Source: Saprospiraceae bacterium (GTDB lineage: Bacteria > Bacteroidota > Bacteroidia > Chitinophagales > Saprospiraceae). From it: DNA of 64,000 nt. The notes below the pieces were generated by a model. That model worked only from the letters and a program-made list of their open reading frames with translations, was not told the origin of the DNA and searched no databases. Where the stretch lies: the NCBI GenBank assembly GCA_030729925.1, contig JANQWK010000099.1, positions 62,001-126,000 of the forward strand, in the 5' to 3' direction. Positions 1 to 64,000 of this stretch are shown in pieces. Both the position numbers and the translations under genes were made by a program. Positions within the stretch are counted from its first letter, which is position 1; every line of letters begins with the position of its first letter.

Positions 1-828
1 CCCAATCCGCTGATCAACAGTGCCTAGAGACAAGCCCGTATCGGGATCAATCAGTGCCGTTCCCTGGCGAAACACCTCGAACTCCTCGCCAACTTCCACA
101 CCATCCTGGGCACCACTATTGATATACACTTGGTTGCCCTGCATCATAATCACCTTGGCAGACCAAACTGAAGCACTTGAAACCGATCCCATCAAGGCAA
201 CCACGTCCTCCACAGCCTCTCTGGTAGCTTTTCCCACCAGGGAACCATCGAACTGATCCCTGTTGTCAAATCGGAAGCCCTTAATGCGCACCCCTCCCGA
301 AACTGCCGTCTTCTCCCGGCGCACACTTTCCGCTTTTAAAATTTCGCCGGTACTGGTCTCCACAATCCGCAAATCAATGGCCGTCACTGCGGTCTGCTTA
401 CCCACCCGGATACCCGTAGCCGGAATATTCACGCCCGTATTCGATCCTTTGAAACCAAACTCGGTGATGGTGCCAAAAACAGCCAGCTCTACCCCCAGTA
501 CCTTCCCCATTGCCGCCGCAGATTCGGGCGTAACTACCCCCATAGCCCCAAGATCCTGCTCCCGCAGCAACTCATTGAGCCTGTCGCGTTCCAAAACAGT
601 ATATTGCCCCGACTGAACCAGTTCGGTCACAATCATGTCGGTTAGTCCGTCGCTGACCGTCATTTGGTTAAACCAGGAAAAGCCGGACTGAGACATGTCC
701 TGCAAGGGGAAAACGGCAATCCGCTTTTTCTTCATCTTATCCTGAGCCATTACGCCCTGAGGGAGCAAAAGCGGAAGACACAACAAAAAAAGCCAAAAGA
801 ACCTGGACAAGCCACTGTGGGTAATCAT
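1..828 (-). CDS. CsgG-family protein, 3' end outside the window
   Basis: The first 276 codons are read from an ATG at 828, and the frame stays open to base 1, so the C-terminus is missing. A signal peptide of about 28 residues ends in VMAQ. Next comes a CsgG-like domain: the strand KKRIAVFPLQD, the segment DGLTDMIVTELVQSGQ, then VLERDRLNELLREQD, and GVELAVFGTITEFG. Near the visible end is a FlgT-C-like segment (VYINSGAQDGVEVGEEFEVF). CsgG-family proteins act in the periplasm or outer membrane in assembly or export of surface polymers. True curli CsgG is a lipoprotein, whereas this signal peptide lacks a lipobox, so a general CsgG-like role is safer than curli secretion. It lies 11 bases behind the haem-binding gene and probably shares its promoter. 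Confidence 0.8.
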   Translation of the reverse strand, partial: MITHSGLSRFFWLFLLCLPLLLPQGVMAQDKMKKKRIAVFPLQDMSQSGFSWFNQMTVSDGLTDMIVTELVQSGQYTVLERDRLNELLREQDLGAMGVVTPESAAAMGKVLGVELAVFGTITEFGFKGSNTGVNIPATGIRVGKQTAVTAIDLRIVETSTGEILKAESVRREKTAVSGGVRIKGFRFDNRDQFDGSLVGKATREAVEDVVALMGSVSSASVWSAKVIMMQGNQVYINSGAQDGVEVGEEFEVFRQGTALIDPDTGLSLGTVDQRIG

Positions 829-839
829 AGCAAAATGTT

Positions 840-1304
840 TTATTCCTTAAATGCCATTTCCTGCTTTTTAAACCAGTCTATCAGCAAAGCACGCTGCTCC
901 TTGTTCAAGGCCGCATCTCCATGCATCCACGTATAAGAAGGCATGGGCATTTCCTGCTCCTCTACCATTTCATAACACTCCTCCATCTTGTGCGCCTTCC
1001 GCTTCGCCTCATACGTTTCCCATACCGAAAAATTAAGGTGCTTGCGACCATCCACAATGTGATCCTTGATCCACCAAGATACCGGAGCCACATTTGTGTA
1101 CCAGGGATAGGCCGTTTCATTCGAATGACAGTCATAGCAAGCCGTCTTGAGCAACTGGGAAACCTCCGCAGGAACCTCGACTACCGATAGGTAGTCTTCC
1201 CCCGCATTCACAGGTGGATTCGTTTTGTCAATCCTAAACAATTGTGCAATTACCAGGAAGCCCAGCAATCCATAAAGCGCAATTTTTACAATCCGGTTCT
1301 TCAT
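840..1304 (-). CDS. haem-binding domain protein (single CxxCH)
   Basis: The 154-residue protein starts with a membrane anchor or signal segment (IALYGLLGFLVIAQLF). Its only haem-c type motif, CYDCH, lies near residue 56, followed by SNETAYPWYTNVAPVSWW and a conserved acidic and Met-rich segment (EEQEMPMPSYTWMH). This arrangement is typical of the small Bacteroidota haem-binding domain family (Pfam Haem_bd), in which a periplasmic protein carries one c-type haem and a distal Met ligand. The electron partner is not known. It is first in a two-gene unit with the CsgG-like gene and has a good promoter match about 50 bases upstream. Confidence 0.85.
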   Translation of the reverse strand: MKNRIVKIALYGLLGFLVIAQLFRIDKTNPPVNAGEDYLSVVEVPAEVSQLLKTACYDCHSNETAYPWYTNVAPVSWWIKDHIVDGRKHLNFSVWETYEAKRKAHKMEECYEMVEEQEMPMPSYTWMHGDAALNKEQRALLIDWFKKQEMAFKE

Positions 1305-1357
1305 ACAATCGGGTTAATGATGTTGATGGTTTAGTTTATATAGCCTTTGGAAAGTTA

Positions 1358-1391
1358 CAAAATTATTTTTGCGGCGGGTAATTTGTCCAAA
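1358..1391 (-). promoter_or_regulatory. Bacteroidota-type promoter for the haem-binding/CsgG unit
   Basis: On the minus strand a TTTG (1388-1391) is followed after 22 bases by TAATTTTG (1358-1365), which fits the TAnnTTTG -7 consensus of the primary sigma factor in this phylum. The expected start of transcription near 1351 gives a leader of about 47 bases. The spacer is slightly longer than the usual 19-21 bases. Confidence 0.55.
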
Positions 1392-1419
1392 AGTTTTGTG
1401 GCTTATCACCTATAAATCA

Positions 1420-1515
1420 TTGATTTTCAATACTTAAAAACACAGGTGCAAGGCACCTTAAAGTGCCTTGCACCTAGATTACCCCTATTAATCCCACAGC
1501 TTTTCAAAAGGTAAC
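1420..1515 (+). repeat. dispersed palindromic repeat, copy 1 (subfamily A)
   Basis: The copy begins with the small palindrome TTGATTTTCAA. A central inverted repeat follows (1444-1475), with perfect 13-base arms AGGTGCAAGGCAC and GTGCCTTGCACCT around CTTAAA. The tail GATTACCCCTATTAAT runs on to AAAAGGTAACC, and its TTACC and GGTAA ends can pair as a second stem. The same architecture recurs near 26.3, 34.9 and 47.7 kb. This copy lies behind the DUF2202 stop codon and just upstream of the haem-protein promoter. Confidence 0.85.
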
Positions 1516-1544
1516 CATCAGATAGGGATCCTATTTAGCAATAA

Positions 1545-2207
1545 TTAATGGCTACAGGCTTTACCATTTCCACCTTTGCAGTTACCTCCCTGACAATCGC
1601 CTTTACAGCCCTCTGTTTTGTGCTTACCATTGCCTTTATTTTGGCTTACGATGGCCTCAAAATCGGCCTGAGCCATTAATTGGGGCTGGTAACCTGAACC
1701 CAGTTGTCGGGTAAATGCCCTGAGGTGGTTGTGTGAAGCCTGCAACAAATTGCCGAGGGTTTGCCGGACACCCGCATCGGTTTCCTCGGACATCATATCC
1801 TTAAGGTCTATAATGTCTTTTTCCTCTATCCATGCCCCAACTTTGAGGGCCTCTTCAAGGGAAACCGTGCCCTGTGCGGTCAATTTGTCGTACAGTTCCT
1901 GCATCGCTGTCACTGAAAAAACGCCGGGTTGATCCTCGTTGAAGGCGGCAGGTAAAACATAGCCCTTTGTGTCAAAAATGGACTTCACCTCATTGATATG
2001 ATGCCCCTCTGACCGAGCAATATTTGCAAAAATCTCTTTGTTCCATTGGGTATGGAAGTATGTATAAACATCGCGAGCCAGTTTTTCCTCTTCCAGCATC
2101 ATCATCCACGATTGCTCCGTAGGTGCTTCGGAAGGTACAACAAGCCGTCCTGGCAATAAGAGCAACAAAGGAAGGAGTGCCGGAAAAATGCTTTTAATCG
2201 TTTTCAT
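1545..2207 (-). CDS. DUF2202 ferritin-like protein with Cys/His-rich tail
   Basis: The 220-residue protein has a signal peptide and one DUF2202 domain. Conserved helix motifs are visible: EEEKLARDVY, SEGHHINEVKSI, EEKDIIDLKDM and ASHNHLRAFTRQLG. The family has a ferritin-like four-helix fold with Glu/His residues placed for a di-metal site; its physiological reaction is not established. The last 30 residues form an unusual Gly/Lys/Cys tail ending CKGGNGKACSH, with four cysteines and two histidines, which looks able to bind metal. The gene follows the second DUF2202 gene by 15 bases, so the two are probably cotranscribed. Confidence 0.85.
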   Translation of the reverse strand: MKTIKSIFPALLPLLLLLPGRLVVPSEAPTEQSWMMMLEEEKLARDVYTYFHTQWNKEIFANIARSEGHHINEVKSIFDTKGYVLPAAFNEDQPGVFSVTAMQELYDKLTAQGTVSLEEALKVGAWIEEKDIIDLKDMMSEETDAGVRQTLGNLLQASHNHLRAFTRQLGSGYQPQLMAQADFEAIVSQNKGNGKHKTEGCKGDCQGGNCKGGNGKACSH

Positions 2208-2222
2208 AATTTTGATGTTGAA

Positions 2223-2918
2223 TTAGTTATTCCCGTTTTCCATGGGAGAATTGATAATTGTGTCGTAAGTGCTCTGGTCGAGGTAACGAGGCTGATACAC
2301 GATCCCCTCTTGGGCAAGATTGCGGACAAACGAGCGAAGGTGGTTTCGGGATCCCTTCATCAGGTTGTCGTACACCAGTGAAATATCCTGATTGTCCACA
2401 AAATCATCGAGAGCTGTTTGAATGTCGAGGATATCTACTTCTTCGACCATGGCTCCGACTTCCAGTGCCTGAACCAAATTCACCTGTCCATGGGCGAGTA
2501 GTTCATCGTAAAGGGACTGCAGTTCTGTATTCACAAACACTCCGAAATCCAGTCCTGCAGCAGGATCCTCCAAGTCGTATTTGTCGAGTAAGACCAAAAC
2601 AGCACCCATGTGGGTAGATTCGCTATTGCTGATATTGGTAAATACATTTTTTCCCCAAAGGTTAAATAAGGCGAGGTAGATATCTCTGGCCAACTTTTCC
2701 TCCTCCCGGATAAAACTGAGAGATGCCATTTCCCCTGCATTCAAATCCTCTTTGGGCAAATCATCTACATAAGTTTGGAGGTTGTTGTTGAATTGGGTAT
2801 TGCCCTGATCATCAACCTCCAGGAATGGATCTGCCTGAACTTCGTCCTTTTCGCAATTGGTAAAAAAGAAAACCGCTCCTGTGAGCAGCAAACTGAAGAA
2901 TAATTGATGCGCTTTCAT
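2223..2918 (-). CDS. DUF2202 ferritin-like lipoprotein
   Basis: The start is set at the ATG at 2918 because it gives a clean lipoprotein signal (MKAHQLFFSLLLTG, lipobox FTNC); an upstream in-frame start would put charged residues before it. The mature part of this 231-residue protein has the DUF2202 signature: REEEKLARDIYLALF, SESTHMGAVLVLL, VEEVDILDIQTAL and SRNHLRSFVRNL. It should be tethered to a periplasm-facing membrane. It shares the core helices with the next gene but not the Cys-rich tail, so the pair looks like a tandem duplication whose members have diverged in anchoring. The function is unknown; redox or metal handling is an inference. Confidence 0.85.
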   Translation of the reverse strand: MKAHQLFFSLLLTGAVFFFTNCEKDEVQADPFLEVDDQGNTQFNNNLQTYVDDLPKEDLNAGEMASLSFIREEEKLARDIYLALFNLWGKNVFTNISNSESTHMGAVLVLLDKYDLEDPAAGLDFGVFVNTELQSLYDELLAHGQVNLVQALEVGAMVEEVDILDIQTALDDFVDNQDISLVYDNLMKGSRNHLRSFVRNLAQEGIVYQPRYLDQSTYDTIINSPMENGNN

Positions 2919-3000
2919 GTCTTTGAGTTTTTTGTTCCTCAACAAGGTACCCTCATTGACACCCCGACACTGTGATCCGCATCACCCCAAAACAACTACC

Positions 3001-3030
3001 CCCCTTTGCAGTAAATAGTGCAAAGAGGGG
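3001..3030. other. stem-loop in the DUF2202 leader
   Basis: CCCCTTTGCA (3001-3010) pairs with TGCAAAGAGGGG (3019-3030) around a short AT-rich loop, leaving a two-base bulge. If transcription starts at either upstream -7 candidate, this hairpin lies inside an untranslated leader of about 140 bases. It could stabilise the mRNA, act as an attenuator, or simply end an upstream transcript. Confidence 0.45.
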
Positions 3031-3055
3031 TAATGAATTACAATAAGCTGATAAT

Positions 3056-3077
3056 CAAATTTATAAAAACAAAATTA
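3056..3077 (-). promoter_or_regulatory. two overlapping -7 elements for the DUF2202 pair
   Basis: On the minus strand TAATTTTG (3070-3077) and TAAATTTG (3056-3063) both fit TAnnTTTG. No clear TTTG is found at the right distance for either, so only the -7 half of the promoter is supported. Confidence 0.35.
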
Positions 3078-3167
3078 CCTTAAGCCTTCCCCAATGAAGC
3101 GGGTTCGTTTTAAGGGTATTTTAACCCAGTATAAAGTTTTGCTAAATGTCAGCCCAAAGGGAAAAAA

Positions 3168-3587
3168 TCAATGCGGCAATTTGTCCCTTACGAGGCCATA
3201 CAGGAAGGCTCCCAATACCGCAGAAGGAATGACAATCAGGAATACTGAATAGCCGCTTCCCAACAATACATACATAGGCCCCGGGCAAGCCCCTATCAAG
3301 CCCCAACCCAATCCGAAGATGGTTCCAGCCAGGATATGCCGGGTAAAATTGAAGGTCATCACATCATAGGAAAGGAACTTCCCGTCGAGCGTCTTGAATT
3401 TAGCCCGCTTCAACAACCACAACATGGTAGCACTGAACGCTACTGCCGTCCCAATAATCCCGTACATGTGAAAGCTCTCAAAGCGAAACATTTCATGGAT
3501 CCGAAACCAAGAAACCGCTTCCGACTTGAACATCACAATCCCAAAAAATAATCCAACAACAAAAAATGCGATATGTCTGATTTTCAT
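3168..3587 (-). CDS. YeeE/YedE-type sulfur transporter, C-terminal half (DUF6691)
   Basis: The 139-residue membrane protein has about four hydrophobic helices. It carries the GLIGACPGPMYVLLGSG motif, whose cysteine is characteristic of the YeeE/YedE (TsuA-like) thiosulfate transport family. Full-length members have two such half-modules in one chain; here the halves are separate genes, with the partner 10 bases upstream. In Bacteroidota such split pairs often accompany persulfide or sulfide oxidation genes, but no rhodanese or persulfide dioxygenase is in this window. The substrate (thiosulfate or a related sulfur species) is inferred from the family. Confidence 0.85.
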   Translation of the reverse strand: MKIRHIAFFVVGLFFGIVMFKSEAVSWFRIHEMFRFESFHMYGIIGTAVAFSATMLWLLKRAKFKTLDGKFLSYDVMTFNFTRHILAGTIFGLGWGLIGACPGPMYVLLGSGYSVFLIVIPSAVLGAFLYGLVRDKLPH

Positions 3588-3597
3588 ATTTCTCTAT

Positions 3598-4197
3598 TTA
3601 AAAGCTCATGATCCAGGGAAAAATCACATGCGTCATCAACAATCCACCAATGAAAAACCCAATCACCGTGATCAAAGATGGCAGTTGAAGGTTTGCCAAA
3701 CCCGAAATGGCATGCCCGGAAGTGCAACCCCGCCCATAACGGGCACCAAAGCCCACCAGTAAGCCTCCCAAGACAGACAAAAGAATACCCTTCACGCTCG
3801 ATAGGTTAAAAATAGTGTCCGGAAGCATTCCCAGCCCCTTGCTGTCAGATCCCGGATAACTGATCCCGAGCCCGGCCAAATAGTCTATCGTTTGCTGCGA
3901 AATCACTACCGGCTGGTCACTGGACAGGAAATGAACAGCAATATATCCGCCGCCAATTGTTCCTAAAACGAAAGCAATGACCCAGATGTCTTCTTTAAAA
4001 TCCCTTCGGAAAAAAGAAATCTTTCGGCCAGCTCCCAATAAGCTACAGGCTACCTCATACGACCCTGAGATCCCAAACCGCTTGCCCAACCAGTTCATTA
4101 AAAAAACAACTAACGTGAGTGCCGCGCCTGCGACAGCCCAATGCCAAGGCTGACTTATAGCCACCAACCATTGTGGCGAAAGCAATAATACCTTCAT
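3598..4197 (-). CDS. YeeE/YedE-type sulfur transporter, N-terminal half
   Basis: This 199-residue membrane protein has about five hydrophobic segments. It carries the signature YGRGCTSGHAISGLANLQ, with the conserved Cys thought to relay the sulfur species in the YeeE fold. Another Cys in SYEVACSLLGAG is also typical. It precedes the DUF6691 half by 10 bases, and both should assemble in the inner membrane as one pore. The upstream region is AT-rich with no clear consensus promoter. Confidence 0.85.
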   Translation of the reverse strand: MKVLLLSPQWLVAISQPWHWAVAGAALTLVVFLMNWLGKRFGISGSYEVACSLLGAGRKISFFRRDFKEDIWVIAFVLGTIGGGYIAVHFLSSDQPVVISQQTIDYLAGLGISYPGSDSKGLGMLPDTIFNLSSVKGILLSVLGGLLVGFGARYGRGCTSGHAISGLANLQLPSLITVIGFFIGGLLMTHVIFPWIMSF

Positions 4198-4378
4198 CTG
4201 AATACTATCTTGACTTGACCGTAAAAAATTAGCTCAATAAAACAAGATACCTAAATTTTGTCAAAAAAGACGTTTTGAGGAAAAATTTTCCAAAAAGGAA
4301 ATTTTTTAAAATATAATTTCAAAAAATTTGTTTTTTCGTTTCTTTATTGAATTCAAAAATTACCTATATTGGTATAAG

Positions 4379-4423
4379 CACGACAGGTGATCCCTCTGAA
4401 GTATATAAGGATCACCTGTCGTG
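4379..4423. terminator. perfect 15-bp hairpin between asnS and the YeeE pair
   Basis: CACGACAGGTGATCC (4379-4393) is the exact reverse complement of GGATCACCTGTCGTG (4409-4423), with a 15-base loop. It sits 47 bases after the asnS stop codon. No U-run follows on either strand, so it is either a hairpin-only terminator/mRNA 3' end or a protein-binding palindrome. The flanking sequence from 4198 to 4378 is very AT-rich and has no gene. Confidence 0.5.
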
Positions 4424-4469
4424 TAGGTATCAAAAAGGAATAGCGCTGTAAATAAATTGTTATAACACC

Positions 4470-5936
4470 CTAAAATTCAGCATTGCCAGGTGTTCTTGGG
4501 AAAGCGATAACATCCCGGATATTCCCCATTCCGGTAATGAATTGTACCATACGTTCAAAGCCCAGTCCAAAACCTGCGTGTGGTGCACCGCCAAATTTGC
4601 GCAATTCGAGGTACCACCAGAGTTCTTCGGCGGGGATGTGCATATCGGCCATGCGCTGTAGCAGCACATCGGTTCGTTCTTCGCGCTGGGATCCGCCTAT
4701 CACTTCGCCGATACCGGGGAACAGCACGTCCATAGCTGCGACGGTTTTGTTGTCATCGTTCAGGCGCATATAAAAAGCCTTGATGTCTTTCGGATAATTG
4801 CGTACGATGACGGGTTTTTTGAAGTGTTTCTCCACCAACCAGCGTTCGTGTTCGGCCTGTAGATCGGATCCCCATTCGACCGGGAATTTGAATTTTTTCT
4901 TTTTGTACGGGGTAGAATTGCGCAGCAGTTCCACCGCCTCGGTATAGGTAATCCGTTCGAAATCGTTGGATACCACAAAATTGAGGGTTTCCAGCAGTCC
5001 CATTTCCCTTCTTTCTTCGGCCTTCATCTGTTTTTCCGCATCTTTGATGCGCTGATCCAGGAAAGCAAGATCATCGGCATGGTGTTCGAGTACATATTTT
5101 ATAATGTACTTCACGAAATCCTCTGCCAGCTGCATGTTGTCGTAGATATCGAAGAAAGCCACTTCCGGTTCTATCATCCAGAATTCGGCCAAATGGCGCG
5201 AAGTATTGGAATTTTCGGCGCGGAAAGTAGGTCCGAAAGTATAAACTTTACCCAGTGCCAGGGCACCAATTTCTCCCTGCAACTGTCCGGACACGGTCAG
5301 GTTGGTAGCCTTCCCGAAAAAATCCTGCGACCAGTCTATGCTCCCAGTTTCCTGTTTGGGTAAGTTTTGTAGGTCTAAAGTAGTCACCCGAAACATTTCT
5401 CCTGCGCCTTCGGCATCACTCCCTGTGATAATGGGAGTGTGCAGGTAATAATAGCCGCGATCGTTATAAAACTTATGTACCGCAAAAGCTGCTGCATGGC
5501 GGATCCTGAAAACGGCACTAAAAGTATTGGTACGCATGCGAAGATGCGCTTTCTCCCGCAAAAACTCCATCGTCTGGTGCTTGGGCTGCAGGGGATAAGT
5601 TTCGGGGTTGGCTGCGCCAAAAATTTCGATGGATTCCGCGCTCACCTCTATTGCTTGTCCGGCTCCTTTGGAAGGGGCGACCTTTCCTTTCACCGCAATG
5701 CAGGCATGAAAAGTAATCTGCTTGATCAGGGACTCGGGAAAGCGGTCATAGTCCACCACAACCTGTAGGTTGTTGATCGTAGATCCATCGTTGAGTGCGA
5801 TAAATTGATTTCCGCGGAAAGCCCTTACCCAGCCCATGACTTCTACGGTCTGGCCGATTTCATGGTGGTCGAGCAGTTTGGCAATTACGGTGCGGCGACT
5901 GTCAATCCCCTGTTGCACTTGTGGTTCAGCATCCAT
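4470..5936 (-). CDS. asnS: asparagine--tRNA ligase
   Basis: The 488-residue class II aminoacyl-tRNA synthetase charges tRNA-Asn with asparagine in the cytoplasm. The N-terminal OB-fold (about residues 20-130) contains [20 protein letters not shown]. The catalytic domain shows motif 2-type [20 protein letters not shown] and the C-terminal motif 3 [17 protein letters not shown]. The ending [20 protein letters not shown] is typical of AsnRS rather than AspRS. Length matches the bacterial family. It is monocistronic, with a strong hairpin after its stop. Confidence 0.97.
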
Positions 5937-6054
5937 AAAACAAATTTTGAATAGCGCAGCTTACGCTTGTGATCATTTTTTAAAAAGCGTTGCGAAAATA
6001 CACAGAAATTTCAAGCTTTCAGGACTGAAACGGGATAATTTACCCCTGGCTGCG

Positions 6055-6957
6055 CTAATTCTCGGCCAACTCGATCAGTGCTGCATCTATGCTTCTGCGG
6101 ATACCATCGCCAGTCCATTCAGGGGCATTGGGGATAAAAGGAACCTCTGACAGCTGCTCTGCGGTTTTGCCTTCGGCGATACCTTTTCTGACATACACCA
6201 GCAACTGTTCCAGGTAGTTTTCGAACGCCATTAGGTCTTCCTTGCCTCCTGTAACCATATCATTGGTTTTGCCGTGGCCAAAAACAAACAAGGTGTCTGA
6301 GTCAAAGGTGGCACGGATCTGCTGGAGTACGAGAATCCAGTTTTGGATAGACGCCCCCGATTTTTTATCTATGTAAGGAAAACGGCGATTGAAACAAAGG
6401 TCTCCAAGATGTGCCACGTTGGCATTTTCAAAGTGAACGACGCTGTCGCCATTGGTATGACCCGGGCCAAAATACCTGGCCGTTACCGTTTCACTTCCCA
6501 CTTTACTGCTCCAGTTTTCCTCAAAAACTGTATCTGGCAGCCATTGCTTGTCCAGTGTGTTCTGAGCTGCTGCTGCGGCCTCCTGGTTAGCTTTCGAACG
6601 GGTATGCGCCACCAACCGATCGGCCAGTCCCTTGAAAGCAATATTACCTGAGCTGTGGTCTCCGTGATGGTGGGTATTGAACAAAATATCCACCTTTCGG
6701 TCGGTCTTGGTTTGCATTTGAGCAATAAAATTGCCCGCCTGCTCGGGAAACTGCGTGTCAATCACCACTGCTCCCTCCTTATCCATCATCCAACCTATGG
6801 ATCCGCCACGCTCGAGGTAGATCCCCACATTGTTGCGCAGCAGCCGCATCTCTCCCGCAACAGGGAATAAGTGGTTCAACAGCCATTGTTGGCCGGGCAG
6901 CAAACTGGATCCCAGTGCCAGCCCCGAATAGGAAAGGAAAGTTCTACGTGTGGTCAT
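6055..6957 (-). CDS. exported metallo-beta-lactamase-fold hydrolase
   Basis: The 300-residue protein starts with a twin-arginine-like leader (TTRRTFLSYSGLALGSS). Zinc-binding motifs of the metallo-beta-lactamase fold follow: THHHGDHSSGN, the downstream His in GPGHTNGDS and the Asp in AHLGDLCF. Such proteins in Bacteroidota are periplasmic hydrolases of mostly unknown substrate; some relatives are quinoprotein-associated or cyclase-like. It lies between asnS and the DCC gene in the same direction, 29 bases after the DCC start. A Tat route is inferred from the RRxFL motif. Confidence 0.85.
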   Translation of the reverse strand: MTTRRTFLSYSGLALGSSLLPGQQWLLNHLFPVAGEMRLLRNNVGIYLERGGSIGWMMDKEGAVVIDTQFPEQAGNFIAQMQTKTDRKVDILFNTHHHGDHSSGNIAFKGLADRLVAHTRSKANQEAAAAAQNTLDKQWLPDTVFEENWSSKVGSETVTARYFGPGHTNGDSVVHFENANVAHLGDLCFNRRFPYIDKKSGASIQNWILVLQQIRATFDSDTLFVFGHGKTNDMVTGGKEDLMAFENYLEQLLVYVRKGIAEGKTAEQLSEVPFIPNAPEWTGDGIRRSIDAALIELAEN

Positions 6958-6986
6958 GCGCGCTTTATTTTAGTCCTATGATGTTT

Positions 6987-7382
6987 TCAATCCAAAAATC
7001 GCTTCTCCAAGCCCGGCTCGGGCAACATACAGGATTGTCGCCTTCCAAACCATCGGTAACGGTTGGCTGCCACACCCCGGTAGCAGGCATTTCTGATACA
7101 ACCCGGAATCAGGTATCCCAGCACCGATATCCTCCAAACGCCTCCCAGCAGCCATGCGATGCGCAAAACTGCTTCCGAACGCACATACACACCCGTATCG
7201 TCCAGCAATACCACCGAATCCGGCAGCCAGTTTTCAGCATCACCCAGTTTTTCTGCCGCATAGGCAGATTGCAACGAGGCAAATCTGAAAATCTCTTTTT
7301 TGTCCAACTTCAGCAACAACTGCACCGAGCGGTTACACAAATTACAGGTTCCGTCGAAAAACACCACCGGACCAGACGTCAT
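6987..7382 (-). CDS. DCC-family thiol-disulfide oxidoreductase-like protein (DUF393)
   Basis: The 131-residue protein opens with VVFFDGTCNLCNRSVQLLL, the DxxCxxC motif that names the DCC family, followed by FRFASLQSAYAAEKL. The family has a thioredoxin-like fold and is predicted to act in thiol-disulfide exchange; few members have been studied. Its position 54 bases downstream of radA and just ahead of the hydrolase suggests possible cotranscription, but the functions show no obvious link. Confidence 0.88.
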   Translation of the reverse strand: MTSGPVVFFDGTCNLCNRSVQLLLKLDKKEIFRFASLQSAYAAEKLGDAENWLPDSVVLLDDTGVYVRSEAVLRIAWLLGGVWRISVLGYLIPGCIRNACYRGVAANRYRWFGRRQSCMLPEPGLEKRFLD

Positions 7383-7436
7383 GTGCGCTAATTTGAATGG
7401 GATAACACAAAAAAAAGGTCATGGTTCAACAGGCTC

Positions 7437-8807
7437 TTACCTGAACAAACCACTGATCAACTCGTCCAATTTGCCAATCGGGTGCAATACAATAGGATAA
7501 TCCTTGCCACCAAGCCCCTTCGTGTTGTACTTGGATAAAAATACATGCTTAAATCCTAAGCGGCCAGCCTCCTGGATGCGCTGTTCGATCCGGCTTACAG
7601 AACGGATTTCGCCGGATAGCCCTATTTCTCCCACAAAACAGGTATCCCCGGGAATAGGGGTGTTGTCGAGCGAAGAAATCAAAGCTGCCGCAATCGCAAG
7701 GTCAATCCCCGGGTCGTCAACCCGAATCCCGCCAGCCAGATTGAGAAAAGCATCGTTCATGCCAAAAGGCAAACCACATCGCTTCTCCAATACCGCCAGC
7801 AACATACTCAGCCGCCGAAGTTCAAAACCGGTAGCCGTACGCTGCGGATTGCCGTAAACTGCCTTACTCACCAAAGCCTGACACTCGATCAGCATCGGTC
7901 GCATCCCCTCCATCGTAGCCGCCACCGCACTGCCACTCAAATCCTCATCCTTTTGTGACAACAACAACTCAGAGGGATTGCTCACCTCCCGCAAACCGCC
8001 AGCCCGCATTTCATAAATCCCCATCTCGTCGGTTGACCCAAAACGGTTCTTGATCGTCCGCAAAATTCTGTAAGAATAATGCCTGTCTCCCTCAAACTGC
8101 AACACCGCATCCACGATATGCTCCAAAATCTTAGGGCCGGCAATGTTGCCATCTTTGGTGATATGGCCAATGATAAATACCGGAATATGACTCGTCTTGG
8201 CAAAACGTTGGATCAAAGCCGCACTCTCCCTGATCTGAGATATACTTCCCGCCACAGCGTCCAACTCGGCAGAAGAAATCGTCTGTATCGAATCAATAAT
8301 GATACAATCCGGCCGCAACTCTGAAGCAAAATTCAAAATCCGCTCCACGTTCGTCTCCGTCAGAATGTAACACTTGTCCTGGTTTCCATCCAAACGCTCT
8401 GCCCGCATCTTGATCTGCTCCTCGCTCTCCTCCCCCGATACATACAACACCCGATTGTTCAACTGCATGCTGAGCTGCAACAATAAGGTGGATTTGCCTA
8501 TACCCGGCTGCCCTCCTATCAAGATCATCGAACCCGGCACAATACCCCCGCCCAACACCCGGTTAAACTCCTCGTCGGGCGTCTCCAGTCGCCTCGTATG
8601 GCCCGTTTCAATTTCCGACAACACCTGCGGTTGAGCAGGCTGATACAGCTGCGCATGCGCTTTGGATACCGCAGGCGACGCCTTTTCACGTAGCATCACC
8701 TCCTCCTGCAAAGTATTCCACTCTCCACAAGCCGCGCATTTACCCATCCACTTCGGTGAGGTACTACCGCAGCTGGTACAAACGAATATAGTTTTGATCT
8801 TGGACAA
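7437..8807 (-). CDS. radA: DNA repair protein RadA
   Basis: RadA is a RecA-like ATPase that promotes branch migration during recombination repair. The protein shows an N-terminal zinc finger (CTSCGSTSPKWMGKCAACG), a Walker A motif (GGQPGIGKSTLLL), the RadA signature KNRFGSTDEMGIYEM and a C-terminal Lon-like domain. A TTG at 8807 is chosen as start because it gives SKIKTIFVCTSCG, the usual N-terminus and the usual length (456 residues). A further upstream TTG would add 15 residues not seen in the family. Confidence 0.95.
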   Translation of the reverse strand: MSKIKTIFVCTSCGSTSPKWMGKCAACGEWNTLQEEVMLREKASPAVSKAHAQLYQPAQPQVLSEIETGHTRRLETPDEEFNRVLGGGIVPGSMILIGGQPGIGKSTLLLQLSMQLNNRVLYVSGEESEEQIKMRAERLDGNQDKCYILTETNVERILNFASELRPDCIIIDSIQTISSAELDAVAGSISQIRESAALIQRFAKTSHIPVFIIGHITKDGNIAGPKILEHIVDAVLQFEGDRHYSYRILRTIKNRFGSTDEMGIYEMRAGGLREVSNPSELLLSQKDEDLSGSAVAATMEGMRPMLIECQALVSKAVYGNPQRTATGFELRRLSMLLAVLEKRCGLPFGMNDAFLNLAGGIRVDDPGIDLAIAAALISSLDNTPIPGDTCFVGEIGLSGEIRSVSRIEQRIQEAGRLGFKHVFLSKYNTKGLGGKDYPIVLHPIGKLDELISGLFR

Positions 8808-9091
8808 ATTAAGCCTTTTTGATGATCGAATGATTCCCAAATGTACAACCAAAAACGACTAAAAACATATATAAAACCCTAATTGCCCAAACAATAACAA
8901 AGCTCCAAAGACACTCCACAAAATAAAGATGTATGCAAAAACAATTTTCCCGAAAAAAAATCACAAATACAGAAGTGTAACAAATACACATTACTGAAAC
9001 TCAATAATTTAAAATTTCAATCTGCTATTTGAGGAAAATATTCTATGTCACAATTAGGTTTTTTTTCTGCTGGTAGGCGTTAATAAACCGT

Positions 9092-9099
9092 TAAATTTG
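9092..9099 (+). promoter_or_regulatory. -7 element of a plus-strand promoter
   Basis: TAAATTTG is an exact match to the TAnnTTTG consensus. A poor TTCTG-like -33 region lies about 22 bases upstream. No protein gene on this strand begins downstream, but an intrinsic terminator follows at 9230-9268. Confidence 0.45.
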
Positions 9100-9105
9100 A
9101 CTATG

Positions 9106-9268
9106 TCACGATCACACATGAGTGTGTTGCTGTCGAAGAGGAATACTGAGACTATCGAAAAGAGGATCGGGCAAAAAGAGAGAGAATATTCATATGTAGA
9201 TTGTTTTCATTTGGTTTTTTGGGGTTATACAGGGTACTATGCTTTCGCGTTAGTGCCCTGTTTTTTTT
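9106..9268 (+). ncRNA. candidate small RNA of about 160 bases
   Basis: The limits are inferred from an exact -7 element ending at 9099 and a strong U-run terminator ending at 9268. Inside, CACACATGAGTGTG can form a 5' hairpin; the middle is purine-rich (AAAAGAGGATCGGGC and similar). The RNA would be transcribed against both flanking genes, which lie on the minus strand. I could not match it to a known family; 6S-like or regulatory RNA are possibilities only. Confidence 0.4.
9230..9268 (+). terminator. intrinsic terminator with eight-U tail
   Basis: CAGGGTACT (9230-9238) pairs with AGTGCCCTG (9252-9260), with one G-U pair, closing a 13-base loop. Eight T residues follow directly (9261-9268). 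It works only in the plus direction, where no protein gene lies upstream, which is the main support for a small RNA. Confidence 0.75.
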
Positions 9269-9305
9269 ACAGCAGCTATCCCAAAAAGCTTGAGATAGCT
9301 GCTGT
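9269..9305 (-). terminator. 12-bp hairpin behind the Bax-inhibitor-like gene
   Basis: ACAGCAGCTATC (9269-9280) and GATAGCTGCTGT (9294-9305) are perfect reverse complements with a 13-base loop. The hairpin begins 8 bases after the stop codon at 9313. It is followed by A rather than U on the minus strand, so its termination strength is uncertain. Confidence 0.5.
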
Positions 9306-9312
9306 TACTGGA

Positions 9313-10062
9313 TTAGTCCCTCGAAAACATGGCAATCAGGCGTAATATTTCTATATACAGCCAGACCAGGGTAATCAACAGTCCCATGCCCATGAACCAC
9401 TCCATGTAAGCCGGCGCTCCCATGCGTTCACCTGTTTCAAAGGCATCAAAATCGAGCAGAAGGTTCAGCGCAGCTACTCCTACGATCACCAGGCTAATCC
9501 CGATGCCGATCATTCCACCTTCGTGGAGATAAGGCATATTAATCCCAAACATAGAGAGGACCAAGTTCAGCAAATACACTACTGCAATTGCACCCGTAGC
9601 CATGACCACTCCTCTGCGAAACTTGTCGGTTACCCGGATCATGCCTGATTTGTACACAAACAGCATCATGAACAGCACGGCGAAGGTCAGCGTCACTGCC
9701 TGTAATACAATTCCATTAAACATGGAGGCGTATATCGCAGAAATTCCACCTACAAACAGTCCCTCCAAAGCAGCATAAACAGGAGCCAGTACAGGAGACA
9801 GGGTAGGTTTGAAAGAAGTAATCAGAACCACTACCAAACCACCAATAGCTCCACCCCAAATAAACAAGGGGCTGGGGTTAGCGTACCCAAAAACGGCTGT
9901 TAGTAGCATAATACCTGCCAAAACAAGGGTCTTATTGACAGCACCCGAAACCGTCATGCGGTCGGCATTGATACTGGAAAACCCTCCTTCGAAATTTCGG
10001 CGCACAAGCGCTTCTTCCTTTAAAAAAGGGTTGCTGGATTTTGAAAAAACACGTCTGGCCAT
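9313..10062 (-). CDS. Bax inhibitor-1/YccA-like membrane protein
   Basis: The 249-residue protein has a soluble N-terminus with conserved SSNPFLKEEALVRR and then about seven hydrophobic helices. The segment LNLLLDFDAFETGERMGAPAYMEWFMGMGLLITLVWLYIEIL, with its paired acidic residues in the last helices, is characteristic of the bacterial YccA/Bax inhibitor-1-like group. Relatives are pH-sensitive calcium-leak channels or modulators of membrane proteases; which applies here is not visible. It is transcribed alone, 72 bases downstream of the nitrilase stop-to-start gap. Confidence 0.9.
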   Translation of the reverse strand: MARRVFSKSSNPFLKEEALVRRNFEGGFSSINADRMTVSGAVNKTLVLAGIMLLTAVFGYANPSPLFIWGGAIGGLVVVLITSFKPTLSPVLAPVYAALEGLFVGGISAIYASMFNGIVLQAVTLTFAVLFMMLFVYKSGMIRVTDKFRRGVVMATGAIAVVYLLNLVLSMFGINMPYLHEGGMIGIGISLVIVGVAALNLLLDFDAFETGERMGAPAYMEWFMGMGLLITLVWLYIEILRLIAMFSRD

Positions 10063-10134
10063 AATGTAGTGAGTTTTAATTTTATTTAAATAAAACCCTA
10101 AAATTTATACTTTGGTTTCCCTAGCATCTGTGTT

Positions 10135-11043
10135 TTATGCTTTTCGCCAGGAAAATTCAAATACGTCGGGACGGTTATAGTGACCCGCGACATCAAAGTC
10201 CATTTTGCCTCTGCCAATTTCCCGCATATCGAGTTCTGCATACAGGATCCCCTCTTGGTCAAATAAAGGTCCTGCCAGTATTTCTCCCAACGGAGATACG
10301 ACTACGCTTCCTCCGCGACAGAGTACCTCTCCTTTGGCGGCTACTTCTGCCCGATAGGGTTCGGGGAAGTCGTCGAGGGTGACAACCTGATTGCAGCCTA
10401 ACACAAAGCACCGGCCTTCCAGGGCAATATGGCGCATGGTAGCCTGCCAGGAGTCCCTGGCGTCGGCCGTGGGTGCACAATACAATTGTATGCCCTGCTG
10501 GTAGAGCGTGAATCTGGCTAAGGGCATATAGTTTTCCCAGCAGATCAGCCCTGCGATTCTCCCTTTGGGGGTATCGTGCACCTGAAGATCGGAACCGTCT
10601 CCCTCGCCCCAAATGATGCGCTCCGCTGCAGTCGGCTTTAACTTTCTGTGCTTGCCCATCAATTGGCCTGCTGCATCAAAGTATAATAAGGTGCAGTACA
10701 AGGTTCCGGTAAGGTCTCTTTCGATGACCCCAACCACCACAATCGCCTGAATTTTTCTGGCCATCTCCCCCATGCGATCCGTTTCAGGTCCGGGAACCGC
10801 AATGGCATTTTCCCAATAGTGCAAAAATTGATCCCTGCCCGCAGAAGTCCTGCTGCCGATCACCGTTCCAAAACCCATGGCCCAGGGATACGCAGGTACA
10901 AATGCTTCCGGAAAGACGACGACTTCTGCCCCCTTAGTTCCAACTTCTTCCAGCAATGCCGACATTTTGTCCAGGGTCTGCTCCTTATCAAAGAGCACTG
11001 GCGCATACTGCACCAGTGCCACTTTTACTCGATTATCTTTCAT
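10135..11043 (-). CDS. nitrilase / carbon-nitrogen hydrolase
   Basis: The 302-residue enzyme carries the Glu-Lys-Cys triad of the nitrilase superfamily: Glu in VVFPEAFVPAYPW, Lys in HRKLKPTAAER and Cys in GLICWENYMPLAR. The spacing and the FPEAFVPAYP motif place it in the true nitrilase branch, which hydrolyses organic nitriles to acids and ammonia, though amide substrates cannot be ruled out. It is the last gene of a four-gene unit, 9 bases after the flavin reductase. Confidence 0.9.
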   Translation of the reverse strand: MKDNRVKVALVQYAPVLFDKEQTLDKMSALLEEVGTKGAEVVVFPEAFVPAYPWAMGFGTVIGSRTSAGRDQFLHYWENAIAVPGPETDRMGEMARKIQAIVVVGVIERDLTGTLYCTLLYFDAAGQLMGKHRKLKPTAAERIIWGEGDGSDLQVHDTPKGRIAGLICWENYMPLARFTLYQQGIQLYCAPTADARDSWQATMRHIALEGRCFVLGCNQVVTLDDFPEPYRAEVAAKGEVLCRGGSVVVSPLGEILAGPLFDQEGILYAELDMREIGRGKMDFDVAGHYNRPDVFEFSWRKA

Positions 11044-11052
11044 GCGAAAAAA

Positions 11053-11676
11053 TTATGCGTTTGGTCTGGCATACTCCAGCTGTCGGATAAACTCCACCCC
11101 GAAATAGGTATCCAGTCCGGATACGCCAGCCGGTTGGGTGACCTGCGTATCCAAGTGCCCATCGGCAGTAAGAGCCGCTTCCAAAAGGCGAATATGGCGA
11201 ATACGCGCTACCATGAAGATCGTTTGGTTGGACTGAATCTCGTGTTCTTCCTCCCAGGACATCGCCAACTGCAGCCGACTTTCTCCCACAAAAGGTGCGG
11301 GGAAATCAAATCTGTATTCAGGTGTCAACCCTGCTGCATCAAACTCCGACACCTCACGAGGGAATTTGGCCGAACACACATGTGCAGCTTCGATCAAATC
11401 CTGGTGTACCAAGTTGAGGGTAAACACTCCCGTTTCCCGGATATTGTCATAGGTATGCCGGGGTACCGTAAGGGGGCGAAAAACAAGTCCCAGCAAAGGC
11501 GGATTAGCACCCACATGCAACAGCGTATTGAACAAAGCCAGATTGGTTTGTCCGCTCCCATTGACCGTACCTGCCAGGAAGGCCGTCCGAACCCCGCTGA
11601 TCTGGTTGATCAGGTTGGTTCTGTACGTCCGATCCAGGGCAGTAATATCGTCTGCAGAAAAATCTTTGTACCTCAT
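11053..11676 (-). CDS. flavin reductase-like FMN-binding protein
   Basis: The start is taken as the ATG at 11676 (MRYKDFSADDI), 7 bases after the SCO1 stop; longer starts would overlap that gene and add residues unlike the family. The 207-residue protein shows a flavin reductase-type split beta-barrel with NLALFNTLLHVGANPPLLG and FTLNLVHQDLIEAAHVCSAKF. Family members bind FMN and reduce it, or use it on small substrates such as in DIM6/NTAB-type enzymes. The physiological substrate cannot be read from the sequence. Confidence 0.85.
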   Translation of the reverse strand: MRYKDFSADDITALDRTYRTNLINQISGVRTAFLAGTVNGSGQTNLALFNTLLHVGANPPLLGLVFRPLTVPRHTYDNIRETGVFTLNLVHQDLIEAAHVCSAKFPREVSEFDAAGLTPEYRFDFPAPFVGESRLQLAMSWEEEHEIQSNQTIFMVARIRHIRLLEAALTADGHLDTQVTQPAGVSGLDTYFGVEFIRQLEYARPNA

Positions 11677-11683
11677 CGGACCA

Positions 11684-12334
11684 TCACTGCTTAGCTGCGC
11701 CATAGACATCTTGGAGTAACCATTCAATGTCCAGCATAAATTCGTCCACGGCGGCGGCATCCGTACCATCGGAATAGGATCGGACATGCCCCTTGTCATC
11801 AATCAGGACAATCCAACCGCTGTGGTTGTACCCCCCGGGAGCATCTGCATCTTCCATGGCCACACTCATGTAATCCTCCGCAATTTTGTAGATCTCGTCT
11901 TTGTCACCGGTGATCAAGTGCCATCGGTCGGAACTGATATTCAGGTTGTCGGCATAAGCTTTGAGGCGACCCACTGTGTCGTATTTGACATCTATAGAGT
12001 GGGAAAGAAAAACCAGTTCCGGCCGGTCGGCATATTTTTCATAGATCCGCAGCATATTCTTTTTCACCTTAGGACAAATGGTTGGACAAGAAGTAAAAAA
12101 GAAATCTGCGACGTAAATTTTTCCGGCAAAGGTAGCATTCGTCACAACCGCACTATCTTGGTTGACAAAACTAAAAGGTCGGATCTGGTGATAGACCGTT
12201 TGGCCATCTACCGTGTTGTGATTGCCGAGATAAGGCAAATCTCCCGAACCGGGTCCGCCACAGGAGCTCATCATCAGTCCGCCCAGTAATCCCAGCACCG
12301 GAAAAATGGAATAAAAAATGCGTTTATACCTCAT
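11684..12334 (-). CDS. SCO1/SenC-family copper chaperone lipoprotein
   Basis: The 216-residue protein has a lipoprotein signal (lipobox MSSC near residue 25) and a thioredoxin-like SCO domain. The metal-binding motif FFTSCPTICPKVKKNM (CxxxCP) and a distal His in GGYNHSGWIVLID are both present, so copper-binding residues are complete. SCO proteins deliver copper to the CuA site of cytochrome c oxidase or act as thiol oxidoreductases in the periplasm. Its start overlaps the upstream lipoprotein gene by four bases (ATGA), implying coupled translation. Confidence 0.93.
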   Translation of the reverse strand: MRYKRIFYSIFPVLGLLGGLMMSSCGGPGSGDLPYLGNHNTVDGQTVYHQIRPFSFVNQDSAVVTNATFAGKIYVADFFFTSCPTICPKVKKNMLRIYEKYADRPELVFLSHSIDVKYDTVGRLKAYADNLNISSDRWHLITGDKDEIYKIAEDYMSVAMEDADAPGGYNHSGWIVLIDDKGHVRSYSDGTDAAAVDEFMLDIEWLLQDVYGAAKQ

Positions 12335-12777
12335 TGCTTTTGATTTTCATCTCCTGAAAACGATGCGAGCAAAGCCTTTCCGGCATCCATGCCCGACTGC
12401 ATCTGCATTTTGAGTTCATCAATGGACTGCTTCTCGGCTGCGAGGTAAGCCATGATGGCTTCATGCGTCTCTGTGGCCCGTAGTTCGTCCATGGTCCTAA
12501 GGCGGTTCATCCATCTCCACATGGCAGCATCCGCAGCATCCAGATCTTCGACAGCGGTTTGAATCTGGCTTGCCACTTCCACACTAAGGCTTGGATCGGC
12601 CACTTTACCCTTTAGGTCCTGAGTGATCCGGTTCATTTCTCCCATCCAGGGCATGATCTCATCATGGACTACCATAACACCATCCCAGGCCTTTTGCTGC
12701 GCTGCTTCCGGGTCGCTGCAAGCCAGCATCCACCATCCTGACAGTGCCAGCAAAGTATATCCTATTTTTTTCAACAT
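12331..12777 (-). CDS. small lipoprotein of unknown function
   Basis: The 148-residue product has a lipoprotein signal ending in LACSD. The rest is predicted helical and Met/Glu-rich, with HDEIMPWMGEMNR and MWRWMNRLRTMDELR. The spaced His and Met residues could bind copper or haem, but this is an inference prompted by the SCO1-like gene that overlaps its 3' end. I recognise no named domain. It is first in the operon. Confidence 0.75.
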   Translation of the reverse strand: MLKKIGYTLLALSGWWMLACSDPEAAQQKAWDGVMVVHDEIMPWMGEMNRITQDLKGKVADPSLSVEVASQIQTAVEDLDAADAAMWRWMNRLRTMDELRATETHEAIMAYLAAEKQSIDELKMQMQSGMDAGKALLASFSGDENQKQ

Positions 12778-12845
12778 AACTTTAGGTTTTGCAACAAAGG
12801 TACCAATTGAATGGGGGAAATAAAGTGATATCTATCTTCTTTGCT

Positions 12846-12853
12846 TATTTTTG
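12846..12853 (+). promoter_or_regulatory. -7 element for the thiolase gene
   Basis: TATTTTTG matches TAnnTTTG and sits 20 bases before the chosen ATG, implying a leader of about 14 bases. No clear TTTG at -33 is present. Confidence 0.35.
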
Positions 12854-12873
12854 AAGCAAAATATTGCCCCTGC

Positions 12874-14079
12874 ATGAAACAAGCTTACCTTATTGACGGC
12901 ACGCGCACCCCGATTGGCAGACTGCGTGGATCTTTGTCCTCCATCCGAACCGATGATCTCGCTGCTTTAGTGTTGCGATCCCTGCTGGATAAGCACCCTT
13001 CGCTGGATCCGGCTGCTATTTCGGATGTCATCATGGGTTGTGCCAACCAGGCAGGCGAAGACAACCGCAACGTGGCTCGTATGGCATTGCTGCTTGCAGG
13101 ACTCCCTTATACGGTACCCGGAGAAACAGTCAACCGGCTCTGCGCTTCAGGTATGTCGGCCGCCATTCAGGCTGCCCGAGCCATCAAAGCCGGAGACGGA
13201 GAGGTGTTCCTGGCAGGTGGTGTCGAACACATGACACGCGGCCCCTGGGTGATGTCCAAGTCGGCCACGCCCTTTGGCAACGATGCGCAGCTCTACGACA
13301 GTACCTTCGGCTGGCGTTTTGTGAATCCCTTGATGGCGCAAATGTACGGCACTGACAGTATGGGACAAACGGCGGAAAACCTGGCTGAGCAATATCGGAT
13401 TAGCCGGGAAGACCAGGACGCGTTCGCTTTCCATTCTCAGCAGAAGGCTTATGCTGCGCAAAAAAAAGACAGACTGGCCAAGGAAATTACGCCGGTTCCC
13501 ATCCCACAAAAAAAAGGCGAAGCGCTGTTGTTTGCGGAGGACGAATTCCTCAAACCCGAAACGACCCCAGGCATTCTCGCTTCCCTCAAACCTGCATTCC
13601 GGAAAAACGGGGGTACCGTCACCGCAGGTAATGCATCCGGACTCAATGATGGCGCAGCAGCGCTCCTAATTGCCTCCGAACAAGGCATTAAAGACCATCA
13701 GCTACAACCCCTTGCCAGGATCGTATCCTCGGCAGTAGTCGGTGTAGAGCCCCGCGTTATGGGTATCGGCCCAGTGGAAGCTTCCCGTGCTGCGCTCAAA
13801 AAAGCAGGTCTTACCCTGGATCAGATGGATATCATAGAAATCAACGAGGCCTTCGCCGCTCAGGTACTCGCCTGTACCCGCGCGCTACACCTGGAAGATC
13901 AGGATCCCCGCATCAATCCAAACGGTGGAGCCATTGCACTTGGACATCCTCTGGGAATGAGCGGTGCGCGACTCTTGCTGAGTGCTGCACTGGAACTACA
14001 ACAAATCCAAGGGAAATATGCACTTGTAACTATGTGTATCGGAGTAGGTCAGGGTTATGCCTGTGTATTGGAACGTTGA
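12874..14079 (+). CDS. thiolase, 3-oxoadipyl-CoA type (PcaF/PaaJ-like)
   Basis: The ATG at 12874 gives MKQAYLIDGTRTPIGRLRG, the standard thiolase N-terminus, and 401 residues, exactly the PcaF length. The active-site Cys is in VNRLCASGMSAAIQAAR. The catalytic His is in NPNGGAIALGHPLGMSG and the second Cys in VTMCIGVGQG. The segment SKSATPFGNDAQLYDSTFGW is typical of 3-oxoadipyl-CoA thiolases of the protocatechuate and phenylacetate pathways, which cleave 3-oxoadipyl-CoA to succinyl-CoA and acetyl-CoA. No other gene of those routes is adjacent, so a general beta-oxidation role is possible. Confidence 0.9.
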   Translation: MKQAYLIDGTRTPIGRLRGSLSSIRTDDLAALVLRSLLDKHPSLDPAAISDVIMGCANQAGEDNRNVARMALLLAGLPYTVPGETVNRLCASGMSAAIQAARAIKAGDGEVFLAGGVEHMTRGPWVMSKSATPFGNDAQLYDSTFGWRFVNPLMAQMYGTDSMGQTAENLAEQYRISREDQDAFAFHSQQKAYAAQKKDRLAKEITPVPIPQKKGEALLFAEDEFLKPETTPGILASLKPAFRKNGGTVTAGNASGLNDGAAALLIASEQGIKDHQLQPLARIVSSAVVGVEPRVMGIGPVEASRAALKKAGLTLDQMDIIEINEAFAAQVLACTRALHLEDQDPRINPNGGAIALGHPLGMSGARLLLSAALELQQIQGKYALVTMCIGVGQGYACVLER

Positions 14080-14082
14080 ACC

Positions 14083-14571
14083 CTATCGTGTTTCAACAAA
14101 CTCGGTAAACACCTCGATGATGAGATCTTTGAGGTACATGCCCCGCTGGCGGGCTATTGCTTTCATTTGGTTGAGCAATGACTTTTCAATGAAAAAAGAA
14201 AAACGGCGAAGATTGAGTCTGGGCTGATCTTCGTAAGAAATCTCTCCGGTACTTCGAATCAACAAATCCAATCCGCTCAAAGGTTTGTGGTATTCCTTAT
14301 CGGACTTCAAACTCAGCGGTTTGGTCACCTGTAGCTTCGAATGCGCTGCCTCATCGGACTCCGGTTCGTCATCCAGCGTAAACCCTTGTGCGAAATTTTC
14401 CTTCAAAAACAAATCCAACTCGTTCTTCAAAGCCATACTAGAAGACACCGCTGTATCTTGAGCACTCCCAGAGCGTGCATCATAGCCCAATAAGGGGTTG
14501 CGCTGAAGCACATCTTCAGCAGGATCGAGAAACAAGCTCTCTAAACCATCTGTGAAATTTTTTTTACCCAC
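14083..14571 (-). CDS. ParA-partner protein with C-terminal ribbon-helix-helix
   Basis: The GTG at 14571 is preferred because it yields GKKNFTDGLESLFLD; a TTG 18 bases upstream is the alternative, so the start is uncertain. The middle of the 162-residue protein is low in structure. The last 45 residues read as a ribbon-helix-helix DNA-binding fold: strand RRFSFFIEKS, helix LLNQMKAIARQRG, helix LKDLIIEVFTEFVE. It lies 33 bases behind parA in the same direction. Such pairs serve partition: the small protein binds DNA and stimulates the ParA ATPase. This function is inferred from context. Confidence 0.7.
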   Translation of the reverse strand: MGKKNFTDGLESLFLDPAEDVLQRNPLLGYDARSGSAQDTAVSSSMALKNELDLFLKENFAQGFTLDDEPESDEAAHSKLQVTKPLSLKSDKEYHKPLSGLDLLIRSTGEISYEDQPRLNLRRFSFFIEKSLLNQMKAIARQRGMYLKDLIIEVFTEFVETR

Positions 14572-14604
14572 AACCCTTATTTTCAGCAAACATTAAATAA
14601 CCTA

Positions 14605-15378
14605 TCAAACCGGAACTTCTACGGGAGTCTTCGCTACACGCTCTAAAATCTCCTTCGTCAGCTCCAAATAATCCGCTGCCCCAGGGCTATTAGGACTATA
14701 TTCAAAAATATCCTTCCGGTGCGCAGGCGCCTCGGCTAATGTAATATTATCTCGGATATACGTATTAAAAACAGCATCTCCGAAATACTTGATCATCGTT
14801 TCCACAACATCCCTGTTCAATACCTTCCGGTTGTCGTACATCGTGGCAATCACCCCGCCAATCTGCAACTTTTTGTTGAGCCGCAACTTCACCTTCTGAA
14901 TCACCTGCTTGATTTTTGCCAAACCTTGCAAGGCCAAAAACTGCGCTTGTAAGGGAATATACACAAAATCACTGCAAGTCAGAGCATTAAGCGTCAAAAG
15001 CCCCAATGAAGGCGGACAGTCAATAATAATAAAATCGTATTGATCCTTTACCCCCTCAAACAGTTCCCGAAGAATATACTCCCGCCCCGCCTCATTGATC
15101 AGCTCCAGTTCTGCTCCTGACAAATCAAGGGTTGAAATAATCACATCCAAGCCCGGTTTGATATTGACCGGATTCAAATCAGCCTCGCCGCGCATAGCCT
15201 CGTAAATGGTGTGCGGAACCCGAGCCGCTCCGAGTGAAAGCGATAGGTTGGCCTGAGGATCCAAATCAACCAGTAAAACCTTTTTATTCAGCTCCACCAT
15301 AGCCGCACCAATATTGACCGCACTGGTCGTCTTCCCAACGCCCCCCTTATGATTTAGCAAAGAAATGATCAGTCCCAT
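14605..15378 (-). CDS. parA: ParA-family partition ATPase
   Basis: The start is the ATG at 15378, giving MGLIISLLNHKGGVGKTTSA with the deviant Walker A motif at the N-terminus; the upstream frame extension is not typical. Further motifs are VLLVDLDPQANLSLSLG and DFIIIDCPPSLGLLTLNAL (Walker B), and 257 residues is the usual length for a ParA without an N-terminal HTH. ParA dimerises on ATP and binds DNA non-specifically to position cargo. The partner here is an RHH protein rather than a ParB, which is commoner on plasmids or in accessory partition modules. Confidence 0.93.
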   Translation of the reverse strand: MGLIISLLNHKGGVGKTTSAVNIGAAMVELNKKVLLVDLDPQANLSLSLGAARVPHTIYEAMRGEADLNPVNIKPGLDVIISTLDLSGAELELINEAGREYILRELFEGVKDQYDFIIIDCPPSLGLLTLNALTCSDFVYIPLQAQFLALQGLAKIKQVIQKVKLRLNKKLQIGGVIATMYDNRKVLNRDVVETMIKYFGDAVFNTYIRDNITLAEAPAHRKDIFEYSPNSPGAADYLELTKEILERVAKTPVEVPV

Positions 15379-15480
15379 ACCTGTGGTTTCGATTACTTTT
15401 TGAGGTAACAAAATAATGCCATGAAGATACGGCAATTCGTTTGCTTACAACACCAAAATTCAATTTTACAAAAAATTAGG

Positions 15481-15496
15481 TACAGTTTCAACTGTA
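15481..15496. promoter_or_regulatory. palindromic operator candidate upstream of parA
   Basis: TACAGTTTCAACTGTA has perfect 7-base arms around TC and lies about 100 bases before the parA start. On the minus strand it is immediately followed by a TAATTTTTTG word resembling a -7 element. Ribbon-helix-helix partners often repress their own operon at such short palindromes, so autoregulation by the downstream protein is a reasonable inference. Confidence 0.4.
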
Positions 15497-15598
15497 AGCC
15501 CTTGAAAAGCTGAATTTTGAATTATTTCCTGGAAATTTTAACATTATTGGTATTCCGTCGTTAAAGTACAAAGTCCTTTTACAAACAAAAAACAGGAG

Positions 15599-16315
15599 AT
15601 GCTATCTTTCGAACCCCATTTCTTCGACCACCTAATCATTTTTGTGTTGGGTATAGTGTTTCCGATCCGCGCGCTTGCCAATGGTGCCGATGTTTTGGAC
15701 AAATTGAAGCCCGATACAAAGGCAAAAATTGCGATTTATTATGGCAATAGTATGGTGATGTGGGGATTTACGGCACTTGTTATACTGGTCTGGGGGTTGT
15801 CCGGAAGAAGTCTGACCCATCTTGGTCTGGGTTACCCGCCGGAACTTAGCGGACAGGCATTTTGGATAGTGGTCATTTTTGTAGTATTGTACCTGATGGA
15901 TTTTTTTGCAGAACTGCGAAACACACAAAATGCCAAAGCACAAGAAGCTGAGACCATCGCTTTTTTGCCGGTGAACCGGCAGGAATACCTACACTATATC
16001 ATTATGGCTTTTAGTGCAGGAATCACGGAAGAGATTTTATTCCGATCCTATTTTATTAATTATATGGTGAGTATAACCGGGACCTCTGCTACCGGCATAG
16101 CACTGGCGATCTGCCTGCCTGCTGTCGTTTTTGGCGTAGTCCATTTATATCAGGGCTGGAAGGCGGTGGTCAAAATCATGGCCATGGCCGTGTTTTTTGG
16201 TTTGATTTACCTACAGCTTAGGAATCTCTGGGCACTGATTGCCCTGCATGTGGTGGTAGATCTCGTGGGAGGCTCCATCGCCTGGCTGCAAGCTGCAAAA
16301 AAACCGACGCGTTGA
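15599..16315 (+). CDS. CPBP-family intramembrane glutamic endopeptidase
   Basis: The 238-residue protein has about six to seven hydrophobic segments. The CPBP (Abi/CAAX-like) motifs appear in order: AGITEEILFRSYF with the catalytic EExxxR, VVFGVVHLYQG with a conserved His, and LIALHVVVDLVGG in the last helix. Bacterial family members cleave membrane substrates or act in stress, bacteriocin immunity or maturation; the target here is not visible. It is separated from parA by a divergent intergenic region of 220 bases. Confidence 0.88.
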   Translation: MLSFEPHFFDHLIIFVLGIVFPIRALANGADVLDKLKPDTKAKIAIYYGNSMVMWGFTALVILVWGLSGRSLTHLGLGYPPELSGQAFWIVVIFVVLYLMDFFAELRNTQNAKAQEAETIAFLPVNRQEYLHYIIMAFSAGITEEILFRSYFINYMVSITGTSATGIALAICLPAVVFGVVHLYQGWKAVVKIMAMAVFFGLIYLQLRNLWALIALHVVVDLVGGSIAWLQAAKKPTR

Positions 16316-16369
16316 GTAGTGGGTTATGTGATAATTTCTTTAGTTTGAGTGGTTCAAAAAACATATTTC

Positions 16370-16813
16370 ATGGATGGTATCCACAACTTAGCCGAAACTT
16401 TCCCCTCGACCCTTGAGATTGTTGTGCAATGGGGAGATATGGATGCGGCTGGTCACGTTAACAATGCAACCTACCTGCGCTGGTTCGAAACTGCCAGGAT
16501 CCGTTATCTGGCTGATATCGGAATGGACGTGGTCAATCCTTCCCAAAATATAGATTTTATCCTGGGCTGGCAGGAATGCAAGTATATTTTTCCCGTTACT
16601 TTTCCGGACACCGTGCATATCGGTATTCGGGTGACGGCGATTCGGGAAGATCGCCTGGTCATGCAGGCACGAATGTTCAGTGGGCGGCACCAACGACTGG
16701 TCGCTATCGCCAACGGAGATATGGTGACCTATGATTATCGCCTCCTCAAAAAAGTGCTGGTTTCAGAGGACCTCATTAGCCGGGTATCGGCATTTGAAAA
16801 AACAACTTTTTAA
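16370..16813 (+). CDS. 4HBT-family acyl-CoA thioesterase
   Basis: The ATG at 16370 is chosen over an upstream GTG because it gives the expected hot-dog fold start. The 147-residue protein contains VVQWGDMDAAGHVNNATYLRWFE, in which Asp and His/Asn positions correspond to the 4-hydroxybenzoyl-CoA thioesterase-type active site (WGDMDAxGHVNN). Members hydrolyse acyl-CoA thioesters in the cytoplasm. The gene ends 11 bases before the FAD monooxygenase and is probably cotranscribed with it. Confidence 0.9.
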   Translation: MDGIHNLAETFPSTLEIVVQWGDMDAAGHVNNATYLRWFETARIRYLADIGMDVVNPSQNIDFILGWQECKYIFPVTFPDTVHIGIRVTAIREDRLVMQARMFSGRHQRLVAIANGDMVTYDYRLLKKVLVSEDLISRVSAFEKTTF

Positions 16814-16824
16814 GCAAATCAGAC

Positions 16825-17985
16825 ATGGAAAATACTACCCTCCACAAAGTTGTCATTGTAGGTGCCGGTCCTGCAGGACTGGCTATTGCAGCCTGTTTGC
16901 GCAAAGCGAATATCCCGTTTGTGGTACTGGAAAAAAGCAACAATATCGGCAATTCCTGGCACCAACACTACGACCGCCTGCACCTGCATACGGTCAAAGC
17001 ATATTCCCACCTGCCCTATTTGCCTTTCCCGGAGGGGTATCCCCAATACATTTCCCGCAAACAATTGATCCAATATTTCGAGGATTATGCGGCTCATTTT
17101 GATATCCAGCCCAGATTCAACCATGGGGTCACAGCTATCCGGCGCAAGGGTGATTACTGGCAGCTCGAAACCCAATCAGGCGAGGTGCTTATGGCTGAAC
17201 GGGTTGTAATGGCTACCGGCGTTAACCGCATCCCGAATATTCCACATTTAAATGGACAGGAAACCTTCGCCGGGGAAATTGTCCATTCCCGTGCTTATAA
17301 AAATGCTACCCCCTTTTACGGGAAAAAAGTATTGGTGGTGGGTATGGGCAATACCGGAGCAGAAATTGCCCTGGATCTGAGCGAGCACGGTATAGCGACT
17401 TGGATCTCCGTAAGGCACCCGGTCAATATCGTGCCCAGGGATGCTTTCGGCCGACCTACCCAGCTGACCGCAATGAAGCTGGCGAAACTCCCCCATTGGC
17501 TAGGGGACAGACTCGGTATCTTACTCAGATCCCTGACCGTAGGAAATCTGCGTAAATATGGTCTGCAAACACCTTCTATGCCACCCAGTCAGCAACTGCG
17601 CGTGACCGGCAAAACCCCCGTGATTGACATAGGCACCCTCGATCAAATCAAAAAAGGAAAAATCGGGGTGGTACCCGGCATTGACAGGGTAGAACCCGAT
17701 GGCGTTCGCTTTCTCGATGGCAAAAAAATTGCCCTAGATACCATCGTCCTAGCTACCGGCTACAAGGCTGGTATTCAGGATTTTTTGGAAAGCACAGAAG
17801 GGCTGCTCGACCAATACGAGGTACCCAAATACCTGAGTGGACAGGATGGGTACCAGGGACTTTTCTTTTTGGGCTACGACAATTATTCCTTAGGCGGTAT
17901 CCTGGGAATTATCCGAAGAGATGCGCCTCTTGTGGCCGAAGCGATCGTCGAATCGCTAGCCGACATGCAGCCCACAGGCGCGTGA
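16825..17985 (+). CDS. flavin-containing monooxygenase-like NAD(P)/FAD oxidoreductase
   Basis: The 386-residue protein has an N-terminal FAD Rossmann motif (VVIVGAGPAGLAIAACLRK), the segment NSWHQHYDRLHLHTVK typical of YUCCA/FMO-like enzymes, and a second dinucleotide motif (VLVVGMGNTGAEIALDL) for NADPH. LATGYKAGIQDFL near the C-terminus is the conserved FMO ATGY motif. Such enzymes oxygenate soft nucleophiles or aldehyde/ketone substrates; the substrate is unknown. Its last 30 bases overlap the end of the oppositely oriented molybdenum-hydroxylase FAD subunit gene. Confidence 0.9.
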   Translation: MENTTLHKVVIVGAGPAGLAIAACLRKANIPFVVLEKSNNIGNSWHQHYDRLHLHTVKAYSHLPYLPFPEGYPQYISRKQLIQYFEDYAAHFDIQPRFNHGVTAIRRKGDYWQLETQSGEVLMAERVVMATGVNRIPNIPHLNGQETFAGEIVHSRAYKNATPFYGKKVLVVGMGNTGAEIALDLSEHGIATWISVRHPVNIVPRDAFGRPTQLTAMKLAKLPHWLGDRLGILLRSLTVGNLRKYGLQTPSMPPSQQLRVTGKTPVIDIGTLDQIKKGKIGVVPGIDRVEPDGVRFLDGKKIALDTIVLATGYKAGIQDFLESTEGLLDQYEVPKYLSGQDGYQGLFFLGYDNYSLGGILGIIRRDAPLVAEAIVESLADMQPTGA

Positions 17986-18903
17986 CAGGGTCTCCAGCAC
18001 TACCCCTGGCAATAATTTTGCTTTGTAGTGCTGGTCGTCTATGGCAGCTGTTCCAAGCGCTGTTGCCGCCGCTTGCTGCAACAATTCCAGACTGATGGTT
18101 TTGCCAACGAGCAATTGCTCTGCAGCCATTAGTCTGACAGGGATATTGGCCACCGCTCCTACTGCGATACGCGCTTCCTGTATCACGTCGCCATGTACCA
18201 ACAAGCGGCAAGCGCATTCGATCACCGGCCATTCGGAAGCCGCTCTGTGCATCAAACGGAAATAGGCCGATTGTTCATTTTCCCACGCAGGGGGCAAACA
18301 CACGGCAACGGCAATTTGCCCATTATGAAGCTGGTGTTCCCGCACTGGATCGGAGCCATCTCCGTACAAATCGCTCATGGACAACTGCTCCCCATTGTGC
18401 AGTTCGACCTTGGCATCGAAAGCCAATAAAACCATGCCAAGGGTAGCGGGATGGGGAAATGCACAGGGACCAAGATCCATACAAACGGGTAAGGGTTCTT
18501 CGCTCCGCCGCACACTGCAAGCATCATCCCCCTTTTTAAGGCAATCGAATCCCGGCTGGCGGAAATAGGGGCAACGGGTGCGCTGCAACAAAGATCCGCC
18601 GAGGGTACTTCTATTCCTGATCTGCGGCGTAGCCAGTTTGCCCGCAGCTTCTGCCAACAGGGCATATTGATCGGCTACCAATTCGTGGCTTGCCAGTTCA
18701 CTCAGCCGGATCATACTCCCGATGCGACAATATTTATCTGCATCCAGCTTGACCGAAGCCAGTCCTTCGATAAGGGAAAGGTCCACCACCCCTTCTGTGC
18801 GGATACCCAGCACCTGTCGAGCCTGGACATCCGTGCCACCTGCACGGTATTCGCCCGACAATTGCTGGGCTTCCTCCAAAGAATTCGGAAAAAATGTCTC
18901 CAT
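17956..18903 (-). CDS. FAD-binding (medium) subunit of a molybdenum hydroxylase
   Basis: The 315-residue protein matches the FAD domain of the xanthine dehydrogenase/CO dehydrogenase family. The FAD motif is YRAGGTDVQARQ, followed by ATPQIRNRSTLGGSLLQ and a C-terminal CO_deh_flav_C domain. A Cys-containing insert (RTRCPYFRQPGFDCLKKGDDAC) resembles that of the 4-hydroxybenzoyl-CoA reductase/YagS-like group and might hold an extra iron-sulfur cluster. It starts 4 bases after the fused large-subunit gene and accepts electrons from the 2Fe-2S centres of that protein. Its end overlaps the FMO gene convergently. Confidence 0.88.
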   Translation of the reverse strand: METFFPNSLEEAQQLSGEYRAGGTDVQARQVLGIRTEGVVDLSLIEGLASVKLDADKYCRIGSMIRLSELASHELVADQYALLAEAAGKLATPQIRNRSTLGGSLLQRTRCPYFRQPGFDCLKKGDDACSVRRSEEPLPVCMDLGPCAFPHPATLGMVLLAFDAKVELHNGEQLSMSDLYGDGSDPVREHQLHNGQIAVAVCLPPAWENEQSAYFRLMHRAASEWPVIECACRLLVHGDVIQEARIAVGAVANIPVRLMAAEQLLVGKTISLELLQQAAATALGTAAIDDQHYKAKLLPGVVLETLSRACGLHVG

Positions 18904-18907
18904 TTGT

Positions 18908-21592
18908 CTATTTTGAAACCAGTGCTAAAATTTGTTGAATATCAAGGGGCAAGCGCAATGGAGTTTTGCCAGTGGCATTAAAAACAGCATTGCCAATAGC
19001 TGCGGCCACCGGTATGGTAGAAATTTCGCCCAACCCTGCCGTAGCTCCCTTGCTCGCTTCAAAGCCCTCTTCGTGGAAATACAATTCCATGTCGGGCGTA
19101 TCGCCCAGCCCTGCAATATGATAATCCTCGAGGTTGAGGTTGACCGGTCTGCCCGTATGGCGATCCATCCGCCGCTCTTCGTACAAGGCATAGCTAAGGC
19201 CTTGAATGATGCCCCCGTAGCACTGACTTTTTGCCAACTCGGGCACCACAATTTTGCCGCTCGCGATACCTCCCCAAACCTTTTCCACCCGTATGCGTCC
19301 CAGCAGGGTGTCCACAACCACCTTAACGACAAAAACAGACCCCAGGTTAGCGGGACCAAAAGCCACATCGTCGGCACCCACAGGCATCCGGGACAGCATA
19401 TTCCACGATGAATTATGTCCACGCCGGGCAGTAGCAGACACTGCCGGAATCTGCACAAAAAGATCCTTCCAGCTGTAATGTCCCTTGACGGTTGTGATAC
19501 CGCCTTCGGCAAAACCGGCGAGTGCGGGTAACTGTTTTTCTGCAATCAGGGTTTCGAGTTTTTCTTTTGCAGCGGCAGCTGCTGCTTTCGCGGTACTGTA
19601 CAGTGAATTTGTAGATCGGCTCCCCCCTGAAGTTGGTCCTTGCACACTTCCCGAATTGCCGATATAGACCATCACGCTCCCCGGAGCAACCCCAAACACC
19701 TCTGCCACTGCAACAGCCAGGACGGACCGCGAGCCGGTTCCGATATCCTGGGTTGCTGAAGTTACGGAGATCCCTTTTGCCGACAGGGCGACCTTTACCT
19801 TTGTTTTGGGATGAAAAAAGTTGAACCAGTTGCCGGAAGCCATGCCTATGCCCACCCGGAAGCGCCCCTGCTGGGTGCCGGTCTCTTGTCGTTCTTGCCA
19901 CAAGGGCAACTTTTCTACCCTTTCAAAAAGTGGTCGGCGGATCCGATTGAGATCCCATTGCATACGAGCTTCCAGCGGACTCATCCCGAGGTCATTCGCC
20001 AGCGCATCTATGGCCTGCTCCATTGCCCAGGACGACTGTGGCGCACTTGGACCCCGAAACGGTTTTGCCGGAGGCAGATGGCTCACCACGTCCCATTCCT
20101 GGATATGTTTGGGCATACCGGGATAGATCAACCTGAACATAGCCCCCACCAGTGTATTGATTCCGACCCCACTAAACGTTTTTGCCTGGACTGTCAATGC
20201 CGTAAGGCGGCGGCTTTTTTTGCCGGCGGCCACTGCCAGTGAGATATGGGTTGGCGGTCGGTATCCTCCCACCAGCATTTCCTCGTGGCGATCCAACACC
20301 ACCTTTACTGCTGTTCCGGTAAGCTTGGCCAGCCTGATGCTCACCAGCGCCTCTTTTCCGAGATCCAGCTTGCTGCCAAAACCACCGCCCACATGATTGG
20401 CGATCACCTGCACATTTTCAGGTTGCAAGCCAAATATCCGGGCAATTTCCCGGGACGACCAATGCAAGGCCTGGGTGGACAAAAACACTTTGAGTTTCTG
20501 ATCTCCCTCCCATTGTGCCACGCAACTATGCGGCTCCAGGGTCGTGTGCACCTGTGCAGCTGTGCGGAAAGTTTCCCGAAACAAGCTTCTATCGGGAGAT
20601 TGCCCTGCCTTTTTGACGCGCCAGCGCGCCTGCCAGGGCCTCAGTGACAGCAAATCAAACAGGGGTTTGCGGATATTGTGCCGCCACTTACCCGGCATAA
20701 TGATGCCTTCCGCAGCATTGGGAGCCTGTTTTCTACTCTTTTTGGAATACACCAGCGCACCATCGGCAGCAGCAGCCTCCTCCTCGTCCACCACAAACGG
20801 CAACACCTCGAGATCCAGCTCGACCAAAGCAGCCGCTGCGCGGGCTGTTGCCATATCCACAGCTGCAATCGCACAAATTTCCTGTCCTACGTATCTAAGC
20901 ACCGGATCTGTCGGATCATATAAAGCAATGATCCCCTCTACCCCGGGAAACTGTCCGGCAGCATCCCAGGTACAGGATCGGATTCGGGCGTGCGGATAAG
21001 GTGAACGTACAATATATCCAATCATTTGCTGGGGCAAATGCACATCTGTCGTATAAACAGCAGCACCTGTTACCTTTTCCAGGGCCTCCACCCTGGCAAC
21101 CGACAGCGCATTATCCCGCTCATCATACTGTCCCTCGCAAGCTTTTTCCATGGCCTGCATGATTCCCTCATACGCCCCGCAACGACACAAATTGCCGGAA
21201 AACGCCTCCGCCAATACGGCTCTGTCCGGCTTGCCCGGGCGGTCCGATCGCTTCCACTCCTCGTAGAAAGCAATACCCTGCAACACAAAGCCGGGAGTAC
21301 AATATCCGCATTGCAGCGCGTCATTGGCCATAAACGCCTGCTGAACCGGATGCAGGCTATCGCCTCGAAAAGCCTCTACGGTGGTCAGTGACTTGCCCGA
21401 CAAATGTTCGGCGGGCAACAAACACGACAACACCGGCACCCCATCCAGTAAAACCGTACAGGCACCGCAGGCACCCTGTCCGCAAACCTTTTTGGTTCCC
21501 GTCAGCTGAAAAACATCCCTGACCACATTGACCGCAGGAGTGCCAGGCGGCACCTCAAATTCGCGAATTGCTCCATTTAGTTTACATTCCAT
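18908..21592 (-). CDS. fused 2Fe-2S plus molybdopterin subunit of a molybdenum hydroxylase
   Basis: The 894-residue protein joins two subunits that are normally separate. Residues 1-160 are the small subunit: plant-type ferredoxin ligands C37, C42, C45 and C57, then the second cluster (CGYCTPGF and NLCRCGAYEGI). Residues from about 165 are the molybdopterin-cytosine-dinucleotide subunit with ALEKVTGAAVYTTDV, GGGFGSKLDLG, PFRGPSAPQSSW, GTGSRSVLA and the active-site Glu in GATAGLGEISTIP. The family hydroxylates aldehydes or N-heterocycles with water as oxygen source. No Tat leader is visible, so it should be cytoplasmic. The substrate is not assignable; XdhC-type maturases are not in the window. 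Confidence 0.9.
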   Translation of the reverse strand: MECKLNGAIREFEVPPGTPAVNVVRDVFQLTGTKKVCGQGACGACTVLLDGVPVLSCLLPAEHLSGKSLTTVEAFRGDSLHPVQQAFMANDALQCGYCTPGFVLQGIAFYEEWKRSDRPGKPDRAVLAEAFSGNLCRCGAYEGIMQAMEKACEGQYDERDNALSVARVEALEKVTGAAVYTTDVHLPQQMIGYIVRSPYPHARIRSCTWDAAGQFPGVEGIIALYDPTDPVLRYVGQEICAIAAVDMATARAAAALVELDLEVLPFVVDEEEAAAADGALVYSKKSRKQAPNAAEGIIMPGKWRHNIRKPLFDLLSLRPWQARWRVKKAGQSPDRSLFRETFRTAAQVHTTLEPHSCVAQWEGDQKLKVFLSTQALHWSSREIARIFGLQPENVQVIANHVGGGFGSKLDLGKEALVSIRLAKLTGTAVKVVLDRHEEMLVGGYRPPTHISLAVAAGKKSRRLTALTVQAKTFSGVGINTLVGAMFRLIYPGMPKHIQEWDVVSHLPPAKPFRGPSAPQSSWAMEQAIDALANDLGMSPLEARMQWDLNRIRRPLFERVEKLPLWQERQETGTQQGRFRVGIGMASGNWFNFFHPKTKVKVALSAKGISVTSATQDIGTGSRSVLAVAVAEVFGVAPGSVMVYIGNSGSVQGPTSGGSRSTNSLYSTAKAAAAAAKEKLETLIAEKQLPALAGFAEGGITTVKGHYSWKDLFVQIPAVSATARRGHNSSWNMLSRMPVGADDVAFGPANLGSVFVVKVVVDTLLGRIRVEKVWGGIASGKIVVPELAKSQCYGGIIQGLSYALYEERRMDRHTGRPVNLNLEDYHIAGLGDTPDMELYFHEEGFEASKGATAGLGEISTIPVAAAIGNAVFNATGKTPLRLPLDIQQILALVSK

Positions 21593-21635
21593 TGTCAGGC
21601 TTTTTTTAACACGCTAATCACACCACAAAGCAACA

Positions 21636-21667
21636 CAAAAAGTACCAAAAAGATGTAGGTAGCCAAA
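21636..21667 (-). promoter_or_regulatory. promoter for the molybdenum hydroxylase operon
   Basis: On the minus strand TTTG (21664-21667) is followed after 19 bases by TACTTTTTG (21636-21644), a near match to TAnnTTTG with one extra T. The predicted leader is about 35 bases long. Confidence 0.45.
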
Positions 21668-21747
21668 GGTGCATTTATCAAGATGAGAAAAAACACTATA
21701 ACGCCCTAATTGCGCGTATTTTTACGCTAAATTGTTGGGGTAATGTT

Positions 21748-21755
21748 TAATTTTG
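21748..21755 (+). promoter_or_regulatory. -7 element for the class IV aminotransferase
   Basis: TAATTTTG matches TAnnTTTG and lies 15 bases before the ATG at 21771, implying a very short leader. The -33 region holds only a weak TTTA. Confidence 0.35.
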
Positions 21756-21770
21756 TCCAAAACCCGGATT

Positions 21771-22625
21771 ATGATTCAATACTGTTATATCAACGGCCAG
21801 CTCACCGACATGCAACACGCCGTGGTCGGAGTAGCTGATTTGGCATTGCTCAGAGGCTACGGTGCTTTTGATTATTTTCTGGTCAGAGATTACAAACCCT
21901 ATTTTCTGGAGGACTACCTGGAGCGCTTTTTCCACTCGGCACAGTTGCTCAAGCTTGAAATGCCTTTTTCGCTGGAAGCGCTGCGCCAGCAGGTGCTGCA
22001 CCTGTTGGAAGCCAACGGTCAGCCCGATGCAGGCATACGGCTCCTGCTTACCGGTGGGTACGCGGCAGACGGATATACGCCTACGACGCCCAATCTCTTG
22101 GTTTTACAGTACAAGCTCCCCGTATATCCGGCCAATAGTTATGTTGCCGGCATCAAGATGATGTCGTACCAATTTACCCGGGAGATGCCCGAAATTAAGT
22201 CCCTGAACTATGTGACGGGAATCTGGTTGCTCGACGAACTAAAAAGACAGGGGGCTTCCGATGCCCTTTACCACGACGGACAATATATTTCAGAGTCTGC
22301 CCGATCCAATATTTTCATGATTGATGATACAGGCACACTTTGCACGCCCGACAAAAATATCCTTCACGGGGTTACCCGAAAGCACATCCTCAAAGTAGCG
22401 GAAACCTTTATGCCTGTCGAAATCCGGCCGATTACGCTCGAGGAGATCATGTCTGCCAAAGAAGCATTTTTGAGCAGTTCTTCAAAAGCTGTACTTCCTG
22501 TAACCCAAATTGATGAGACCCTCATTGGGGACGGACAGCCTGGCGCAAAGACCATGGAACTGAGCCGCCGCTTCCTGGAATACCGCAACGCCATGCATGC
22601 AGCCTCGCCCCTTGCGGCAAGATAA
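21771..22625 (+). CDS. class IV (branched-chain/D-amino-acid type) aminotransferase
   Basis: The 284-residue PLP enzyme begins MIQYCYINGQL, with SVGVADLALLRGYGAFDYF-like motifs of the fold-type IV family. The PLP lysine is in MPEIKSLNYVTGI and the cofactor Glu in ISESARSNIFMI; HGVTRKHIL is also conserved. The family includes branched-chain aminotransferase, D-alanine aminotransferase and aminodeoxychorismate lyase. The length and lack of a clear branched-chain signature leave the substrate open. It converges on the epimerase gene with an 11-base gap. Confidence 0.88.
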   Translation: MIQYCYINGQLTDMQHAVVGVADLALLRGYGAFDYFLVRDYKPYFLEDYLERFFHSAQLLKLEMPFSLEALRQQVLHLLEANGQPDAGIRLLLTGGYAADGYTPTTPNLLVLQYKLPVYPANSYVAGIKMMSYQFTREMPEIKSLNYVTGIWLLDELKRQGASDALYHDGQYISESARSNIFMIDDTGTLCTPDKNILHGVTRKHILKVAETFMPVEIRPITLEEIMSAKEAFLSSSSKAVLPVTQIDETLIGDGQPGAKTMELSRRFLEYRNAMHAASPLAAR

Positions 22626-22636
22626 CCTGTACAGCT

Positions 22637-23662
22637 TCAGACCGGCAACAGCACAGCGCTGCCCTTGCCGGTCTTCTCCTTCAGAAACTCCACACTGGTA
22701 GCTGCAATCGTCTCGCCGACGGGAGTATATTCGAAATTCAAAATAGACCGGGAAAGAGAATTGTCGTAAGCGGCTTTGAGGGCGGACTGCCGGATAGTTT
22801 GGGGGGTCAGATACACTTCTTTTTTGCTCACCCGCCCCAGCAGGTACAAAAAAGGAATAGCTACCAGGCGCATAACGCGATTCACTCGATATCGAGGTGG
22901 ATTTTTTCCTAATCCTGCTGCAATAGCGGCGAAAAACTGGTGGTAATCCCAATTTTCGCTATTGAGGATATACTTTTTGCCGAAGGCTTGAGCCTCCATG
23001 ATACCAACCATAAACCTTGCCACATCGCGGGCATCTACGAACCCTGTTGCCCCTGCCGGAAAAAAGGGAAACTTGTTCCATACCAGGGAGAAAAAATGTC
23101 CGGTACCTTCCTCCCACCTGCCACTGCCCAAGATCATGGAAGGATTCACGACAGCCACCTGAAGCCCCTCGCCCATACCTCGCCACGCTTCCCGTTCGGC
23201 CAGGTATTTGCTCAGACCATAATCTGAATTCCAATTGCTTCTACTCCAAACGGCCTTTTCGTCTATCGTTTGTTTGTCTTTGTTTCGTCCCAGGGCTGCA
23301 ATTGAGCTCACGTGAATCAGCTGTTTCACTCCGGCGGCCAGGGCAGCATTGACCACATTCGCTGTGCCTTCCACATTGACCTGCATCAATGCTTTTCGCT
23401 GGCGGGGATCGAAAGACACCAAAGCCGCGCAATGGAACACCAGGTCTATCCCTGACATCGCATCATCCAGATCGGCGATATCCAGAATATCGGCCTGTAC
23501 CCAAGACACCCGGGAAGCCAGATCGCCCAGCAACTCCAATCGGCTGTGGGGTCGTCTGATCGCGCGAACATCGGTATAACCTGCATGCAGCAGCTGTTGA
23601 ATCAGGTATGCCCCCAGCAGGCCGCTGGCTCCTGTGACCAAAATTTTTTTATCGCGCATCAT
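22637..23662 (-). CDS. NAD-dependent epimerase/dehydratase (extended SDR)
   Basis: The 341-residue protein has an N-terminal NAD-binding motif (KILVTGASGLLGAYLIQQLL) and the SDR active site: Ser in IHVSSIAALG and YGLSKYLAE (YxxxK). The length and the NSENWDYHQFFAAIAAGLG segment resemble the dihydroflavonol-4-reductase-like branch. Substrate unknown, possibly a nucleotide-sugar or a hydroxyketone. Either of two adjacent Met codons could be the start. It is the third gene after cytochrome c and anmK in the same direction, with short spacers. Confidence 0.87.
   Translation of the reverse strand: MMRDKKILVTGASGLLGAYLIQQLLHAGYTDVRAIRRPHSRLELLGDLASRVSWVQADILDIADLDDAMSGIDLVFHCAALVSFDPRQRKALMQVNVEGTANVVNAALAAGVKQLIHVSSIAALGRNKDKQTIDEKAVWSRSNWNSDYGLSKYLAEREAWRGMGEGLQVAVVNPSMILGSGRWEEGTGHFFSLVWNKFPFFPAGATGFVDARDVARFMVGIMEAQAFGKKYILNSENWDYHQFFAAIAAGLGKNPPRYRVNRVMRLVAIPFLYLLGRVSKKEVYLTPQTIRQSALKAAYDNSLSRSILNFEYTPVGETIAATSVEFLKEKTGKGSAVLLPV
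22639..22674. other. 10-bp hairpin within the 3' end of the epimerase gene
   Basis: AGACCGGCAA (22639-22648) pairs perfectly with TTGCCGGTCT (22665-22674). It lies in the last codons of the epimerase gene and 13 bases after the aminotransferase stop on the other strand, so it could help end the plus-strand transcript. No U-run follows. Confidence 0.35.
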
Positions 23663-23684
23663 GTCGTTTTGCCTTCGGCGAACA

Positions 23685-24812
23685 TCAAGAAAAAGTTTTC
23701 CAGCCCTGGTGAATCGCCCCTGCGACCATATCTCTGTGTGCCCCTGTCACGCTTGACATGCAATTGGGTTCATTTTCCAGTCGGAAAACGCCCATGAGTG
23801 CAATCATGATCGCCTCTTTGCAGGCCACAATCTGTTTGTCCGGAACCTGAATATCCAAGTTCAGTCCTGCCAACTGACAAGCAGCCCCTATTTTTTCCAT
23901 CAGGAACCCATTAAAAGCCCCTCCGCCGGTCGCCAGCATGCGCAGTTTGTCAAGAGAAAACTGATCCCTTAGCCCCACGATCGCCTCCGCAATCAGATCT
24001 GCGCTCAAGGTGCAGGCTGTAAACAGGCGGTCTTCCACTGCCCCGGGAGCTTCCAGAAAAGCATGGGTTTGTTGTTGCGCCACCCATTCATTGCTAAGTG
24101 ATTTGGGGTAATCCTGTCGGAAAAACGGAATAGCTTTTTGTTGCGCGTAGAGGTCCTCCAACAAGCGACCTTTGCGTGCCATATCGCCGTTGTCGTCGTA
24201 TGCGCTGCCTGCCAGTCCTGCCAGTGCATTGAGAATCTGGTTCGCTCCACAAATATCGAAAGCCACCCAAGACGACCCGGTTCGGCAGGTCACATTGGCA
24301 ATCCCTCCGATATTGAGCATCAGATCATATTCGGGAAACAGCCACTTATCGGCCAGCGGCGCAATGGGCGCTCCCTGTCCGCCTGCGGCTACATCGGCAT
24401 AGCGAAACCCATCTATCACGGGATAGCCCAATCGGGCGGCCAAAACTGACCCATCGCCAATTTGCAAGGTGTAGCCGGAATCGGGTTCGTGAAACACCGT
24501 GTGGCCATGCGAAGCGATAGCATCCAGCGCAACCCCCTCCAGGTAGGGTGCCAACAAATCTGCCCAGTACCCTCCCAAGGTCGTATGCAAGTGGGTAAGC
24601 TCCTTGCCGCTCAGGTGTATTGCAGCGACAAGCGCTTGCTGCCAGGAAGGATCGTAGGGAATGGTAATCCCGGTTGTAACGGACCAATCGTACAATTTGA
24701 AAGCCCCATGATCATCTCTGCCTGTTTCGAACGTACAAATCACCAGATCCAGGCCATCCAGGGAACTTCCCGACATCAAACCTGCTATGCGATACACCCT
24801 TTTGCTGATCAT
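23685..24812 (-). CDS. anmK: anhydro-N-acetylmuramic acid kinase
   Basis: The 375-residue protein contains the AnmK signature RIAGLMSGSSLDGLDLVIC at the N-terminus, DGFRYADVAAGGQGAPI in the middle and LATGGGAFNGFLMEKI near the end. AnmK phosphorylates and opens 1,6-anhydroMurNAc to MurNAc-6-phosphate, which recycles cell-wall peptidoglycan. The protein length is typical. It follows the cytochrome gene by 12 bases and precedes the epimerase by 22 bases. The MurQ etherase that normally acts next is not in the window. Confidence 0.95.
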   Translation of the reverse strand: MISKRVYRIAGLMSGSSLDGLDLVICTFETGRDDHGAFKLYDWSVTTGITIPYDPSWQQALVAAIHLSGKELTHLHTTLGGYWADLLAPYLEGVALDAIASHGHTVFHEPDSGYTLQIGDGSVLAARLGYPVIDGFRYADVAAGGQGAPIAPLADKWLFPEYDLMLNIGGIANVTCRTGSSWVAFDICGANQILNALAGLAGSAYDDNGDMARKGRLLEDLYAQQKAIPFFRQDYPKSLSNEWVAQQQTHAFLEAPGAVEDRLFTACTLSADLIAEAIVGLRDQFSLDKLRMLATGGGAFNGFLMEKIGAACQLAGLNLDIQVPDKQIVACKEAIMIALMGVFRLENEPNCMSSVTGAHRDMVAGAIHQGWKTFS

Positions 24813-24824
24813 CCTGTATAAAAA

Positions 24825-25169
24825 TTATTTGGACAAAGTCATGGAGTAAGCTGCCACTGCCTGGATCTTCTCTTCATTCATCAGGCTCTTGAAACCGTTC
24901 ATCAGGTTTCGGCCATTCGTAATCACTGCGATGCGCTCCTCCAGTGACAATTTGGACTCTTGGAGGTTAGCTGCGCCGCTTGCGCCCATATCCCCGGCGA
25001 TCCCATGGCAGGTAACGCAGTACGTCTTATAAATTTTTTCCCCATCAACAGGACTTTTCGCCGCTACCGTTGCAGCTTTCTCTTGGGTAGCGGAAGTCGA
25101 AGCCGCTTCCCCGCAGGCATGGATGGTCAACGCAATCAATAAAAAATAAAAAACACTTTGCTTCAACAT
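24825..25169 (-). CDS. small c-type cytochrome lipoprotein
   Basis: The 114-residue product has a lipoprotein signal (HACGEAAS) and a single haem c motif YCVTCHG. A distal Met is present in LMNGFKSLMNEEKI, and GDMGASGAANLQES is a typical class I cytochrome c segment. It should be a periplasmic membrane-tethered electron carrier. It is the first gene of the operon with anmK and the epimerase, an unexpected combination. Confidence 0.88.
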   Translation of the reverse strand: MLKQSVFYFLLIALTIHACGEAASTSATQEKAATVAAKSPVDGEKIYKTYCVTCHGIAGDMGASGAANLQESKLSLEERIAVITNGRNLMNGFKSLMNEEKIQAVAAYSMTLSK

Positions 25170-25407
25170 GAATGAAATAGATTTTCGGGTGAGTTAGGTA
25201 AGACAATTCAGCGAAAAAACAAAAAAAACAAAAGCCTGTTGCACCTGGTGTTGAAATTATTGCGCATTATCGGAAAAAACAAGCATTTCGTAGGAAACGC
25301 CTGCTTGCGCAGAAAAAAAATAATAAATTGAGAAGATAACAACTCCCTGCGCAGTGCGGCTGTTGTAAACATTTGTACTACATTGCAAAACAAACAAGAC
25401 ATTGAGC

Positions 25408-26226
25408 ATGAACCAAAGTAAACTCATCACTACGGCCATCTTCGTATTTTTTGGCCTTATCCTCATTTTATCCTTTTCCAGCGCTACTTTCCTCACCATT
25501 GAAGCGGGTGAGCGCGGGGTGCTCTTCAAAAGATTTGGTGGGGGTATTGACAAAGAAAGAACCTTCACACCCGGTTTTCATGTTATTGCACCCTGGAACA
25601 AGATGTATGTCTATGATGTCCGGGAAAAACAAGTAGAAGAATCCATGACGGTATTGTCCAGCAATGGTCTCAACATCAGCGTGGACGTAACCGTCAGGGT
25701 CAACCCCTATTACACCAAAATTTCCAACCTGCACGAGCAGTTTGGTTCTGACTACCTCAATTCTCTGGTACGACCCGAAATTCGCTCCTCTGTACGCTCC
25801 ATCATTGGTCAGTTTACCCCGGAAGAATTGTACTCTACCCGACGTAACGAAGTCCAGGAGCTGATTCAGCAAGACCTCATGAGCAATCTGGAAAGCAACT
25901 TCATAGAACTTAAAGCCACGCTCATCCGAGACATTACGCTGCCGGATAAAGTCAAAACCGCTATCGAAGAAAAAATCCAGGCAGAGCAGCTTGCCCTCAA
26001 ATACGAATTTATCCTGGACCAGGAAAGAAAAGAAGCAGAGCGAAAAATTATCGAGGCCGAAGCCAAAGCCAAAGCCAACCAGATCCTAAACGCAAGTCTT
26101 ACCTCCAATATCCTGAAAGACAAAGGCATAGAAGCCACCCTGGAACTTACCAAATCGCCCAACAGCAAGATCATTATCGTCGGCGGTGGTGAAGACGGGC
26201 TTCCGTTGATCCTGGGGAATAATTAA
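25408..26226 (+). CDS. SPFH/prohibitin-family membrane protein
   Basis: The ATG at 25408 is taken as start. The 272-residue protein has one N-terminal hydrophobic helix (TAIFVFFGLILILSF), then an SPFH domain with ERGVLFKRFGGGIDKER and a helical region rich in Glu and Ala (LDQERKEAERKIIEAEAKAKA). The C-terminus is Gly-rich (IIIVGGGEDGLPLILGN). Prohibitin-like proteins form rings or scaffolds at the membrane and often modulate the protease FtsH. It stands alone, with palindromic repeat copy 2 behind it. Confidence 0.92.
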   Translation: MNQSKLITTAIFVFFGLILILSFSSATFLTIEAGERGVLFKRFGGGIDKERTFTPGFHVIAPWNKMYVYDVREKQVEESMTVLSSNGLNISVDVTVRVNPYYTKISNLHEQFGSDYLNSLVRPEIRSSVRSIIGQFTPEELYSTRRNEVQELIQQDLMSNLESNFIELKATLIRDITLPDKVKTAIEEKIQAEQLALKYEFILDQERKEAERKIIEAEAKAKANQILNASLTSNILKDKGIEATLELTKSPNSKIIIVGGGEDGLPLILGNN

Positions 26227-26244
26227 AAAAATAACGTTAAGTTT

Positions 26245-26339
26245 TTGATAATCAGTGCATTATTAATCAGGTGCAAGGCACCTTAAGGTGTCTTGCACCT
26301 GATTACCCTTATTAATACCTCGACATCCAAAAAAGTAAC
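26245..26339 (+). repeat. dispersed palindromic repeat, copy 2 (subfamily B)
   Basis: The left mini-palindrome is TTGATAATCA. The core at 26269-26300 is a 32-base inverted repeat centred on CCTTAAGG, with a single mismatched pair (G opposite T). The tail GATTACCCTTATTAATACC runs to AAAAGTAAC. It lies between two convergent gene ends (SPFH and the 137-residue protein), so it may also end transcription from both sides. Confidence 0.85.
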
Positions 26340-26383
26340 GAAGTTTGGGGTAGTATCTCAAAAATGATTTTGGGAGGGTGCTA

Positions 26384-26797
26384 TCAGGATCGGCTGCTGA
26401 ACAAACTTTCTTTACCGATAATTCGGAGGATTTCGCGCTTGACAACTTCTCTATATTCCCGGTACCTTTCAAGGGCTGGCAATTGATCCAGTTCATCTTC
26501 CATTTCGATGAAGTACAGTCCTGGTGTCGGAGTACCGCTGTCTGTCATTTCCCATGGTGCTGCAATATGGATTTGCAGCTGAGGATAGGCAATCTTACCT
26601 GTTGTGGGCACATCAGGATCCAGGTACAGATTATCTTCCATCAACACCTGTTGAAGGTGGGCGCGTATCTCTTCATCCAATGGCGCTGCCAATTCGATTG
26701 AGCAGCCCCCTTTTTTGTCCGCAAAATAGCTAAAATAAGCGGCGGCAAGGTACCCCAGTCCCTGGGTGCTATGATCATAAATCGCGACAGCTTTCAT
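26384..26797 (-). CDS. conserved-type small protein, possibly degenerate LMW-phosphatase fold
   Basis: The 137-residue protein has no signal peptide. Its order of elements (VAIYDHSTQGLGYLAAAYF, then LQQVLMEDNLYLDPDV, then a C-terminal helix YREVVKREILRIIG) resembles a low-molecular-weight tyrosine phosphatase/ArsC fold. The active-site Cys and Arg of the P-loop are absent, so if the fold is right it is not a phosphatase. This resemblance is by eye only and the function is unknown. It is transcribed alone towards repeat copy 2. Confidence 0.6.
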   Translation of the reverse strand: MKAVAIYDHSTQGLGYLAAAYFSYFADKKGGCSIELAAPLDEEIRAHLQQVLMEDNLYLDPDVPTTGKIAYPQLQIHIAAPWEMTDSGTPTPGLYFIEMEDELDQLPALERYREYREVVKREILRIIGKESLFSSRS

Positions 26798-26931
26798 GGA
26801 TTATTGCTGAAAGAAATATGGGTTATTTTTGCAAACGTGCAAACATGTCCGGCAAAAATAAAAACAGTTCAATATATTGCTTATAAATGGTGAAAAATCC
26901 TGGTAAAATAAAATCAAAAAGGGCGGCTTAA

Positions 26932-28179
26932 ATGACCAAAGCAGGCAAACATGGGCAAATCTGCATCATTGGAGCCGGTCCGGGTGGAGCGGCCACTGCG
27001 CTGGGTCTCGCAAAATTGGGCTTACCCAGTATCGTGTTGGACAAGCACCATTTTCCCAGGGATAAGGTTTGCGGTGATGCTATCAGCACCAAAGCGCTCA
27101 CTATACTGGGAAGAATTGATCCTGCCCTGCTCAATCGCATCCACGAACACGCAGAAAGTCTCCCCATCAGCCGCGCTGTTTTCCATGCACCCAACCAAGA
27201 CATCCTCGATATTCCTTTTTTCGGCGTAGCCGGGCAACTGTCACAAGCACCGGGATACCTCATGAAAAGGCTGCATTTCGACCATGTGTTGGTAGAGGCG
27301 CTCAAAAGCAACCCTCTCGTTTACCTGCAGGAAGGTACAGAAGTCCGGCGCATAGAAAAACATCCGGGGGGCTATCGCGTTTTTGCTGCGGACGACCAAC
27401 TGCTCTGTGACACCCCGCTGCTCATTGACGCTGGTGGCGCATTCTCCCCTTTTTCCAGGCAGCATGCCGGGATGCAGGCTCCCGACAAGCACTACGCCAT
27501 AGCTTTGCGGGCCTACGCAAGCAATCTGAACTGGGAAAGCGCTCCCGATGCCCTTTCCTTCTATTTTCTGCAGCACCTCACTCCCGGTTACCTGTGGATA
27601 TTTCCTTTACCTGGTGGAAACGCCAACATTGGCATTGGCCTTAGAAAGGATTTGCTCAAGCGCAAAAAAATCAAATTAGAAGACTGGCTCCTGCACAACA
27701 TCAAGGCGCACCCTCAGTTGGCCGACCTGTTCAAACACGCTCAGATCACCCACAAAATCAGGGGGTATGGACTGCCCCTTGGCTCCCGGGCGCAACCCAT
27801 TTCCGGCGACCACTACCTGCTTGTTGGCGACGCCGCCCACCTCATAGACCCCCTCACCGGAGAAGGCATCGGCAACGCCATTTACAGTGGCCACCTCGCC
27901 GCCCAGATGGCTGCGGCTGCGGTTCAGCAGCAAAACTTCACACGTGGGTACCTGCAGCAATACGATCGAAACGTAGCGCGCATTCTCGGATCTGAAATGC
28001 GGTTGAGTTATCGCCTTCAGCAATTACTGGCCTATCCGAGGTTTTGCAACCTACTGGTCGCTTTCATCAATTCCAGGAAAGGGCTAAAAGACCTGATCTC
28101 CCGCATGCCTGCCGACTTTGACATCAGACAAGCCCTCGGAAATCCTACTTTCTGGATAAAAAATATCTTTTTAAAATAA
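26932..28179 (+). CDS. geranylgeranyl reductase-family FAD oxidoreductase
   Basis: The 415-residue protein has an N-terminal FAD motif (ICIIGAGPGGAATALGLAK), the family motif FPRDKVCGDAIS, PGYLWIFPLPGGNANIGIGL and a C-terminal GDAAHLIDPLTGEGIGNAI. These are the marks of the geranylgeranyl reductase/ubiquinone hydroxylase-like group, which saturates or oxidises isoprenoid side chains. In Bacteroidota a likely role is reduction of menaquinone or polyprenyl lipid double bonds, but the substrate is inferred. A strong terminator lies about 145 bases behind. Confidence 0.9.
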   Translation: MTKAGKHGQICIIGAGPGGAATALGLAKLGLPSIVLDKHHFPRDKVCGDAISTKALTILGRIDPALLNRIHEHAESLPISRAVFHAPNQDILDIPFFGVAGQLSQAPGYLMKRLHFDHVLVEALKSNPLVYLQEGTEVRRIEKHPGGYRVFAADDQLLCDTPLLIDAGGAFSPFSRQHAGMQAPDKHYAIALRAYASNLNWESAPDALSFYFLQHLTPGYLWIFPLPGGNANIGIGLRKDLLKRKKIKLEDWLLHNIKAHPQLADLFKHAQITHKIRGYGLPLGSRAQPISGDHYLLVGDAAHLIDPLTGEGIGNAIYSGHLAAQMAAAAVQQQNFTRGYLQQYDRNVARILGSEMRLSYRLQQLLAYPRFCNLLVAFINSRKGLKDLISRMPADFDIRQALGNPTFWIKNIFLK

Positions 28180-28322
28180 TTTTTATTATATTGGAAAACC
28201 TTCAAACTTTAACACTTTTTTAAGCTGTTTTTCCGAAATATTTTGGGGATTCAGAAGTTATTATTATACGATTGTTGATTTTAGGTTAGCTTAAGTTTCA
28301 TAAAACTAGTGAGTGTAAAGTA

Positions 28323-28357
28323 CAACTTCCCGTTTGTCGGGAAGTTGTTTTTTTTTT
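28323..28357 (+). terminator. intrinsic terminator with ten-U tail
   Basis: CAACTTCCCG (28323-28332) and CGGGAAGTTG (28338-28347) form a perfect stem with a TTTGT loop, followed by ten T residues (28348-28357). It lies between the reductase gene and sulP and ends plus-strand transcription before the sulP promoter. Confidence 0.9.
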
Positions 28358-28372
28358 GGCAGGCAAAAAAGA

Positions 28373-28404
28373 TTTGAATTGCATGGGGGTATTTTTTAGT
28401 TTTA
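28373..28404 (+). promoter_or_regulatory. promoter for the SulP transporter gene
   Basis: TTTG (28373-28376) is followed after 20 bases by TAGTTTTA (28397-28404), a one-base variant of TAnnTTTG. It starts just behind the upstream terminator. The expected leader is about 15-17 bases. Confidence 0.45.
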
Positions 28405-28426
28405 GCACAGACAAAACCAACAGCCC

Positions 28427-30166
28427 ATGCGTTTCGACCAGATTTTCCCCATTGCTCAGTGGCTTCCCAACTATTCATCCCGGGATTTTCGTGCGGACTT
28501 CATTGCTGGCCTGACCGTTGGTGTCATGTTGGTGCCTCAGGGCATGGCTTATGGATTGTTGGCTGGTTTACCCCCTATTTACGGCTTATACTCCGGCATC
28601 CTTCCGCTTTTTTTGTATGCCTTTTTTGGGACATCCAGGCAGCTGTCTGTTGGGCCGGTTGCATTGGTATCGCTGCTCATTCTTTCCGGTGTAGGTGCTT
28701 TTGCAGAACCTGGAACCGATTATTTTGTAACGTTGGCTATCAGTACGGCGCTCATCGCAGGAGTCATACAGATCCTCCTTGGGTTGTTTCGGCTTGGCTT
28801 TTTGGTAAATTTTCTCTCACACCCGGTCATATCCGGGTTCACCTCGGCGGCAGCGCTCATCATTGCCTTTAGTCAGACTGCCAACCTTTTGGGCATTCAA
28901 GCGCCGCGAAGCAATATTATTCATGAAATTTTGGGGTACATCCTTGCCCATCTTGCCGAAGTGCACCTGCTCACCCTGGGGCTTGGGCTTGGAGGGATTG
29001 TATTCATGCTACTCGTCAAAAAGCTCCACAAAAGTATCCCCAACGCCCTTGCAACGGTCATCGTGGGGACGATACTCGTGTGGTACTTTCAGCTCGACCA
29101 GCAGGGCGTTCAGATTGTCGGAGTCGTACCGAAAGGTTTGCCTACATTCAGCATCCCAAAGTTGGACTGGCAGATCCTGAGTGACTTATTCCCGCTTGCG
29201 CTCACCATTTGCATCATCAGTTTTATTGAATCGCTGGCTATCGCCAAAACCATAGAATCCCAGCACAAGGAATACAAAGTTGTCCCCAACCAGGAGCTTT
29301 TTGCCCTGGGGCTCACCAAAATCGGGGGTGCATTTTTTCAGTCTTTCCCAACAACAGGAAGTTTCACCCGCTCGGCGGTCAATAATGAAGCTGGCGCAAA
29401 AACGGGGATGGCCTCCATCATTAGTGCCGTGCTGATTTCCCTTACCCTGCTCTTTCTGACCCCTTTGTTTTACTTCCTGCCCAAAGCCCTATTGGCATCT
29501 ATTATTGTTGTTGCTGTAAGAAACCTCATTGACTACAAAGAAGCCATTCATCTTTGGAAAACCGACAAAAAAGACTTTATCAGTCTGATCGGGACTTTTC
29601 TGGCCACCCTCACTTTGGGCATCCAGATTGGCGTGCTGACCGGTTTGATCCTGTCCTTGCTGCTCATCATCTACAAAGCCTCCCGGCCGCAGTTTGCCGT
29701 GCTTGGCAGACTCCCAGATACCAAAACTTTCCGAAATGTACTGCGTTTCCCTGAGGCCATTGAAGAGCCCGGTATCAAAGTAGTGCGTTTCGATTCCCAG
29801 TTGTTTTTTGGCAACGCCGAATTTTTCCGGGAAAGCATGGAAGACCTGATCACTGCACCCGGTCAGCCCAGGGCCGTCGTGCTGGATGCCTCTATCATCA
29901 GCAGCATAGACTCTACCGGAATACAAGTTTTTAAAGGCCTCATCCACTACTACCACAACCACCAGGTACAATTCCTCGTCAGCGGCCTAATTGGCCCTGT
30001 CCGGGACACCCTCCACCGCAACAATCTCCTGCAACTGATCGGTGAGCGCAACATCTTCCTGCGTGCCCACGATGCCGTCACTTTTCTCAGCAATACTCCG
30101 GACAGCACCCCCCAAAACCCAATTTGGTCTCAGGAAGCCATCCAAACCAACCTGAAAAACCCCTAA
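28427..30166 (+). CDS. SulP-family anion transporter with STAS domain
   Basis: The 579-residue membrane protein has about 12 helices followed by a cytoplasmic STAS domain (residues about 440-560). Family motifs include ADFIAGLTVGVMLVPQGMAYGLLAGLPPIYGLY-like sequence at the N-terminus and SFPTTGSFTRSAVNNEAGAKTG. VLDASIISSIDSTGIQVF is the STAS nucleotide-binding-like loop. SulP proteins move sulfate, bicarbonate or other anions. The ferredoxin/NrfD and molybdoenzyme genes follow 114 bases downstream, which favours sulfate as cargo, but this is a context inference only. Confidence 0.92.
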   Translation: MRFDQIFPIAQWLPNYSSRDFRADFIAGLTVGVMLVPQGMAYGLLAGLPPIYGLYSGILPLFLYAFFGTSRQLSVGPVALVSLLILSGVGAFAEPGTDYFVTLAISTALIAGVIQILLGLFRLGFLVNFLSHPVISGFTSAAALIIAFSQTANLLGIQAPRSNIIHEILGYILAHLAEVHLLTLGLGLGGIVFMLLVKKLHKSIPNALATVIVGTILVWYFQLDQQGVQIVGVVPKGLPTFSIPKLDWQILSDLFPLALTICIISFIESLAIAKTIESQHKEYKVVPNQELFALGLTKIGGAFFQSFPTTGSFTRSAVNNEAGAKTGMASIISAVLISLTLLFLTPLFYFLPKALLASIIVVAVRNLIDYKEAIHLWKTDKKDFISLIGTFLATLTLGIQIGVLTGLILSLLLIIYKASRPQFAVLGRLPDTKTFRNVLRFPEAIEEPGIKVVRFDSQLFFGNAEFFRESMEDLITAPGQPRAVVLDASIISSIDSTGIQVFKGLIHYYHNHQVQFLVSGLIGPVRDTLHRNNLLQLIGERNIFLRAHDAVTFLSNTPDSTPQNPIWSQEAIQTNLKNP

Positions 30167-30280
30167 CCACCCTACCTATTGCCCTTTTTGAAAAATATCC
30201 TTTGGCGTTTGATTGTAAACATGAAACTATATTCATACATTTATGCATATTGAAAAAATATCTCAGCACAAACCATCAAG

Positions 30281-31906
30281 ATGAAATTTGGATTTATCAT
30301 TGACAACAGAAAGTGTATAGGTTGCCATGCCTGTACAACTGCCTGTAAATCAGAACACCTGGTTCCTGTGGGAGTCAACCGGACCTGGGTCAAGCAGGTA
30401 GAGAAAGGAGAATTTCCGCATACGCGGCGACTTTTTTCGGTGATGCGTTGCAACCATTGCACGGAAGCTCCTTGTGTGGAAATTTGCCCGGTTGAGGCTT
30501 TATTTTTTCGCGAGGACGGGATTGTGGACTTCAATAATAGTCGTTGTATTGGATGTAAATCGTGTATGCAGGCTTGTCCTTACGATGCCTTGTACATTGA
30601 CCCTGAGAACCATACAGCAGCGAAGTGCAACTATTGTGCACACCGAGTGGATCTTGGGTTGGAGCCGGCCTGTGTGAATGTTTGCCCGGAGCATGCGATC
30701 ATATCCGGGGATATGGAAGACGCGGACTCGGAGATCAGTCAGTTGTTAGCGCGGGAGCAGGTTACGGTTCGGAAAGCTTCGAAGGGTACGGTTCCCAATC
30801 TGTTTTACATTGACGGCGACGAATCTTCGCTCAACCCGATGGCCACGGAGAAATCGGACAGTTATTTTTGGTCTTCGCAATCCAGGGGTGTGGGTCATTA
30901 TGCAAAAGCTGCTGAAAAAATGGCTTTTTCAAACGGAGATTTGGTGCAGGCGGTATTGGAAGCCAACGGGCAATCTGCCACAGCGCAGGAAGTTGCCAAA
31001 AGTGGGGCTTCGAAATCTATTGACCTGTTGATGGGCAAGCCCCGTCGCATTTACGATGCTCCGGACAAGGGGGTCTTGTGGGGTTGGGAAGTAGCTGGTT
31101 ATGTTTTGACGAAGGCGATCGCTGCGGGGACTGTGCTGATGTTGTTTTTGGCGGGTGTATTTAACTGGGCGCAGGTAGATGACACGACCAACTGGATTGG
31201 TCTGATTGCCGCCTTGGTTTTCCTGGGTGCTACGGGATTGTTGTTGATCAAAGACTTGGACAGACCGGATCGCTTTCTGTATGTTTTGTTGCGTCCGCAG
31301 TGGAATTCCTGGTTGGTTAAGGGAGGATATACCATTACCATATATGGTGGGCTGATCACTTTATTGTTGGCTATCAGCTGGTTTGAACTGGATGCACTGG
31401 CGGTTCCGGTGCAGTGGTTAACTGCTGTTTTTGCCGTCATCACGGCGATCTACACCGCTTTCCTTTTTGCACAAGCGAAGGGTCGCGACTTTTGGCAAAG
31501 TCCTACCTTGCCCTTACACATGCTGGTACACAGCATCATGGCGGGTTCGGCATTCTTTGGCATTGTTGCTTTGCTCAGCAGCCCGGGTCAGGACTGGATC
31601 AATCTTTTGGGCTATGCCTTATTGACGGGAATCGGCGTCAACCTGTTTACCCTTTGGACAGAATTGTCCATTACGCACCCTACGGAAGAAGCCAAGCGCA
31701 CAGTAGCCATGATCACGAAGGGTCGGTATTCGCGCAAATTTTGGTGGGGAACCGTCGTGTTGGGCAATCTTGTTCCGGTAGCGGTTTTGGTATTCATGGG
31801 TATCCAGCCTCTGTCATTGGCTATTGCGGGTGCGGTTACCTTGCTGGGCATTTTGCTTACGGAGCAAATTTGGGTAGAAGCTCCTCAAAGGATTCAATTG
31901 GTATAA
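30281..31906 (+). CDS. fused ferredoxin-type and NrfD-type membrane subunit of a molybdoenzyme
   Basis: The 541-residue protein combines electron-transfer and membrane subunits. Residues 1-180 are a four-cluster ferredoxin of the DmsB/PsrB type, with motifs CIGCHACTTAC, CNHCTEAPCVEIC, CIGCKSCMQAC and CNYCAHRVDLGLEPAC. After a linker the C-terminal 300 residues form eight or more hydrophobic helices of the NrfD/PsrC type, which reacts with the quinone pool. There is no Tat or Sec signal. The catalytic subunit gene follows 36 bases downstream. The equivalent subunits are normally encoded separately. Confidence 0.88.
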   Translation: MKFGFIIDNRKCIGCHACTTACKSEHLVPVGVNRTWVKQVEKGEFPHTRRLFSVMRCNHCTEAPCVEICPVEALFFREDGIVDFNNSRCIGCKSCMQACPYDALYIDPENHTAAKCNYCAHRVDLGLEPACVNVCPEHAIISGDMEDADSEISQLLAREQVTVRKASKGTVPNLFYIDGDESSLNPMATEKSDSYFWSSQSRGVGHYAKAAEKMAFSNGDLVQAVLEANGQSATAQEVAKSGASKSIDLLMGKPRRIYDAPDKGVLWGWEVAGYVLTKAIAAGTVLMLFLAGVFNWAQVDDTTNWIGLIAALVFLGATGLLLIKDLDRPDRFLYVLLRPQWNSWLVKGGYTITIYGGLITLLLAISWFELDALAVPVQWLTAVFAVITAIYTAFLFAQAKGRDFWQSPTLPLHMLVHSIMAGSAFFGIVALLSSPGQDWINLLGYALLTGIGVNLFTLWTELSITHPTEEAKRTVAMITKGRYSRKFWWGTVVLGNLVPVAVLVFMGIQPLSLAIAGAVTLLGILLTEQIWVEAPQRIQLV

Positions 31907-31942
31907 TTCATCTACTGCGTACCGCAGTCAAAAAACAGGAAT

Positions 31943-34804
31943 ATGAACAGGAAAAAACCTTCCCTCATAGAACAGGTAGCAGAAAAGCTGGGTATCATCC
32001 CCAATTTGCACCAACCACAAGAAGCTCCTTTAGACCGGCTTACCGAACCGGGGAAATTAGAGAAATTTCCTCCCCCGGAAAAATGGGATGATTGGGTGGA
32101 GTACGAGGCTACTGCCTGGCCAAGGTATGAAAAGAAACACTATACTATTGTGCCGACTACTTGTTTCAACTGCGAGTCTGCCTGTGGTCTGACCGCCTTT
32201 ATTGACAAAGAGAGCGGTGAAATTCGCAAACTGGAAGGCAACCCCTACCACCCGGGAAGCAGGGGGCGAAACTGTGCTAAAGGACCTGCCACGATCAACC
32301 AATTGACCGATCCGGATCGCATTCTGTATCCGATGAAGCGGGCAGGTGGACGTGGAGATGGCAAGTGGGAGCGCGTGAGTTGGGATGAGGCGCTGGACGA
32401 CATTGCGGGTCGCATCCGAAAGGCCTTGCAGGAAGGTCGGAACAACGAAGTGGCCTATCACGTAGGGCGGCCCGGTCATGAAGGCTATATGGACAGGGTG
32501 CTGCAGGCATGGAATGTGGACGGGCACAACAGCCACACCAATATTTGTTCTTCGGGAGCGCGATTCGGATATAATATATGGTATGGATACGACAGACCAT
32601 CGCCAGACCACAGCAATGCCAAGGTCATTTTCCTAATCAGCGCACACTTGGAAAGCGGGCACTATTTCAACCCGCACGCACAACGGATCATTGAAGGAAA
32701 AATGAAAGGAGCCAAGCTCGTTACCATGGATCCGCGTTTGTCCAACACCGCCAGTATGTCGGATTACTGGATGCCAAGCTATCCTGGGTCTGAGCCGGCC
32801 GTCCTGCTGGCAATGGCGCGCATCATCCTGCAGGAAGGTTTGTACAATCGGCCTTTCCTCGAAAACTGGACCAACTGGCAGGAATACCTGACCAAAGCTC
32901 ACCCTGGCACACCGGTCACTTTCGAGCATTACATCGAAAAAATGATCGAGGAGTACAAAGATTTCACCCCTGAATATGCAGAAAAAGAAAGTGGTGTCAA
33001 AGCAGAAATGATCCGGGAAGTAGCCATCAAAATAGGCGAGGCGGGTGAGCGATTTGCCACCCACAACTGGCGTAGTTCGGCGAGTGGCAACCTGGGAGGA
33101 TGGGCGGTTTCTCGTTGTTTGCACTTCCTCAACGTCATTACCGGAAGCGTAGGAACAGTTGGCGGAACCTCCCCCAATGTATGGAACAAATTCAAGCCTG
33201 AATTTTTTGACAGACCTCCTGCGCAAAAATTTTGGAACGAATTGCATTTTCCGAAGGAATACCCCTTGGCCTTCTTCGAAATGAGTTTCTTGCTGCCTCA
33301 CTTCCTAAAGGAAAAGCGGGGGCGCATGGACGTGTACTTCTCCAGGGTATTTAATCCGGTATGGACGTATCCCGATGGATTTTCCTGGATGGAAGCTTTC
33401 CAAAGCGAGGAAATGTTTGGCTGCCATATTGCGCTAACTCCTACTTGGAACGAAACGGCGTATTTCGCTGATTATGTTTTGCCTATGGGGCACTCTACCG
33501 AGCGCCATGACATCAACAGCTATGCCACCCACTCGGGTATGTGGATTGGTTTCCGGCAGCCTGTGCTCAGAGAAGCTGCCCGACGGGCAGGTAAATCTGT
33601 TACCTTTACCTACGAGGTCAACCCGGGAGAGGTATGGGAAGAAGACGAATTCTGGATTGAGCTTTCCTGGCGGATAGACCCGGATGGAAGTCTGGGCATT
33701 CGCAAGCACTTCCTTTCTCCATATCGCCCAGGCGAAAAAATCACCATTAGCGAGTATTATCAGTACATCTTTGAGCGCGTACCCGGTTTGTCGGCAGCTG
33801 CAAAAGCAGAAGGACTTACGGAGCTGGAATACATGCAAAAATACGGTGCCTTTGAGGTAGAAAAACACAGTTATCAAAAGCACCTCAATGCCTTATCGGC
33901 CGATCAGCTGGAAGGCGCGGTAACCGACCCGGATACCGGAATTATTAAAAAAGGCGGAAAAGACATCGGGATCCTGGTCAACGGGAAAGCGGTAGTTGGT
34001 TTTCCAACCCCGTCGCGACGAAATGAATTTTATTCCCAGACCATGGTGGACTGGAAGTGGCCGGAATACGCCATTCCGACCTATATCAAAAGTCATGTAC
34101 ACCCGGAAAATCTCGACTATGACAAGGGCGAGTACTGTCTGGTTCCGACCTTCCGACTCCCAACCCTGATTCACTCTCGCTCCGGTAACGCCAAATGGCT
34201 CACCGAAATATCTAACCGCAACCCGGTCTGGATGCATCCTAATGATGCCAAAAGGTTCAACTTGCAGACGGGCGACCTCGTCAGGGTCAATACCGATATT
34301 GGATACTTTGTGGATAAGGTGTGGGTTACCCAAGGTATTAAACCCGGCGTGGTAGCTTGCTCCCACCACTTGGGACGATGGAGAAGACCTCAGGACGTAG
34401 AGGGCAACCGCTGGGCAACCAATACCGTAGCCATAGACAACAATGGCCAGGGGGGCTGGAAAATGCGCACCATCAATGGCATTCAACCGTTCAAAAGTTC
34501 AGATGCTGACTCTAAACGCATTTTTTGGAGCGATGGCGGCGTCCACCAAAATATTACTTTCCCCGTTCATCCCGACCCCATCAGTGGTATGCACTGCTGG
34601 CACCAGCGCGTTAGAATCGAGAATGTACACCCCGATGATCGTTATGGCGATATCTTTGTAGATACCAATAAATCGTTTGAAATCTATCAGGAATGGCTAA
34701 AAATGACACGCCCTGCACCAGGCCCCAACGGACTAAGACGTCCGCTCTGGTTCAATCGTGCCCTCAGACCAGATCCTGAGACTTTCTACGTCAAAGAATC
34801 ATAA
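31943..34804 (+). CDS. molybdopterin oxidoreductase catalytic subunit (CISM family), probably cytoplasmic
   Basis: The 953-residue protein is a bis-MGD enzyme of the DMSO reductase superfamily. The 4Fe-4S ligands are C74, C77, C81 and C111 in CFNCESACGL and GSRGRNCAKGP. C202 in SHTNICSSGARFGY is the likely molybdenum ligand. The C-terminal MGD-binding domain starts near ILYPMKRAGG and ends with TGDLVRVNTDIGYFVDK-type sequence. No twin-arginine leader is present, unlike most periplasmic PsrA or DmsA enzymes, so the complex should face the cytoplasm, as in SoeABC sulfite dehydrogenase. Sulfite as substrate is an inference from this layout and the SulP neighbour. A terminator follows. Confidence 0.85.
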   Translation: MNRKKPSLIEQVAEKLGIIPNLHQPQEAPLDRLTEPGKLEKFPPPEKWDDWVEYEATAWPRYEKKHYTIVPTTCFNCESACGLTAFIDKESGEIRKLEGNPYHPGSRGRNCAKGPATINQLTDPDRILYPMKRAGGRGDGKWERVSWDEALDDIAGRIRKALQEGRNNEVAYHVGRPGHEGYMDRVLQAWNVDGHNSHTNICSSGARFGYNIWYGYDRPSPDHSNAKVIFLISAHLESGHYFNPHAQRIIEGKMKGAKLVTMDPRLSNTASMSDYWMPSYPGSEPAVLLAMARIILQEGLYNRPFLENWTNWQEYLTKAHPGTPVTFEHYIEKMIEEYKDFTPEYAEKESGVKAEMIREVAIKIGEAGERFATHNWRSSASGNLGGWAVSRCLHFLNVITGSVGTVGGTSPNVWNKFKPEFFDRPPAQKFWNELHFPKEYPLAFFEMSFLLPHFLKEKRGRMDVYFSRVFNPVWTYPDGFSWMEAFQSEEMFGCHIALTPTWNETAYFADYVLPMGHSTERHDINSYATHSGMWIGFRQPVLREAARRAGKSVTFTYEVNPGEVWEEDEFWIELSWRIDPDGSLGIRKHFLSPYRPGEKITISEYYQYIFERVPGLSAAAKAEGLTELEYMQKYGAFEVEKHSYQKHLNALSADQLEGAVTDPDTGIIKKGGKDIGILVNGKAVVGFPTPSRRNEFYSQTMVDWKWPEYAIPTYIKSHVHPENLDYDKGEYCLVPTFRLPTLIHSRSGNAKWLTEISNRNPVWMHPNDAKRFNLQTGDLVRVNTDIGYFVDKVWVTQGIKPGVVACSHHLGRWRRPQDVEGNRWATNTVAIDNNGQGGWKMRTINGIQPFKSSDADSKRIFWSDGGVHQNITFPVHPDPISGMHCWHQRVRIENVHPDDRYGDIFVDTNKSFEIYQEWLKMTRPAPGPNGLRRPLWFNRALRPDPETFYVKES

Positions 34805-34825
34805 CGCCTAACTTTAAACTTGTTA

Positions 34826-34861
34826 AGCCCCCGAGAGTTTTTGCTCCCGGGGGCTTTTTTT
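34826..34861 (+). terminator. intrinsic terminator of the molybdoenzyme operon
   Basis: AGCCCCCGAGAG (34826-34837) and CTCCCGGGGGCT (34844-34855) pair with one mismatch around TTTTTG. The run of T continues to 34861. It lies about 20 bases after the stop codon. Confidence 0.9.
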
Positions 34862-34895
34862 GTGCCCTTGAGTGACAAAAAAACACTTTAATATC

Positions 34896-34991
34896 TTGAT
34901 TTTCAAAATTTTAAACATCAGGTGCAAGCCACCTTAAGGTGTCTTGCACCTGATTACCCTTATTAATACCACGGCCAGCCAAAAAGTAACC
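34896..34991 (+). repeat. dispersed palindromic repeat, copy 3 (subfamily B)
   Basis: The left mini-palindrome is TTGATTTTCAA. The core at 34920-34951 is a 32-base palindrome centred on CCTTAAGG, with one mismatched pair (C opposite T) and otherwise the same arms as copy 2. The tail GATTACCCTTATTAATACC runs to AAAAAGTAACC. It lies between the terminators of two convergent genes. Confidence 0.85.
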
Positions 34992-35048
34992 CCAAAATGG
35001 CTAAATGTTTTTATCGTTCTTGTCTTTTGATGCAAGTGGAAAGGAGGC

Positions 35049-35076
35049 AAAAAAAAAGCCGCACATCCCGTGCGGC
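35049..35076 (-). terminator. intrinsic terminator of the T9SS cargo gene
   Basis: On the minus strand GCCGCAC and GTGCGGC (35058-35064 with 35070-35076) form a stem with a five-base loop, followed by nine T residues (35049-35057). It is about 160 bases after the stop codon, so the mRNA would carry an unusually long 3' untranslated part. Confidence 0.85.
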
Positions 35077-35116
35077 CTCAGCTCATAACAAATCATAATC
35101 TCATGAAAATAATAAG

Positions 35117-35162
35117 ACGACCTAATTTTTGTATAACGACCTAAATATCTTTGAAACGACCT
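35117..35162 (-). repeat. three AGGTCGT words at 19-20 base spacing
   Basis: AGGTCGT occurs on the minus strand at 35117-35123, 35136-35142 and 35156-35162. The spacing is close to two helical turns. It sits in the 3' untranslated region of the T9SS gene, before the terminator. A binding site or structured RNA is possible, but chance cannot be ruled out. Confidence 0.5.
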
Positions 35163-35181
35163 TTCTTCTGTTTGTGTAAGA

Positions 35182-35215
35182 GGTTCTTCCCCGCCCCTGT
35201 AGGAGCGGGGGAACC
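35182..35215 (-). other. hairpin just behind the T9SS gene stop
   Basis: GGTTC and CCCCGC, separated by a TT bulge, pair with GCGGGG and GAACC around a loop CCCTGTAGGA. It lies 22 bases after the stop codon at 35237. It may protect the 3' end or cause pausing. Confidence 0.45.
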
Positions 35216-35236
35216 AATGTGTTTATGGGATTATGA

Positions 35237-38149
35237 CTACCTGATGACTAATTTGCCACTGTTAATTATTTGCCCGTCGGTAATCAATTGGAAATAATAC
35301 ATTCCTGCGGACAAATCTTTGCGATATAACTCGAAGTAATTACCATAGAATGATTCCATCCTAAGTACGCGACCTGTAGGGTCGAGCAGGAGGAAATTCA
35401 CCTTGCCCAATAAGCGATCACTTTTGATCTCAAACATGGCTGAGGCGTGGAACGGATTCGGAAATACTTGTACCTGGAACCCGGGGGCAACCTGTGGATG
35501 CTCCACTGCTACCGAAAACTCGTCCAGGGTACCTAAAGTATGCCCTACGCTGTTCGTTTGGAAGGGTGCCAATACATCGAAATAAACGGTTGCGTTGTTT
35601 TCGATATAAGTCCCCAGCGGCACATTTGCCTTTGGTGCTATTTCAAAGGCAACGAACAAATGCTCGCCTGCCTGTAATTCCAATCTTTCAAAAATTATCG
35701 TAAGGACACTTTCCCCAGTAATTTCATATTTGTAGGGATGGCTACCAGCACCCATCACCAGTGTTGAAACATCTAATGATTCGGGTAAAGTGTCCTTGAT
35801 AACGATACGTCTGATAGTATCGGTTCCGAAGTTGTGTTGTAATAAAACGTCGTATTTAATTTTGGTGTCAGGCGCGATGTTGCGCGCCTGCCCATAGCCT
35901 TTGGGATAGCCTCTCAAAAAAATGCCTTCGAATGAACCGATTATCTCTGACACGTCCACTGAAACCGAGGGGTTACCATCGTCTTCGGGGAACTGTGTAA
36001 AAAATCCTGTAGAAACGGTGCCTCCCCCTTCGGGCAGACAGCCTTCAATTGCTAGTGTGGGATTGCTGCGCCCAGGGTGTCCTGCCGACTGTTCGGCAAT
36101 GACCCGGTAAGTTCTCCCGTCCGCAGGAAACTTCTGCGGCAATTCAAAGATTTGTTGTGGGCTCAGCTGGAACGTTTGCTGCGTTCCTTGCAGAAAAACC
36201 ACTACATCATCTTCCACGATATAAAACTTCCTGGGCGATGCCATTGCACCGGTGCCCACATTCTTGATTGCAAAGGATACGGAGTCCTGATCACACGCGC
36301 CTGTCACAAACACACTGGAACCATCCCAGTTCGGATCGGGATCTTCGCAAAGCCTATCCGGAAAAATATGCGCCTTTACCAGCGTAGCTCTTCCCGTATA
36401 AATCCCTTCGCAGGGAGTAGAAGTCTGTATCGTAAACGAACCGCAGTTACCTACTCTGACATTACCCAGGTCAAAAATGTACGTTCTGCCATCTACTGCC
36501 GAAACCGGAATGCTGGAAGACTCAAACACCAAGAGTTCGTCGAGCGTAACCTCTACATAGGAGCCCGGTGCATTTTCGGTACCCAGATTACAGTAGTTAA
36601 TCCTGTATTCCAAGTCCGAGCAAAGGGTGTTGAACGGAGCAGACACATCCACCTGCAAGTAAGGACAAACCTTTTCCGCCTGTACATTGAAATCTATGGT
36701 TACGGTCTCGTAATAAGCTTCAAAATCTATCAGGTAGCCCCCTGGGTTACAAGTTTTCCAGTAAGTGTTGAGCGGTAACAAAGTAACCAGGTACCTCCCT
36801 TTATCCACTGTGATGTCAAAATTGCCCTCCTCATCGGTCGTACCCAAATAAGTCCTGTCGTCACTTTTTGCCTCAATCAGCCATCCTGTTCTGGGGATGG
36901 GCAGGCTTTGTCCGGTGTTGCACTGTCTTCCAAGGATCTTGCCCCTGATCTTGTTGGTGATGGTATTACCGCCACCATCTGTCTTGATCAGGGTCAGATC
37001 ATTGAAAAATTGTAGTAGTAGGGAATTATAACCTGTGATGATAAATCCGCCGTCGTATGTCGCAGCGATATCTTTACCTTCGTCCGTATTAATATCATCG
37101 CCCCGCCAGTTTCGCCACAACTCTTTACCCGTTGGGTCGAGTCCTGCCAGGAGAATATCTATGTTTACCGCGTCCCGATCACCCGCCCCTACCAATACCA
37201 GCTCGCCATTTTGCAATTCGATGATGGCATTCGCGTATTCACTCAGACCCGGTTCGCCTACGGTAGTGGTCCACAAACGCTCGCCACTCCGGCTGTACTT
37301 CATCACCAGCGCATCGCTGTTGTTACCGGTCAACCCCGCAAGTACTACTCCACCGTCGGCAGTCGCAATAATCGCATTCGCCTCTTCGCGTTCCGGTGTA
37401 GCCAGCGTATCTGCCCAGCGCAAGTTGCCAAGCGTATCCACTGACCGTACAAACATATTGTTATCAAAACCAATCGCTGCCTCAAAAGCTCCTGCCACAA
37501 CATATCCATCGGCAGTCGTACAAACAGCCCGGGCGATATCGTCTTTGGCACCGCCGAAAGTCTGCATCCACACCACCTCTCCCAGCTCATCCACCCGCAA
37601 CAACACTGCATCGCGGTCTCCATTTAGCGTGTCTCTGTGCTCTCCTGCGAGCACATATCCATCATTTGTAGCCCTGCTAACGCTCCAGGCAACCTGATTG
37701 CCCGGTATATTGTATGCCCTGTGCCAGAGCAAATCTCCTGTCTTGCTAATTTTTAGAAGCAGCAGGTCACTCGCCTCACCAAACTTAGGGATGATATCAC
37801 CTGCAATAACAAACCCGCCGTCTGCTGCTTCTAAAACTTTGTAACCATGTTCTATGTAACCTAAATCATACACTTTTGACCAGACAACCTTCCCATCAAG
37901 GTCAGTTTTGACCGCATACACGTCAATGTCGTTGTCTTCTCCAAATGATTCACTATAACCGATGCTTAGAAATCCTCTGTCCAGTGTTTGAATAACCGAG
38001 GTGCCTTCGTCTGTTGCAGGTCCCCCGAAAACTTTCTCCCAACCCTGGGCGTGCAAAGGTGCACCGAAGAGGCAAACCGCTGACAGTACCCCAAGAAAGG
38101 GTAGCAGTTTTGTGGTAATGATGCTTTTTTCGATGCTATAGCGAAACAT
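35237..38149 (-). CDS. T9SS-secreted protein with sorting domain and DUF7619-like region
   Basis: The 970-residue protein has a signal peptide ending APLHAQ. Residues about 35-400 hold repeats of the type DGGFVIAGD, GEVVWMQTFGG and ADGGVVLAGLTG, which suggest a beta-propeller-like domain. Beta-sandwich modules follow. Residues about 720-860 resemble the DUF7619 domain (KIKYDVLLQHNFGTDTIRRI). The last 75 residues are a type A T9SS sorting domain: VEHPQVAPGFQVQVFPNPF, then DPTGRVLRM and LSAGMYYFQLITDGQ. It is secreted across the outer membrane and probably surface-attached. No catalytic motif is visible. A good promoter lies 30 bases upstream. Confidence 0.92.
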   Translation of the reverse strand: MFRYSIEKSIITTKLLPFLGVLSAVCLFGAPLHAQGWEKVFGGPATDEGTSVIQTLDRGFLSIGYSESFGEDNDIDVYAVKTDLDGKVVWSKVYDLGYIEHGYKVLEAADGGFVIAGDIIPKFGEASDLLLLKISKTGDLLWHRAYNIPGNQVAWSVSRATNDGYVLAGEHRDTLNGDRDAVLLRVDELGEVVWMQTFGGAKDDIARAVCTTADGYVVAGAFEAAIGFDNNMFVRSVDTLGNLRWADTLATPEREEANAIIATADGGVVLAGLTGNNSDALVMKYSRSGERLWTTTVGEPGLSEYANAIIELQNGELVLVGAGDRDAVNIDILLAGLDPTGKELWRNWRGDDINTDEGKDIAATYDGGFIITGYNSLLLQFFNDLTLIKTDGGGNTITNKIRGKILGRQCNTGQSLPIPRTGWLIEAKSDDRTYLGTTDEEGNFDITVDKGRYLVTLLPLNTYWKTCNPGGYLIDFEAYYETVTIDFNVQAEKVCPYLQVDVSAPFNTLCSDLEYRINYCNLGTENAPGSYVEVTLDELLVFESSSIPVSAVDGRTYIFDLGNVRVGNCGSFTIQTSTPCEGIYTGRATLVKAHIFPDRLCEDPDPNWDGSSVFVTGACDQDSVSFAIKNVGTGAMASPRKFYIVEDDVVVFLQGTQQTFQLSPQQIFELPQKFPADGRTYRVIAEQSAGHPGRSNPTLAIEGCLPEGGGTVSTGFFTQFPEDDGNPSVSVDVSEIIGSFEGIFLRGYPKGYGQARNIAPDTKIKYDVLLQHNFGTDTIRRIVIKDTLPESLDVSTLVMGAGSHPYKYEITGESVLTIIFERLELQAGEHLFVAFEIAPKANVPLGTYIENNATVYFDVLAPFQTNSVGHTLGTLDEFSVAVEHPQVAPGFQVQVFPNPFHASAMFEIKSDRLLGKVNFLLLDPTGRVLRMESFYGNYFELYRKDLSAGMYYFQLITDGQIINSGKLVIR

Positions 38150-38183
38150 TGTCTTTGTTTTTACTTTGTTTCTTAATCCGATA

Positions 38184-38215
38184 CAAAAATGCTACACCCG
38201 GCCGTCAATAACAAA
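38184..38215 (-). promoter_or_regulatory. promoter for the T9SS cargo gene
   Basis: On the minus strand TTTG (38212-38215) is followed after exactly 20 bases by CATTTTTG (38184-38191), a one-base variant of TAnnTTTG. The leader would be about 28 bases. Confidence 0.6.
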
Positions 38216-38355
38216 GACAAAAATCCTCGTTTGTTGAAAAAAAGAGCGTACTTTTATAGGGTAAAGCTTTTAGCAAAAAATCGAAATGTCCTATAAATCA
38301 GTTTCTTAAGAAACAAGAATCAAATTGCAGTTGTTGAAAAAAACAATTTTCACAC

Positions 38356-39771
38356 ATGGAAAATAGTCAGCTGGTTATTTTGTTGAAATCCATGGATGCC
38401 CGTGAGCTTCGGGCCTTCCGAAAGTGGCTGTTATCTCCTTTTCACAATCAGCGCGAAGACGTTATAGATTTGTTTGATTATATTATGTACAGAGAAAACC
38501 TCCATCGGGAGGATCAATTGGAGAAGGAAAAAATTTTCAAAAAAATTTTTCCGGATACGGTGTATGATGATGCGCGGCTCCGGCAGACGGTACATTTTCT
38601 GATGAAAGCACTGGAGGGGTTTCTGACCTACCAGGAATTTTCCGATGATGAGGCAGCGGTTAATCGGGCTTTGGCAGCGGTATATCGGCGCCGGCAGCAG
38701 GAAAAGTCCTTTTTGAAGACGATCCGCAACCTGGAAAAGATCCAGGAAGCCTCGGTACATCGGGGAGAAGAGCACCTGAGGAATGAATTTTTGTTGCACT
38801 GGGAGCGGTATAAGTTTTATGAGGGGAAAAAACGCAGCACGGATCTACACTTGCAGGAGGTATCGGACAATATGGACATTGCCTACATTGCCAGCCGTCT
38901 GCGGCAGAGTTGTCTGATGCTGGCGCATCAGAAGGTGTATAAAATGGACTACGACATGGGGATGATGGATGCCACGCTCCAATACCTGGAGACCAAGAAC
39001 CTGCTGCACATTCCTGCCATTGCGATTTTTTACCACGGATACAAGGCCTTTACCAACGAACAGGAGGAGAGCCATTTTCGCCTGCTCAAGCAGGCCATTT
39101 CTGCACACAGTACCTTTTTTCCGCCTGCGGAGGTTCGCGAAATTTACCTCATGGCGATCAACTACTGCATTTCGCGGATGAATACCGGGCAAAAATCCTT
39201 TGTCAAGGAAGCATTCGAGTTGTACAGGCTGGGGGTAGAAAATGAGGTATTGATTGAAAACGGGCTGATCAGTCGCTTTACCTTCCGCAATATTATTAAT
39301 ACAGGTACACCTTTGAAGGAGTTTGATTGGTTGAACCACTTCGTGGAAAAATACCAGGGATGTCTGGAAGAAAAACACCGCCACAACCTGGTCACCTTCA
39401 GTCTGGCCAAGATCCATTTTGAAAAAAGGGAGTACCGCCCGGCGATGCAGCTATTAGCCCAGTTTGAAGACGATGACATGTTGACTAACCTCTACGGTAA
39501 GGCTATGCTCATTCAGATGTATTACGAGGAGGACGAGTACGATGCGCTGGAGTCGCTGTTGGAGAGCATGCGTGCTTATCTCAAGCGCAAGCAGGTGATC
39601 AGCTATCACAAAGATCTGTATTCAAATCTCATAAAATACACCCGAAAACTGGTCAAGATCAACCCTTACAACCAGCAGCAAAAGGAACAGTTGGCCGATG
39701 AGATTAAGAACGCGAATCCACTGCCGATAAAAAATTGGCTGTTGTTGCGACTGGCTGAAATTAGCCAGTAA
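38356..39771 (+). CDS. helical cytoplasmic protein of unknown function
   Basis: The 471-residue protein has no signal peptide or membrane segment and is predicted almost wholly alpha-helical, with regular helix pairs reminiscent of TPR-like solenoids in the C-terminal half. The N-terminus reads LLKSMDARELRAFRKWLLSPFHNQ, a pattern (about 25 residues then SPF-HN) that I have seen in Bacteroidota hypothetical proteins. It carries no catalytic motif. The GNAT-like gene follows 35 bases downstream in the same direction, so a transcript may be shared. It may be a scaffold or adaptor protein. Confidence 0.7.
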   Translation: MENSQLVILLKSMDARELRAFRKWLLSPFHNQREDVIDLFDYIMYRENLHREDQLEKEKIFKKIFPDTVYDDARLRQTVHFLMKALEGFLTYQEFSDDEAAVNRALAAVYRRRQQEKSFLKTIRNLEKIQEASVHRGEEHLRNEFLLHWERYKFYEGKKRSTDLHLQEVSDNMDIAYIASRLRQSCLMLAHQKVYKMDYDMGMMDATLQYLETKNLLHIPAIAIFYHGYKAFTNEQEESHFRLLKQAISAHSTFFPPAEVREIYLMAINYCISRMNTGQKSFVKEAFELYRLGVENEVLIENGLISRFTFRNIINTGTPLKEFDWLNHFVEKYQGCLEEKHRHNLVTFSLAKIHFEKREYRPAMQLLAQFEDDDMLTNLYGKAMLIQMYYEEDEYDALESLLESMRAYLKRKQVISYHKDLYSNLIKYTRKLVKINPYNQQQKEQLADEIKNANPLPIKNWLLLRLAEISQ

Positions 39772-39806
39772 TTTTAGTAATTTTCGGAGCCAGAAAGTAA
39801 ATCCAA

Positions 39807-40970
39807 ATGATCATGCATACGATCCTAGAAGTCAAACAAGCACCGGAGTGGAAGTTTTTTCATCAGGTTCCCCAAAGGGTATATAAAAATTATCCTCACT
39901 GGATCGCTCCTTTAGAGCAAGACATTGAACGCATTTTCGATCCGGGGACTAACCGCACGTTTGAGCATGGAGAAGCCGTGTTGTATGTGCTCCTTGACGA
40001 TAAGGGACAACCCGCAGGACGAATAGCTGCTTTTGTGGATCACCAAAAAAACAAAGACGCACAGTTTCCTTTGGGAGGTATTGGTTTTTTTGAATGTACA
40101 GACCAACACGACTATATGTCTGCCCTGCTGGAAAAAGCAGAAATCTTTTTGCGCGAACGCGGAGTGAAAGCGATTGATGCGATCGTCAATTTTGGGGAGC
40201 GGGACAAATTTTGGGGTATTTTGGCCAAAGGCTACGATCTGCCGCCCCTGTTCCAGGAAAACTACCATCCCCCCTACTACCTGCCTTTTTTTCAGGAAGC
40301 CGGGTATCTGCCTCACGAGCAAATCCTCACCCTTGCGGGTCGGCTCAATGAGGTTCCTGTAGAGATTTTCATGAAAGTGGCAGAAAGGATCAAAAAGAAT
40401 AATGCGATCCGCGTGGAAAATTTCGATTTTGGACAGGTAGATAGGTTTGCACGCGATTTTGCCGAAATCTACAATGCCGCCTTCGCCGATAAGTCCCATT
40501 TCAAACCGGTAGAGGTCCATACGGTTAAAAAAATGATGACAGAGGCCAAAGCTATCCTGGATCCCCGCTTGATCTCCATAGCTTATTGGGATGAAGAGCC
40601 GGTAGGCTTTGCGGCCTTGTTTCCGGATATCAACCCGATCTTGAAGTTTGCTAAAGGCAAATTGAACTGGTGGCGGATTCCGCTTTTCCTTCTCAAAAAA
40701 CGCCTGGCCACCCCCGATGCCCGGGGTGTAGCAGCCGGTGTGAAGCCAGCTTTTCAAGCCAAAGGCGTCATGGCCTGTATTGTAGCACACATGTATCCTT
40801 ACAATAAGCACCGGGAAGAATTCAAGCTGGCTACTGTTCGATCCAATAATCAGCATGCCTTGTCGGTGTATGCCAAGTTAGGAGCTAAACCTGAGAAAGC
40901 GCATATTGCGCTGAGGAAGCCTTTAGATCCGGCCGTAATCGTGGAATCTTATCCTTTTGTGGAATGGTAA
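39807..40970 (+). CDS. GNAT-like acyltransferase
   Basis: The 387-residue protein shows GNAT features: LISIAYWDEEPVGFAALF (beta strands of the fold) and FKLATVRSNNQHALSVYAKLGAK, typical of the acetyl-CoA end. The N-terminal half has a related strand pattern, so two GNAT-like lobes are possible. The substrate is unknown. A second Met two codons on could be the true start. It ends at a bidirectional hairpin shared with the S9 peptidase gene. Confidence 0.75.
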   Translation: MIMHTILEVKQAPEWKFFHQVPQRVYKNYPHWIAPLEQDIERIFDPGTNRTFEHGEAVLYVLLDDKGQPAGRIAAFVDHQKNKDAQFPLGGIGFFECTDQHDYMSALLEKAEIFLRERGVKAIDAIVNFGERDKFWGILAKGYDLPPLFQENYHPPYYLPFFQEAGYLPHEQILTLAGRLNEVPVEIFMKVAERIKKNNAIRVENFDFGQVDRFARDFAEIYNAAFADKSHFKPVEVHTVKKMMTEAKAILDPRLISIAYWDEEPVGFAALFPDINPILKFAKGKLNWWRIPLFLLKKRLATPDARGVAAGVKPAFQAKGVMACIVAHMYPYNKHREEFKLATVRSNNQHALSVYAKLGAKPEKAHIALRKPLDPAVIVESYPFVEW

Positions 40971-40975
40971 ACGTG

Positions 40976-41010
40976 TCCTGTCCGGCTCCCTCATCGAGAG
41001 CCGGACAGGA
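40976..41010. terminator. bidirectional hairpin between GNAT-like and S9 peptidase genes
   Basis: TCCTGTCCGGCTC (40976-40988) is the exact reverse complement of GAGCCGGACAGGA (40998-41010). It lies in the 46-base gap between two converging genes. A TTGTATTT tract follows on the plus strand; no strong U-run is present on the minus strand. Confidence 0.8.
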
Positions 41011-41016
41011 TTGTAT

Positions 41017-42918
41017 TTAATTCAGCAACGCGGGTTTCTTTTTCAGGTGCACATCCAGAAATTGGGCGATCTTGCTGTAGGCTTCGATCTGGTTTTCCTT
41101 TTTCACAAAACCGTGTCCCTCGTCCGGGAAAAGTACATACTCTACCGGAACTCCTTTTTGGCGAGCAGCCTCCACAATTTCATCTGATTCGACCTGGAGT
41201 ACTCGGGGATCCTGGGCTCCCTGCAAGACCATCACCGGCTTGGTGATATTGTCCGCATGGAACAAGGGGGAAATTTCGTACAAGCGCAGGGAATCTTCGT
41301 AGGGATTTCCCATTTCGGTATAAAGCGCATCTTTGAAACTTTCCCACCAGGGCGGAATATTTTTGAGGGTACGCAACCAGTTGGTCACTCCAAAAATATT
41401 GACCCCTACTTCGAAGGCATCGGGTTCGGCGGTCAGTGCGCGCATCACCATAAATCCTCCGTAAGAGCCGCCAATGATACCGATTTTTTCCGGATCAATA
41501 TAATCCTGTTCGGCGAGCCAGTGTTTGCCGAAAACACAATCCTGGAGGTCTTTTTCCCCGTGGTTGCGATCGTCCATTTGGTAAAAAGTTTTGCCGTAGC
41601 CGCTGCTGCCCCTGTTGTTGACCGCCAGCACAGCATAGCCCTGATTAACCAGGTACTGCACCAGGGGGTTGTAGGTCTGCCGACTTTGTCCGCCGGGGCC
41701 GCCATGTACCCACACCAGCGCCGGTACTTTATTGTTGGCATCTGCAACTTTGGGTCGGTAATAAATAGCCGGGATGGCCAAGCTATCAAAAGAGGGGAAG
41801 CGCACCACCTCTGCCAGCACCAGGTCTTCCGGGTTAATTTCCGGATTGAGGTTGTTGGTCAGTTTGGTAGTCCCTCCGTGTTTCAGGTCATACACATACA
41901 AATCGCCCGGAGTAGCCGAGCTTTCCACATAAAAACGCATCAGGGACTCGTCGTCGGAAATTTCCACTGCATTGACATCCGCTGTCCCAAAATCGGGGAA
42001 TGCAATCTCCTTGCCGCTGGCAACTTCCACGACCTTCACCTGGGTACTTCCGTCCACATTGGCGCCTATCACCTGATAATTCCCCTGCTGGGAAAAATAA
42101 GCATAAGAGATATCCCAATCCATGGAGCGCAATTGTTGGCGTTCGCCGGAGGCAAAATTGTATTTCATGAGGTACTGAAACTCGGCACCGGCATCGGTCA
42201 GATAATAGAGTTCCCCACCATCTTTGCTGAAATCAGTAGCCCGGAAGGCGGCTCGAGCATTCGATACTTCTGTGGTAATGCCTGTTTCCAGGTTGTGGAC
42301 AAACAATTGGTTGTCGTTGGTATTAATGGGCTTGGCCAATACGATCTGTTTTTTATCGGGAGAGATCGGTCCCAGTTCAAAAGCATTATCGTTTTGGTAC
42401 AACAGCTGCATGGTAAGCGTAGCGACATCCATCTCGTACACATCCATCAGTCGGGGATCCCTCTTGGAATAGGCAAAGAAAAAGCTGTTGCGATCGTCCG
42501 CCCAGCCCAGGAACATGGCCCGTGCATTGGCATCGGGGGTCAGTTCGGTAACCTGGCCGCTTTGATCCTGGACAAACAGGTGAAAAATTTCGTTGCCATT
42601 GTCGTCCATCTGAAACAAAAAACGATCATCGGAAGGGAAATAAGACAGCGCGAACACGGAGGAACTGTCGGAAGCGGTTAGCGGAATCGCTGCTCCGGTT
42701 CCGAGTTTAATCTCGTAGGCATTGAAGATGCCCCTTTTATCTGAGCTCACCAGCAGTTTGGTGCGATCATGTGAAAAACTCCCTCCACGGACATTGGTGT
42801 TGTTCATAAACTGGGCGATCGAGTACTGCTGTACCTCTTGGGAAGCTGACTCCGAGCCGCCTGTGCTGCAGCCCGACAAGAGGATGCATACGAATGCGAA
42901 AGTGAATAGTTTTGCCAT
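41017..42918 (-). CDS. S9-family (prolyl oligopeptidase-type) peptidase lipoprotein
   Basis: The start at 42918 gives MAKLFTFAFVCILLSGCSTGG, a lipoprotein signal. A beta-propeller of WD-like repeats spans about residues 40-370. The alpha/beta hydrolase domain shows the Ser in IIGGSYGGFMVMRAL, an Asp in GAQDPRVLQVESDE and the His in FPDEGHGFVKKEN. The 633-residue lipoprotein should hydrolyse short peptides in the periplasm or at the outer membrane. The DUF3784 gene lies 39 bases upstream and ftsK beyond it, so transcription from there is possible. Confidence 0.93.
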   Translation of the reverse strand: MAKLFTFAFVCILLSGCSTGGSESASQEVQQYSIAQFMNNTNVRGGSFSHDRTKLLVSSDKRGIFNAYEIKLGTGAAIPLTASDSSSVFALSYFPSDDRFLFQMDDNGNEIFHLFVQDQSGQVTELTPDANARAMFLGWADDRNSFFFAYSKRDPRLMDVYEMDVATLTMQLLYQNDNAFELGPISPDKKQIVLAKPINTNDNQLFVHNLETGITTEVSNARAAFRATDFSKDGGELYYLTDAGAEFQYLMKYNFASGERQQLRSMDWDISYAYFSQQGNYQVIGANVDGSTQVKVVEVASGKEIAFPDFGTADVNAVEISDDESLMRFYVESSATPGDLYVYDLKHGGTTKLTNNLNPEINPEDLVLAEVVRFPSFDSLAIPAIYYRPKVADANNKVPALVWVHGGPGGQSRQTYNPLVQYLVNQGYAVLAVNNRGSSGYGKTFYQMDDRNHGEKDLQDCVFGKHWLAEQDYIDPEKIGIIGGSYGGFMVMRALTAEPDAFEVGVNIFGVTNWLRTLKNIPPWWESFKDALYTEMGNPYEDSLRLYEISPLFHADNITKPVMVLQGAQDPRVLQVESDEIVEAARQKGVPVEYVLFPDEGHGFVKKENQIEAYSKIAQFLDVHLKKKPALLN

Positions 42919-42957
42919 ACCTAATAATTTTTTATCAAAGGTAAGACAAAGCAAGCG

Positions 42958-43695
42958 TCAGTTGCGCACCCGTTCGGGCCATAAATCGCCCATTTCGCGG
43001 AGTAAGGTATCAACAGACTGCTTCCGGGACGAAAACAGCACCGGGTAAGTGGCCTTCTTTTTGGTGATCCGTAAAAAAGAGGGCGTTCTGGTGTCTATCA
43101 ACAACTTGAGCAAGTCCCCTTCCCTGGTTCTGAAATACCCCTTTTTCATGCTCCCCAGCACCATTCCATTTTTCCTGTGGGCAATATCGGGGACGGTTGA
43201 CACCTGACTGATCTCCTGTATATCTGCTATGGCAATCGTCTCCCCGTAAATCCCGCCGATACGGATCCCCTGTTCGCTAAGTTCCATTCGGGGTGTTTGC
43301 ATACCTGCGTACAACAACACACTGATCCCTGTCAGCAGCAGCCCCATTACGATCAAGCCGATGCGATTTGACGAAGGAACGACCTGATCTGAAAGCATGG
43401 ATCCACTGCGCCACATAAAATACATATACGCACCGATAGGATACAAGCTAACAAACACACTCACCGCTGCATTGCCCGCTACCTGAACCAGCAAAAGCCC
43501 CAGCACGGTAAAAGATGCCCCTAAAAATATATGAAAACGCCGAAAATACGGTATAAAGCGCGACAAATCAACCTTTTTGCGCTCCGACTCCCCCATCGTA
43601 TTGTAACCTGCCAGCAGGTATTTGGCATTGCCTTCATGGATCAGGAAACCGATGCCTGCAAAAAAAGCACCCAGGATCAAGATAAAAAACTGCAT
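42958..43695 (-). CDS. DUF3784 and PH-like domain membrane protein
   Basis: The 245-residue protein opens with two hydrophobic helices around the DUF3784 motif KYLLAGYNTMGESERKKVD, followed by two more helices to about residue 130. The C-terminal 110 residues look like a bacterial PH-like domain (MELSEQGIRIGGIYGETIAIADI). It begins 4 bases behind the ftsK stop, which suggests an operon. Its function is unknown. Confidence 0.8.
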   Translation of the reverse strand: MQFFILILGAFFAGIGFLIHEGNAKYLLAGYNTMGESERKKVDLSRFIPYFRRFHIFLGASFTVLGLLLVQVAGNAAVSVFVSLYPIGAYMYFMWRSGSMLSDQVVPSSNRIGLIVMGLLLTGISVLLYAGMQTPRMELSEQGIRIGGIYGETIAIADIQEISQVSTVPDIAHRKNGMVLGSMKKGYFRTREGDLLKLLIDTRTPSFLRITKKKATYPVLFSSRKQSVDTLLREMGDLWPERVRN

Positions 43696-43699
43696 GTAC

Positions 43700-46108
43700 T
43701 TAGCCGTTTTCGCGTAGCTCCTTCAAAAATTTTTCCAATTCAAACTCATCGTAGATCAGTACCTCTCTCGCCTTACTGCCCTCGCTGGGCCCCACCACCC
43801 CCATGGCCTCCAGTTGATCCATGATACGTCCGGCCCTGTTGTATCCCAACTTAAGCCGCCGTTGGATCATGGAAGTCGAACCATGTTGATTTTGCACGAT
43901 CAATCGTGCGGCATCCTCAAACATCTCATCCAGGTCCGAATATTTCAATCCGCCACCGCCGGGAAGATCTTCCTCTCCGTGGAACTCCGGCAGTTCGTAG
44001 GGGCCGGGATAGCCCTGTTGCTTGGCGATAAAATCAATAATTTCCTCCACCTCGGGGGTATCAATAAAAGCACCCTGGAGGCGTACCATTTCGCCGCCCA
44101 CCGAAAGCAGCATATCACCTCTTCCGATCAACTGATCCGCACCACCGGCATCCAGGATCGTTCGGGAATCCACCTTGGAAGTCACTTTGTAAGCTATCCT
44201 GGCGGGAAAATTGGCTTTGATCACACCGGTAATAATATTGACGGAAGGTCGCTGGGTAGCGATAATCAGGTGAATACCCACGGCACGCGCCAGCTGAGCC
44301 AATCGCCCGATAGGCATCTCCACCTCCTTTCCGGCGGTCATAATAAGATCCGCAAACTCATCAATAATCAGCACAATAAATGGCAGGAAGCGGTGTCCCT
44401 TCTCCGGATTCAATCTGCGCTGCACAAACTTATCGTTGTACTCGCGGATATTCCGGGTAGCAGCCTTTTTGAGCAAATCGTAGCGGGTATCCATCTCAAT
44501 GCACAAAGAATTGAGGGTATAAATCACTTTGTTGGTCTCTGTAATAATAGGTTCATCGGCACCTGGCAACGAAGCCAAAAAATGGTTTTCCAGTCGGGCA
44601 TAGGGGAAAAGTTCCACCTTTTTGGGGTCTATCAATACCAGTTTGACCTGTGAGGGGTGTTTTTTATACAGCAAAGACACTAATATCGTATTGATACCCA
44701 CGGATTTACCCTGTCCGGTAGCTCCAGCCACCAGGAGGTGGGGCATTTTGGCCAAGTCGGCCACAAATACCTCATTAGAAATCGTTTTGCCGAGGGCGAT
44801 CGGCAGATCCATTTTGGCGTATTTGAACTTATCCGACTTGATCACCTCCTTCGTCGAAACGATCTGTTTTCTTCGATTAGGCACCTCGATACCGATAGTC
44901 CCCTTGCCTGGTATGGGCGCGATAATGCGGATGCCGAGTGCGGAGAGGCTAAGCGCGATATCGTCCTCCAGGTTTTTGATCCGGACGATGCGCACGCCCG
45001 GGGCTGGTACGATTTCGAAGAGGGTAACGGTAGGACCGACCGTAGCGCGAATTTTAACAATTTCGATCTTGTAATGCAGGAGGGTCTCTATGATCTGATC
45101 CTTATGGGACTCCAATTCGGCCATATCCACATTAAATTTCCCATCGGCATATTCCTGTAGCAATTCCAGTGGCGGAAACTGATAACTCGACAGATCCAAC
45201 GTAGGATCATAAGGTTCGATATGATTTGCATTACCCTCAACCACTGCCCCCTGAAAATCATCTCCACCTGAGCCTTGTTCCAGCTCTAAAGCCGTTTCCA
45301 GTGCCTCTTCCGGCAAAAGCAGCTCCTCCTCCTCCTCATCATCATCCATCAGGTCAATATCGGTGTCTCCCTCCATATCCAAATCGGGGAAAGGCAGCTC
45401 GGAGGTTGCCTCATCGGGATCCGAAGCGGGGTCAAACAATTCCGGTTCCGGTACCACAACCGCTCTTCGCTTGGGTTTTCTCCCACTCAGCAGTTCTGCC
45501 ACAAACAATCGGATATCGGTAAGCGCCTGTTGAAAAGTCAGTTCTTTGAAATCCGGATTCACATACCAGACGATGCTTGTCAGCAGCAAAAAAACAAACA
45601 AGAGCAGCAAGCCCAGGGTACCCAGGAAGCGTTTTAGCCAGAGCGAAATACTTTCCCCGAAAGCACCGCCCCAGGGGAAAGAAGCCCGGTAAAACAAAAA
45701 CTCCAGGAAAATCGAGGACAACAATATTGCGATCAGGGTATTGCGCAAAGTAGAGCGGTGCAACTCGAGCGGTACTCCACGGATCAACGAAAAGCCTGAA
45801 AGCCCCAACATATATACCACTCCAAAAGAAGGCAGACCAAAGCCCCAGTAAAAAAACATATTGGAAACCACTGCCCCCAATCGGCCCAGCCAATTGGCCA
45901 TTTCGATCTCACTTAAGAAGAAAACCTCCCAAGAAAAGCGAATAATACTATCCTGATCAATCCGCCAGGTAAACAAATACGATGAAAAAGCCACTAGCAA
46001 ATAGGCGGCAAAAAATAAAAAGAGCACGCCAAGCATCTTCGGTACCCGCTCGTCTCTCATACCCTTTTTAAGGGAAAACCCACCTGATTTGCGCTGCTTT
46101 TTGGCCAT
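43700..46108 (-). CDS. ftsK: DNA translocase FtsK
   Basis: The 802-residue protein has an N-terminal domain with four hydrophobic helices, an acidic linker (DLMDDDEEEEELL), then the motor: Walker A VAGATGQGKSVGIN and Walker B FIVLIIDEFADLIM. The C-terminal winged-helix gamma domain reads VQNQHGSTSMIQRRLKLGYNRAG and recognises polar chromosome sequences. FtsK moves chromosome ends at the division septum and activates XerCD. The start at 46108 (MAKKQRKSGGFSL) excludes a hydrophobic upstream extension that is not in homologues. Confidence 0.97.
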   Translation of the reverse strand: MAKKQRKSGGFSLKKGMRDERVPKMLGVLFLFFAAYLLVAFSSYLFTWRIDQDSIIRFSWEVFFLSEIEMANWLGRLGAVVSNMFFYWGFGLPSFGVVYMLGLSGFSLIRGVPLELHRSTLRNTLIAILLSSIFLEFLFYRASFPWGGAFGESISLWLKRFLGTLGLLLLFVFLLLTSIVWYVNPDFKELTFQQALTDIRLFVAELLSGRKPKRRAVVVPEPELFDPASDPDEATSELPFPDLDMEGDTDIDLMDDDEEEEELLLPEEALETALELEQGSGGDDFQGAVVEGNANHIEPYDPTLDLSSYQFPPLELLQEYADGKFNVDMAELESHKDQIIETLLHYKIEIVKIRATVGPTVTLFEIVPAPGVRIVRIKNLEDDIALSLSALGIRIIAPIPGKGTIGIEVPNRRKQIVSTKEVIKSDKFKYAKMDLPIALGKTISNEVFVADLAKMPHLLVAGATGQGKSVGINTILVSLLYKKHPSQVKLVLIDPKKVELFPYARLENHFLASLPGADEPIITETNKVIYTLNSLCIEMDTRYDLLKKAATRNIREYNDKFVQRRLNPEKGHRFLPFIVLIIDEFADLIMTAGKEVEMPIGRLAQLARAVGIHLIIATQRPSVNIITGVIKANFPARIAYKVTSKVDSRTILDAGGADQLIGRGDMLLSVGGEMVRLQGAFIDTPEVEEIIDFIAKQQGYPGPYELPEFHGEEDLPGGGGLKYSDLDEMFEDAARLIVQNQHGSTSMIQRRLKLGYNRAGRIMDQLEAMGVVGPSEGSKAREVLIYDEFELEKFLKELRENG

Positions 46109-46250
46109 AATTGTGCTAAAAACGATTGAAAAATAATTTACCCTCAATTTTCGCAAAAATAATCAATATTATTCGGATCGGTAACCCGGGTCACAACCTT
46201 ACCGGAATTGGATTAAATTATTTTTTCTACATTTAAAACAAAATTTTGTC

Positions 46251-46505
46251 ATGGAGACCTGTGTAGATATCAGTTTGTATCCGTTGAAGGAGGACTATCG
46301 GCCTTTGATTCTAGACTTTATACAACAGCTGCACAAAGCAGAAGACCTCCGCATCGAAACCAACTCGATGAGTACTCAGATTTGCGGTCCTTACGAAACG
46401 GTCTTTGCCGTGTTACAGGAGGGCATCAAGCGTTCCTTTGACCAAAGCGGCGATCAGGTATTTGTCCTAAAAATTTTAAAAATAGCAGATGACACCCATC
46501 ACTGA
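46251..46505 (+). CDS. YkoF/MTH1187-like small protein
   Basis: The 84-residue protein, ISLYPLKEDYRPLILDFIQQ followed by IETNSMSTQICGPYETVF, matches the YkoF/MTH1187 ferredoxin-like fold. YkoF binds thiamin or hydroxymethylpyrimidine; MTH1187 proteins are of unknown function. The stop codon lies 17 bases inside the next gene, so the two are translationally coupled. Confidence 0.78.
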   Translation: METCVDISLYPLKEDYRPLILDFIQQLHKAEDLRIETNSMSTQICGPYETVFAVLQEGIKRSFDQSGDQVFVLKILKIADDTHH

Positions 46506-47691
46506 TGAAGCAATCGCCCAATGGCGGAGCGATACACCGGGAGCAGATCGGGCGATTCACCTGAATAATGCCGGAGCGGCACTGATGCCGGTTTCTGTAT
46601 TACAAGCCATGACGGAGCACCTGTCGCTGGAAGGTCAGATCGGGGGATATGAAGCCGCTGCTGAAGCTGCTGTTGGAATCCGCAATTTTTACGAAGTTAC
46701 GGCGCGGTGTATCGGTGCCCAAGCGCGGCAGATTGCCTTTATGAGTAGTGCCACAGAAGCCTACAACAAAGCACTATCCGCTATTCCGTTCCATTCCGGA
46801 GATGTGATCCTTTGCACACAAGACGATTATGTTTCCAACCAGATTGCCTTTATACAATTGTCTCGACAACGGTCGGTTCGCCTGATCCGCATACCCGATT
46901 TGCCGGGCGGTGGTACAGACCTGGATGCGCTCGAACAACTGCTTCGGGTGCATCGCCCCAAGCTGGTTGCGGTAACCCACATGCCTACCAACTCCGGTCT
47001 GATCCAGGACGCAGCTGCTGTAGGCCAACTTTGTCGCCAGTATGATAGCTGGTACCTGCTCGACGCTTGTCAGACCTTCGGGCAGCTCCCCCTCGACGTG
47101 GCAGCCCTTCACTGTGACTTTCTCAGTGCTACGTTCCGAAAATTTATGCGCGGCCCCAGAGGAGCAGGCTTTTTGTACACCTCCGACCGGGTGCTGGAAG
47201 CCGGACTGGAACCCCTCTTTCCCGACCTCCACGGCGCCACCTGGACTGGCCCGGACGAATATGTCTGTCGCAACGATGCCCAAAGATTCGAGCAATGGGA
47301 AAAACCCTACGCCCTGGTACTCGGAAGTGCCGCTGCCGTGGCATACGCCGATGCCATTGGCCTCGAACGCATACAACAACGCATCCAGTCACTCGCAGCA
47401 ACACTCAGAACACAACTAAGCGCACTACCGGGTATCCATAACCTCGACCGCGGCGCCCAACTCGGTGGCATCTGCAGCTTTACCCTGCCACACGCAGAAG
47501 GCCAATGGCTCAAACAACAACTCGATCAGCAAAACATACACAGCTCCCTGCAACTCCGCGATGGCGCCCTCCTCGATTTTCAGCGAAAAAATGCAGCCTG
47601 GGCCATTCGCCTGTCGCCACACTATTATAATACCTTCCACGAAATCCAAACGACAACCGAAGCCTTCACCGAAATCCTAAAACGGCTTTGA
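46489..47691 (+). CDS. class V aminotransferase-fold PLP enzyme
   Basis: The 400-residue protein has the fold-type I signature with the PLP lysine in SATFRKFMRGPRGAGFLY and an Asp/Gln pair in YLLDACQTFGQLPLDV. The N-terminus AIHLNNAGAALMPVSVLQ matches the isopenicillin-N epimerase/selenocysteine lyase-like group. It could be a desulfurase, epimerase or lyase; no dedicated cysteine pocket loop of IscS type is visible. The start overlaps the YkoF-like gene by 17 bases. Confidence 0.85.
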   Translation: MTPITDEAIAQWRSDTPGADRAIHLNNAGAALMPVSVLQAMTEHLSLEGQIGGYEAAAEAAVGIRNFYEVTARCIGAQARQIAFMSSATEAYNKALSAIPFHSGDVILCTQDDYVSNQIAFIQLSRQRSVRLIRIPDLPGGGTDLDALEQLLRVHRPKLVAVTHMPTNSGLIQDAAAVGQLCRQYDSWYLLDACQTFGQLPLDVAALHCDFLSATFRKFMRGPRGAGFLYTSDRVLEAGLEPLFPDLHGATWTGPDEYVCRNDAQRFEQWEKPYALVLGSAAAVAYADAIGLERIQQRIQSLAATLRTQLSALPGIHNLDRGAQLGGICSFTLPHAEGQWLKQQLDQQNIHSSLQLRDGALLDFQRKNAAWAIRLSPHYYNTFHEIQTTTEAFTEILKRL

Positions 47692-48048
47692 GGAGTTGTT
47701 TTTTAAGTCTAAAATACTGATTATCAAACCTTAAAACATCAGGTGCAAGGCACCTTAAAGTGCCTTGCACCTGGATTACCTCTATTAATACCCCAAAATC
47801 CCAAAAGGTAACCCAAACATCGCCTTAACAATATCCCCCACCCCTGTCTTGCATTGGCCGTTTTCTTCAAACGCGCTGTTTGTGGCTTGTAAACCGAATA
47901 GCTCACATCCTCTGGTTCATGCAGAACATGTTAAGATCGCTACTACATAAACATTTTTGAATAAATTAAAATAATTTCAAATTTTTTGTTTTTTGTATTT
48001 TTTGTGTTAAATTGCAGGAAATTTTATTGCCAACAAAAAAAAGAACAC
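47692..48048. other. 357-base intergenic region upstream of the S24 regulator
   Basis: It contains repeat copy 4 near its start. The 47820-47950 part is of unremarkable base composition. The last 80 bases are very AT-rich with three TTTTTTG words in a row (47990-48010), which may include the S24 promoter. The palindrome AACATGTT near 47930 is an operator candidate only. No gene was found. Confidence 0.6.
47717..47813 (+). repeat. dispersed palindromic repeat, copy 4 (subfamily A)
   Basis: The left mini-palindrome is TGATTATCA. The core at 47741-47772 is identical to copy 1 (13-base perfect arms around CTTAAA). The tail GATTACCTCTATTAATACC runs to AAAAGGTAACCC, again like copy 1. It lies 26 bases after the stop codon of the class V aminotransferase. 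Confidence 0.85.
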
Positions 48049-48783
48049 ATGATCCGGGAAGACCGCGTGCAGTTAAATGAAAGGTTTTGTCAAGTTTTCA
48101 AGCTTTTAGAAGAGCGGGGAGAAGTTGTCAAAAACGACAGGGGTGGTAAAGGAATGGGGGATTTTGCAGAAAAGCTGCTGGGCAATCGCACGTATGGGCA
48201 TATTGTCAGGGCTTTTTTGAATCCAGACGATAAGCGCTGTATCAATTACAGCCAAGCGCGCATTCTCTGCAGTGAATTTGGGGTCAACGAGTCATATATG
48301 TTTGACGGGGTTGGAACGCCCTTTGGTTTTGATCTGCCGAAGAGTTCGCAGAGTAGCGATCCTGATGTTCGGAAAGGGAACATTTTATATACTACTGTTG
48401 AGGCTTTTGCAGGACCTACGGTGAGTAATAGTTTTGTCAAGGAGAGCAATCGTTTTTTTTCTATTCCTGGTTTGGACGGGGATGGGTTGGTAGCTTTTCC
48501 TATTGTGGGAAATAGTATGGATCCTTTGATTCTGGACGGCGACATTGTGGTATGTAGGGCGATCAGCAGCATTAGTGAGGTTCGGGACAATAAAGTATAT
48601 GCTGTCAAGTACAATGGGGAGATTTGGGTCAAGTTTGTCCAAAAAATTATGGATACCAAAAACAGGGTAGCTCGTCTGAAATTGATTTCAGCCAATCACC
48701 TGGAGCACGATCCCTGGGAAGTGGACGTCAATGAGCACCTGCGAATTTATCAGGTGATCCGCAAAATCACGGATTTACAATAA
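48049..48783 (+). CDS. LexA-like S24 family transcriptional regulator
   Basis: The start at 48049 (MIREDRVQLNERFCQV) is preferred over an upstream in-frame ATG, which would add a hydrophobic extension. The N-terminal 90 residues look like a helix-turn-helix domain. The C-terminal S24 domain holds an Ala-Gly bond in VEAFAGPTVSN, the Ser of PIVGNSMDPLILDGD exactly 34 residues after that Gly (as in LexA), and the Lys of EIWVKFVQK 39 residues later. Autocleavage on a stress signal is therefore plausible. The 244-residue protein could regulate SOS-like or phage-type genes. Its stop codon directly abuts that of rlmB. Confidence 0.88.
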   Translation: MIREDRVQLNERFCQVFKLLEERGEVVKNDRGGKGMGDFAEKLLGNRTYGHIVRAFLNPDDKRCINYSQARILCSEFGVNESYMFDGVGTPFGFDLPKSSQSSDPDVRKGNILYTTVEAFAGPTVSNSFVKESNRFFSIPGLDGDGLVAFPIVGNSMDPLILDGDIVVCRAISSISEVRDNKVYAVKYNGEIWVKFVQKIMDTKNRVARLKLISANHLEHDPWEVDVNEHLRIYQVIRKITDLQ

Positions 48784-49527
48784 TCAGGGGCGTCGCTGCC
48801 GTAATACTTCGTACAACATAATGCCCGTGGCTACAGATACGTTGAGGGAGTCTGTCAGGCCTGTCTGCTCAATGTGAAAGGCCTCGTCTGCCAATGCAGC
48901 GACAGCCGGACTGACTCCTTCGTCTTCAGCGCCTATGATAAAGGCCGAAGGTCCACTCAGATCCAGCTCCTGCAGGCGTTTTTTTGCGCCCAGCTGACTG
49001 GAAAATATCTTTATACCACTCATTTTTGCCCATTCCACCGCATTGACTAGAGAGGCGGTTCTGCACAGCGGGATTCTGGAGAGTGCCCCTGCTGAGGCTT
49101 TTATGGTATCCGGGGTTATGAGTGCGCTACCTTTGGCGGGAATGACCAAAGCGTGTGCTCCCAGGACTTCGGCAGATCGTGCGATGGCGCCGAGGTTTCG
49201 GACATCGGTGATGCCATCTAGAAAGAGTAGCAGCGGGGTATCTGATTTTTCGAATAAGCCGGGCAGGACATCTTCGAGGTCGTAATAATCAACAGGAGCG
49301 ATGAAAGCAACGACGCCCTGATGGTTTCCGGATGTCATCCGGTTGAGTTTTTCCTTCGGCACATATTGAACGGGAACGAGGCGACCCTTTAGTTTTGCCC
49401 GCAGTTCTTTTTCGAAAGGACCACGAGTTCCCTGCAGCAAAAAAATCTTTTCAAGGCTTTGACCTGCGTCCAGGGCATCCAATACCGGGTGGCGTCCGTA
49501 AATTATGTCTGGCTTTTCGGTCTTCAT
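48784..49527 (-). CDS. rlmB: 23S rRNA (guanosine-2'-O-)-methyltransferase RlmB
   Basis: The 247-residue protein shows the SpoU/TrmH (SPOUT) family motifs: FLDGITDVRNLGAIARSAE, FIIGAEDEGVSPAV and LTDSLNVSVATGIMLYE. The N-terminal substrate-binding domain (DIIYGRHPVLDALDAGQ) is typical of RlmB. It methylates G2251 (E. coli numbering) of 23S rRNA. Other TrmH-type 2'-O-methyltransferases share these motifs, so the exact target is inferred. It is transcribed alone from a good promoter. Confidence 0.93.
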   Translation of the reverse strand: MKTEKPDIIYGRHPVLDALDAGQSLEKIFLLQGTRGPFEKELRAKLKGRLVPVQYVPKEKLNRMTSGNHQGVVAFIAPVDYYDLEDVLPGLFEKSDTPLLLFLDGITDVRNLGAIARSAEVLGAHALVIPAKGSALITPDTIKASAGALSRIPLCRTASLVNAVEWAKMSGIKIFSSQLGAKKRLQELDLSGPSAFIIGAEDEGVSPAVAALADEAFHIEQTGLTDSLNVSVATGIMLYEVLRQRRP

Positions 49528-49578
49528 ATAGGGGAATATCAGGTTATTTTAAATAAATTTAGGGCTGCAGATCTGGAA

Positions 49579-49608
49579 CAAAAGTAAGCCAGATCAGTTA
49601 TTTTTCAA
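49579..49608 (-). promoter_or_regulatory. promoter for rlmB
   Basis: On the minus strand TTG (49606-49608) is followed after 19 bases by TACTTTTG (49579-49586), an exact TAnnTTTG match. The leader is about 45 bases. Confidence 0.6.
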
Positions 49609-49631
49609 TAGCTTATTTAAACAATCCAAAT

Positions 49632-52600
49632 ATGCAATCGCTTTTTTTGTCCGGAAGTATCTTCCTTTCGTTCTTTTTTGCAGGCATCACAACAATTCTG
49701 ACAGCCCAATCGGGTCCACCCAAAGACCTGGTGCAGCGATACTTGCAAGAAAAGGCAATTAGTTGGAAATTACAAGCATCTGATATCAGCGATATACGGA
49801 TTCGCGATACCTATACCAGCACCCACAATGGTGTCACGCATGTGTATATCAACCAACGGTACAGGGGTATTGACATCCACAATGCCATCAGTGGTTTGCA
49901 CTTTCTGCCTTCCGGTAAGTTGGCGTATGCCACCAATGGTTTTTACCCTGCTGCCGAGACAGCGGTAAATGCAACCCAACCAATTCTTTCGCCGCTTCAA
50001 GCCATTAATGCGGCAGCAGACGCTTTTTTGCTGCCCAATCGCCAGCCCCTGCTGCTCCGGGAGCAGCTTTCCGAGCATACCTGGGTGTATGAGTCTGCAG
50101 AACTTTCCAGACGGCCTATAACCGTCAACCTGGTCTATCAGCCGGTTCGGAATGGAAGCGAAACGAGTCTGCGACTGGCTTGGGATCTGGCGATAGACTT
50201 TCGGGAGACCTCCGATTATTATGCTTTCCGCATAGATGCCCTTAATGGGGAGGTGCTTGAGCGATATAACTGGACCCAATACTGTAGCCCGGATCGCATG
50301 CACGACCACCCTGAAATGGAGTTTTGTCCAGACGAAGCGGGCTCAGCTACTGCCCTGCCTTCGGCAGACCAGGCTGCTTACCGCGTTTTTCCGCTGCCGC
50401 TGGAAAGTCCGGACGAAGGAGCAAGACAACTTGTCGTAAACCCGGCTGATCCTATTGCCTCACCCTACGGTTGGCACGACACAAATGGCAATCCAGGGCC
50501 TGAGTTTACCATTACCCGGGGCAACAACGTGCATGCCTTTCCGGATGTATTGGACATTGATAAGTCGAACGGCGATGAACCCAACGGCGGCCAGGATCTT
50601 CAATTCGATTTTCCGTTTCTGCCCGAGAGCGAACCCTCTGCTTATCAGCTAGCATCGGTAACACAATTGTTTTATGCCACCAACTACATGCACGATGTGG
50701 CCTATTACTACGGTTTTGACGAAAAAGCAGGCAATTTTCAACAAAACAATTATGGCAAAGGAGGCATTGGCAATGATTTTATTTCTGCACATGCACAGGA
50801 TGGCTCCGGCACCAATAACGCCAATTTTGCCACCCCCCCGGACGGCTCCAGTCCCCGCATTCAAATGTATCTCTGGGAGGCCGAGTCCGGCAAACTCCTC
50901 GAAATCACCGAGCCTGCTCCCTTGAGAGGAAAAATTGAAACCGGCACCGCCGCATTTGGCAAACAAATAGACACCGTAGCTATTGTTGGCCTCGTGGCAG
51001 AGGCTTTCGACAACACGCCCGATCCGGATAAAGCCTGCAAAACCATCGTCAATGCTTCCGCCGTAGCAGGAAAAGTGGCGATGGTCAACAGAGGCTTGTG
51101 CTTCTTCGAAGAAAAAGCCAAAACTGTGCAAGCAGCCGGCGCTATTGCGCTGATTATATGCAATTTTGAAGAGAGTGTAGTGGGAATGGCCGATGTACCC
51201 GAAGTGACCGATCCCAACATCCCCGTAGTGAGTTTAAAGGCTTCGGATTGTCAAAGAATACGAATTGCGCTGAAAGAGGGGGATGTCAAGATTCAGTTGC
51301 GACAAACACCCAGAACGGGGCCTGCCCAGTTGGATGGAGGATTCGATAACGGCATCATCGTCCATGAGTTTGGCCACGGTATTTCTACCCGACTTACAGG
51401 AGGCCCTTCGACTTCCAACTGCCTCGATAACGACGAACAGATGGGCGAGGGTTGGAGCGACTTTTTTACCCTGGTGATGACGAAAAAACCCGGGGATGCA
51501 GGTACCAGACCCAGACCTATCGCCAATTATGTGGTGCGGGGCGGCCAAAACGGCACCGGTATCCGACGTTTGCCCTATTCTACCAATCTATCCGTCAACG
51601 GACAATCCTACGATCAAGTTATCGGTACTACCGCCCCCCATCCCCTGGGAGAGGTCTGGACAGCCGTGCTCTGGGATCTGTACTGGGCTTTTGTGGAAAC
51701 TTACGGATGGGATGAAGATATCAAAAATGGAAGCGGGGGCAACAATATGGCCCTGCAATTGGTATTTGATGCCCTCAAACTGCAGGAATGTAACCCTGGT
51801 TTTGCCGACGGCAGAAATGCCATTATTGCTGCTGATATTATCAACAACGGCGGCGTTAACGAGTGTCTGATCTGGGAAGTATTCGCCAAGAGGGGTTTGG
51901 GCTGGAGCGCCGAACAAGGAAGCAGGTTCAACAGGAACGATGGCAGGGAGGCCTTCGATCAAAAGCCCGAATGCATCCAGGAGCTGAAGATCGAAAAAGC
52001 TGTCACGCAGACCATCAAAGCAGGAGATACGATATATGTCACCCTCACGGTTACCAACCACAAAACTTCCGATCTTTCTGACCTGGCCATTACCGACCGT
52101 ATCCCTGAAGGCTGCAGTTTTGTAGAAAATTCCCTGAAAGGAACCGCCGATTATACGATCAAAGAGGGAAGTTTGACCATCGTTCTGGATCAATTGGCTA
52201 CTTTGGATACCCGCAGTTTCACCTATGCCATGAAAAGTGACCCGGATATGCGCTCACAAAGCCACTTTTTCGATGATATGGAGAATGGGGACGGACAGTG
52301 GCTCTTCGATGCCCTGGAAGGCCTGGACATCTGGCAAATCGTGGATTCTCTGAGCTACAGCGGAAAACATGCCTGGCAGGTTCCCGGTACACCGAAAGAA
52401 AATGATCAGGTGCTGTTCAACCTGGAGCCTCATGTGGTGACAGGCCAACAGCCCGTGTTGCGCTTTTTCCACCGATACGATTCCGAACCCGGTATGGATG
52501 GGGGTATCCTACAGATTTCGGTGGCAGGCACCAATTACTGGCAGACGGTCACTGACGATAAAATTTTCCGGGGCAGCTACAGAGGTACCATTGCCTACAA

Positions 52601-53186
52601 CACCTTTGCGATACCCGACCTGCGCAGCTTCTGGGGCGATAGCAAAACATATATCCCGACTTATGTTGACCTGAGCGATTACATCGGACAACCTATCTAC
52701 TTCCGCTTCCGCTATGGTTCAGACGATGATACGGCAAACGATAATCCGCTCAAAAGTGACGGCTGGTACCTCGACGATGTGGAAATCCTGGATTTGTTTC
52801 AATACAGCACAGAGGCTTGTATATCGAGTGCATCGGGTGAGCGCGCCTGCCATACGCCCGATTTCAGAGGTACGGTTGTGGATCCGGCAGGTCTTTCGAC
52901 TTCCACCGACGACAAAAAGCTGCTGAGAAATCCTGTTGCATTGGCCAAGATCTTCCCCAACCCCATTGGCAATGAGCTTTACCTTCAGTTTGTCAACCCC
53001 GAGACTACCGACATTGTAGTGAGATTGTTCTCCTCCAGCGGCGTTCTCCTGGAATCTCTGGTCGTCCAGGAAGCCAGAACAGGTTTGCGCACGCGCATAG
53101 ACACAGAAAGTCTTCCTGCCGGTATTTATTTTGTGACCCTGCAATCCGGCAACGGAATGCAAACCCAAAAAATAGTGAAGCCTTAA
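49632..53186 (+). CDS. T9SS-secreted M36 (fungalysin-like) metalloprotease
   Basis: The 1184-residue protein has a signal peptide, an FTP-type propeptide (YINQRYRGIDIHNAISGLHF) and a catalytic M36 domain. The zinc site is HEFGH (H578, E579, H582), with the third ligand E606 in MGEGWSDFF. A PA (protease-associated) domain lies before it (about residues 450-560). After the catalytic part come beta-sandwich modules and a C-terminal T9SS sorting domain (KIFPNPIGNELYLQF, ESLPAGIYFVTLQSGNG). It is secreted and probably degrades proteins outside the cell. Confidence 0.95.
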   Translation: MQSLFLSGSIFLSFFFAGITTILTAQSGPPKDLVQRYLQEKAISWKLQASDISDIRIRDTYTSTHNGVTHVYINQRYRGIDIHNAISGLHFLPSGKLAYATNGFYPAAETAVNATQPILSPLQAINAAADAFLLPNRQPLLLREQLSEHTWVYESAELSRRPITVNLVYQPVRNGSETSLRLAWDLAIDFRETSDYYAFRIDALNGEVLERYNWTQYCSPDRMHDHPEMEFCPDEAGSATALPSADQAAYRVFPLPLESPDEGARQLVVNPADPIASPYGWHDTNGNPGPEFTITRGNNVHAFPDVLDIDKSNGDEPNGGQDLQFDFPFLPESEPSAYQLASVTQLFYATNYMHDVAYYYGFDEKAGNFQQNNYGKGGIGNDFISAHAQDGSGTNNANFATPPDGSSPRIQMYLWEAESGKLLEITEPAPLRGKIETGTAAFGKQIDTVAIVGLVAEAFDNTPDPDKACKTIVNASAVAGKVAMVNRGLCFFEEKAKTVQAAGAIALIICNFEESVVGMADVPEVTDPNIPVVSLKASDCQRIRIALKEGDVKIQLRQTPRTGPAQLDGGFDNGIIVHEFGHGISTRLTGGPSTSNCLDNDEQMGEGWSDFFTLVMTKKPGDAGTRPRPIANYVVRGGQNGTGIRRLPYSTNLSVNGQSYDQVIGTTAPHPLGEVWTAVLWDLYWAFVETYGWDEDIKNGSGGNNMALQLVFDALKLQECNPGFADGRNAIIAADIINNGGVNECLIWEVFAKRGLGWSAEQGSRFNRNDGREAFDQKPECIQELKIEKAVTQTIKAGDTIYVTLTVTNHKTSDLSDLAITDRIPEGCSFVENSLKGTADYTIKEGSLTIVLDQLATLDTRSFTYAMKSDPDMRSQSHFFDDMENGDGQWLFDALEGLDIWQIVDSLSYSGKHAWQVPGTPKENDQVLFNLEPHVVTGQQPVLRFFHRYDSEPGMDGGILQISVAGTNYWQTVTDDKIFRGSYRGTIAYNTFAIPDLRSFWGDSKTYIPTYVDLSDYIGQPIYFRFRYGSDDDTANDNPLKSDGWYLDDVEILDLFQYSTEACISSASGERACHTPDFRGTVVDPAGLSTSTDDKKLLRNPVALAKIFPNPIGNELYLQFVNPETTDIVVRLFSSSGVLLESLVVQEARTGLRTRIDTESLPAGIYFVTLQSGNGMQTQKIVKP

Positions 53187-53193
53187 GGGGCTG

Positions 53194-54357
53194 CTAATCC
53201 CGCTGATAAAACCGCTTGCCAGTCCTCCCCATTTTACGGAGCAGAGGGCTGCAGCGGTAGCGGTCTTCCAAATATTCACCATGCAGGCGATCGAGGGTAT
53301 TGACACAGTGTTGGATCCCCGACTCATCCGCCCAAGCCAGCAGTCCTTTGGGATAATTGACCCCACGAGTCATGGCAAGATCAAGATCATCGCGGCTTGC
53401 AATCCTTAAATAGAGGGCGTCCGCTGCCTCGTTGATCAGCATACAAATCACCCGCCAGGCAATGGCCTTGCCCAGTTCCGGATCCTTTACAGGTTCAGGG
53501 CGGACGGCATCCGGGTGGTAATCGTAAAAACCCCGACCCGCTTTTCTGCCCAAAAAACCGGCATCAACCAGTCGTTTCTGTGCAAAAGAGGGGCGATAAC
53601 GAGGATCGAAGAAAAAAGCCTCAAACACGGATGCGGTCACCGCGTAATTGACATCGTGCCCGATATAATCCATCAACTCAAAAGGTCCCATCCGAAATCC
53701 ACCGATTTCCTTCATCGCCCAGTCTATAGTAGCCATATCTGCCAGTCCTTCCTCAAATATCCGGATAGCCTCGCCATAAAACGGACGGGCCACGCGGTTG
53801 ACGATAAACCCGGGCGTATCCTGAGCAACTACCGGCACCTTACCCCAGGCAACCATCTCCTGCTTCACCACCTCCACCAGCGCAGGATCGGTTTGCAACG
53901 CAGGAATCACCTCTACCAATTGCATCAGTGGAGCCGGATTAAAAAAGTGGATGCCCAAAACGCGGGAAGCCTGTTTACAGGAAGCTGCGATTGCGGTAAC
54001 CGACAGCGAAGAAGTATTGGAAGCCAATATAGCATCCGGGGGAAGCAAATTTTCCAGGGCAGCAAACAATTCTTTTTTTACCGACAGGTTTTCTACCACC
54101 GCCTCTATCACCCATGCAGCATCGCGCAGATCCTCGAAGACAGGGGTAAAGCGAATGCGGGTCAACAGTGCATTAGCGGCTTCCGCAGAGCGGGTACCTT
54201 TTGCCACCAGGCGCTCCAGCACCTTTGCCATCTGCTTTTCCGCCTTGTCCAACATTTCAGGGGATTTATCGAAGACCACCACCTGATGTCCGGCTTCTGC
54301 AGCCACCTGGGCGATACCTGCGCCCATGGCGCCCGACCCTACAATTCCAATAATCAT
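53194..54357 (-). CDS. 3-hydroxyacyl-CoA dehydrogenase
   Basis: The 387-residue protein has an NAD-binding N-terminus (IIGIVGSGAMGAGIAQVAAEA), the NTSSLSVTAIAASC segment and LGIHFFNPAPLMQLVEV with the catalytic His. It then has FIVNRVARPFYGEA and a second C-terminal 3HCDH domain (GVNYPKGLLAWAD). Such two-domain enzymes oxidise 3-hydroxyacyl-CoA in beta-oxidation; the overall form resembles PaaH-type enzymes, which oxidise 3-hydroxyadipyl-CoA. It converges on the fungalysin gene with a 7-base gap. Confidence 0.93.
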   Translation of the reverse strand: MIIGIVGSGAMGAGIAQVAAEAGHQVVVFDKSPEMLDKAEKQMAKVLERLVAKGTRSAEAANALLTRIRFTPVFEDLRDAAWVIEAVVENLSVKKELFAALENLLPPDAILASNTSSLSVTAIAASCKQASRVLGIHFFNPAPLMQLVEVIPALQTDPALVEVVKQEMVAWGKVPVVAQDTPGFIVNRVARPFYGEAIRIFEEGLADMATIDWAMKEIGGFRMGPFELMDYIGHDVNYAVTASVFEAFFFDPRYRPSFAQKRLVDAGFLGRKAGRGFYDYHPDAVRPEPVKDPELGKAIAWRVICMLINEAADALYLRIASRDDLDLAMTRGVNYPKGLLAWADESGIQHCVNTLDRLHGEYLEDRYRCSPLLRKMGRTGKRFYQRD

Positions 54358-54381
54358 ACTATACTTTTTTTAAAGCCCCCC

Positions 54382-54744
54382 TTACTCCAGGGAGCCTGTT
54401 GTCAGTTCTATCGAAGCCCGCGCCACCTTATGTCCCAGCGGCGGATGCAGTTTGCTTACCTTAATCCGGGTGCCCTGCACCTGAGGAAACTGCTCGTGAA
54501 GGCGTTCGGCGATACGGAGGGCAATCGTCTCGATCAGTCGGGTAGGCTCTTTCAACTCGGCATAACAGATATGATGCACGAGTTCATAATTGACCGTTTG
54601 AAACAGATCATCGCGGGTAGCGGCCCACGTAATGTCCACATCCAGAAACACATCCACCTCAAAATCGTTGCCCACCAACTGCTCTTCTTCGTAAAAACCA
54701 TGTCCTGCGCGAAAGTACATCCCTTCCAGACCGATCATTGCCAT
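54382..54744 (-). CDS. folB: dihydroneopterin aldolase
   Basis: The start at 54744 (MAMIGLEGMYFRAGHGFYEEE) gives a 120-residue protein of standard length. FRAGHGFYEEEQLVGNDFEV is the FolB N-terminal signature. TVNYELVHHICYAELKEPTRLIE covers the substrate-binding Tyr/Glu region, and KLHPPLG holds the catalytic Lys. FolB converts dihydroneopterin to 6-hydroxymethyl-dihydropterin in folate synthesis. It lies 24 bases behind the hydroxyacyl-CoA dehydrogenase start, in the same direction. Confidence 0.93.
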   Translation of the reverse strand: MAMIGLEGMYFRAGHGFYEEEQLVGNDFEVDVFLDVDITWAATRDDLFQTVNYELVHHICYAELKEPTRLIETIALRIAERLHEQFPQVQGTRIKVSKLHPPLGHKVARASIELTTGSLE

Positions 54745-54769
54745 AATTTGGTATTTTTGTTGTCTTCTG

Positions 54770-54777
54770 CAAAAGTA
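54770..54777 (-). promoter_or_regulatory. -7 element for folB
   Basis: TACTTTTG on the minus strand matches TAnnTTTG and lies 25 bases before the chosen start. The -33 region is poor. Confidence 0.35.
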
Positions 54778-54903
54778 CAAAGCCCCGGTTTGGGTTATGG
54801 AAAATTAGCAGGCCGGGATGCAAAAAAAAATTTGTTTTCCCGGAAATCCTTACTTTTACGGCAAATATTTATCCTAACCAGTTGGTCCAAAATAATTTGA
54901 TTC

Positions 54904-56094
54904 ATGAAAAAGCAAGTTAAGGAAGACAGGTTTCAGGGGCACGACTATTACAACATAGACGCGCTGCTGCACGACGACCACAAAATAGCCAGGGACGCCG
55001 TGCGCTCCTGGGTAAAACAGGAGGTAAGTCCGATTATCGAGGCGTATTCCGACAAAGCCGAGTGTCCGGTGCACTTGTTTAAAGGTCTTGCAGAAATAGG
55101 CGCCTTCGGCCCTAGTCTGCCCGAAAAATACGGCGGAGGAGGAATGGATGAAATTGCCTATGGCATCATCATGCAAGAATTGGAGCGAGGCGATTCCGGT
55201 ATCCGTTCCATGGCTTCTGTGCAGGGATCCTTGGTCATGTATCCCATCTACAAATTCGGTTCCGAAGAACAGCGCATGAAATACCTCCCCAAACTGGGTA
55301 GCGGTGAGTTCATCGGTTGTTTTGGACTAACCGAGCCCGACCACGGTTCCAATCCTTCCGGCATGGTGACCAATATCAAGGACGACGGCGATGCCTACAT
55401 CCTCAATGGAGCCAAGATGTGGATTACCAACTCACCCGTAGCGGATATCGCTGTGGTGTGGGCGAAAGATGAAAGTGGCGTGGTGCGCGGATTGATTGTC
55501 GAAAAAGACATGAAAGGGTTTTCGGCGCCAGCCATCCACGGCAAATGGTCGCTGCGGGCTTCGATTACAGGAGAGCTGATCTTCGAGGATGTGCGGGTGC
55601 CCAAAAGTAACGTACTTCCGGGTGTAAGCGGTATGAAAGGACCGCTTTCCTGTTTGTCAAAGGCCAGATACGGCATAGCCTGGGGAGCGATCGGAGCTGC
55701 GATGGATTGCTACGATTCGGCACTCCGATACAGCCAGGAGCGCAGTCAGTTTGGCCGACCCATAGGGCAGTTTCAGCTGACGCAAAAAAAACTGGCCGAG
55801 ATGATTACCGAGATCACCAAAGCACAGTTACTGGTCTGGCGACTGGGCGTACTGGCCAATGAAGGCAATGCCACTCCGGCACAGATTTCCATGGCCAAGC
55901 GCAACAATGTTGCCATGGCACTGGATGTAGCAAGAGAAGCACGGCAAATTCACGGCGGTATGGGGATTACCAACGAATATCCCGTCATGCGCCACATGAT
56001 GAACCTGGAAACGGTATTGACGTACGAGGGCACCCACGATATTCACTTGTTGATTACCGGAATGGATGTAACCGGACTAAATGCCTTTTCTTAA
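54904..56094 (+). CDS. acyl-CoA dehydrogenase, glutaryl-CoA type
   Basis: The 396-residue flavoenzyme has the glutaryl-CoA dehydrogenase-like pattern: GDSGIRSMASVQGSLVMYPI, CFGLTEPDHGSNPSGM, KMWITNSPVADIAVVWAK and the C-terminal LTYEGTHDIHLLITGMDVTG with the catalytic Glu. Glutaryl-CoA dehydrogenases oxidise and decarboxylate glutaryl-CoA to crotonyl-CoA in lysine and tryptophan breakdown. The Arg of RSMASVQ is the residue that binds the distal carboxylate in that subfamily. It is transcribed alone and ends at a hairpin. Confidence 0.92.
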   Translation: MKKQVKEDRFQGHDYYNIDALLHDDHKIARDAVRSWVKQEVSPIIEAYSDKAECPVHLFKGLAEIGAFGPSLPEKYGGGGMDEIAYGIIMQELERGDSGIRSMASVQGSLVMYPIYKFGSEEQRMKYLPKLGSGEFIGCFGLTEPDHGSNPSGMVTNIKDDGDAYILNGAKMWITNSPVADIAVVWAKDESGVVRGLIVEKDMKGFSAPAIHGKWSLRASITGELIFEDVRVPKSNVLPGVSGMKGPLSCLSKARYGIAWGAIGAAMDCYDSALRYSQERSQFGRPIGQFQLTQKKLAEMITEITKAQLLVWRLGVLANEGNATPAQISMAKRNNVAMALDVAREARQIHGGMGITNEYPVMRHMMNLETVLTYEGTHDIHLLITGMDVTGLNAFS

Positions 56095-56106
56095 GATATG
56101 TATTCC

Positions 56107-56133
56107 GAGAGCCGGCGCTACGGCCCGGCTCTC
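56107..56133 (+). terminator. hairpin behind the acyl-CoA dehydrogenase gene
   Basis: GAGAGCCGG (56107-56115) and CCGGCTCTC (56125-56133) form a perfect 9-base stem with a 9-base loop, 12 bases after the stop. The following CTCCCTCTTTT is only weakly U-rich. Confidence 0.7.
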
Positions 56134-56263
56134 CTCCCTCTTTTGGTCGCTATCCCCTTATTGAACCCATAAAAAAAAGTTTCTGGCAGGTCAACGCTTG
56201 ATGGCTTGCTTCATTTTTCTTAACTTACCGCAAGAGAAAACAAAACACAAAACAAGTGCCGAC

Positions 56264-57424
56264 ATGCGTGTATTCAAAGTTATAGTATTGCTAATTGGCT
56301 GGTTCGCCTATTCTCCCTTCATCCTGGCACAAACAGCGGACACGATTACGCTGGCCAATCCTTCTTTCGAGGATATTCCCCGACACAGCCATGCTCCCCG
56401 CGGATGGTATGATTGTGGTTTTTCGACGGAGTCGCCCCCAGACATTCAGCCTAGCGGATTCAGTGTTACCAAAGCTGCCAAGGACGGAAATACCTATCTG
56501 GGTATGGTCGTGCGCGACAATGACACCTGGGAGTCTATTTCACAGCAGTTGAGTACCCCACTGGTCGGCGGTCAGTGTTATGAGTTTTCGATTTCTCTCT
56601 GCCGCTCTGAGCTATACCTAAGCCCCAGCCAGATGACTGGCAGGGAGGCGAACTATACCACGCCTGCCCGGTTCAGGATTTTCGCCGGAACGGATTACTG
56701 CGAAAGAAAGTTCTTGCTGGGCGAAACCAAAGAGATCATCAGTACCCGCTGGCTGGAGTACAATTTTGTCTTCGAGCCGGATGCCAATTATACCCACATC
56801 GTGATCGAGGCCTTTTTCAAAACCCCTACCTTGTTCCCCTACAACGGCAATGTATTGGTGGACAATGCCTCCAAAATTGTTCCAATCCCCTGTGATGAGC
56901 CTGAAGAAGAGATCGTAGCAGAGACGCCTGCTCCGGCACCGGCTCCCAAACAGGATACCCCTGCTCCCGCACCTCCCCCGGTAGCCGTTCCCGCACCTGT
57001 GACCAAGCCCGCTGCTCCCAAAGCGGAGAGCAAGACTTCTCTGGCAGGGCTGAAGCGCTCCCAGCTCAGAGCAGGTCAGACGATTCGGCTCGACAACCTG
57101 TATTTTGACGCAGATAGTTCGATTATCCGCAAGGAGTCTTATCCCCTCCTCAATGATATCTATGCCTTTATGGCAGAAAACCAGGATGTAGTGGTCGAAA
57201 TTGGCGGTCATACCAATGGGGTACCCCCGGATGAATACTGCGACCGACTCTCTTCTTCCAGGGCAAAGGCGGTCGCGCAGTACCTTACTCAAAAGGGAAT
57301 AAACAGTGCAAGGCTGCAATACAAGGGTTATGGCAAGCGCAAACCGATCTTCTCCAACGAGACGCCCTATGGCAGGGAAAAAAACCAGCGCGTAGAGATC
57401 AAAATTCTCAGTATTGACGGGTGA
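56264..57424 (+). CDS. OmpA-family outer membrane-associated protein
   Basis: The start at 56264 gives a signal peptide (MRVFKVIVLLIGWFAYSP, ending ILAQ). The first 230 residues form a beta-rich domain with TLANPSFEDIPRHSHAPRGW, reminiscent of carbohydrate-binding-like modules. A Pro/Ala linker follows (PAPAPAPKQDTPAPAPPP). The last 120 residues are an OmpA C-terminal peptidoglycan-binding domain: LDNLYFDADSSIIRKESYPL, IGGHTNGVPPDEYCDRLSSS and GKRKPIFSNET. It should tether the envelope to peptidoglycan. Its 3' end overlaps aroA by 17 bases. Confidence 0.9.
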   Translation: MRVFKVIVLLIGWFAYSPFILAQTADTITLANPSFEDIPRHSHAPRGWYDCGFSTESPPDIQPSGFSVTKAAKDGNTYLGMVVRDNDTWESISQQLSTPLVGGQCYEFSISLCRSELYLSPSQMTGREANYTTPARFRIFAGTDYCERKFLLGETKEIISTRWLEYNFVFEPDANYTHIVIEAFFKTPTLFPYNGNVLVDNASKIVPIPCDEPEEEIVAETPAPAPAPKQDTPAPAPPPVAVPAPVTKPAAPKAESKTSLAGLKRSQLRAGQTIRLDNLYFDADSSIIRKESYPLLNDIYAFMAENQDVVVEIGGHTNGVPPDEYCDRLSSSRAKAVAQYLTQKGINSARLQYKGYGKRKPIFSNETPYGREKNQRVEIKILSIDG

Positions 57425-58658
57425 TGTCAAACCCGATCTGCTGCAAGTCTTCCCAGAAAGCAGGATAGGATTTGCCCACTACGGCAGGTTCGTGAATGCG
57501 AATGGGATGCTGCATGGCCAAAGGTGCGAAGGCCATCGCCATACGGTGGTCTTCGTAAGTCTGAAATTCAGGCACTGCTTGCCATACTGCGTGTCCCTGC
57601 ATATCAAAGCGCTCTTTTCCCTCCGCCAGGAGCTGTACCCCTACCTTAGCCAATTCCGTTTTCAGCGCCAGGATGCGGTCGGTTTCTTTGATGCTTAGGG
57701 TTTCCAAGCCGGTAAAAGTAGCCGGAACGCCCAATCCGGCGCATACCACTGCCAGCGATTGAGCCAAATCCGGACAGCGCAAAAAGTCTTGCTGAAAGTG
57801 CCCGGGTAAGGGTTGAGTGCGCTTCTCTAACAGGACCCCGTCTGCATTAAAGCTGGACTCCACTCCAAATGCCTCCATCATCTTCACTAACACCGCATCT
57901 CCTTGTGTACTGGAAGCAAAAAGTCCGTTGAGTTGCAGGTGCACCTCCGGTGAAAAAGCAGCCATCGTGTAATAATAGGAAGCTGCCGACCAATCTGCCT
58001 CTACCGTAAAATCCTTTGCCTGATAATCCTGAGGAGCGATCGTGATCGTATTCCCATCCCAATCGTGTTGCACCCCAAAATAAGCCATCAGCGCCAGGGT
58101 CATTTCAATATATGGTCGGGACACGATCTTTCCCTCCAGCTCCAGGACAAGGCCCTGGGGCAACACGGGAGCGATCATCAACAGTGCAGAAATATACTGA
58201 CTACTGGTGTTGGCAGGAATGCGGACTCGGGCTGTACGCCCAAAATCCAGGCCGGGCGCACCAATTTGCAAAGGCGGATAGCCCTCCTTTTCAAGGTAAG
58301 TAATATTGGCTCCCAAACTGCGCAGGGCATCCACCAACAAACCAATAGGTCTGTTTTTCATTCGATCCGACCCTGTGAGCACCTGCTCGCCCTCCTGCAA
58401 AGACAAAAAGGCCGTCAAAAAACGGAAAGTCGTGCCAGCCGGGCCTGCATCGCGCACAGGATCCTCCGTTTCCAGCAAGGTATGCAGCAAGCGGGTATCA
58501 TCTGCGGCGGCAAGTTTGTGCACCGCAAAGGGTTCCTTGCACAAGGCCCTTATGATCAATACCCTGTTGCTAATGCTTTTGGAGCCTGACAAATGCACCA
58601 CCCCATTCAGGGGTTGTGGAGTGCGGTACAAAGAAATGGCGGAAGGATGCTTGTGCAT
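57408..58658 (-). CDS. aroA: 3-phosphoshikimate 1-carboxyvinyltransferase
   Basis: The 416-residue protein shows EPSP synthase motifs: LNGVVHLSGSKSISNRVLI, DAGPAGTTFRFLTAFLS and KETDRILALKTELAKVG with YEDHRMAMAFAPLA. The ATG at 58658 is chosen over an upstream TTG. The enzyme transfers enolpyruvate from PEP to shikimate 3-phosphate. It lies 29 bases behind phoH in the same direction. aroB is elsewhere in the window, on the opposite strand. Confidence 0.95.
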   Translation of the reverse strand: MHKHPSAISLYRTPQPLNGVVHLSGSKSISNRVLIIRALCKEPFAVHKLAAADDTRLLHTLLETEDPVRDAGPAGTTFRFLTAFLSLQEGEQVLTGSDRMKNRPIGLLVDALRSLGANITYLEKEGYPPLQIGAPGLDFGRTARVRIPANTSSQYISALLMIAPVLPQGLVLELEGKIVSRPYIEMTLALMAYFGVQHDWDGNTITIAPQDYQAKDFTVEADWSAASYYYTMAAFSPEVHLQLNGLFASSTQGDAVLVKMMEAFGVESSFNADGVLLEKRTQPLPGHFQQDFLRCPDLAQSLAVVCAGLGVPATFTGLETLSIKETDRILALKTELAKVGVQLLAEGKERFDMQGHAVWQAVPEFQTYEDHRMAMAFAPLAMQHPIRIHEPAVVGKSYPAFWEDLQQIGFDITRQY

Positions 58659-58687
58659 ACGCAAAAAATTAGGATTTGGCCGACAAG

Positions 58688-59677
58688 TTATTCTTCTTCT
58701 TCCGCCTTTTGAAGCTTCTTCCGCATTTTTTCATCAGAAGCTTCATACGCACGGATAATTTCCTTCACCAGGCGATGGCGCACCACATCATCTGCATTCA
58801 AATAAATGGTACTGATTCCATCTAAGGGTTCGAGCAAGTCAATAGCCCTTTTTAGCCCCGATTTTTGGTGAAAAGGCAGATCTATCTGAGACAAGTCGCC
58901 GGTGATGATACACTTTGCGCTGGGACCAAGTCGGGTCAGAAACATTTTAATCTGCATCGTAGAACAGTTCTGTGCCTCATCCAGGATGATAAATGCATTA
59001 TCGAGGGTCCTTCCCCGCATAAACGCCAGGGGTGCAATCTCGATCACACGCGTCTGCATGAAATGCTCCAATTTGTCCATGGGTAGCATGTCATCCAAGG
59101 CATCGTAGAGCGGGCGCAGATACGGGTCAATTTTTTCCTTGAGGTCGCCGGGCAAAAAACCCAGACTCTCCCCTGCTTCAACCGCAGGCCTTGTAAGGAT
59201 AATCTTTTTGACCAGCTTATTTTTCAATGCCTTTACTGCCAGCGCGACAGCAGTATAAGTCTTCCCGGTACCTGCGGGTCCCACGGCAAAAACAATGTCG
59301 TTCGCATCTGAGGCATCAATCAGTTTTTGCTGGTTGATGGTTTTTACCTTAATCTGCTTTCCGGCTCTGCCGTAAATAAGCGTTTTGCCTGAAGCTCCGG
59401 TGGACAAGTGCGTATCGAAAGGATTCTGATCGTTGAGCACATCTTCCACCATTTGCATGGGTAACTCTTGGTTTTCTTTCAGCAGGCGAACCATCAGTTC
59501 GAATCGCGACTTGGCCTTCTGGGCAATTTTTTTTTCACCTGCAATCTTGAGGTGATGTCCGCGGCTCGTAATCTGCAGGTCGGGAAAGGCCTGTCTGAGG
59601 GCATTCAGTTTGACATTATTCTGCCCGAATAATTCTACGGGATCCACCCCGTCAATAGTCAAGATAATCTCGCTCAA
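58688..59677 (-). CDS. PhoH-family ATPase
   Basis: The TTG at 59677 (SEIILTIDGVDPVELFG) is chosen because homologues begin this way and no ATG is near; a TTG 36 bases upstream is an alternative. The 329-residue protein has a KH-like N-terminus and a PhoH ATPase domain with Walker A FAVGPAGTGKTYTAVALA, Walker B AFIILDEAQNCST and TRLGPSAKCIITGDLSQ. PhoH-like proteins are implicated in RNA metabolism and the stress response. The gene precedes aroA and may be cotranscribed. Confidence 0.93.
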   Translation of the reverse strand: MSEIILTIDGVDPVELFGQNNVKLNALRQAFPDLQITSRGHHLKIAGEKKIAQKAKSRFELMVRLLKENQELPMQMVEDVLNDQNPFDTHLSTGASGKTLIYGRAGKQIKVKTINQQKLIDASDANDIVFAVGPAGTGKTYTAVALAVKALKNKLVKKIILTRPAVEAGESLGFLPGDLKEKIDPYLRPLYDALDDMLPMDKLEHFMQTRVIEIAPLAFMRGRTLDNAFIILDEAQNCSTMQIKMFLTRLGPSAKCIITGDLSQIDLPFHQKSGLKRAIDLLEPLDGISTIYLNADDVVRHRLVKEIIRAYEASDEKMRKKLQKAEEEE

Positions 59678-59853
59678 AAGTATGGGTCTCCTTTTTTGGG
59701 TAAAAAAAATCAAATCATTTTATTCGGTCTGCAAGATACGAATTTCGCTATCCGCACAGCAGATTGAACCTTAAATTGGCGTAAAGAGTTCAAAAAAATA
59801 TATCCCGGCTGTGCGATACCGGAATGGATCCCGGCGCGGATGGTGTTTTTTGT

Positions 59854-59861
59854 TATATTTG
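59854..59861 (+). promoter_or_regulatory. -7 element for the SAM hydrolase gene
   Basis: TATATTTG fits TAnnTTTG and lies 24 bases before the chosen ATG. A -33 element is not visible. Confidence 0.4.
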
Positions 59862-59885
59862 AAGCACAAAGTAAGGCTTGAGCCT

Positions 59886-60659
59886 ATGATACCAGTGACT
59901 TTGACGACAGACTTTGGCACCCGGGACTACTACGCCGGGCAATTGAAAGGCACCCTGCTCAGTTTCTCCCCTGAAGTCTATATTGTGGATATCAGTCATG
60001 ATATTCCCCCCTTTGATATTGTAGAAGCTGCTTTCGTATTCCGGAACGCCTGGTTGGGTTTTCCCGAAGGGAGCATCCACCTGCTTCATGTCCATAATCG
60101 AGTTGATGACCATCGGGAGCAATTGTATATCCGACACCAGGGACATCATTTTATTGGGCCGAACAACGGCTTGTTTTCGCTGATTTTTGAAGACCTGCCG
60201 CAGCAGTTGGCACTTTTGCAGGAACCGGGAGATACATCTTTCCAGACCCGGTATATGATGGCCAGGGCGGTCAAAAATATCGTCCAGGGCATCCCCACAG
60301 ACAAATGGACGACACCCGTGGGCAACATTGAGCGGCGGATTCAGCTTAGGCCGGTCGTATATCCTTCTCGCATTGTAGGTTTTGTGGTTCATTTGGACAA
60401 CTACGAAAATGCGGTCACTAACATTTCGGTCGGACTGTTTGAGGAAGTGGGTCGGGGTCGTGCTTTTCTGTTGCGTATCAAAGGCAATCGCCCTATCGGG
60501 AAAATTGCTTCTCATTACCAGGACGTGCCGGTAGGTGAGGCTGTTTGTCTTTTTAATGGCGCAGGGCTTCTCGAAATTGCCGTCAACATGGGCAAAGCAC
60601 ATACCCTGTTTGGTCTTAGTTTGGGCGATCCGATAGAAATAGACTTTCAAACCACCTGA
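59886..60659 (+). CDS. SAM hydroxide adenosyltransferase (DUF62 family)
   Basis: The start at 59886 gives MIPVTLTTDFGTRDYYAGQL, the family N-terminus with the conserved Asp. Further motifs are DISHDIPPFDIVEAAFV, HLLHVHNRVDDHR-like sequence and HFIGPNNGLFSLIF. The enzyme hydrolyses S-adenosylmethionine to adenosine and methionine; the halogenase relatives have different loop residues. It lies 11 bases before aroB and may be cotranscribed with it. Confidence 0.92.
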   Translation: MIPVTLTTDFGTRDYYAGQLKGTLLSFSPEVYIVDISHDIPPFDIVEAAFVFRNAWLGFPEGSIHLLHVHNRVDDHREQLYIRHQGHHFIGPNNGLFSLIFEDLPQQLALLQEPGDTSFQTRYMMARAVKNIVQGIPTDKWTTPVGNIERRIQLRPVVYPSRIVGFVVHLDNYENAVTNISVGLFEEVGRGRAFLLRIKGNRPIGKIASHYQDVPVGEAVCLFNGAGLLEIAVNMGKAHTLFGLSLGDPIEIDFQTT

Positions 60660-60670
60660 AACGCTGCGAT

Positions 60671-61744
60671 ATGCTTACGCAAATCAAAAACCCTGATTAT
60701 CCGATTTTTTTTGGCGATGCCGCCGAAGCCTTGGAAGGTTTCTTGAAAGACCAATACTTTTCAAAGCTATTTATCCTGGTGGATGACAATACGGGGGTTC
60801 ACTGTCTCCCGCGCATGGCCGCTCTTCCGGCACTCCGGAATGCCGAGGTCATCCACATCCCTTCGGGAGAGCTGCACAAAAACATACAGACCTGCCAGGA
60901 GATCTGGTCGGCACTTATCCGGTATCAGGCCGATCGCAAGGCGCTGCTCATCAACCTGGGCGGCGGGGTGATTGGAGACATGGGAGGATTTGCGGCCAGC
61001 ACCTTCAAGCGCGGCATTCGGTTTTTGCAAATTCCCACTACCTTGTTGTCACAGGTGGATGCTTCTGTGGGAGGCAAGCTGGGCATAGACTTCATGGGGG
61101 TCAAAAACAGTATTGGTGTTTTTCAGAACCCGGAAACGGTGATCATTGACCCGGCATTTTTGCAAACCCTCCCTGCACGGGAAATACGCAGTGGTTTTGC
61201 CGAAATGCTCAAACACAGTCTGATTCGCGACAAAGCCCAGTGGGATATCCTCACCCGCGTCCATCCTGAAACCCCTGAAGCCTGGCGAGAACAGATTGCC
61301 GCCTCGGTAGCCATCAAGCAGGCAATCGTGGCCGAAGATCCGCTCGAAAAAGGCATTCGCAAAGCGCTCAACTTTGGACATACGCTGGGGCACGCGCTGG
61401 AAAGTTACTTTTTGGAAAGTCCGCAGCCCCTGTTGCACGGAGAAGCCATTGCAGCGGGTATGGTATTGGAGACGCTCCTGTCGGAAAAACTAGGTCTGCT
61501 CAGTGCGGCAGCCCGGGACAGCATCTTTGTTGAAATCGCTCGACTATACCCTCTCCCTGCCGTACCGACTTCCGCCTATCCGGTACTGCTCGACTACATG
61601 TACCAAGACAAAAAAAACGAGCAACAACGCATCAACTGCTCCCTTCTCGATGGCCTGGGCAGCATCAAGATTGACTGCACGCCCGATGAAGACCTTATCC
61701 GAGCGGCTCTCGACCAGTACAACCAATTGATTTCCCTGGTCTGA
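60671..61744 (+). CDS. aroB: 3-dehydroquinate synthase
   Basis: The 357-residue protein shows NAD-binding and active-site motifs: INLGGGVIGDMGGFAASTF, TLLSQVDASVGGKLGID, GFAEMLKHSLIRD and LNFGHTLGHALE, with metal-ligand His residues. It is the second enzyme of the shikimate pathway, making 3-dehydroquinate from DAHP. The genes before and after are in the same direction with short gaps (11 and 58 bases). Confidence 0.96.
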   Translation: MLTQIKNPDYPIFFGDAAEALEGFLKDQYFSKLFILVDDNTGVHCLPRMAALPALRNAEVIHIPSGELHKNIQTCQEIWSALIRYQADRKALLINLGGGVIGDMGGFAASTFKRGIRFLQIPTTLLSQVDASVGGKLGIDFMGVKNSIGVFQNPETVIIDPAFLQTLPAREIRSGFAEMLKHSLIRDKAQWDILTRVHPETPEAWREQIAASVAIKQAIVAEDPLEKGIRKALNFGHTLGHALESYFLESPQPLLHGEAIAAGMVLETLLSEKLGLLSAAARDSIFVEIARLYPLPAVPTSAYPVLLDYMYQDKKNEQQRINCSLLDGLGSIKIDCTPDEDLIRAALDQYNQLISLV

Positions 61745-61768
61745 CCGTGCAAGTCAGGGTAGAATGAT

Positions 61769-61776
61769 TATCTTTG
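61769..61776 (+). promoter_or_regulatory. -7 element for the PBP1A gene
   Basis: TATCTTTG matches TAnnTTTG and ends 26 bases before the ATG. No TTTG stands at the expected distance upstream. Confidence 0.4.
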
Positions 61777-61802
61777 ACAACCGAACAAATCCATAGCCCG
61801 AT

Positions 61803-64000
61803 ATGCGAGCATTTTTTCAATACTTCCTAGAAAGCAGCGACCGCCCCCTGTTCAACCGACTGGTAAAACTCCTCTGGGTGGCTGTCCTCAGCGGTATCGC
61901 AGGTATAGCTATCTTGTTTACTGCCCTTTCTTTTGGAGATCTTCCCTCCGTTAAAGAACTCGAAAACCCACAAACCGATCAAGCATCCCAAGTATTCGAC
62001 AATTACGGGGAAGTCCTGGGAAGGTATTACACCGAAAACCGGGTGCCGGTGAGTTTCGAAGAACTCAGCCCCTATCTCGTACAAGCCCTCATCGCAACGG
62101 AGGACGAACGTTTCTACCAACATACCGGCATTGATTTTCCCGCATTGGGAAGGGTCGTGGTCAAAACGGTTATGCTGGGGCAAAAAAGTTCGGGGGGAGC
62201 CAGTACCATCACCCAGCAGCTCGCAAAGCTGCTCTTCACCGGTCAAAAGGCAAGCTCCATCCCTCGCCGGGTATTTCAAAAACTCAAAGAGTGGATCATT
62301 GCGATCCGCCTCGAGCGCAAATATACCAAGGAAGAGATCCTGGCCATGTACCTCAATAAATTTAACTTCATCAACGGCGCTTACGGCATCAAGGCCGCCG
62401 CAGAGATCTATTTCAACAAATCCCAGGCAGATCTTACTCCCGAAGAAGCAGCTATGCTGGTGGGCATGCTCAAAAACCCATCGTTGTTCAATCCACTTCG
62501 CCGCCCCGATACCGTGTTCCAGCGCAGGATGGTCGTACTCAACCAGATGGTCAAAAATAATTACCTGACGAGCGAACAATACGACAGTCTGAAAAATATA
62601 CCCCTCAACTTGCAGTTTACCCGCCAATCCCACATAGACGGGCCCGCCCCCTACTTCCGCATGGAGCTGGCCAAATACCTCAAAGAAATCCTGGACAAAC
62701 CGGAAAATCTGAAATCCGACGGTACCCCTTACAACATCTACAAAGATGGCTTACGGGTTTATACTACCATTGACGCCAACATGCAGCGCATCGCTGAAGA
62801 TGTGATGTTCAACGTACACATGCCCAAGGTACAGCAAACCTTTTTCGACGTTTGGAAACGCATGGATCCCTGGACGTACAAAAATCCGGAATCCGATCTG
62901 GAGATCCCACTCGAGGTGCGCAAGGAGAGTCTGAAATCGCTCACCCGTCAAAGCGAGCGCTACCAGCAACTCAGAGACCAATACCTCCTGGAGGTGATTG
63001 ACAACATCAATGCCGATGTGGAGCTGGTCTTCCACGAAGATGATCGCGAAATCGAACGCATGGTTCGGGAATCACAAAAAAAAGGATACCTCGATGGTCT
63101 TGTAAAAGAACAGCTGATCTCTACCGATCTGGCAAAGGCTTACCGGGAGGTCATGAAGCATAGCCAATTTCCCAAGCTGCTAACGGCCTGGGAGGCGCTC
63201 CAAAAAGCTACCGAAGAACAATTCAACCAGCCGGTCAGCATGAAGGTTTTTGCCTACAACGCCGCCATGGAAAAAGATACCGTGATGACGCCCTTAGATT
63301 CTATCAAGTACCATCGCATGTTTTTGCAAACAGGCATCCTGGCAGTTGACCCCATCAGCGGTCAGGTAAGGGTATGGATTGGAGGTATCAACCACAAATA
63401 TTTTCAGTACGACCATATCAAGATTAACCGCCAGGTAGGATCTACTTTCAAACCTTTCGTCTATGCAACCGCCATCGCCCAACAGGGATTTTCTCCCTGC
63501 TACCAGGTATATGACCTTCCCGTTACCATTGCACCGGGCGACGGCAACTTCCAACTGCTGGATCCGTGGACGCCTAACAACTCTGACGGTACCTACACTG
63601 GAGCATTACTGACCCTCAAAGAGGGCCTTAAACAGTCAAAAAATACCGTTTCGGTGCATTTGATGAAAGAATTGGGCGACTCGGAACCAGTGCGGGATCT
63701 GATCCACCAAATGGGTATTGACAAAAACGGCACCTATGCCAACGGTCGCCTCAGAGTTCCCCGTGCACCCTCTATTTGTCTGGGCGCCACAGACTTATCG
63801 GTCATGGAAATGACCGGTGCCTACACTACCTTTGCCAACAACGGCATCTACAACAAGCCTACCTTCATCACCCGCATTGAAGACAAAAACGGTCGGGTGA
63901 TTTACGAAGAGCTGCCTGAAGAGCACGTAGCGCTCGACCCCGGAGCCAATTATGTGATGGTTGACATGCTCAAATATGCCGGTACAGCTTTGGGAACCCT
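61803..64000 (+). CDS. bifunctional penicillin-binding protein 1A, 3' end outside the window
   Basis: The frame from the ATG at 61803 stays open to the window end. There is an N-terminal membrane helix, then the GT51 glycosyltransferase domain: ATEDERFYQHTGIDFPAL with the catalytic Glu, and GGASTITQQLAKLLF. A large linker of about 200 residues follows. The transpeptidase domain shows the SxxK motif GSTFKPF (S547, K550) and SKN. The KTG motif would lie beyond the edge. The enzyme polymerises and cross-links peptidoglycan in the periplasm. It follows aroB by 58 bases. Confidence 0.95.
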   Translation, partial: MRAFFQYFLESSDRPLFNRLVKLLWVAVLSGIAGIAILFTALSFGDLPSVKELENPQTDQASQVFDNYGEVLGRYYTENRVPVSFEELSPYLVQALIATEDERFYQHTGIDFPALGRVVVKTVMLGQKSSGGASTITQQLAKLLFTGQKASSIPRRVFQKLKEWIIAIRLERKYTKEEILAMYLNKFNFINGAYGIKAAAEIYFNKSQADLTPEEAAMLVGMLKNPSLFNPLRRPDTVFQRRMVVLNQMVKNNYLTSEQYDSLKNIPLNLQFTRQSHIDGPAPYFRMELAKYLKEILDKPENLKSDGTPYNIYKDGLRVYTTIDANMQRIAEDVMFNVHMPKVQQTFFDVWKRMDPWTYKNPESDLEIPLEVRKESLKSLTRQSERYQQLRDQYLLEVIDNINADVELVFHEDDREIERMVRESQKKGYLDGLVKEQLISTDLAKAYREVMKHSQFPKLLTAWEALQKATEEQFNQPVSMKVFAYNAAMEKDTVMTPLDSIKYHRMFLQTGILAVDPISGQVRVWIGGINHKYFQYDHIKINRQVGSTFKPFVYATAIAQQGFSPCYQVYDLPVTIAPGDGNFQLLDPWTPNNSDGTYTGALLTLKEGLKQSKNTVSVHLMKELGDSEPVRDLIHQMGIDKNGTYANGRLRVPRAPSICLGATDLSVMEMTGAYTTFANNGIYNKPTFITRIEDKNGRVIYEELPEEHVALDPGANYVMVDMLKYAGTALGT

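Follow-up and report, generated by a model that had tools for sequence, protein, structure and literature searches.

A lineage-restricted intergenic hairpin repeat with a symmetric IHF-like arm and helically phased A/T flanks in a Saprospiraceae genome

What is the hairpin-bearing repeat of roughly 100 bases that occurs four times in a single 64,000-nucleotide stretch of Saprospiraceae DNA? The stretch (G000:C99:62001-126000, hereafter the window) belongs to a genome, G000, of 3,743,877 bases in 104 contigs. An earlier sequence-only reading had placed four copies between genes, and this observation was confirmed, as all four lie between called genes on the + strand. They are also the only matches in the window to a pattern for the palindromic core allowing up to 3 mismatches, compared to 0 matches in 100 shuffles. 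A covariance model of the family built from 34 copies, R1, was used for the window matches and delimits the repeats at 1414-1516, 26239-26340, 34890-34991, and 47711-47813.

The same core pattern was applied to the whole genome, a search that the sequence-only reading had proposed, and gave 198 matches per strand, with 0 for the pattern written backwards. Because the core is a palindrome and matches both strands, this corresponds to ~198 copies and not to twice that number, dispersed between genes across 3.74 Mb. The tail pattern alone produced 150 genome matches (control 0), and the best 150 of 2344 first-look candidates scored with R1 all had E values of 2.6e-10 or lower. From the fetched loci, 157 distinct matches were collected (4 of them weak, below 45 bits), of which 153 have a recognizable palindrome and 143 have both anchors; most family counts below cover roughly three quarters of the ~198 copies. 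Further stretches of the same genome (L293-L298), each with a copy or part of one, were kept outside the statistics. Copies are single, with a mean of 15.2 kb and a minimum of 759 bp for the 107 gaps between 171 listed places (~27 copies are unlisted), and the dimers and clusters that are frequent for GTAG REPs were not found among these 171 places. The longest contig seen, C60 (179 kb), has one copy among those listed (171 of ~198), compared to the mean spacing of ~15 kb elsewhere.

The central palindrome is 32 bp long with 14 stem pairs, AGGTGCAAGGCACC-TTAA-GGTGCCTTGCACCT, and the near-perfect hairpin described earlier for the window copies is present at 1444..1475, 26269..26300, 34920..34951, and 47741..47772, all on the + strand. 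Folded as single-stranded DNA, these four hairpins have energies of -15.7 to -19.4 kcal/mol (z -6.3 to -10.3). Copies 1 and 4 belong to what we call class A, carrying a C.A mispair at pair 13/18, while the mispair is at pair 9/22 in copy 2 (G.T), where the stem extends outward as TAATCAGG..CCTGATTA, and in copy 3 (C.T). This pattern holds across the family: 126 of 153 stems contain exactly one mispair, 22 none, 4 two, and 1 three. In nearly all cases it is either C.A at pair 13/18, found in 44 copies, or a mispair of varying kind at pair 9/22, found in 84, and the two sites are never mispaired in the same copy. Class A copies are mispaired at 9/22 in 0 of 43 cases compared to 83 of 108 other copies (Fisher p=2.5e-20, for copies that are not independent by descent). 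The search itself did not select against double mispairs, since positions 9 and 22 were wildcards in the core pattern and position 18 was R. Perfect palindromes may be under-represented, because contig ends occur in or near copies and a run of N lies inside one palindrome. Class A as a young clade was ruled out, as its arms, variable blocks, and tails have diverged no less than those of the other copies. Pair 5/26 covaries between C-G and G-C and is broken in 2 copies. An alternative reading of the palindrome as two adjacent AGGTGC-N3-GCACCT sites was set aside in a hand comparison, in which a single long hairpin explained the mispairs better. The constraint fits a structure that must form, though not too well, and the one-mispair rule provides a clean quantitative handle on the selection of hairpin-forming DNA. 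For REP dimers, an excerpt of PMC3733652 discusses how hairpins are removed by SbcCD.

With position 0 set at the first A of AGGTG, the left arm spans -31 to -7 and reads YAAnnnnTTGATWATCAAnnnnTTR. The small palindrome noted there in the earlier reading is correct and, beyond that description, contains the IHF consensus WATCAAnnnnTTR on both strands with one central base in common; this consensus is printed independently of the family in an excerpt of PMC10380432. With at most 1 mismatch, the right half matches in 101 of 151 copies and the left half in 102, compared to 0.3-0.4% of shuffled arms. In the window, the arms lie at 1413..1437 (copy 1, where the double motif is imperfect), 26238..26262, 34889..34913, and 47710..47734 (all +). 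The two CAA steps of the arm are 9 bp apart, and 9 bp is the kink spacing for IHF and HU. Two matches to the HU/IHF family (PF00216) are present in G000, in genes at C33:31973-32242 and C96:60438-60704. The arm motif also occurs apart from the element when up to 2 mismatches are allowed. Own DNA amounting to 364,851 bases, with elements masked, yields 14 occurrences (shuffled mean 0.2), several of which belong to copies that the masking did not fully cover, and 744,538 bases from G001, a genome of the same genus, yield 6 (shuffled mean 1.2). On the other side of the palindrome, the tail consists of GATTACCCTTATTAATACC, about ten variable bases, and then AAAAAGTAACC, giving GATTACC..AAAAAGTAACC overall; the window tails are at 1476..1516 (AGATTACC..GGTAACC), 26301..26340, 34952..34991, and 47773..47813 (all +). 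The second stem once suggested for the ends of the tail was not borne out, as all 4 window tails fold within the shuffle range (z -0.8 to +1.1).

The strongest new signal lies beyond the conserved repeat. In the 143 copies with both anchors, the A/T fraction of the flanking DNA oscillates with the helix, peaking at about -39.5, -50.5, -61.5, and -72 on the left and at +5, +16.5, and ~+27 after GTAAC on the right. The left W/S spectrum has its maximum at 10.75 bp with a power of 0.27, compared to a null maximum of 0.032, and the right flank reaches 0.061 compared to 0.021; in both, 0 of 500 register shuffles were as strong. Phasing fades near -73 and near +31 beyond the repeat, which yields a footprint of ~176 bp. 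The whole footprints inferred for the window copies are 1371..1547, 26196..26370, 34847..35022, and 47668..47844 (all +), with statistical limits taken from the family W profile. Most A/T stretches are runs of a single base: of 150 copies, 40 have AAAA and 49 have TTTT at -41..-38, and TpA is rare. At position -39, 150 of 151 copies have A or T, whereas position -12, inside the repeat, varies (A 46, T 51, G 45, C 9), suggesting that the flanks are maintained by selection. They could also reflect a strong preference in the choice of insertion site. In the 23 copies whose left flank is coding, phasing is weaker, with peaks of 0.58-0.66 and troughs of 0.41-0.50. Left and right phasing are not mirror images around the palindrome center in this family (r=-0.29 at lag 0 for distances 38-92, and -0.72 for 54-92).

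Gene context was compared using genes from a simple ORF caller, which gave a gene on either side, within the fetched DNA, for 119 of the 151 copies. Called genes are overlapped by more than 30 bp in 2 of these 119. The neighbors are convergent for 45 copies, co-directional for 52, and divergent for 22. The convergent fraction exceeds that of the gene pairs in the window (9 of 46, p 3e-6) and of the fetched-locus pairs with element pairs removed (40 of 200, p 5.5e-6), with a difference of only p 0.005 when element pairs are kept (85 of 319). Gene 3′ ends make up 142 of the 238 flanking sides, at least one neighbor presents its 3′ end in 97 of the 119 copies (called genes), and the median distance is 42 bp to a 3′ neighbor and 172.5 bp to a 5′ neighbor. 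Co-directional copies show no clear orientation relative to their neighbors (22 +,+ compared to 30 -,-).

Relatives were searched by models via the best-ranked candidates per genome. In G001, which has a median nucleotide identity of 75% to our genome over 13 alignments, no element was found by DNA search or by R1 among the best 20 of 1451 candidates, and a profile search of its 744,538 bases gave 0 matches even at E 10, while the same search recovers 4 of 4 window copies. For 21 copies with both flanks syntenic in G001, the element is present at 0 of 21 G001 sites, and the own intergenic gap is longer than the G001 gap at 18 of 21, by 95-1584 bp; the intergenic DNA is too diverged for exact element boundaries to be read from these empty sites. 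At one locus (L179, G000:C94), a ~1.4-kb gene that looks transporter-like by eye lies to the right of the element and is missing at the syntenic G001 place, with gaps of 1592 and 8 bp, respectively. A DNA search of relatives matched five, each by the left arm only, and the perfect core had 0 exact matches elsewhere in the searched genome contigs. In 200-kb stretches of each of two further genomes, G007 and G032, no repeated hairpin family was seen, and G007 contains other short repeats in 7 regions. An origin from phages or plasmids was rejected, as no match was found in phages or plasmids and the core pattern had 0 exact matches in viral contigs. A wider palindrome pattern had two viral-contig matches (L329 1687-1711 and L330 2332-2356) on sequences with ORFs that look RNA-phage-like by eye. 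These were taken as chance and not as family members, one of them lying inside the longest L330 ORF.

When R1 was run over 199 genomes of the family, one other match appeared, at one place in a genome of a second genus, G005 (E 6.4e-4). There the left arm is kept and the palindrome is different, TAGTCGCCAGGCATCTATAGATGCCTGGCGACTA. BLAST of this element within G005 (E up to 0.1) gave 47 match rows at 24 places, mostly covering the palindrome only. In 11 of 16 copies, the best match to TTGATTATCAA (7-11 of 11 letters) stands exactly 28 nt before TCGCC, with 27 nt in one copy and a position elsewhere in four; the side of the arm was chosen by the better match, a procedure that favors finding an arm and does not favor a fixed distance. 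TAA or TAT precedes the arm at a constant distance in the 11 copies with fixed spacing. The outer stems in G005 are copy-specific yet complementary, pairing perfectly over a mean of 6.3 bp compared to a cross-copy mean of 2.3 bp (0 of 2000 permutations, 14 copies). The flanks are again phased, with 0 of 500 shuffles as strong on the right, 0 of 500 on the left, and 1 of 500 on the left beyond the arm, at longer best periods of 11.5, 12.0, and 13.25 bp (13-15 copies), and here the two flanks do run in mirror phase around the palindrome (r=0.61). The one-mispair rule is not seen in G005, where, of 16 cores, 7 pair perfectly and 6 carry one mispair, and the conserved tail was not seen by eye in the 16 copies read. 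In G005, TAG is frequent at the stem edge and GTAG occurs at times, but paired within the stem. Many G005 contigs end at its palindrome.

A joint model of 8 own and 8 G005 elements, R2, matched 24 of 398 family genomes at E up to 0.01, including these two, with ~4 expected by chance. Palindromes of the AGG[CT]A..TGCCT kind occur in 10 of 24 checked loci of other genomes, although R2 selects for such palindromes, and several of the 10 lack a recognizable arm. In one genus, g4 (L302, L303, L325), arm and palindrome occur together at a spacing 10-12 bp shorter by hand count, about one helix turn, while the arm spacing at L301 (G297), also counted by hand, departs from this one-turn rule.

The element is thus a real, abundant, lineage-specific intergenic one that falls outside REP, BIME, MITE, and Rfam families by the tests made. 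Taking the observed anatomy, phasing, one-mispair rule, 3′-end bias, and reappearance of this architecture in another genus as a starting point, we infer a set of proteins, a wrapping, and an effect on supercoiling. Our preferred reading, to which we assign a probability of roughly 0.45, is that the element shapes DNA architecture where transcription units end, being bent and wrapped in a nucleoprotein complex and working in the manner of the enterobacterial RIB/BIME elements without being a member of them. A dimeric protein of the HU/IHF family would bind and sharply bend the symmetric left arm, and the phased A/T tracts on either side would allow ~170-180 bp of DNA to be laid on a protein surface. 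The central palindrome would be recognized as a DNA hairpin, a cruciform, or a symmetric duplex, and the complex would pin or absorb supercoils between neighboring transcription units. This explanation is the best one because it accommodates the symmetric IHF-type bend, the phased A/T on both sides, and the placement at gene ends together. Several findings speak against it, namely the absence of mirror phase in the own family, the longer periods in G005, the occurrence of the arm motif outside the element, the weaker phasing in coding left flanks, and the failure of the one-mispair rule in G005. Since the element is absent from G001, its function would not be needed across the genus.

The strongest rival is a REP-like non-autonomous mobile hairpin that prefers bent targets, spread by an HUH or other transposase (lost by now, distant, or unsampled) that reads the single-mispair hairpin, and we regard this as a serious though tentative possibility. 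Under it, the phased flanks arise because insertion takes place next to bent DNA. It is favored by the ~198 dispersed copies, by the unfilled syntenic sites in G001 and the longer own gaps, by the conservation of the hairpin with covariation at pair 5/26, and by the copy-specific complementary outer stems in G005; mobilization by RAYTs has been hypothesized for GTAG REPs in the excerpted texts of PMC3733652 and PMC2817692. However, a search for nearby RAYT/IS200-type transposases, as had been suggested for this repeat, found no RAYT beside a copy in the 104-contig assembly. The sole Y1_Tnp match there is cut off by a contig end, and its 1826-bp locus holds no copy. A tblastn search with this Y1_Tnp fragment found no relative in the other fetched loci, though distant ones would escape it. 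The ORF itself (L031 1462-1821, G000:C20, - strand) is RAYT-like, is cut by the contig end, and has an N-terminal part that runs into a GAQKDV tandem repeat. Even the closest pair among 143 copies shows 5 differences over 68 non-palindrome positions, so that none are near-identical, arguing against a recent burst. Similar pairs are nevertheless in excess over column-shuffled data, indicating some shared ancestry among copies. A or T at -39 in nearly every copy would also be hard to keep without selection. A MITE, the other mobile form suggested from sequence, was rejected, as the ends of the repeat are not inverted copies of each other and no target-site duplication signal was found in 143 copies (best direct-repeat z 3.87, no more than expected from 15050 word/offset tests), a result that also weighs against the mobile hairpin. 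What remains of the original interpretation is its REP-like half: a functional or mobile element and not chance, in view of the copy number, the intergenic position of 117 of 119 copies, the restriction to one lineage among the genomes compared, and the bias to 3′ ends. The concern that the four window copies might be the only ones, with no relatives in other genomes, is answered by the many copies here and by the family of the same architecture in another genus. REP-like mobility could be the origin of the copies and is compatible with an architectural function.

A hairpin acting as RNA in 3′ untranslated regions, where it would stabilize or terminate transcripts, is improbable in our estimate. 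The placement at gene ends and the stable stem (calculated with DNA parameters) agree with it, and REPs are argued to be mostly transcribed in an excerpt of PMC3733652. Against it, co-directional copies show no clear orientation, and the mispairs (CC, GG, GA, CA) are not biased to wobble pairs. Phased A/T flanks are needless for an RNA, and the strongest new signal is one of DNA shape. The family profile has no T-run after the hairpin; an intrinsic terminator was rejected because GATTACC or close variants, instead of a T-run, follow the hairpin in most copies. Membership of an Rfam family was likewise rejected, with 0 matches at gathering score over the window holding the 4 copies. An artefact of assembly or chance can practically be dismissed. 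It draws on the 28 G000 contig ends that fall inside one of the 171 listed copies or no more than 60 bp away, and on the run of N inside the palindrome of a copy at L294 938-1038, and perfect palindromes may be under-counted as hairpins appear to break short-read assemblies. However, chance is refuted by the shuffle and reversed-pattern counts for the core and by the tail-only count, and the absence of double-site mispairs cannot arise from a loss of perfect palindromes. One practical consequence is that the element marks where assemblies of these genomes break.

The proposed bent and wrapped site has close parallels among known elements. RIB/BIME-1 elements are said, in the title of a 1993 paper by Boccard and Prentki, to lie at the 3′ ends of transcription units. 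In an excerpt of PMC2817692, IHF interacts with the inter-REP part of BIME-1, and these enterobacterial elements resemble ours in being dispersed, in having an IHF site (here predicted) beside palindromic units, and in standing at 3′ ends (here of genes). By analogy, our element would most likely work in a similar way, although it differs from them by carrying a single palindrome per aligned copy where they have two REPs in inverted orientation, by the symmetry of its double IHF-like motif, by its phased A/T flanks and Saprospiraceae host, and by lacking a REP tag. REPs of the GTAG and CGTC super-families, according to an excerpt of PMC3733652, are also high-copy intergenic imperfect palindromes (20-40 bp), mostly downstream of genes and often lineage-specific. 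In contrast to them, our element has no GTAG/CGTC tag at the stem edge (positions -3..-1 are mostly [AC][AT]C, and GATTACC mostly follows the stem), no clusters or dimers among the listed copies, and no RAYT found beside a copy in the 104 contigs, and it has a longer stem (14 pairs) with an extended arm and tail.

The E. coli gyrase motif, in an excerpt of PMC6379681, has 10.75-bp periodic GC flanks over 130 bp, and BIME-2 holds gyrase sites. A BIME-2 or strong gyrase site is thus similar to our element in its ~10.75-bp periodic A/T-G/C flanks (here the left flank) and in its intergenic, palindrome-bearing DNA. Gyrase itself would nonetheless fit poorly, as the footprint of ~176 bp is longer than the 130 bp of the E. 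coli motif, which is why we name wrapping and supercoil pinning instead, and the conserved core fills the place where gyrase would cleave. Correia/NEMIS 155-bp elements and other MITEs are short dispersed repeats with an IHF site (predicted here), the 155-bp form being almost only intergenic in an excerpt of PMC2229807. Terminal inverted repeats and target duplication, as in those elements, were not seen here. The pneumococcal BOX is, like our element, a modular intergenic repeat, in an unrelated host, and its modules are not known to be an IHF-like arm plus a palindrome. Searches of open-licence papers on Saprospiraceae and Saprospirales repeats, on Bacteroidetes REP/RAYT systems, and for one exact palindrome of the wider family showed no description of the element among the entries seen, which is not proof of novelty. 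In the excerpt of RepRanger (PMC12306157), "Bacteroid" occurs once, heading a three-genome table block, and "Saprospir" is absent. The ~198 copies, the phased A/T flanks, the one-mispair rule, and the IHF-like left arm all go beyond the first, sequence-only reading.

If the bent and wrapped site is real, a repeat family could be read from sequence as ~200 wrapped-DNA sites per genome lying between transcription units, with different hairpins in different genera at such sites, and the role of REP/BIME in chromosome topology would become testable outside enterobacteria by Topo-seq and by HU/IHF ChIP-seq. A bolder extension, which we consider unlikely on present data, is a class of wrapped sites common to the Saprospiraceae as a family, with lineage-specific hairpins, a shared IHF-type symmetric bend placed at a fixed helical distance, and ~170-180 bp of phased A/T. 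Each such site would form a nucleosome-like particle pinning supercoils where transcription units end, with one-mispair tuning of the hairpin in the lineage studied here.

Within the window, a strong hairpin resembling an intrinsic terminator (CCCCCGAGAG..CTCCCGGGGGCTTTTTTT, at ~34825-34862) stands a little before copy 3. In other genomes of the family, a motif similar to the arm, TAAnnnnnTGATTWnCAnnnnnTTA, lies directly before ordinary-looking intrinsic terminators at L304 (G239), L315 (G392), and L317 (G186), and because of this placement, the arm may be a general nucleoid-protein site. At L317, the motif and terminator directly follow what by eye resembles the 3′ end of a tRNA.
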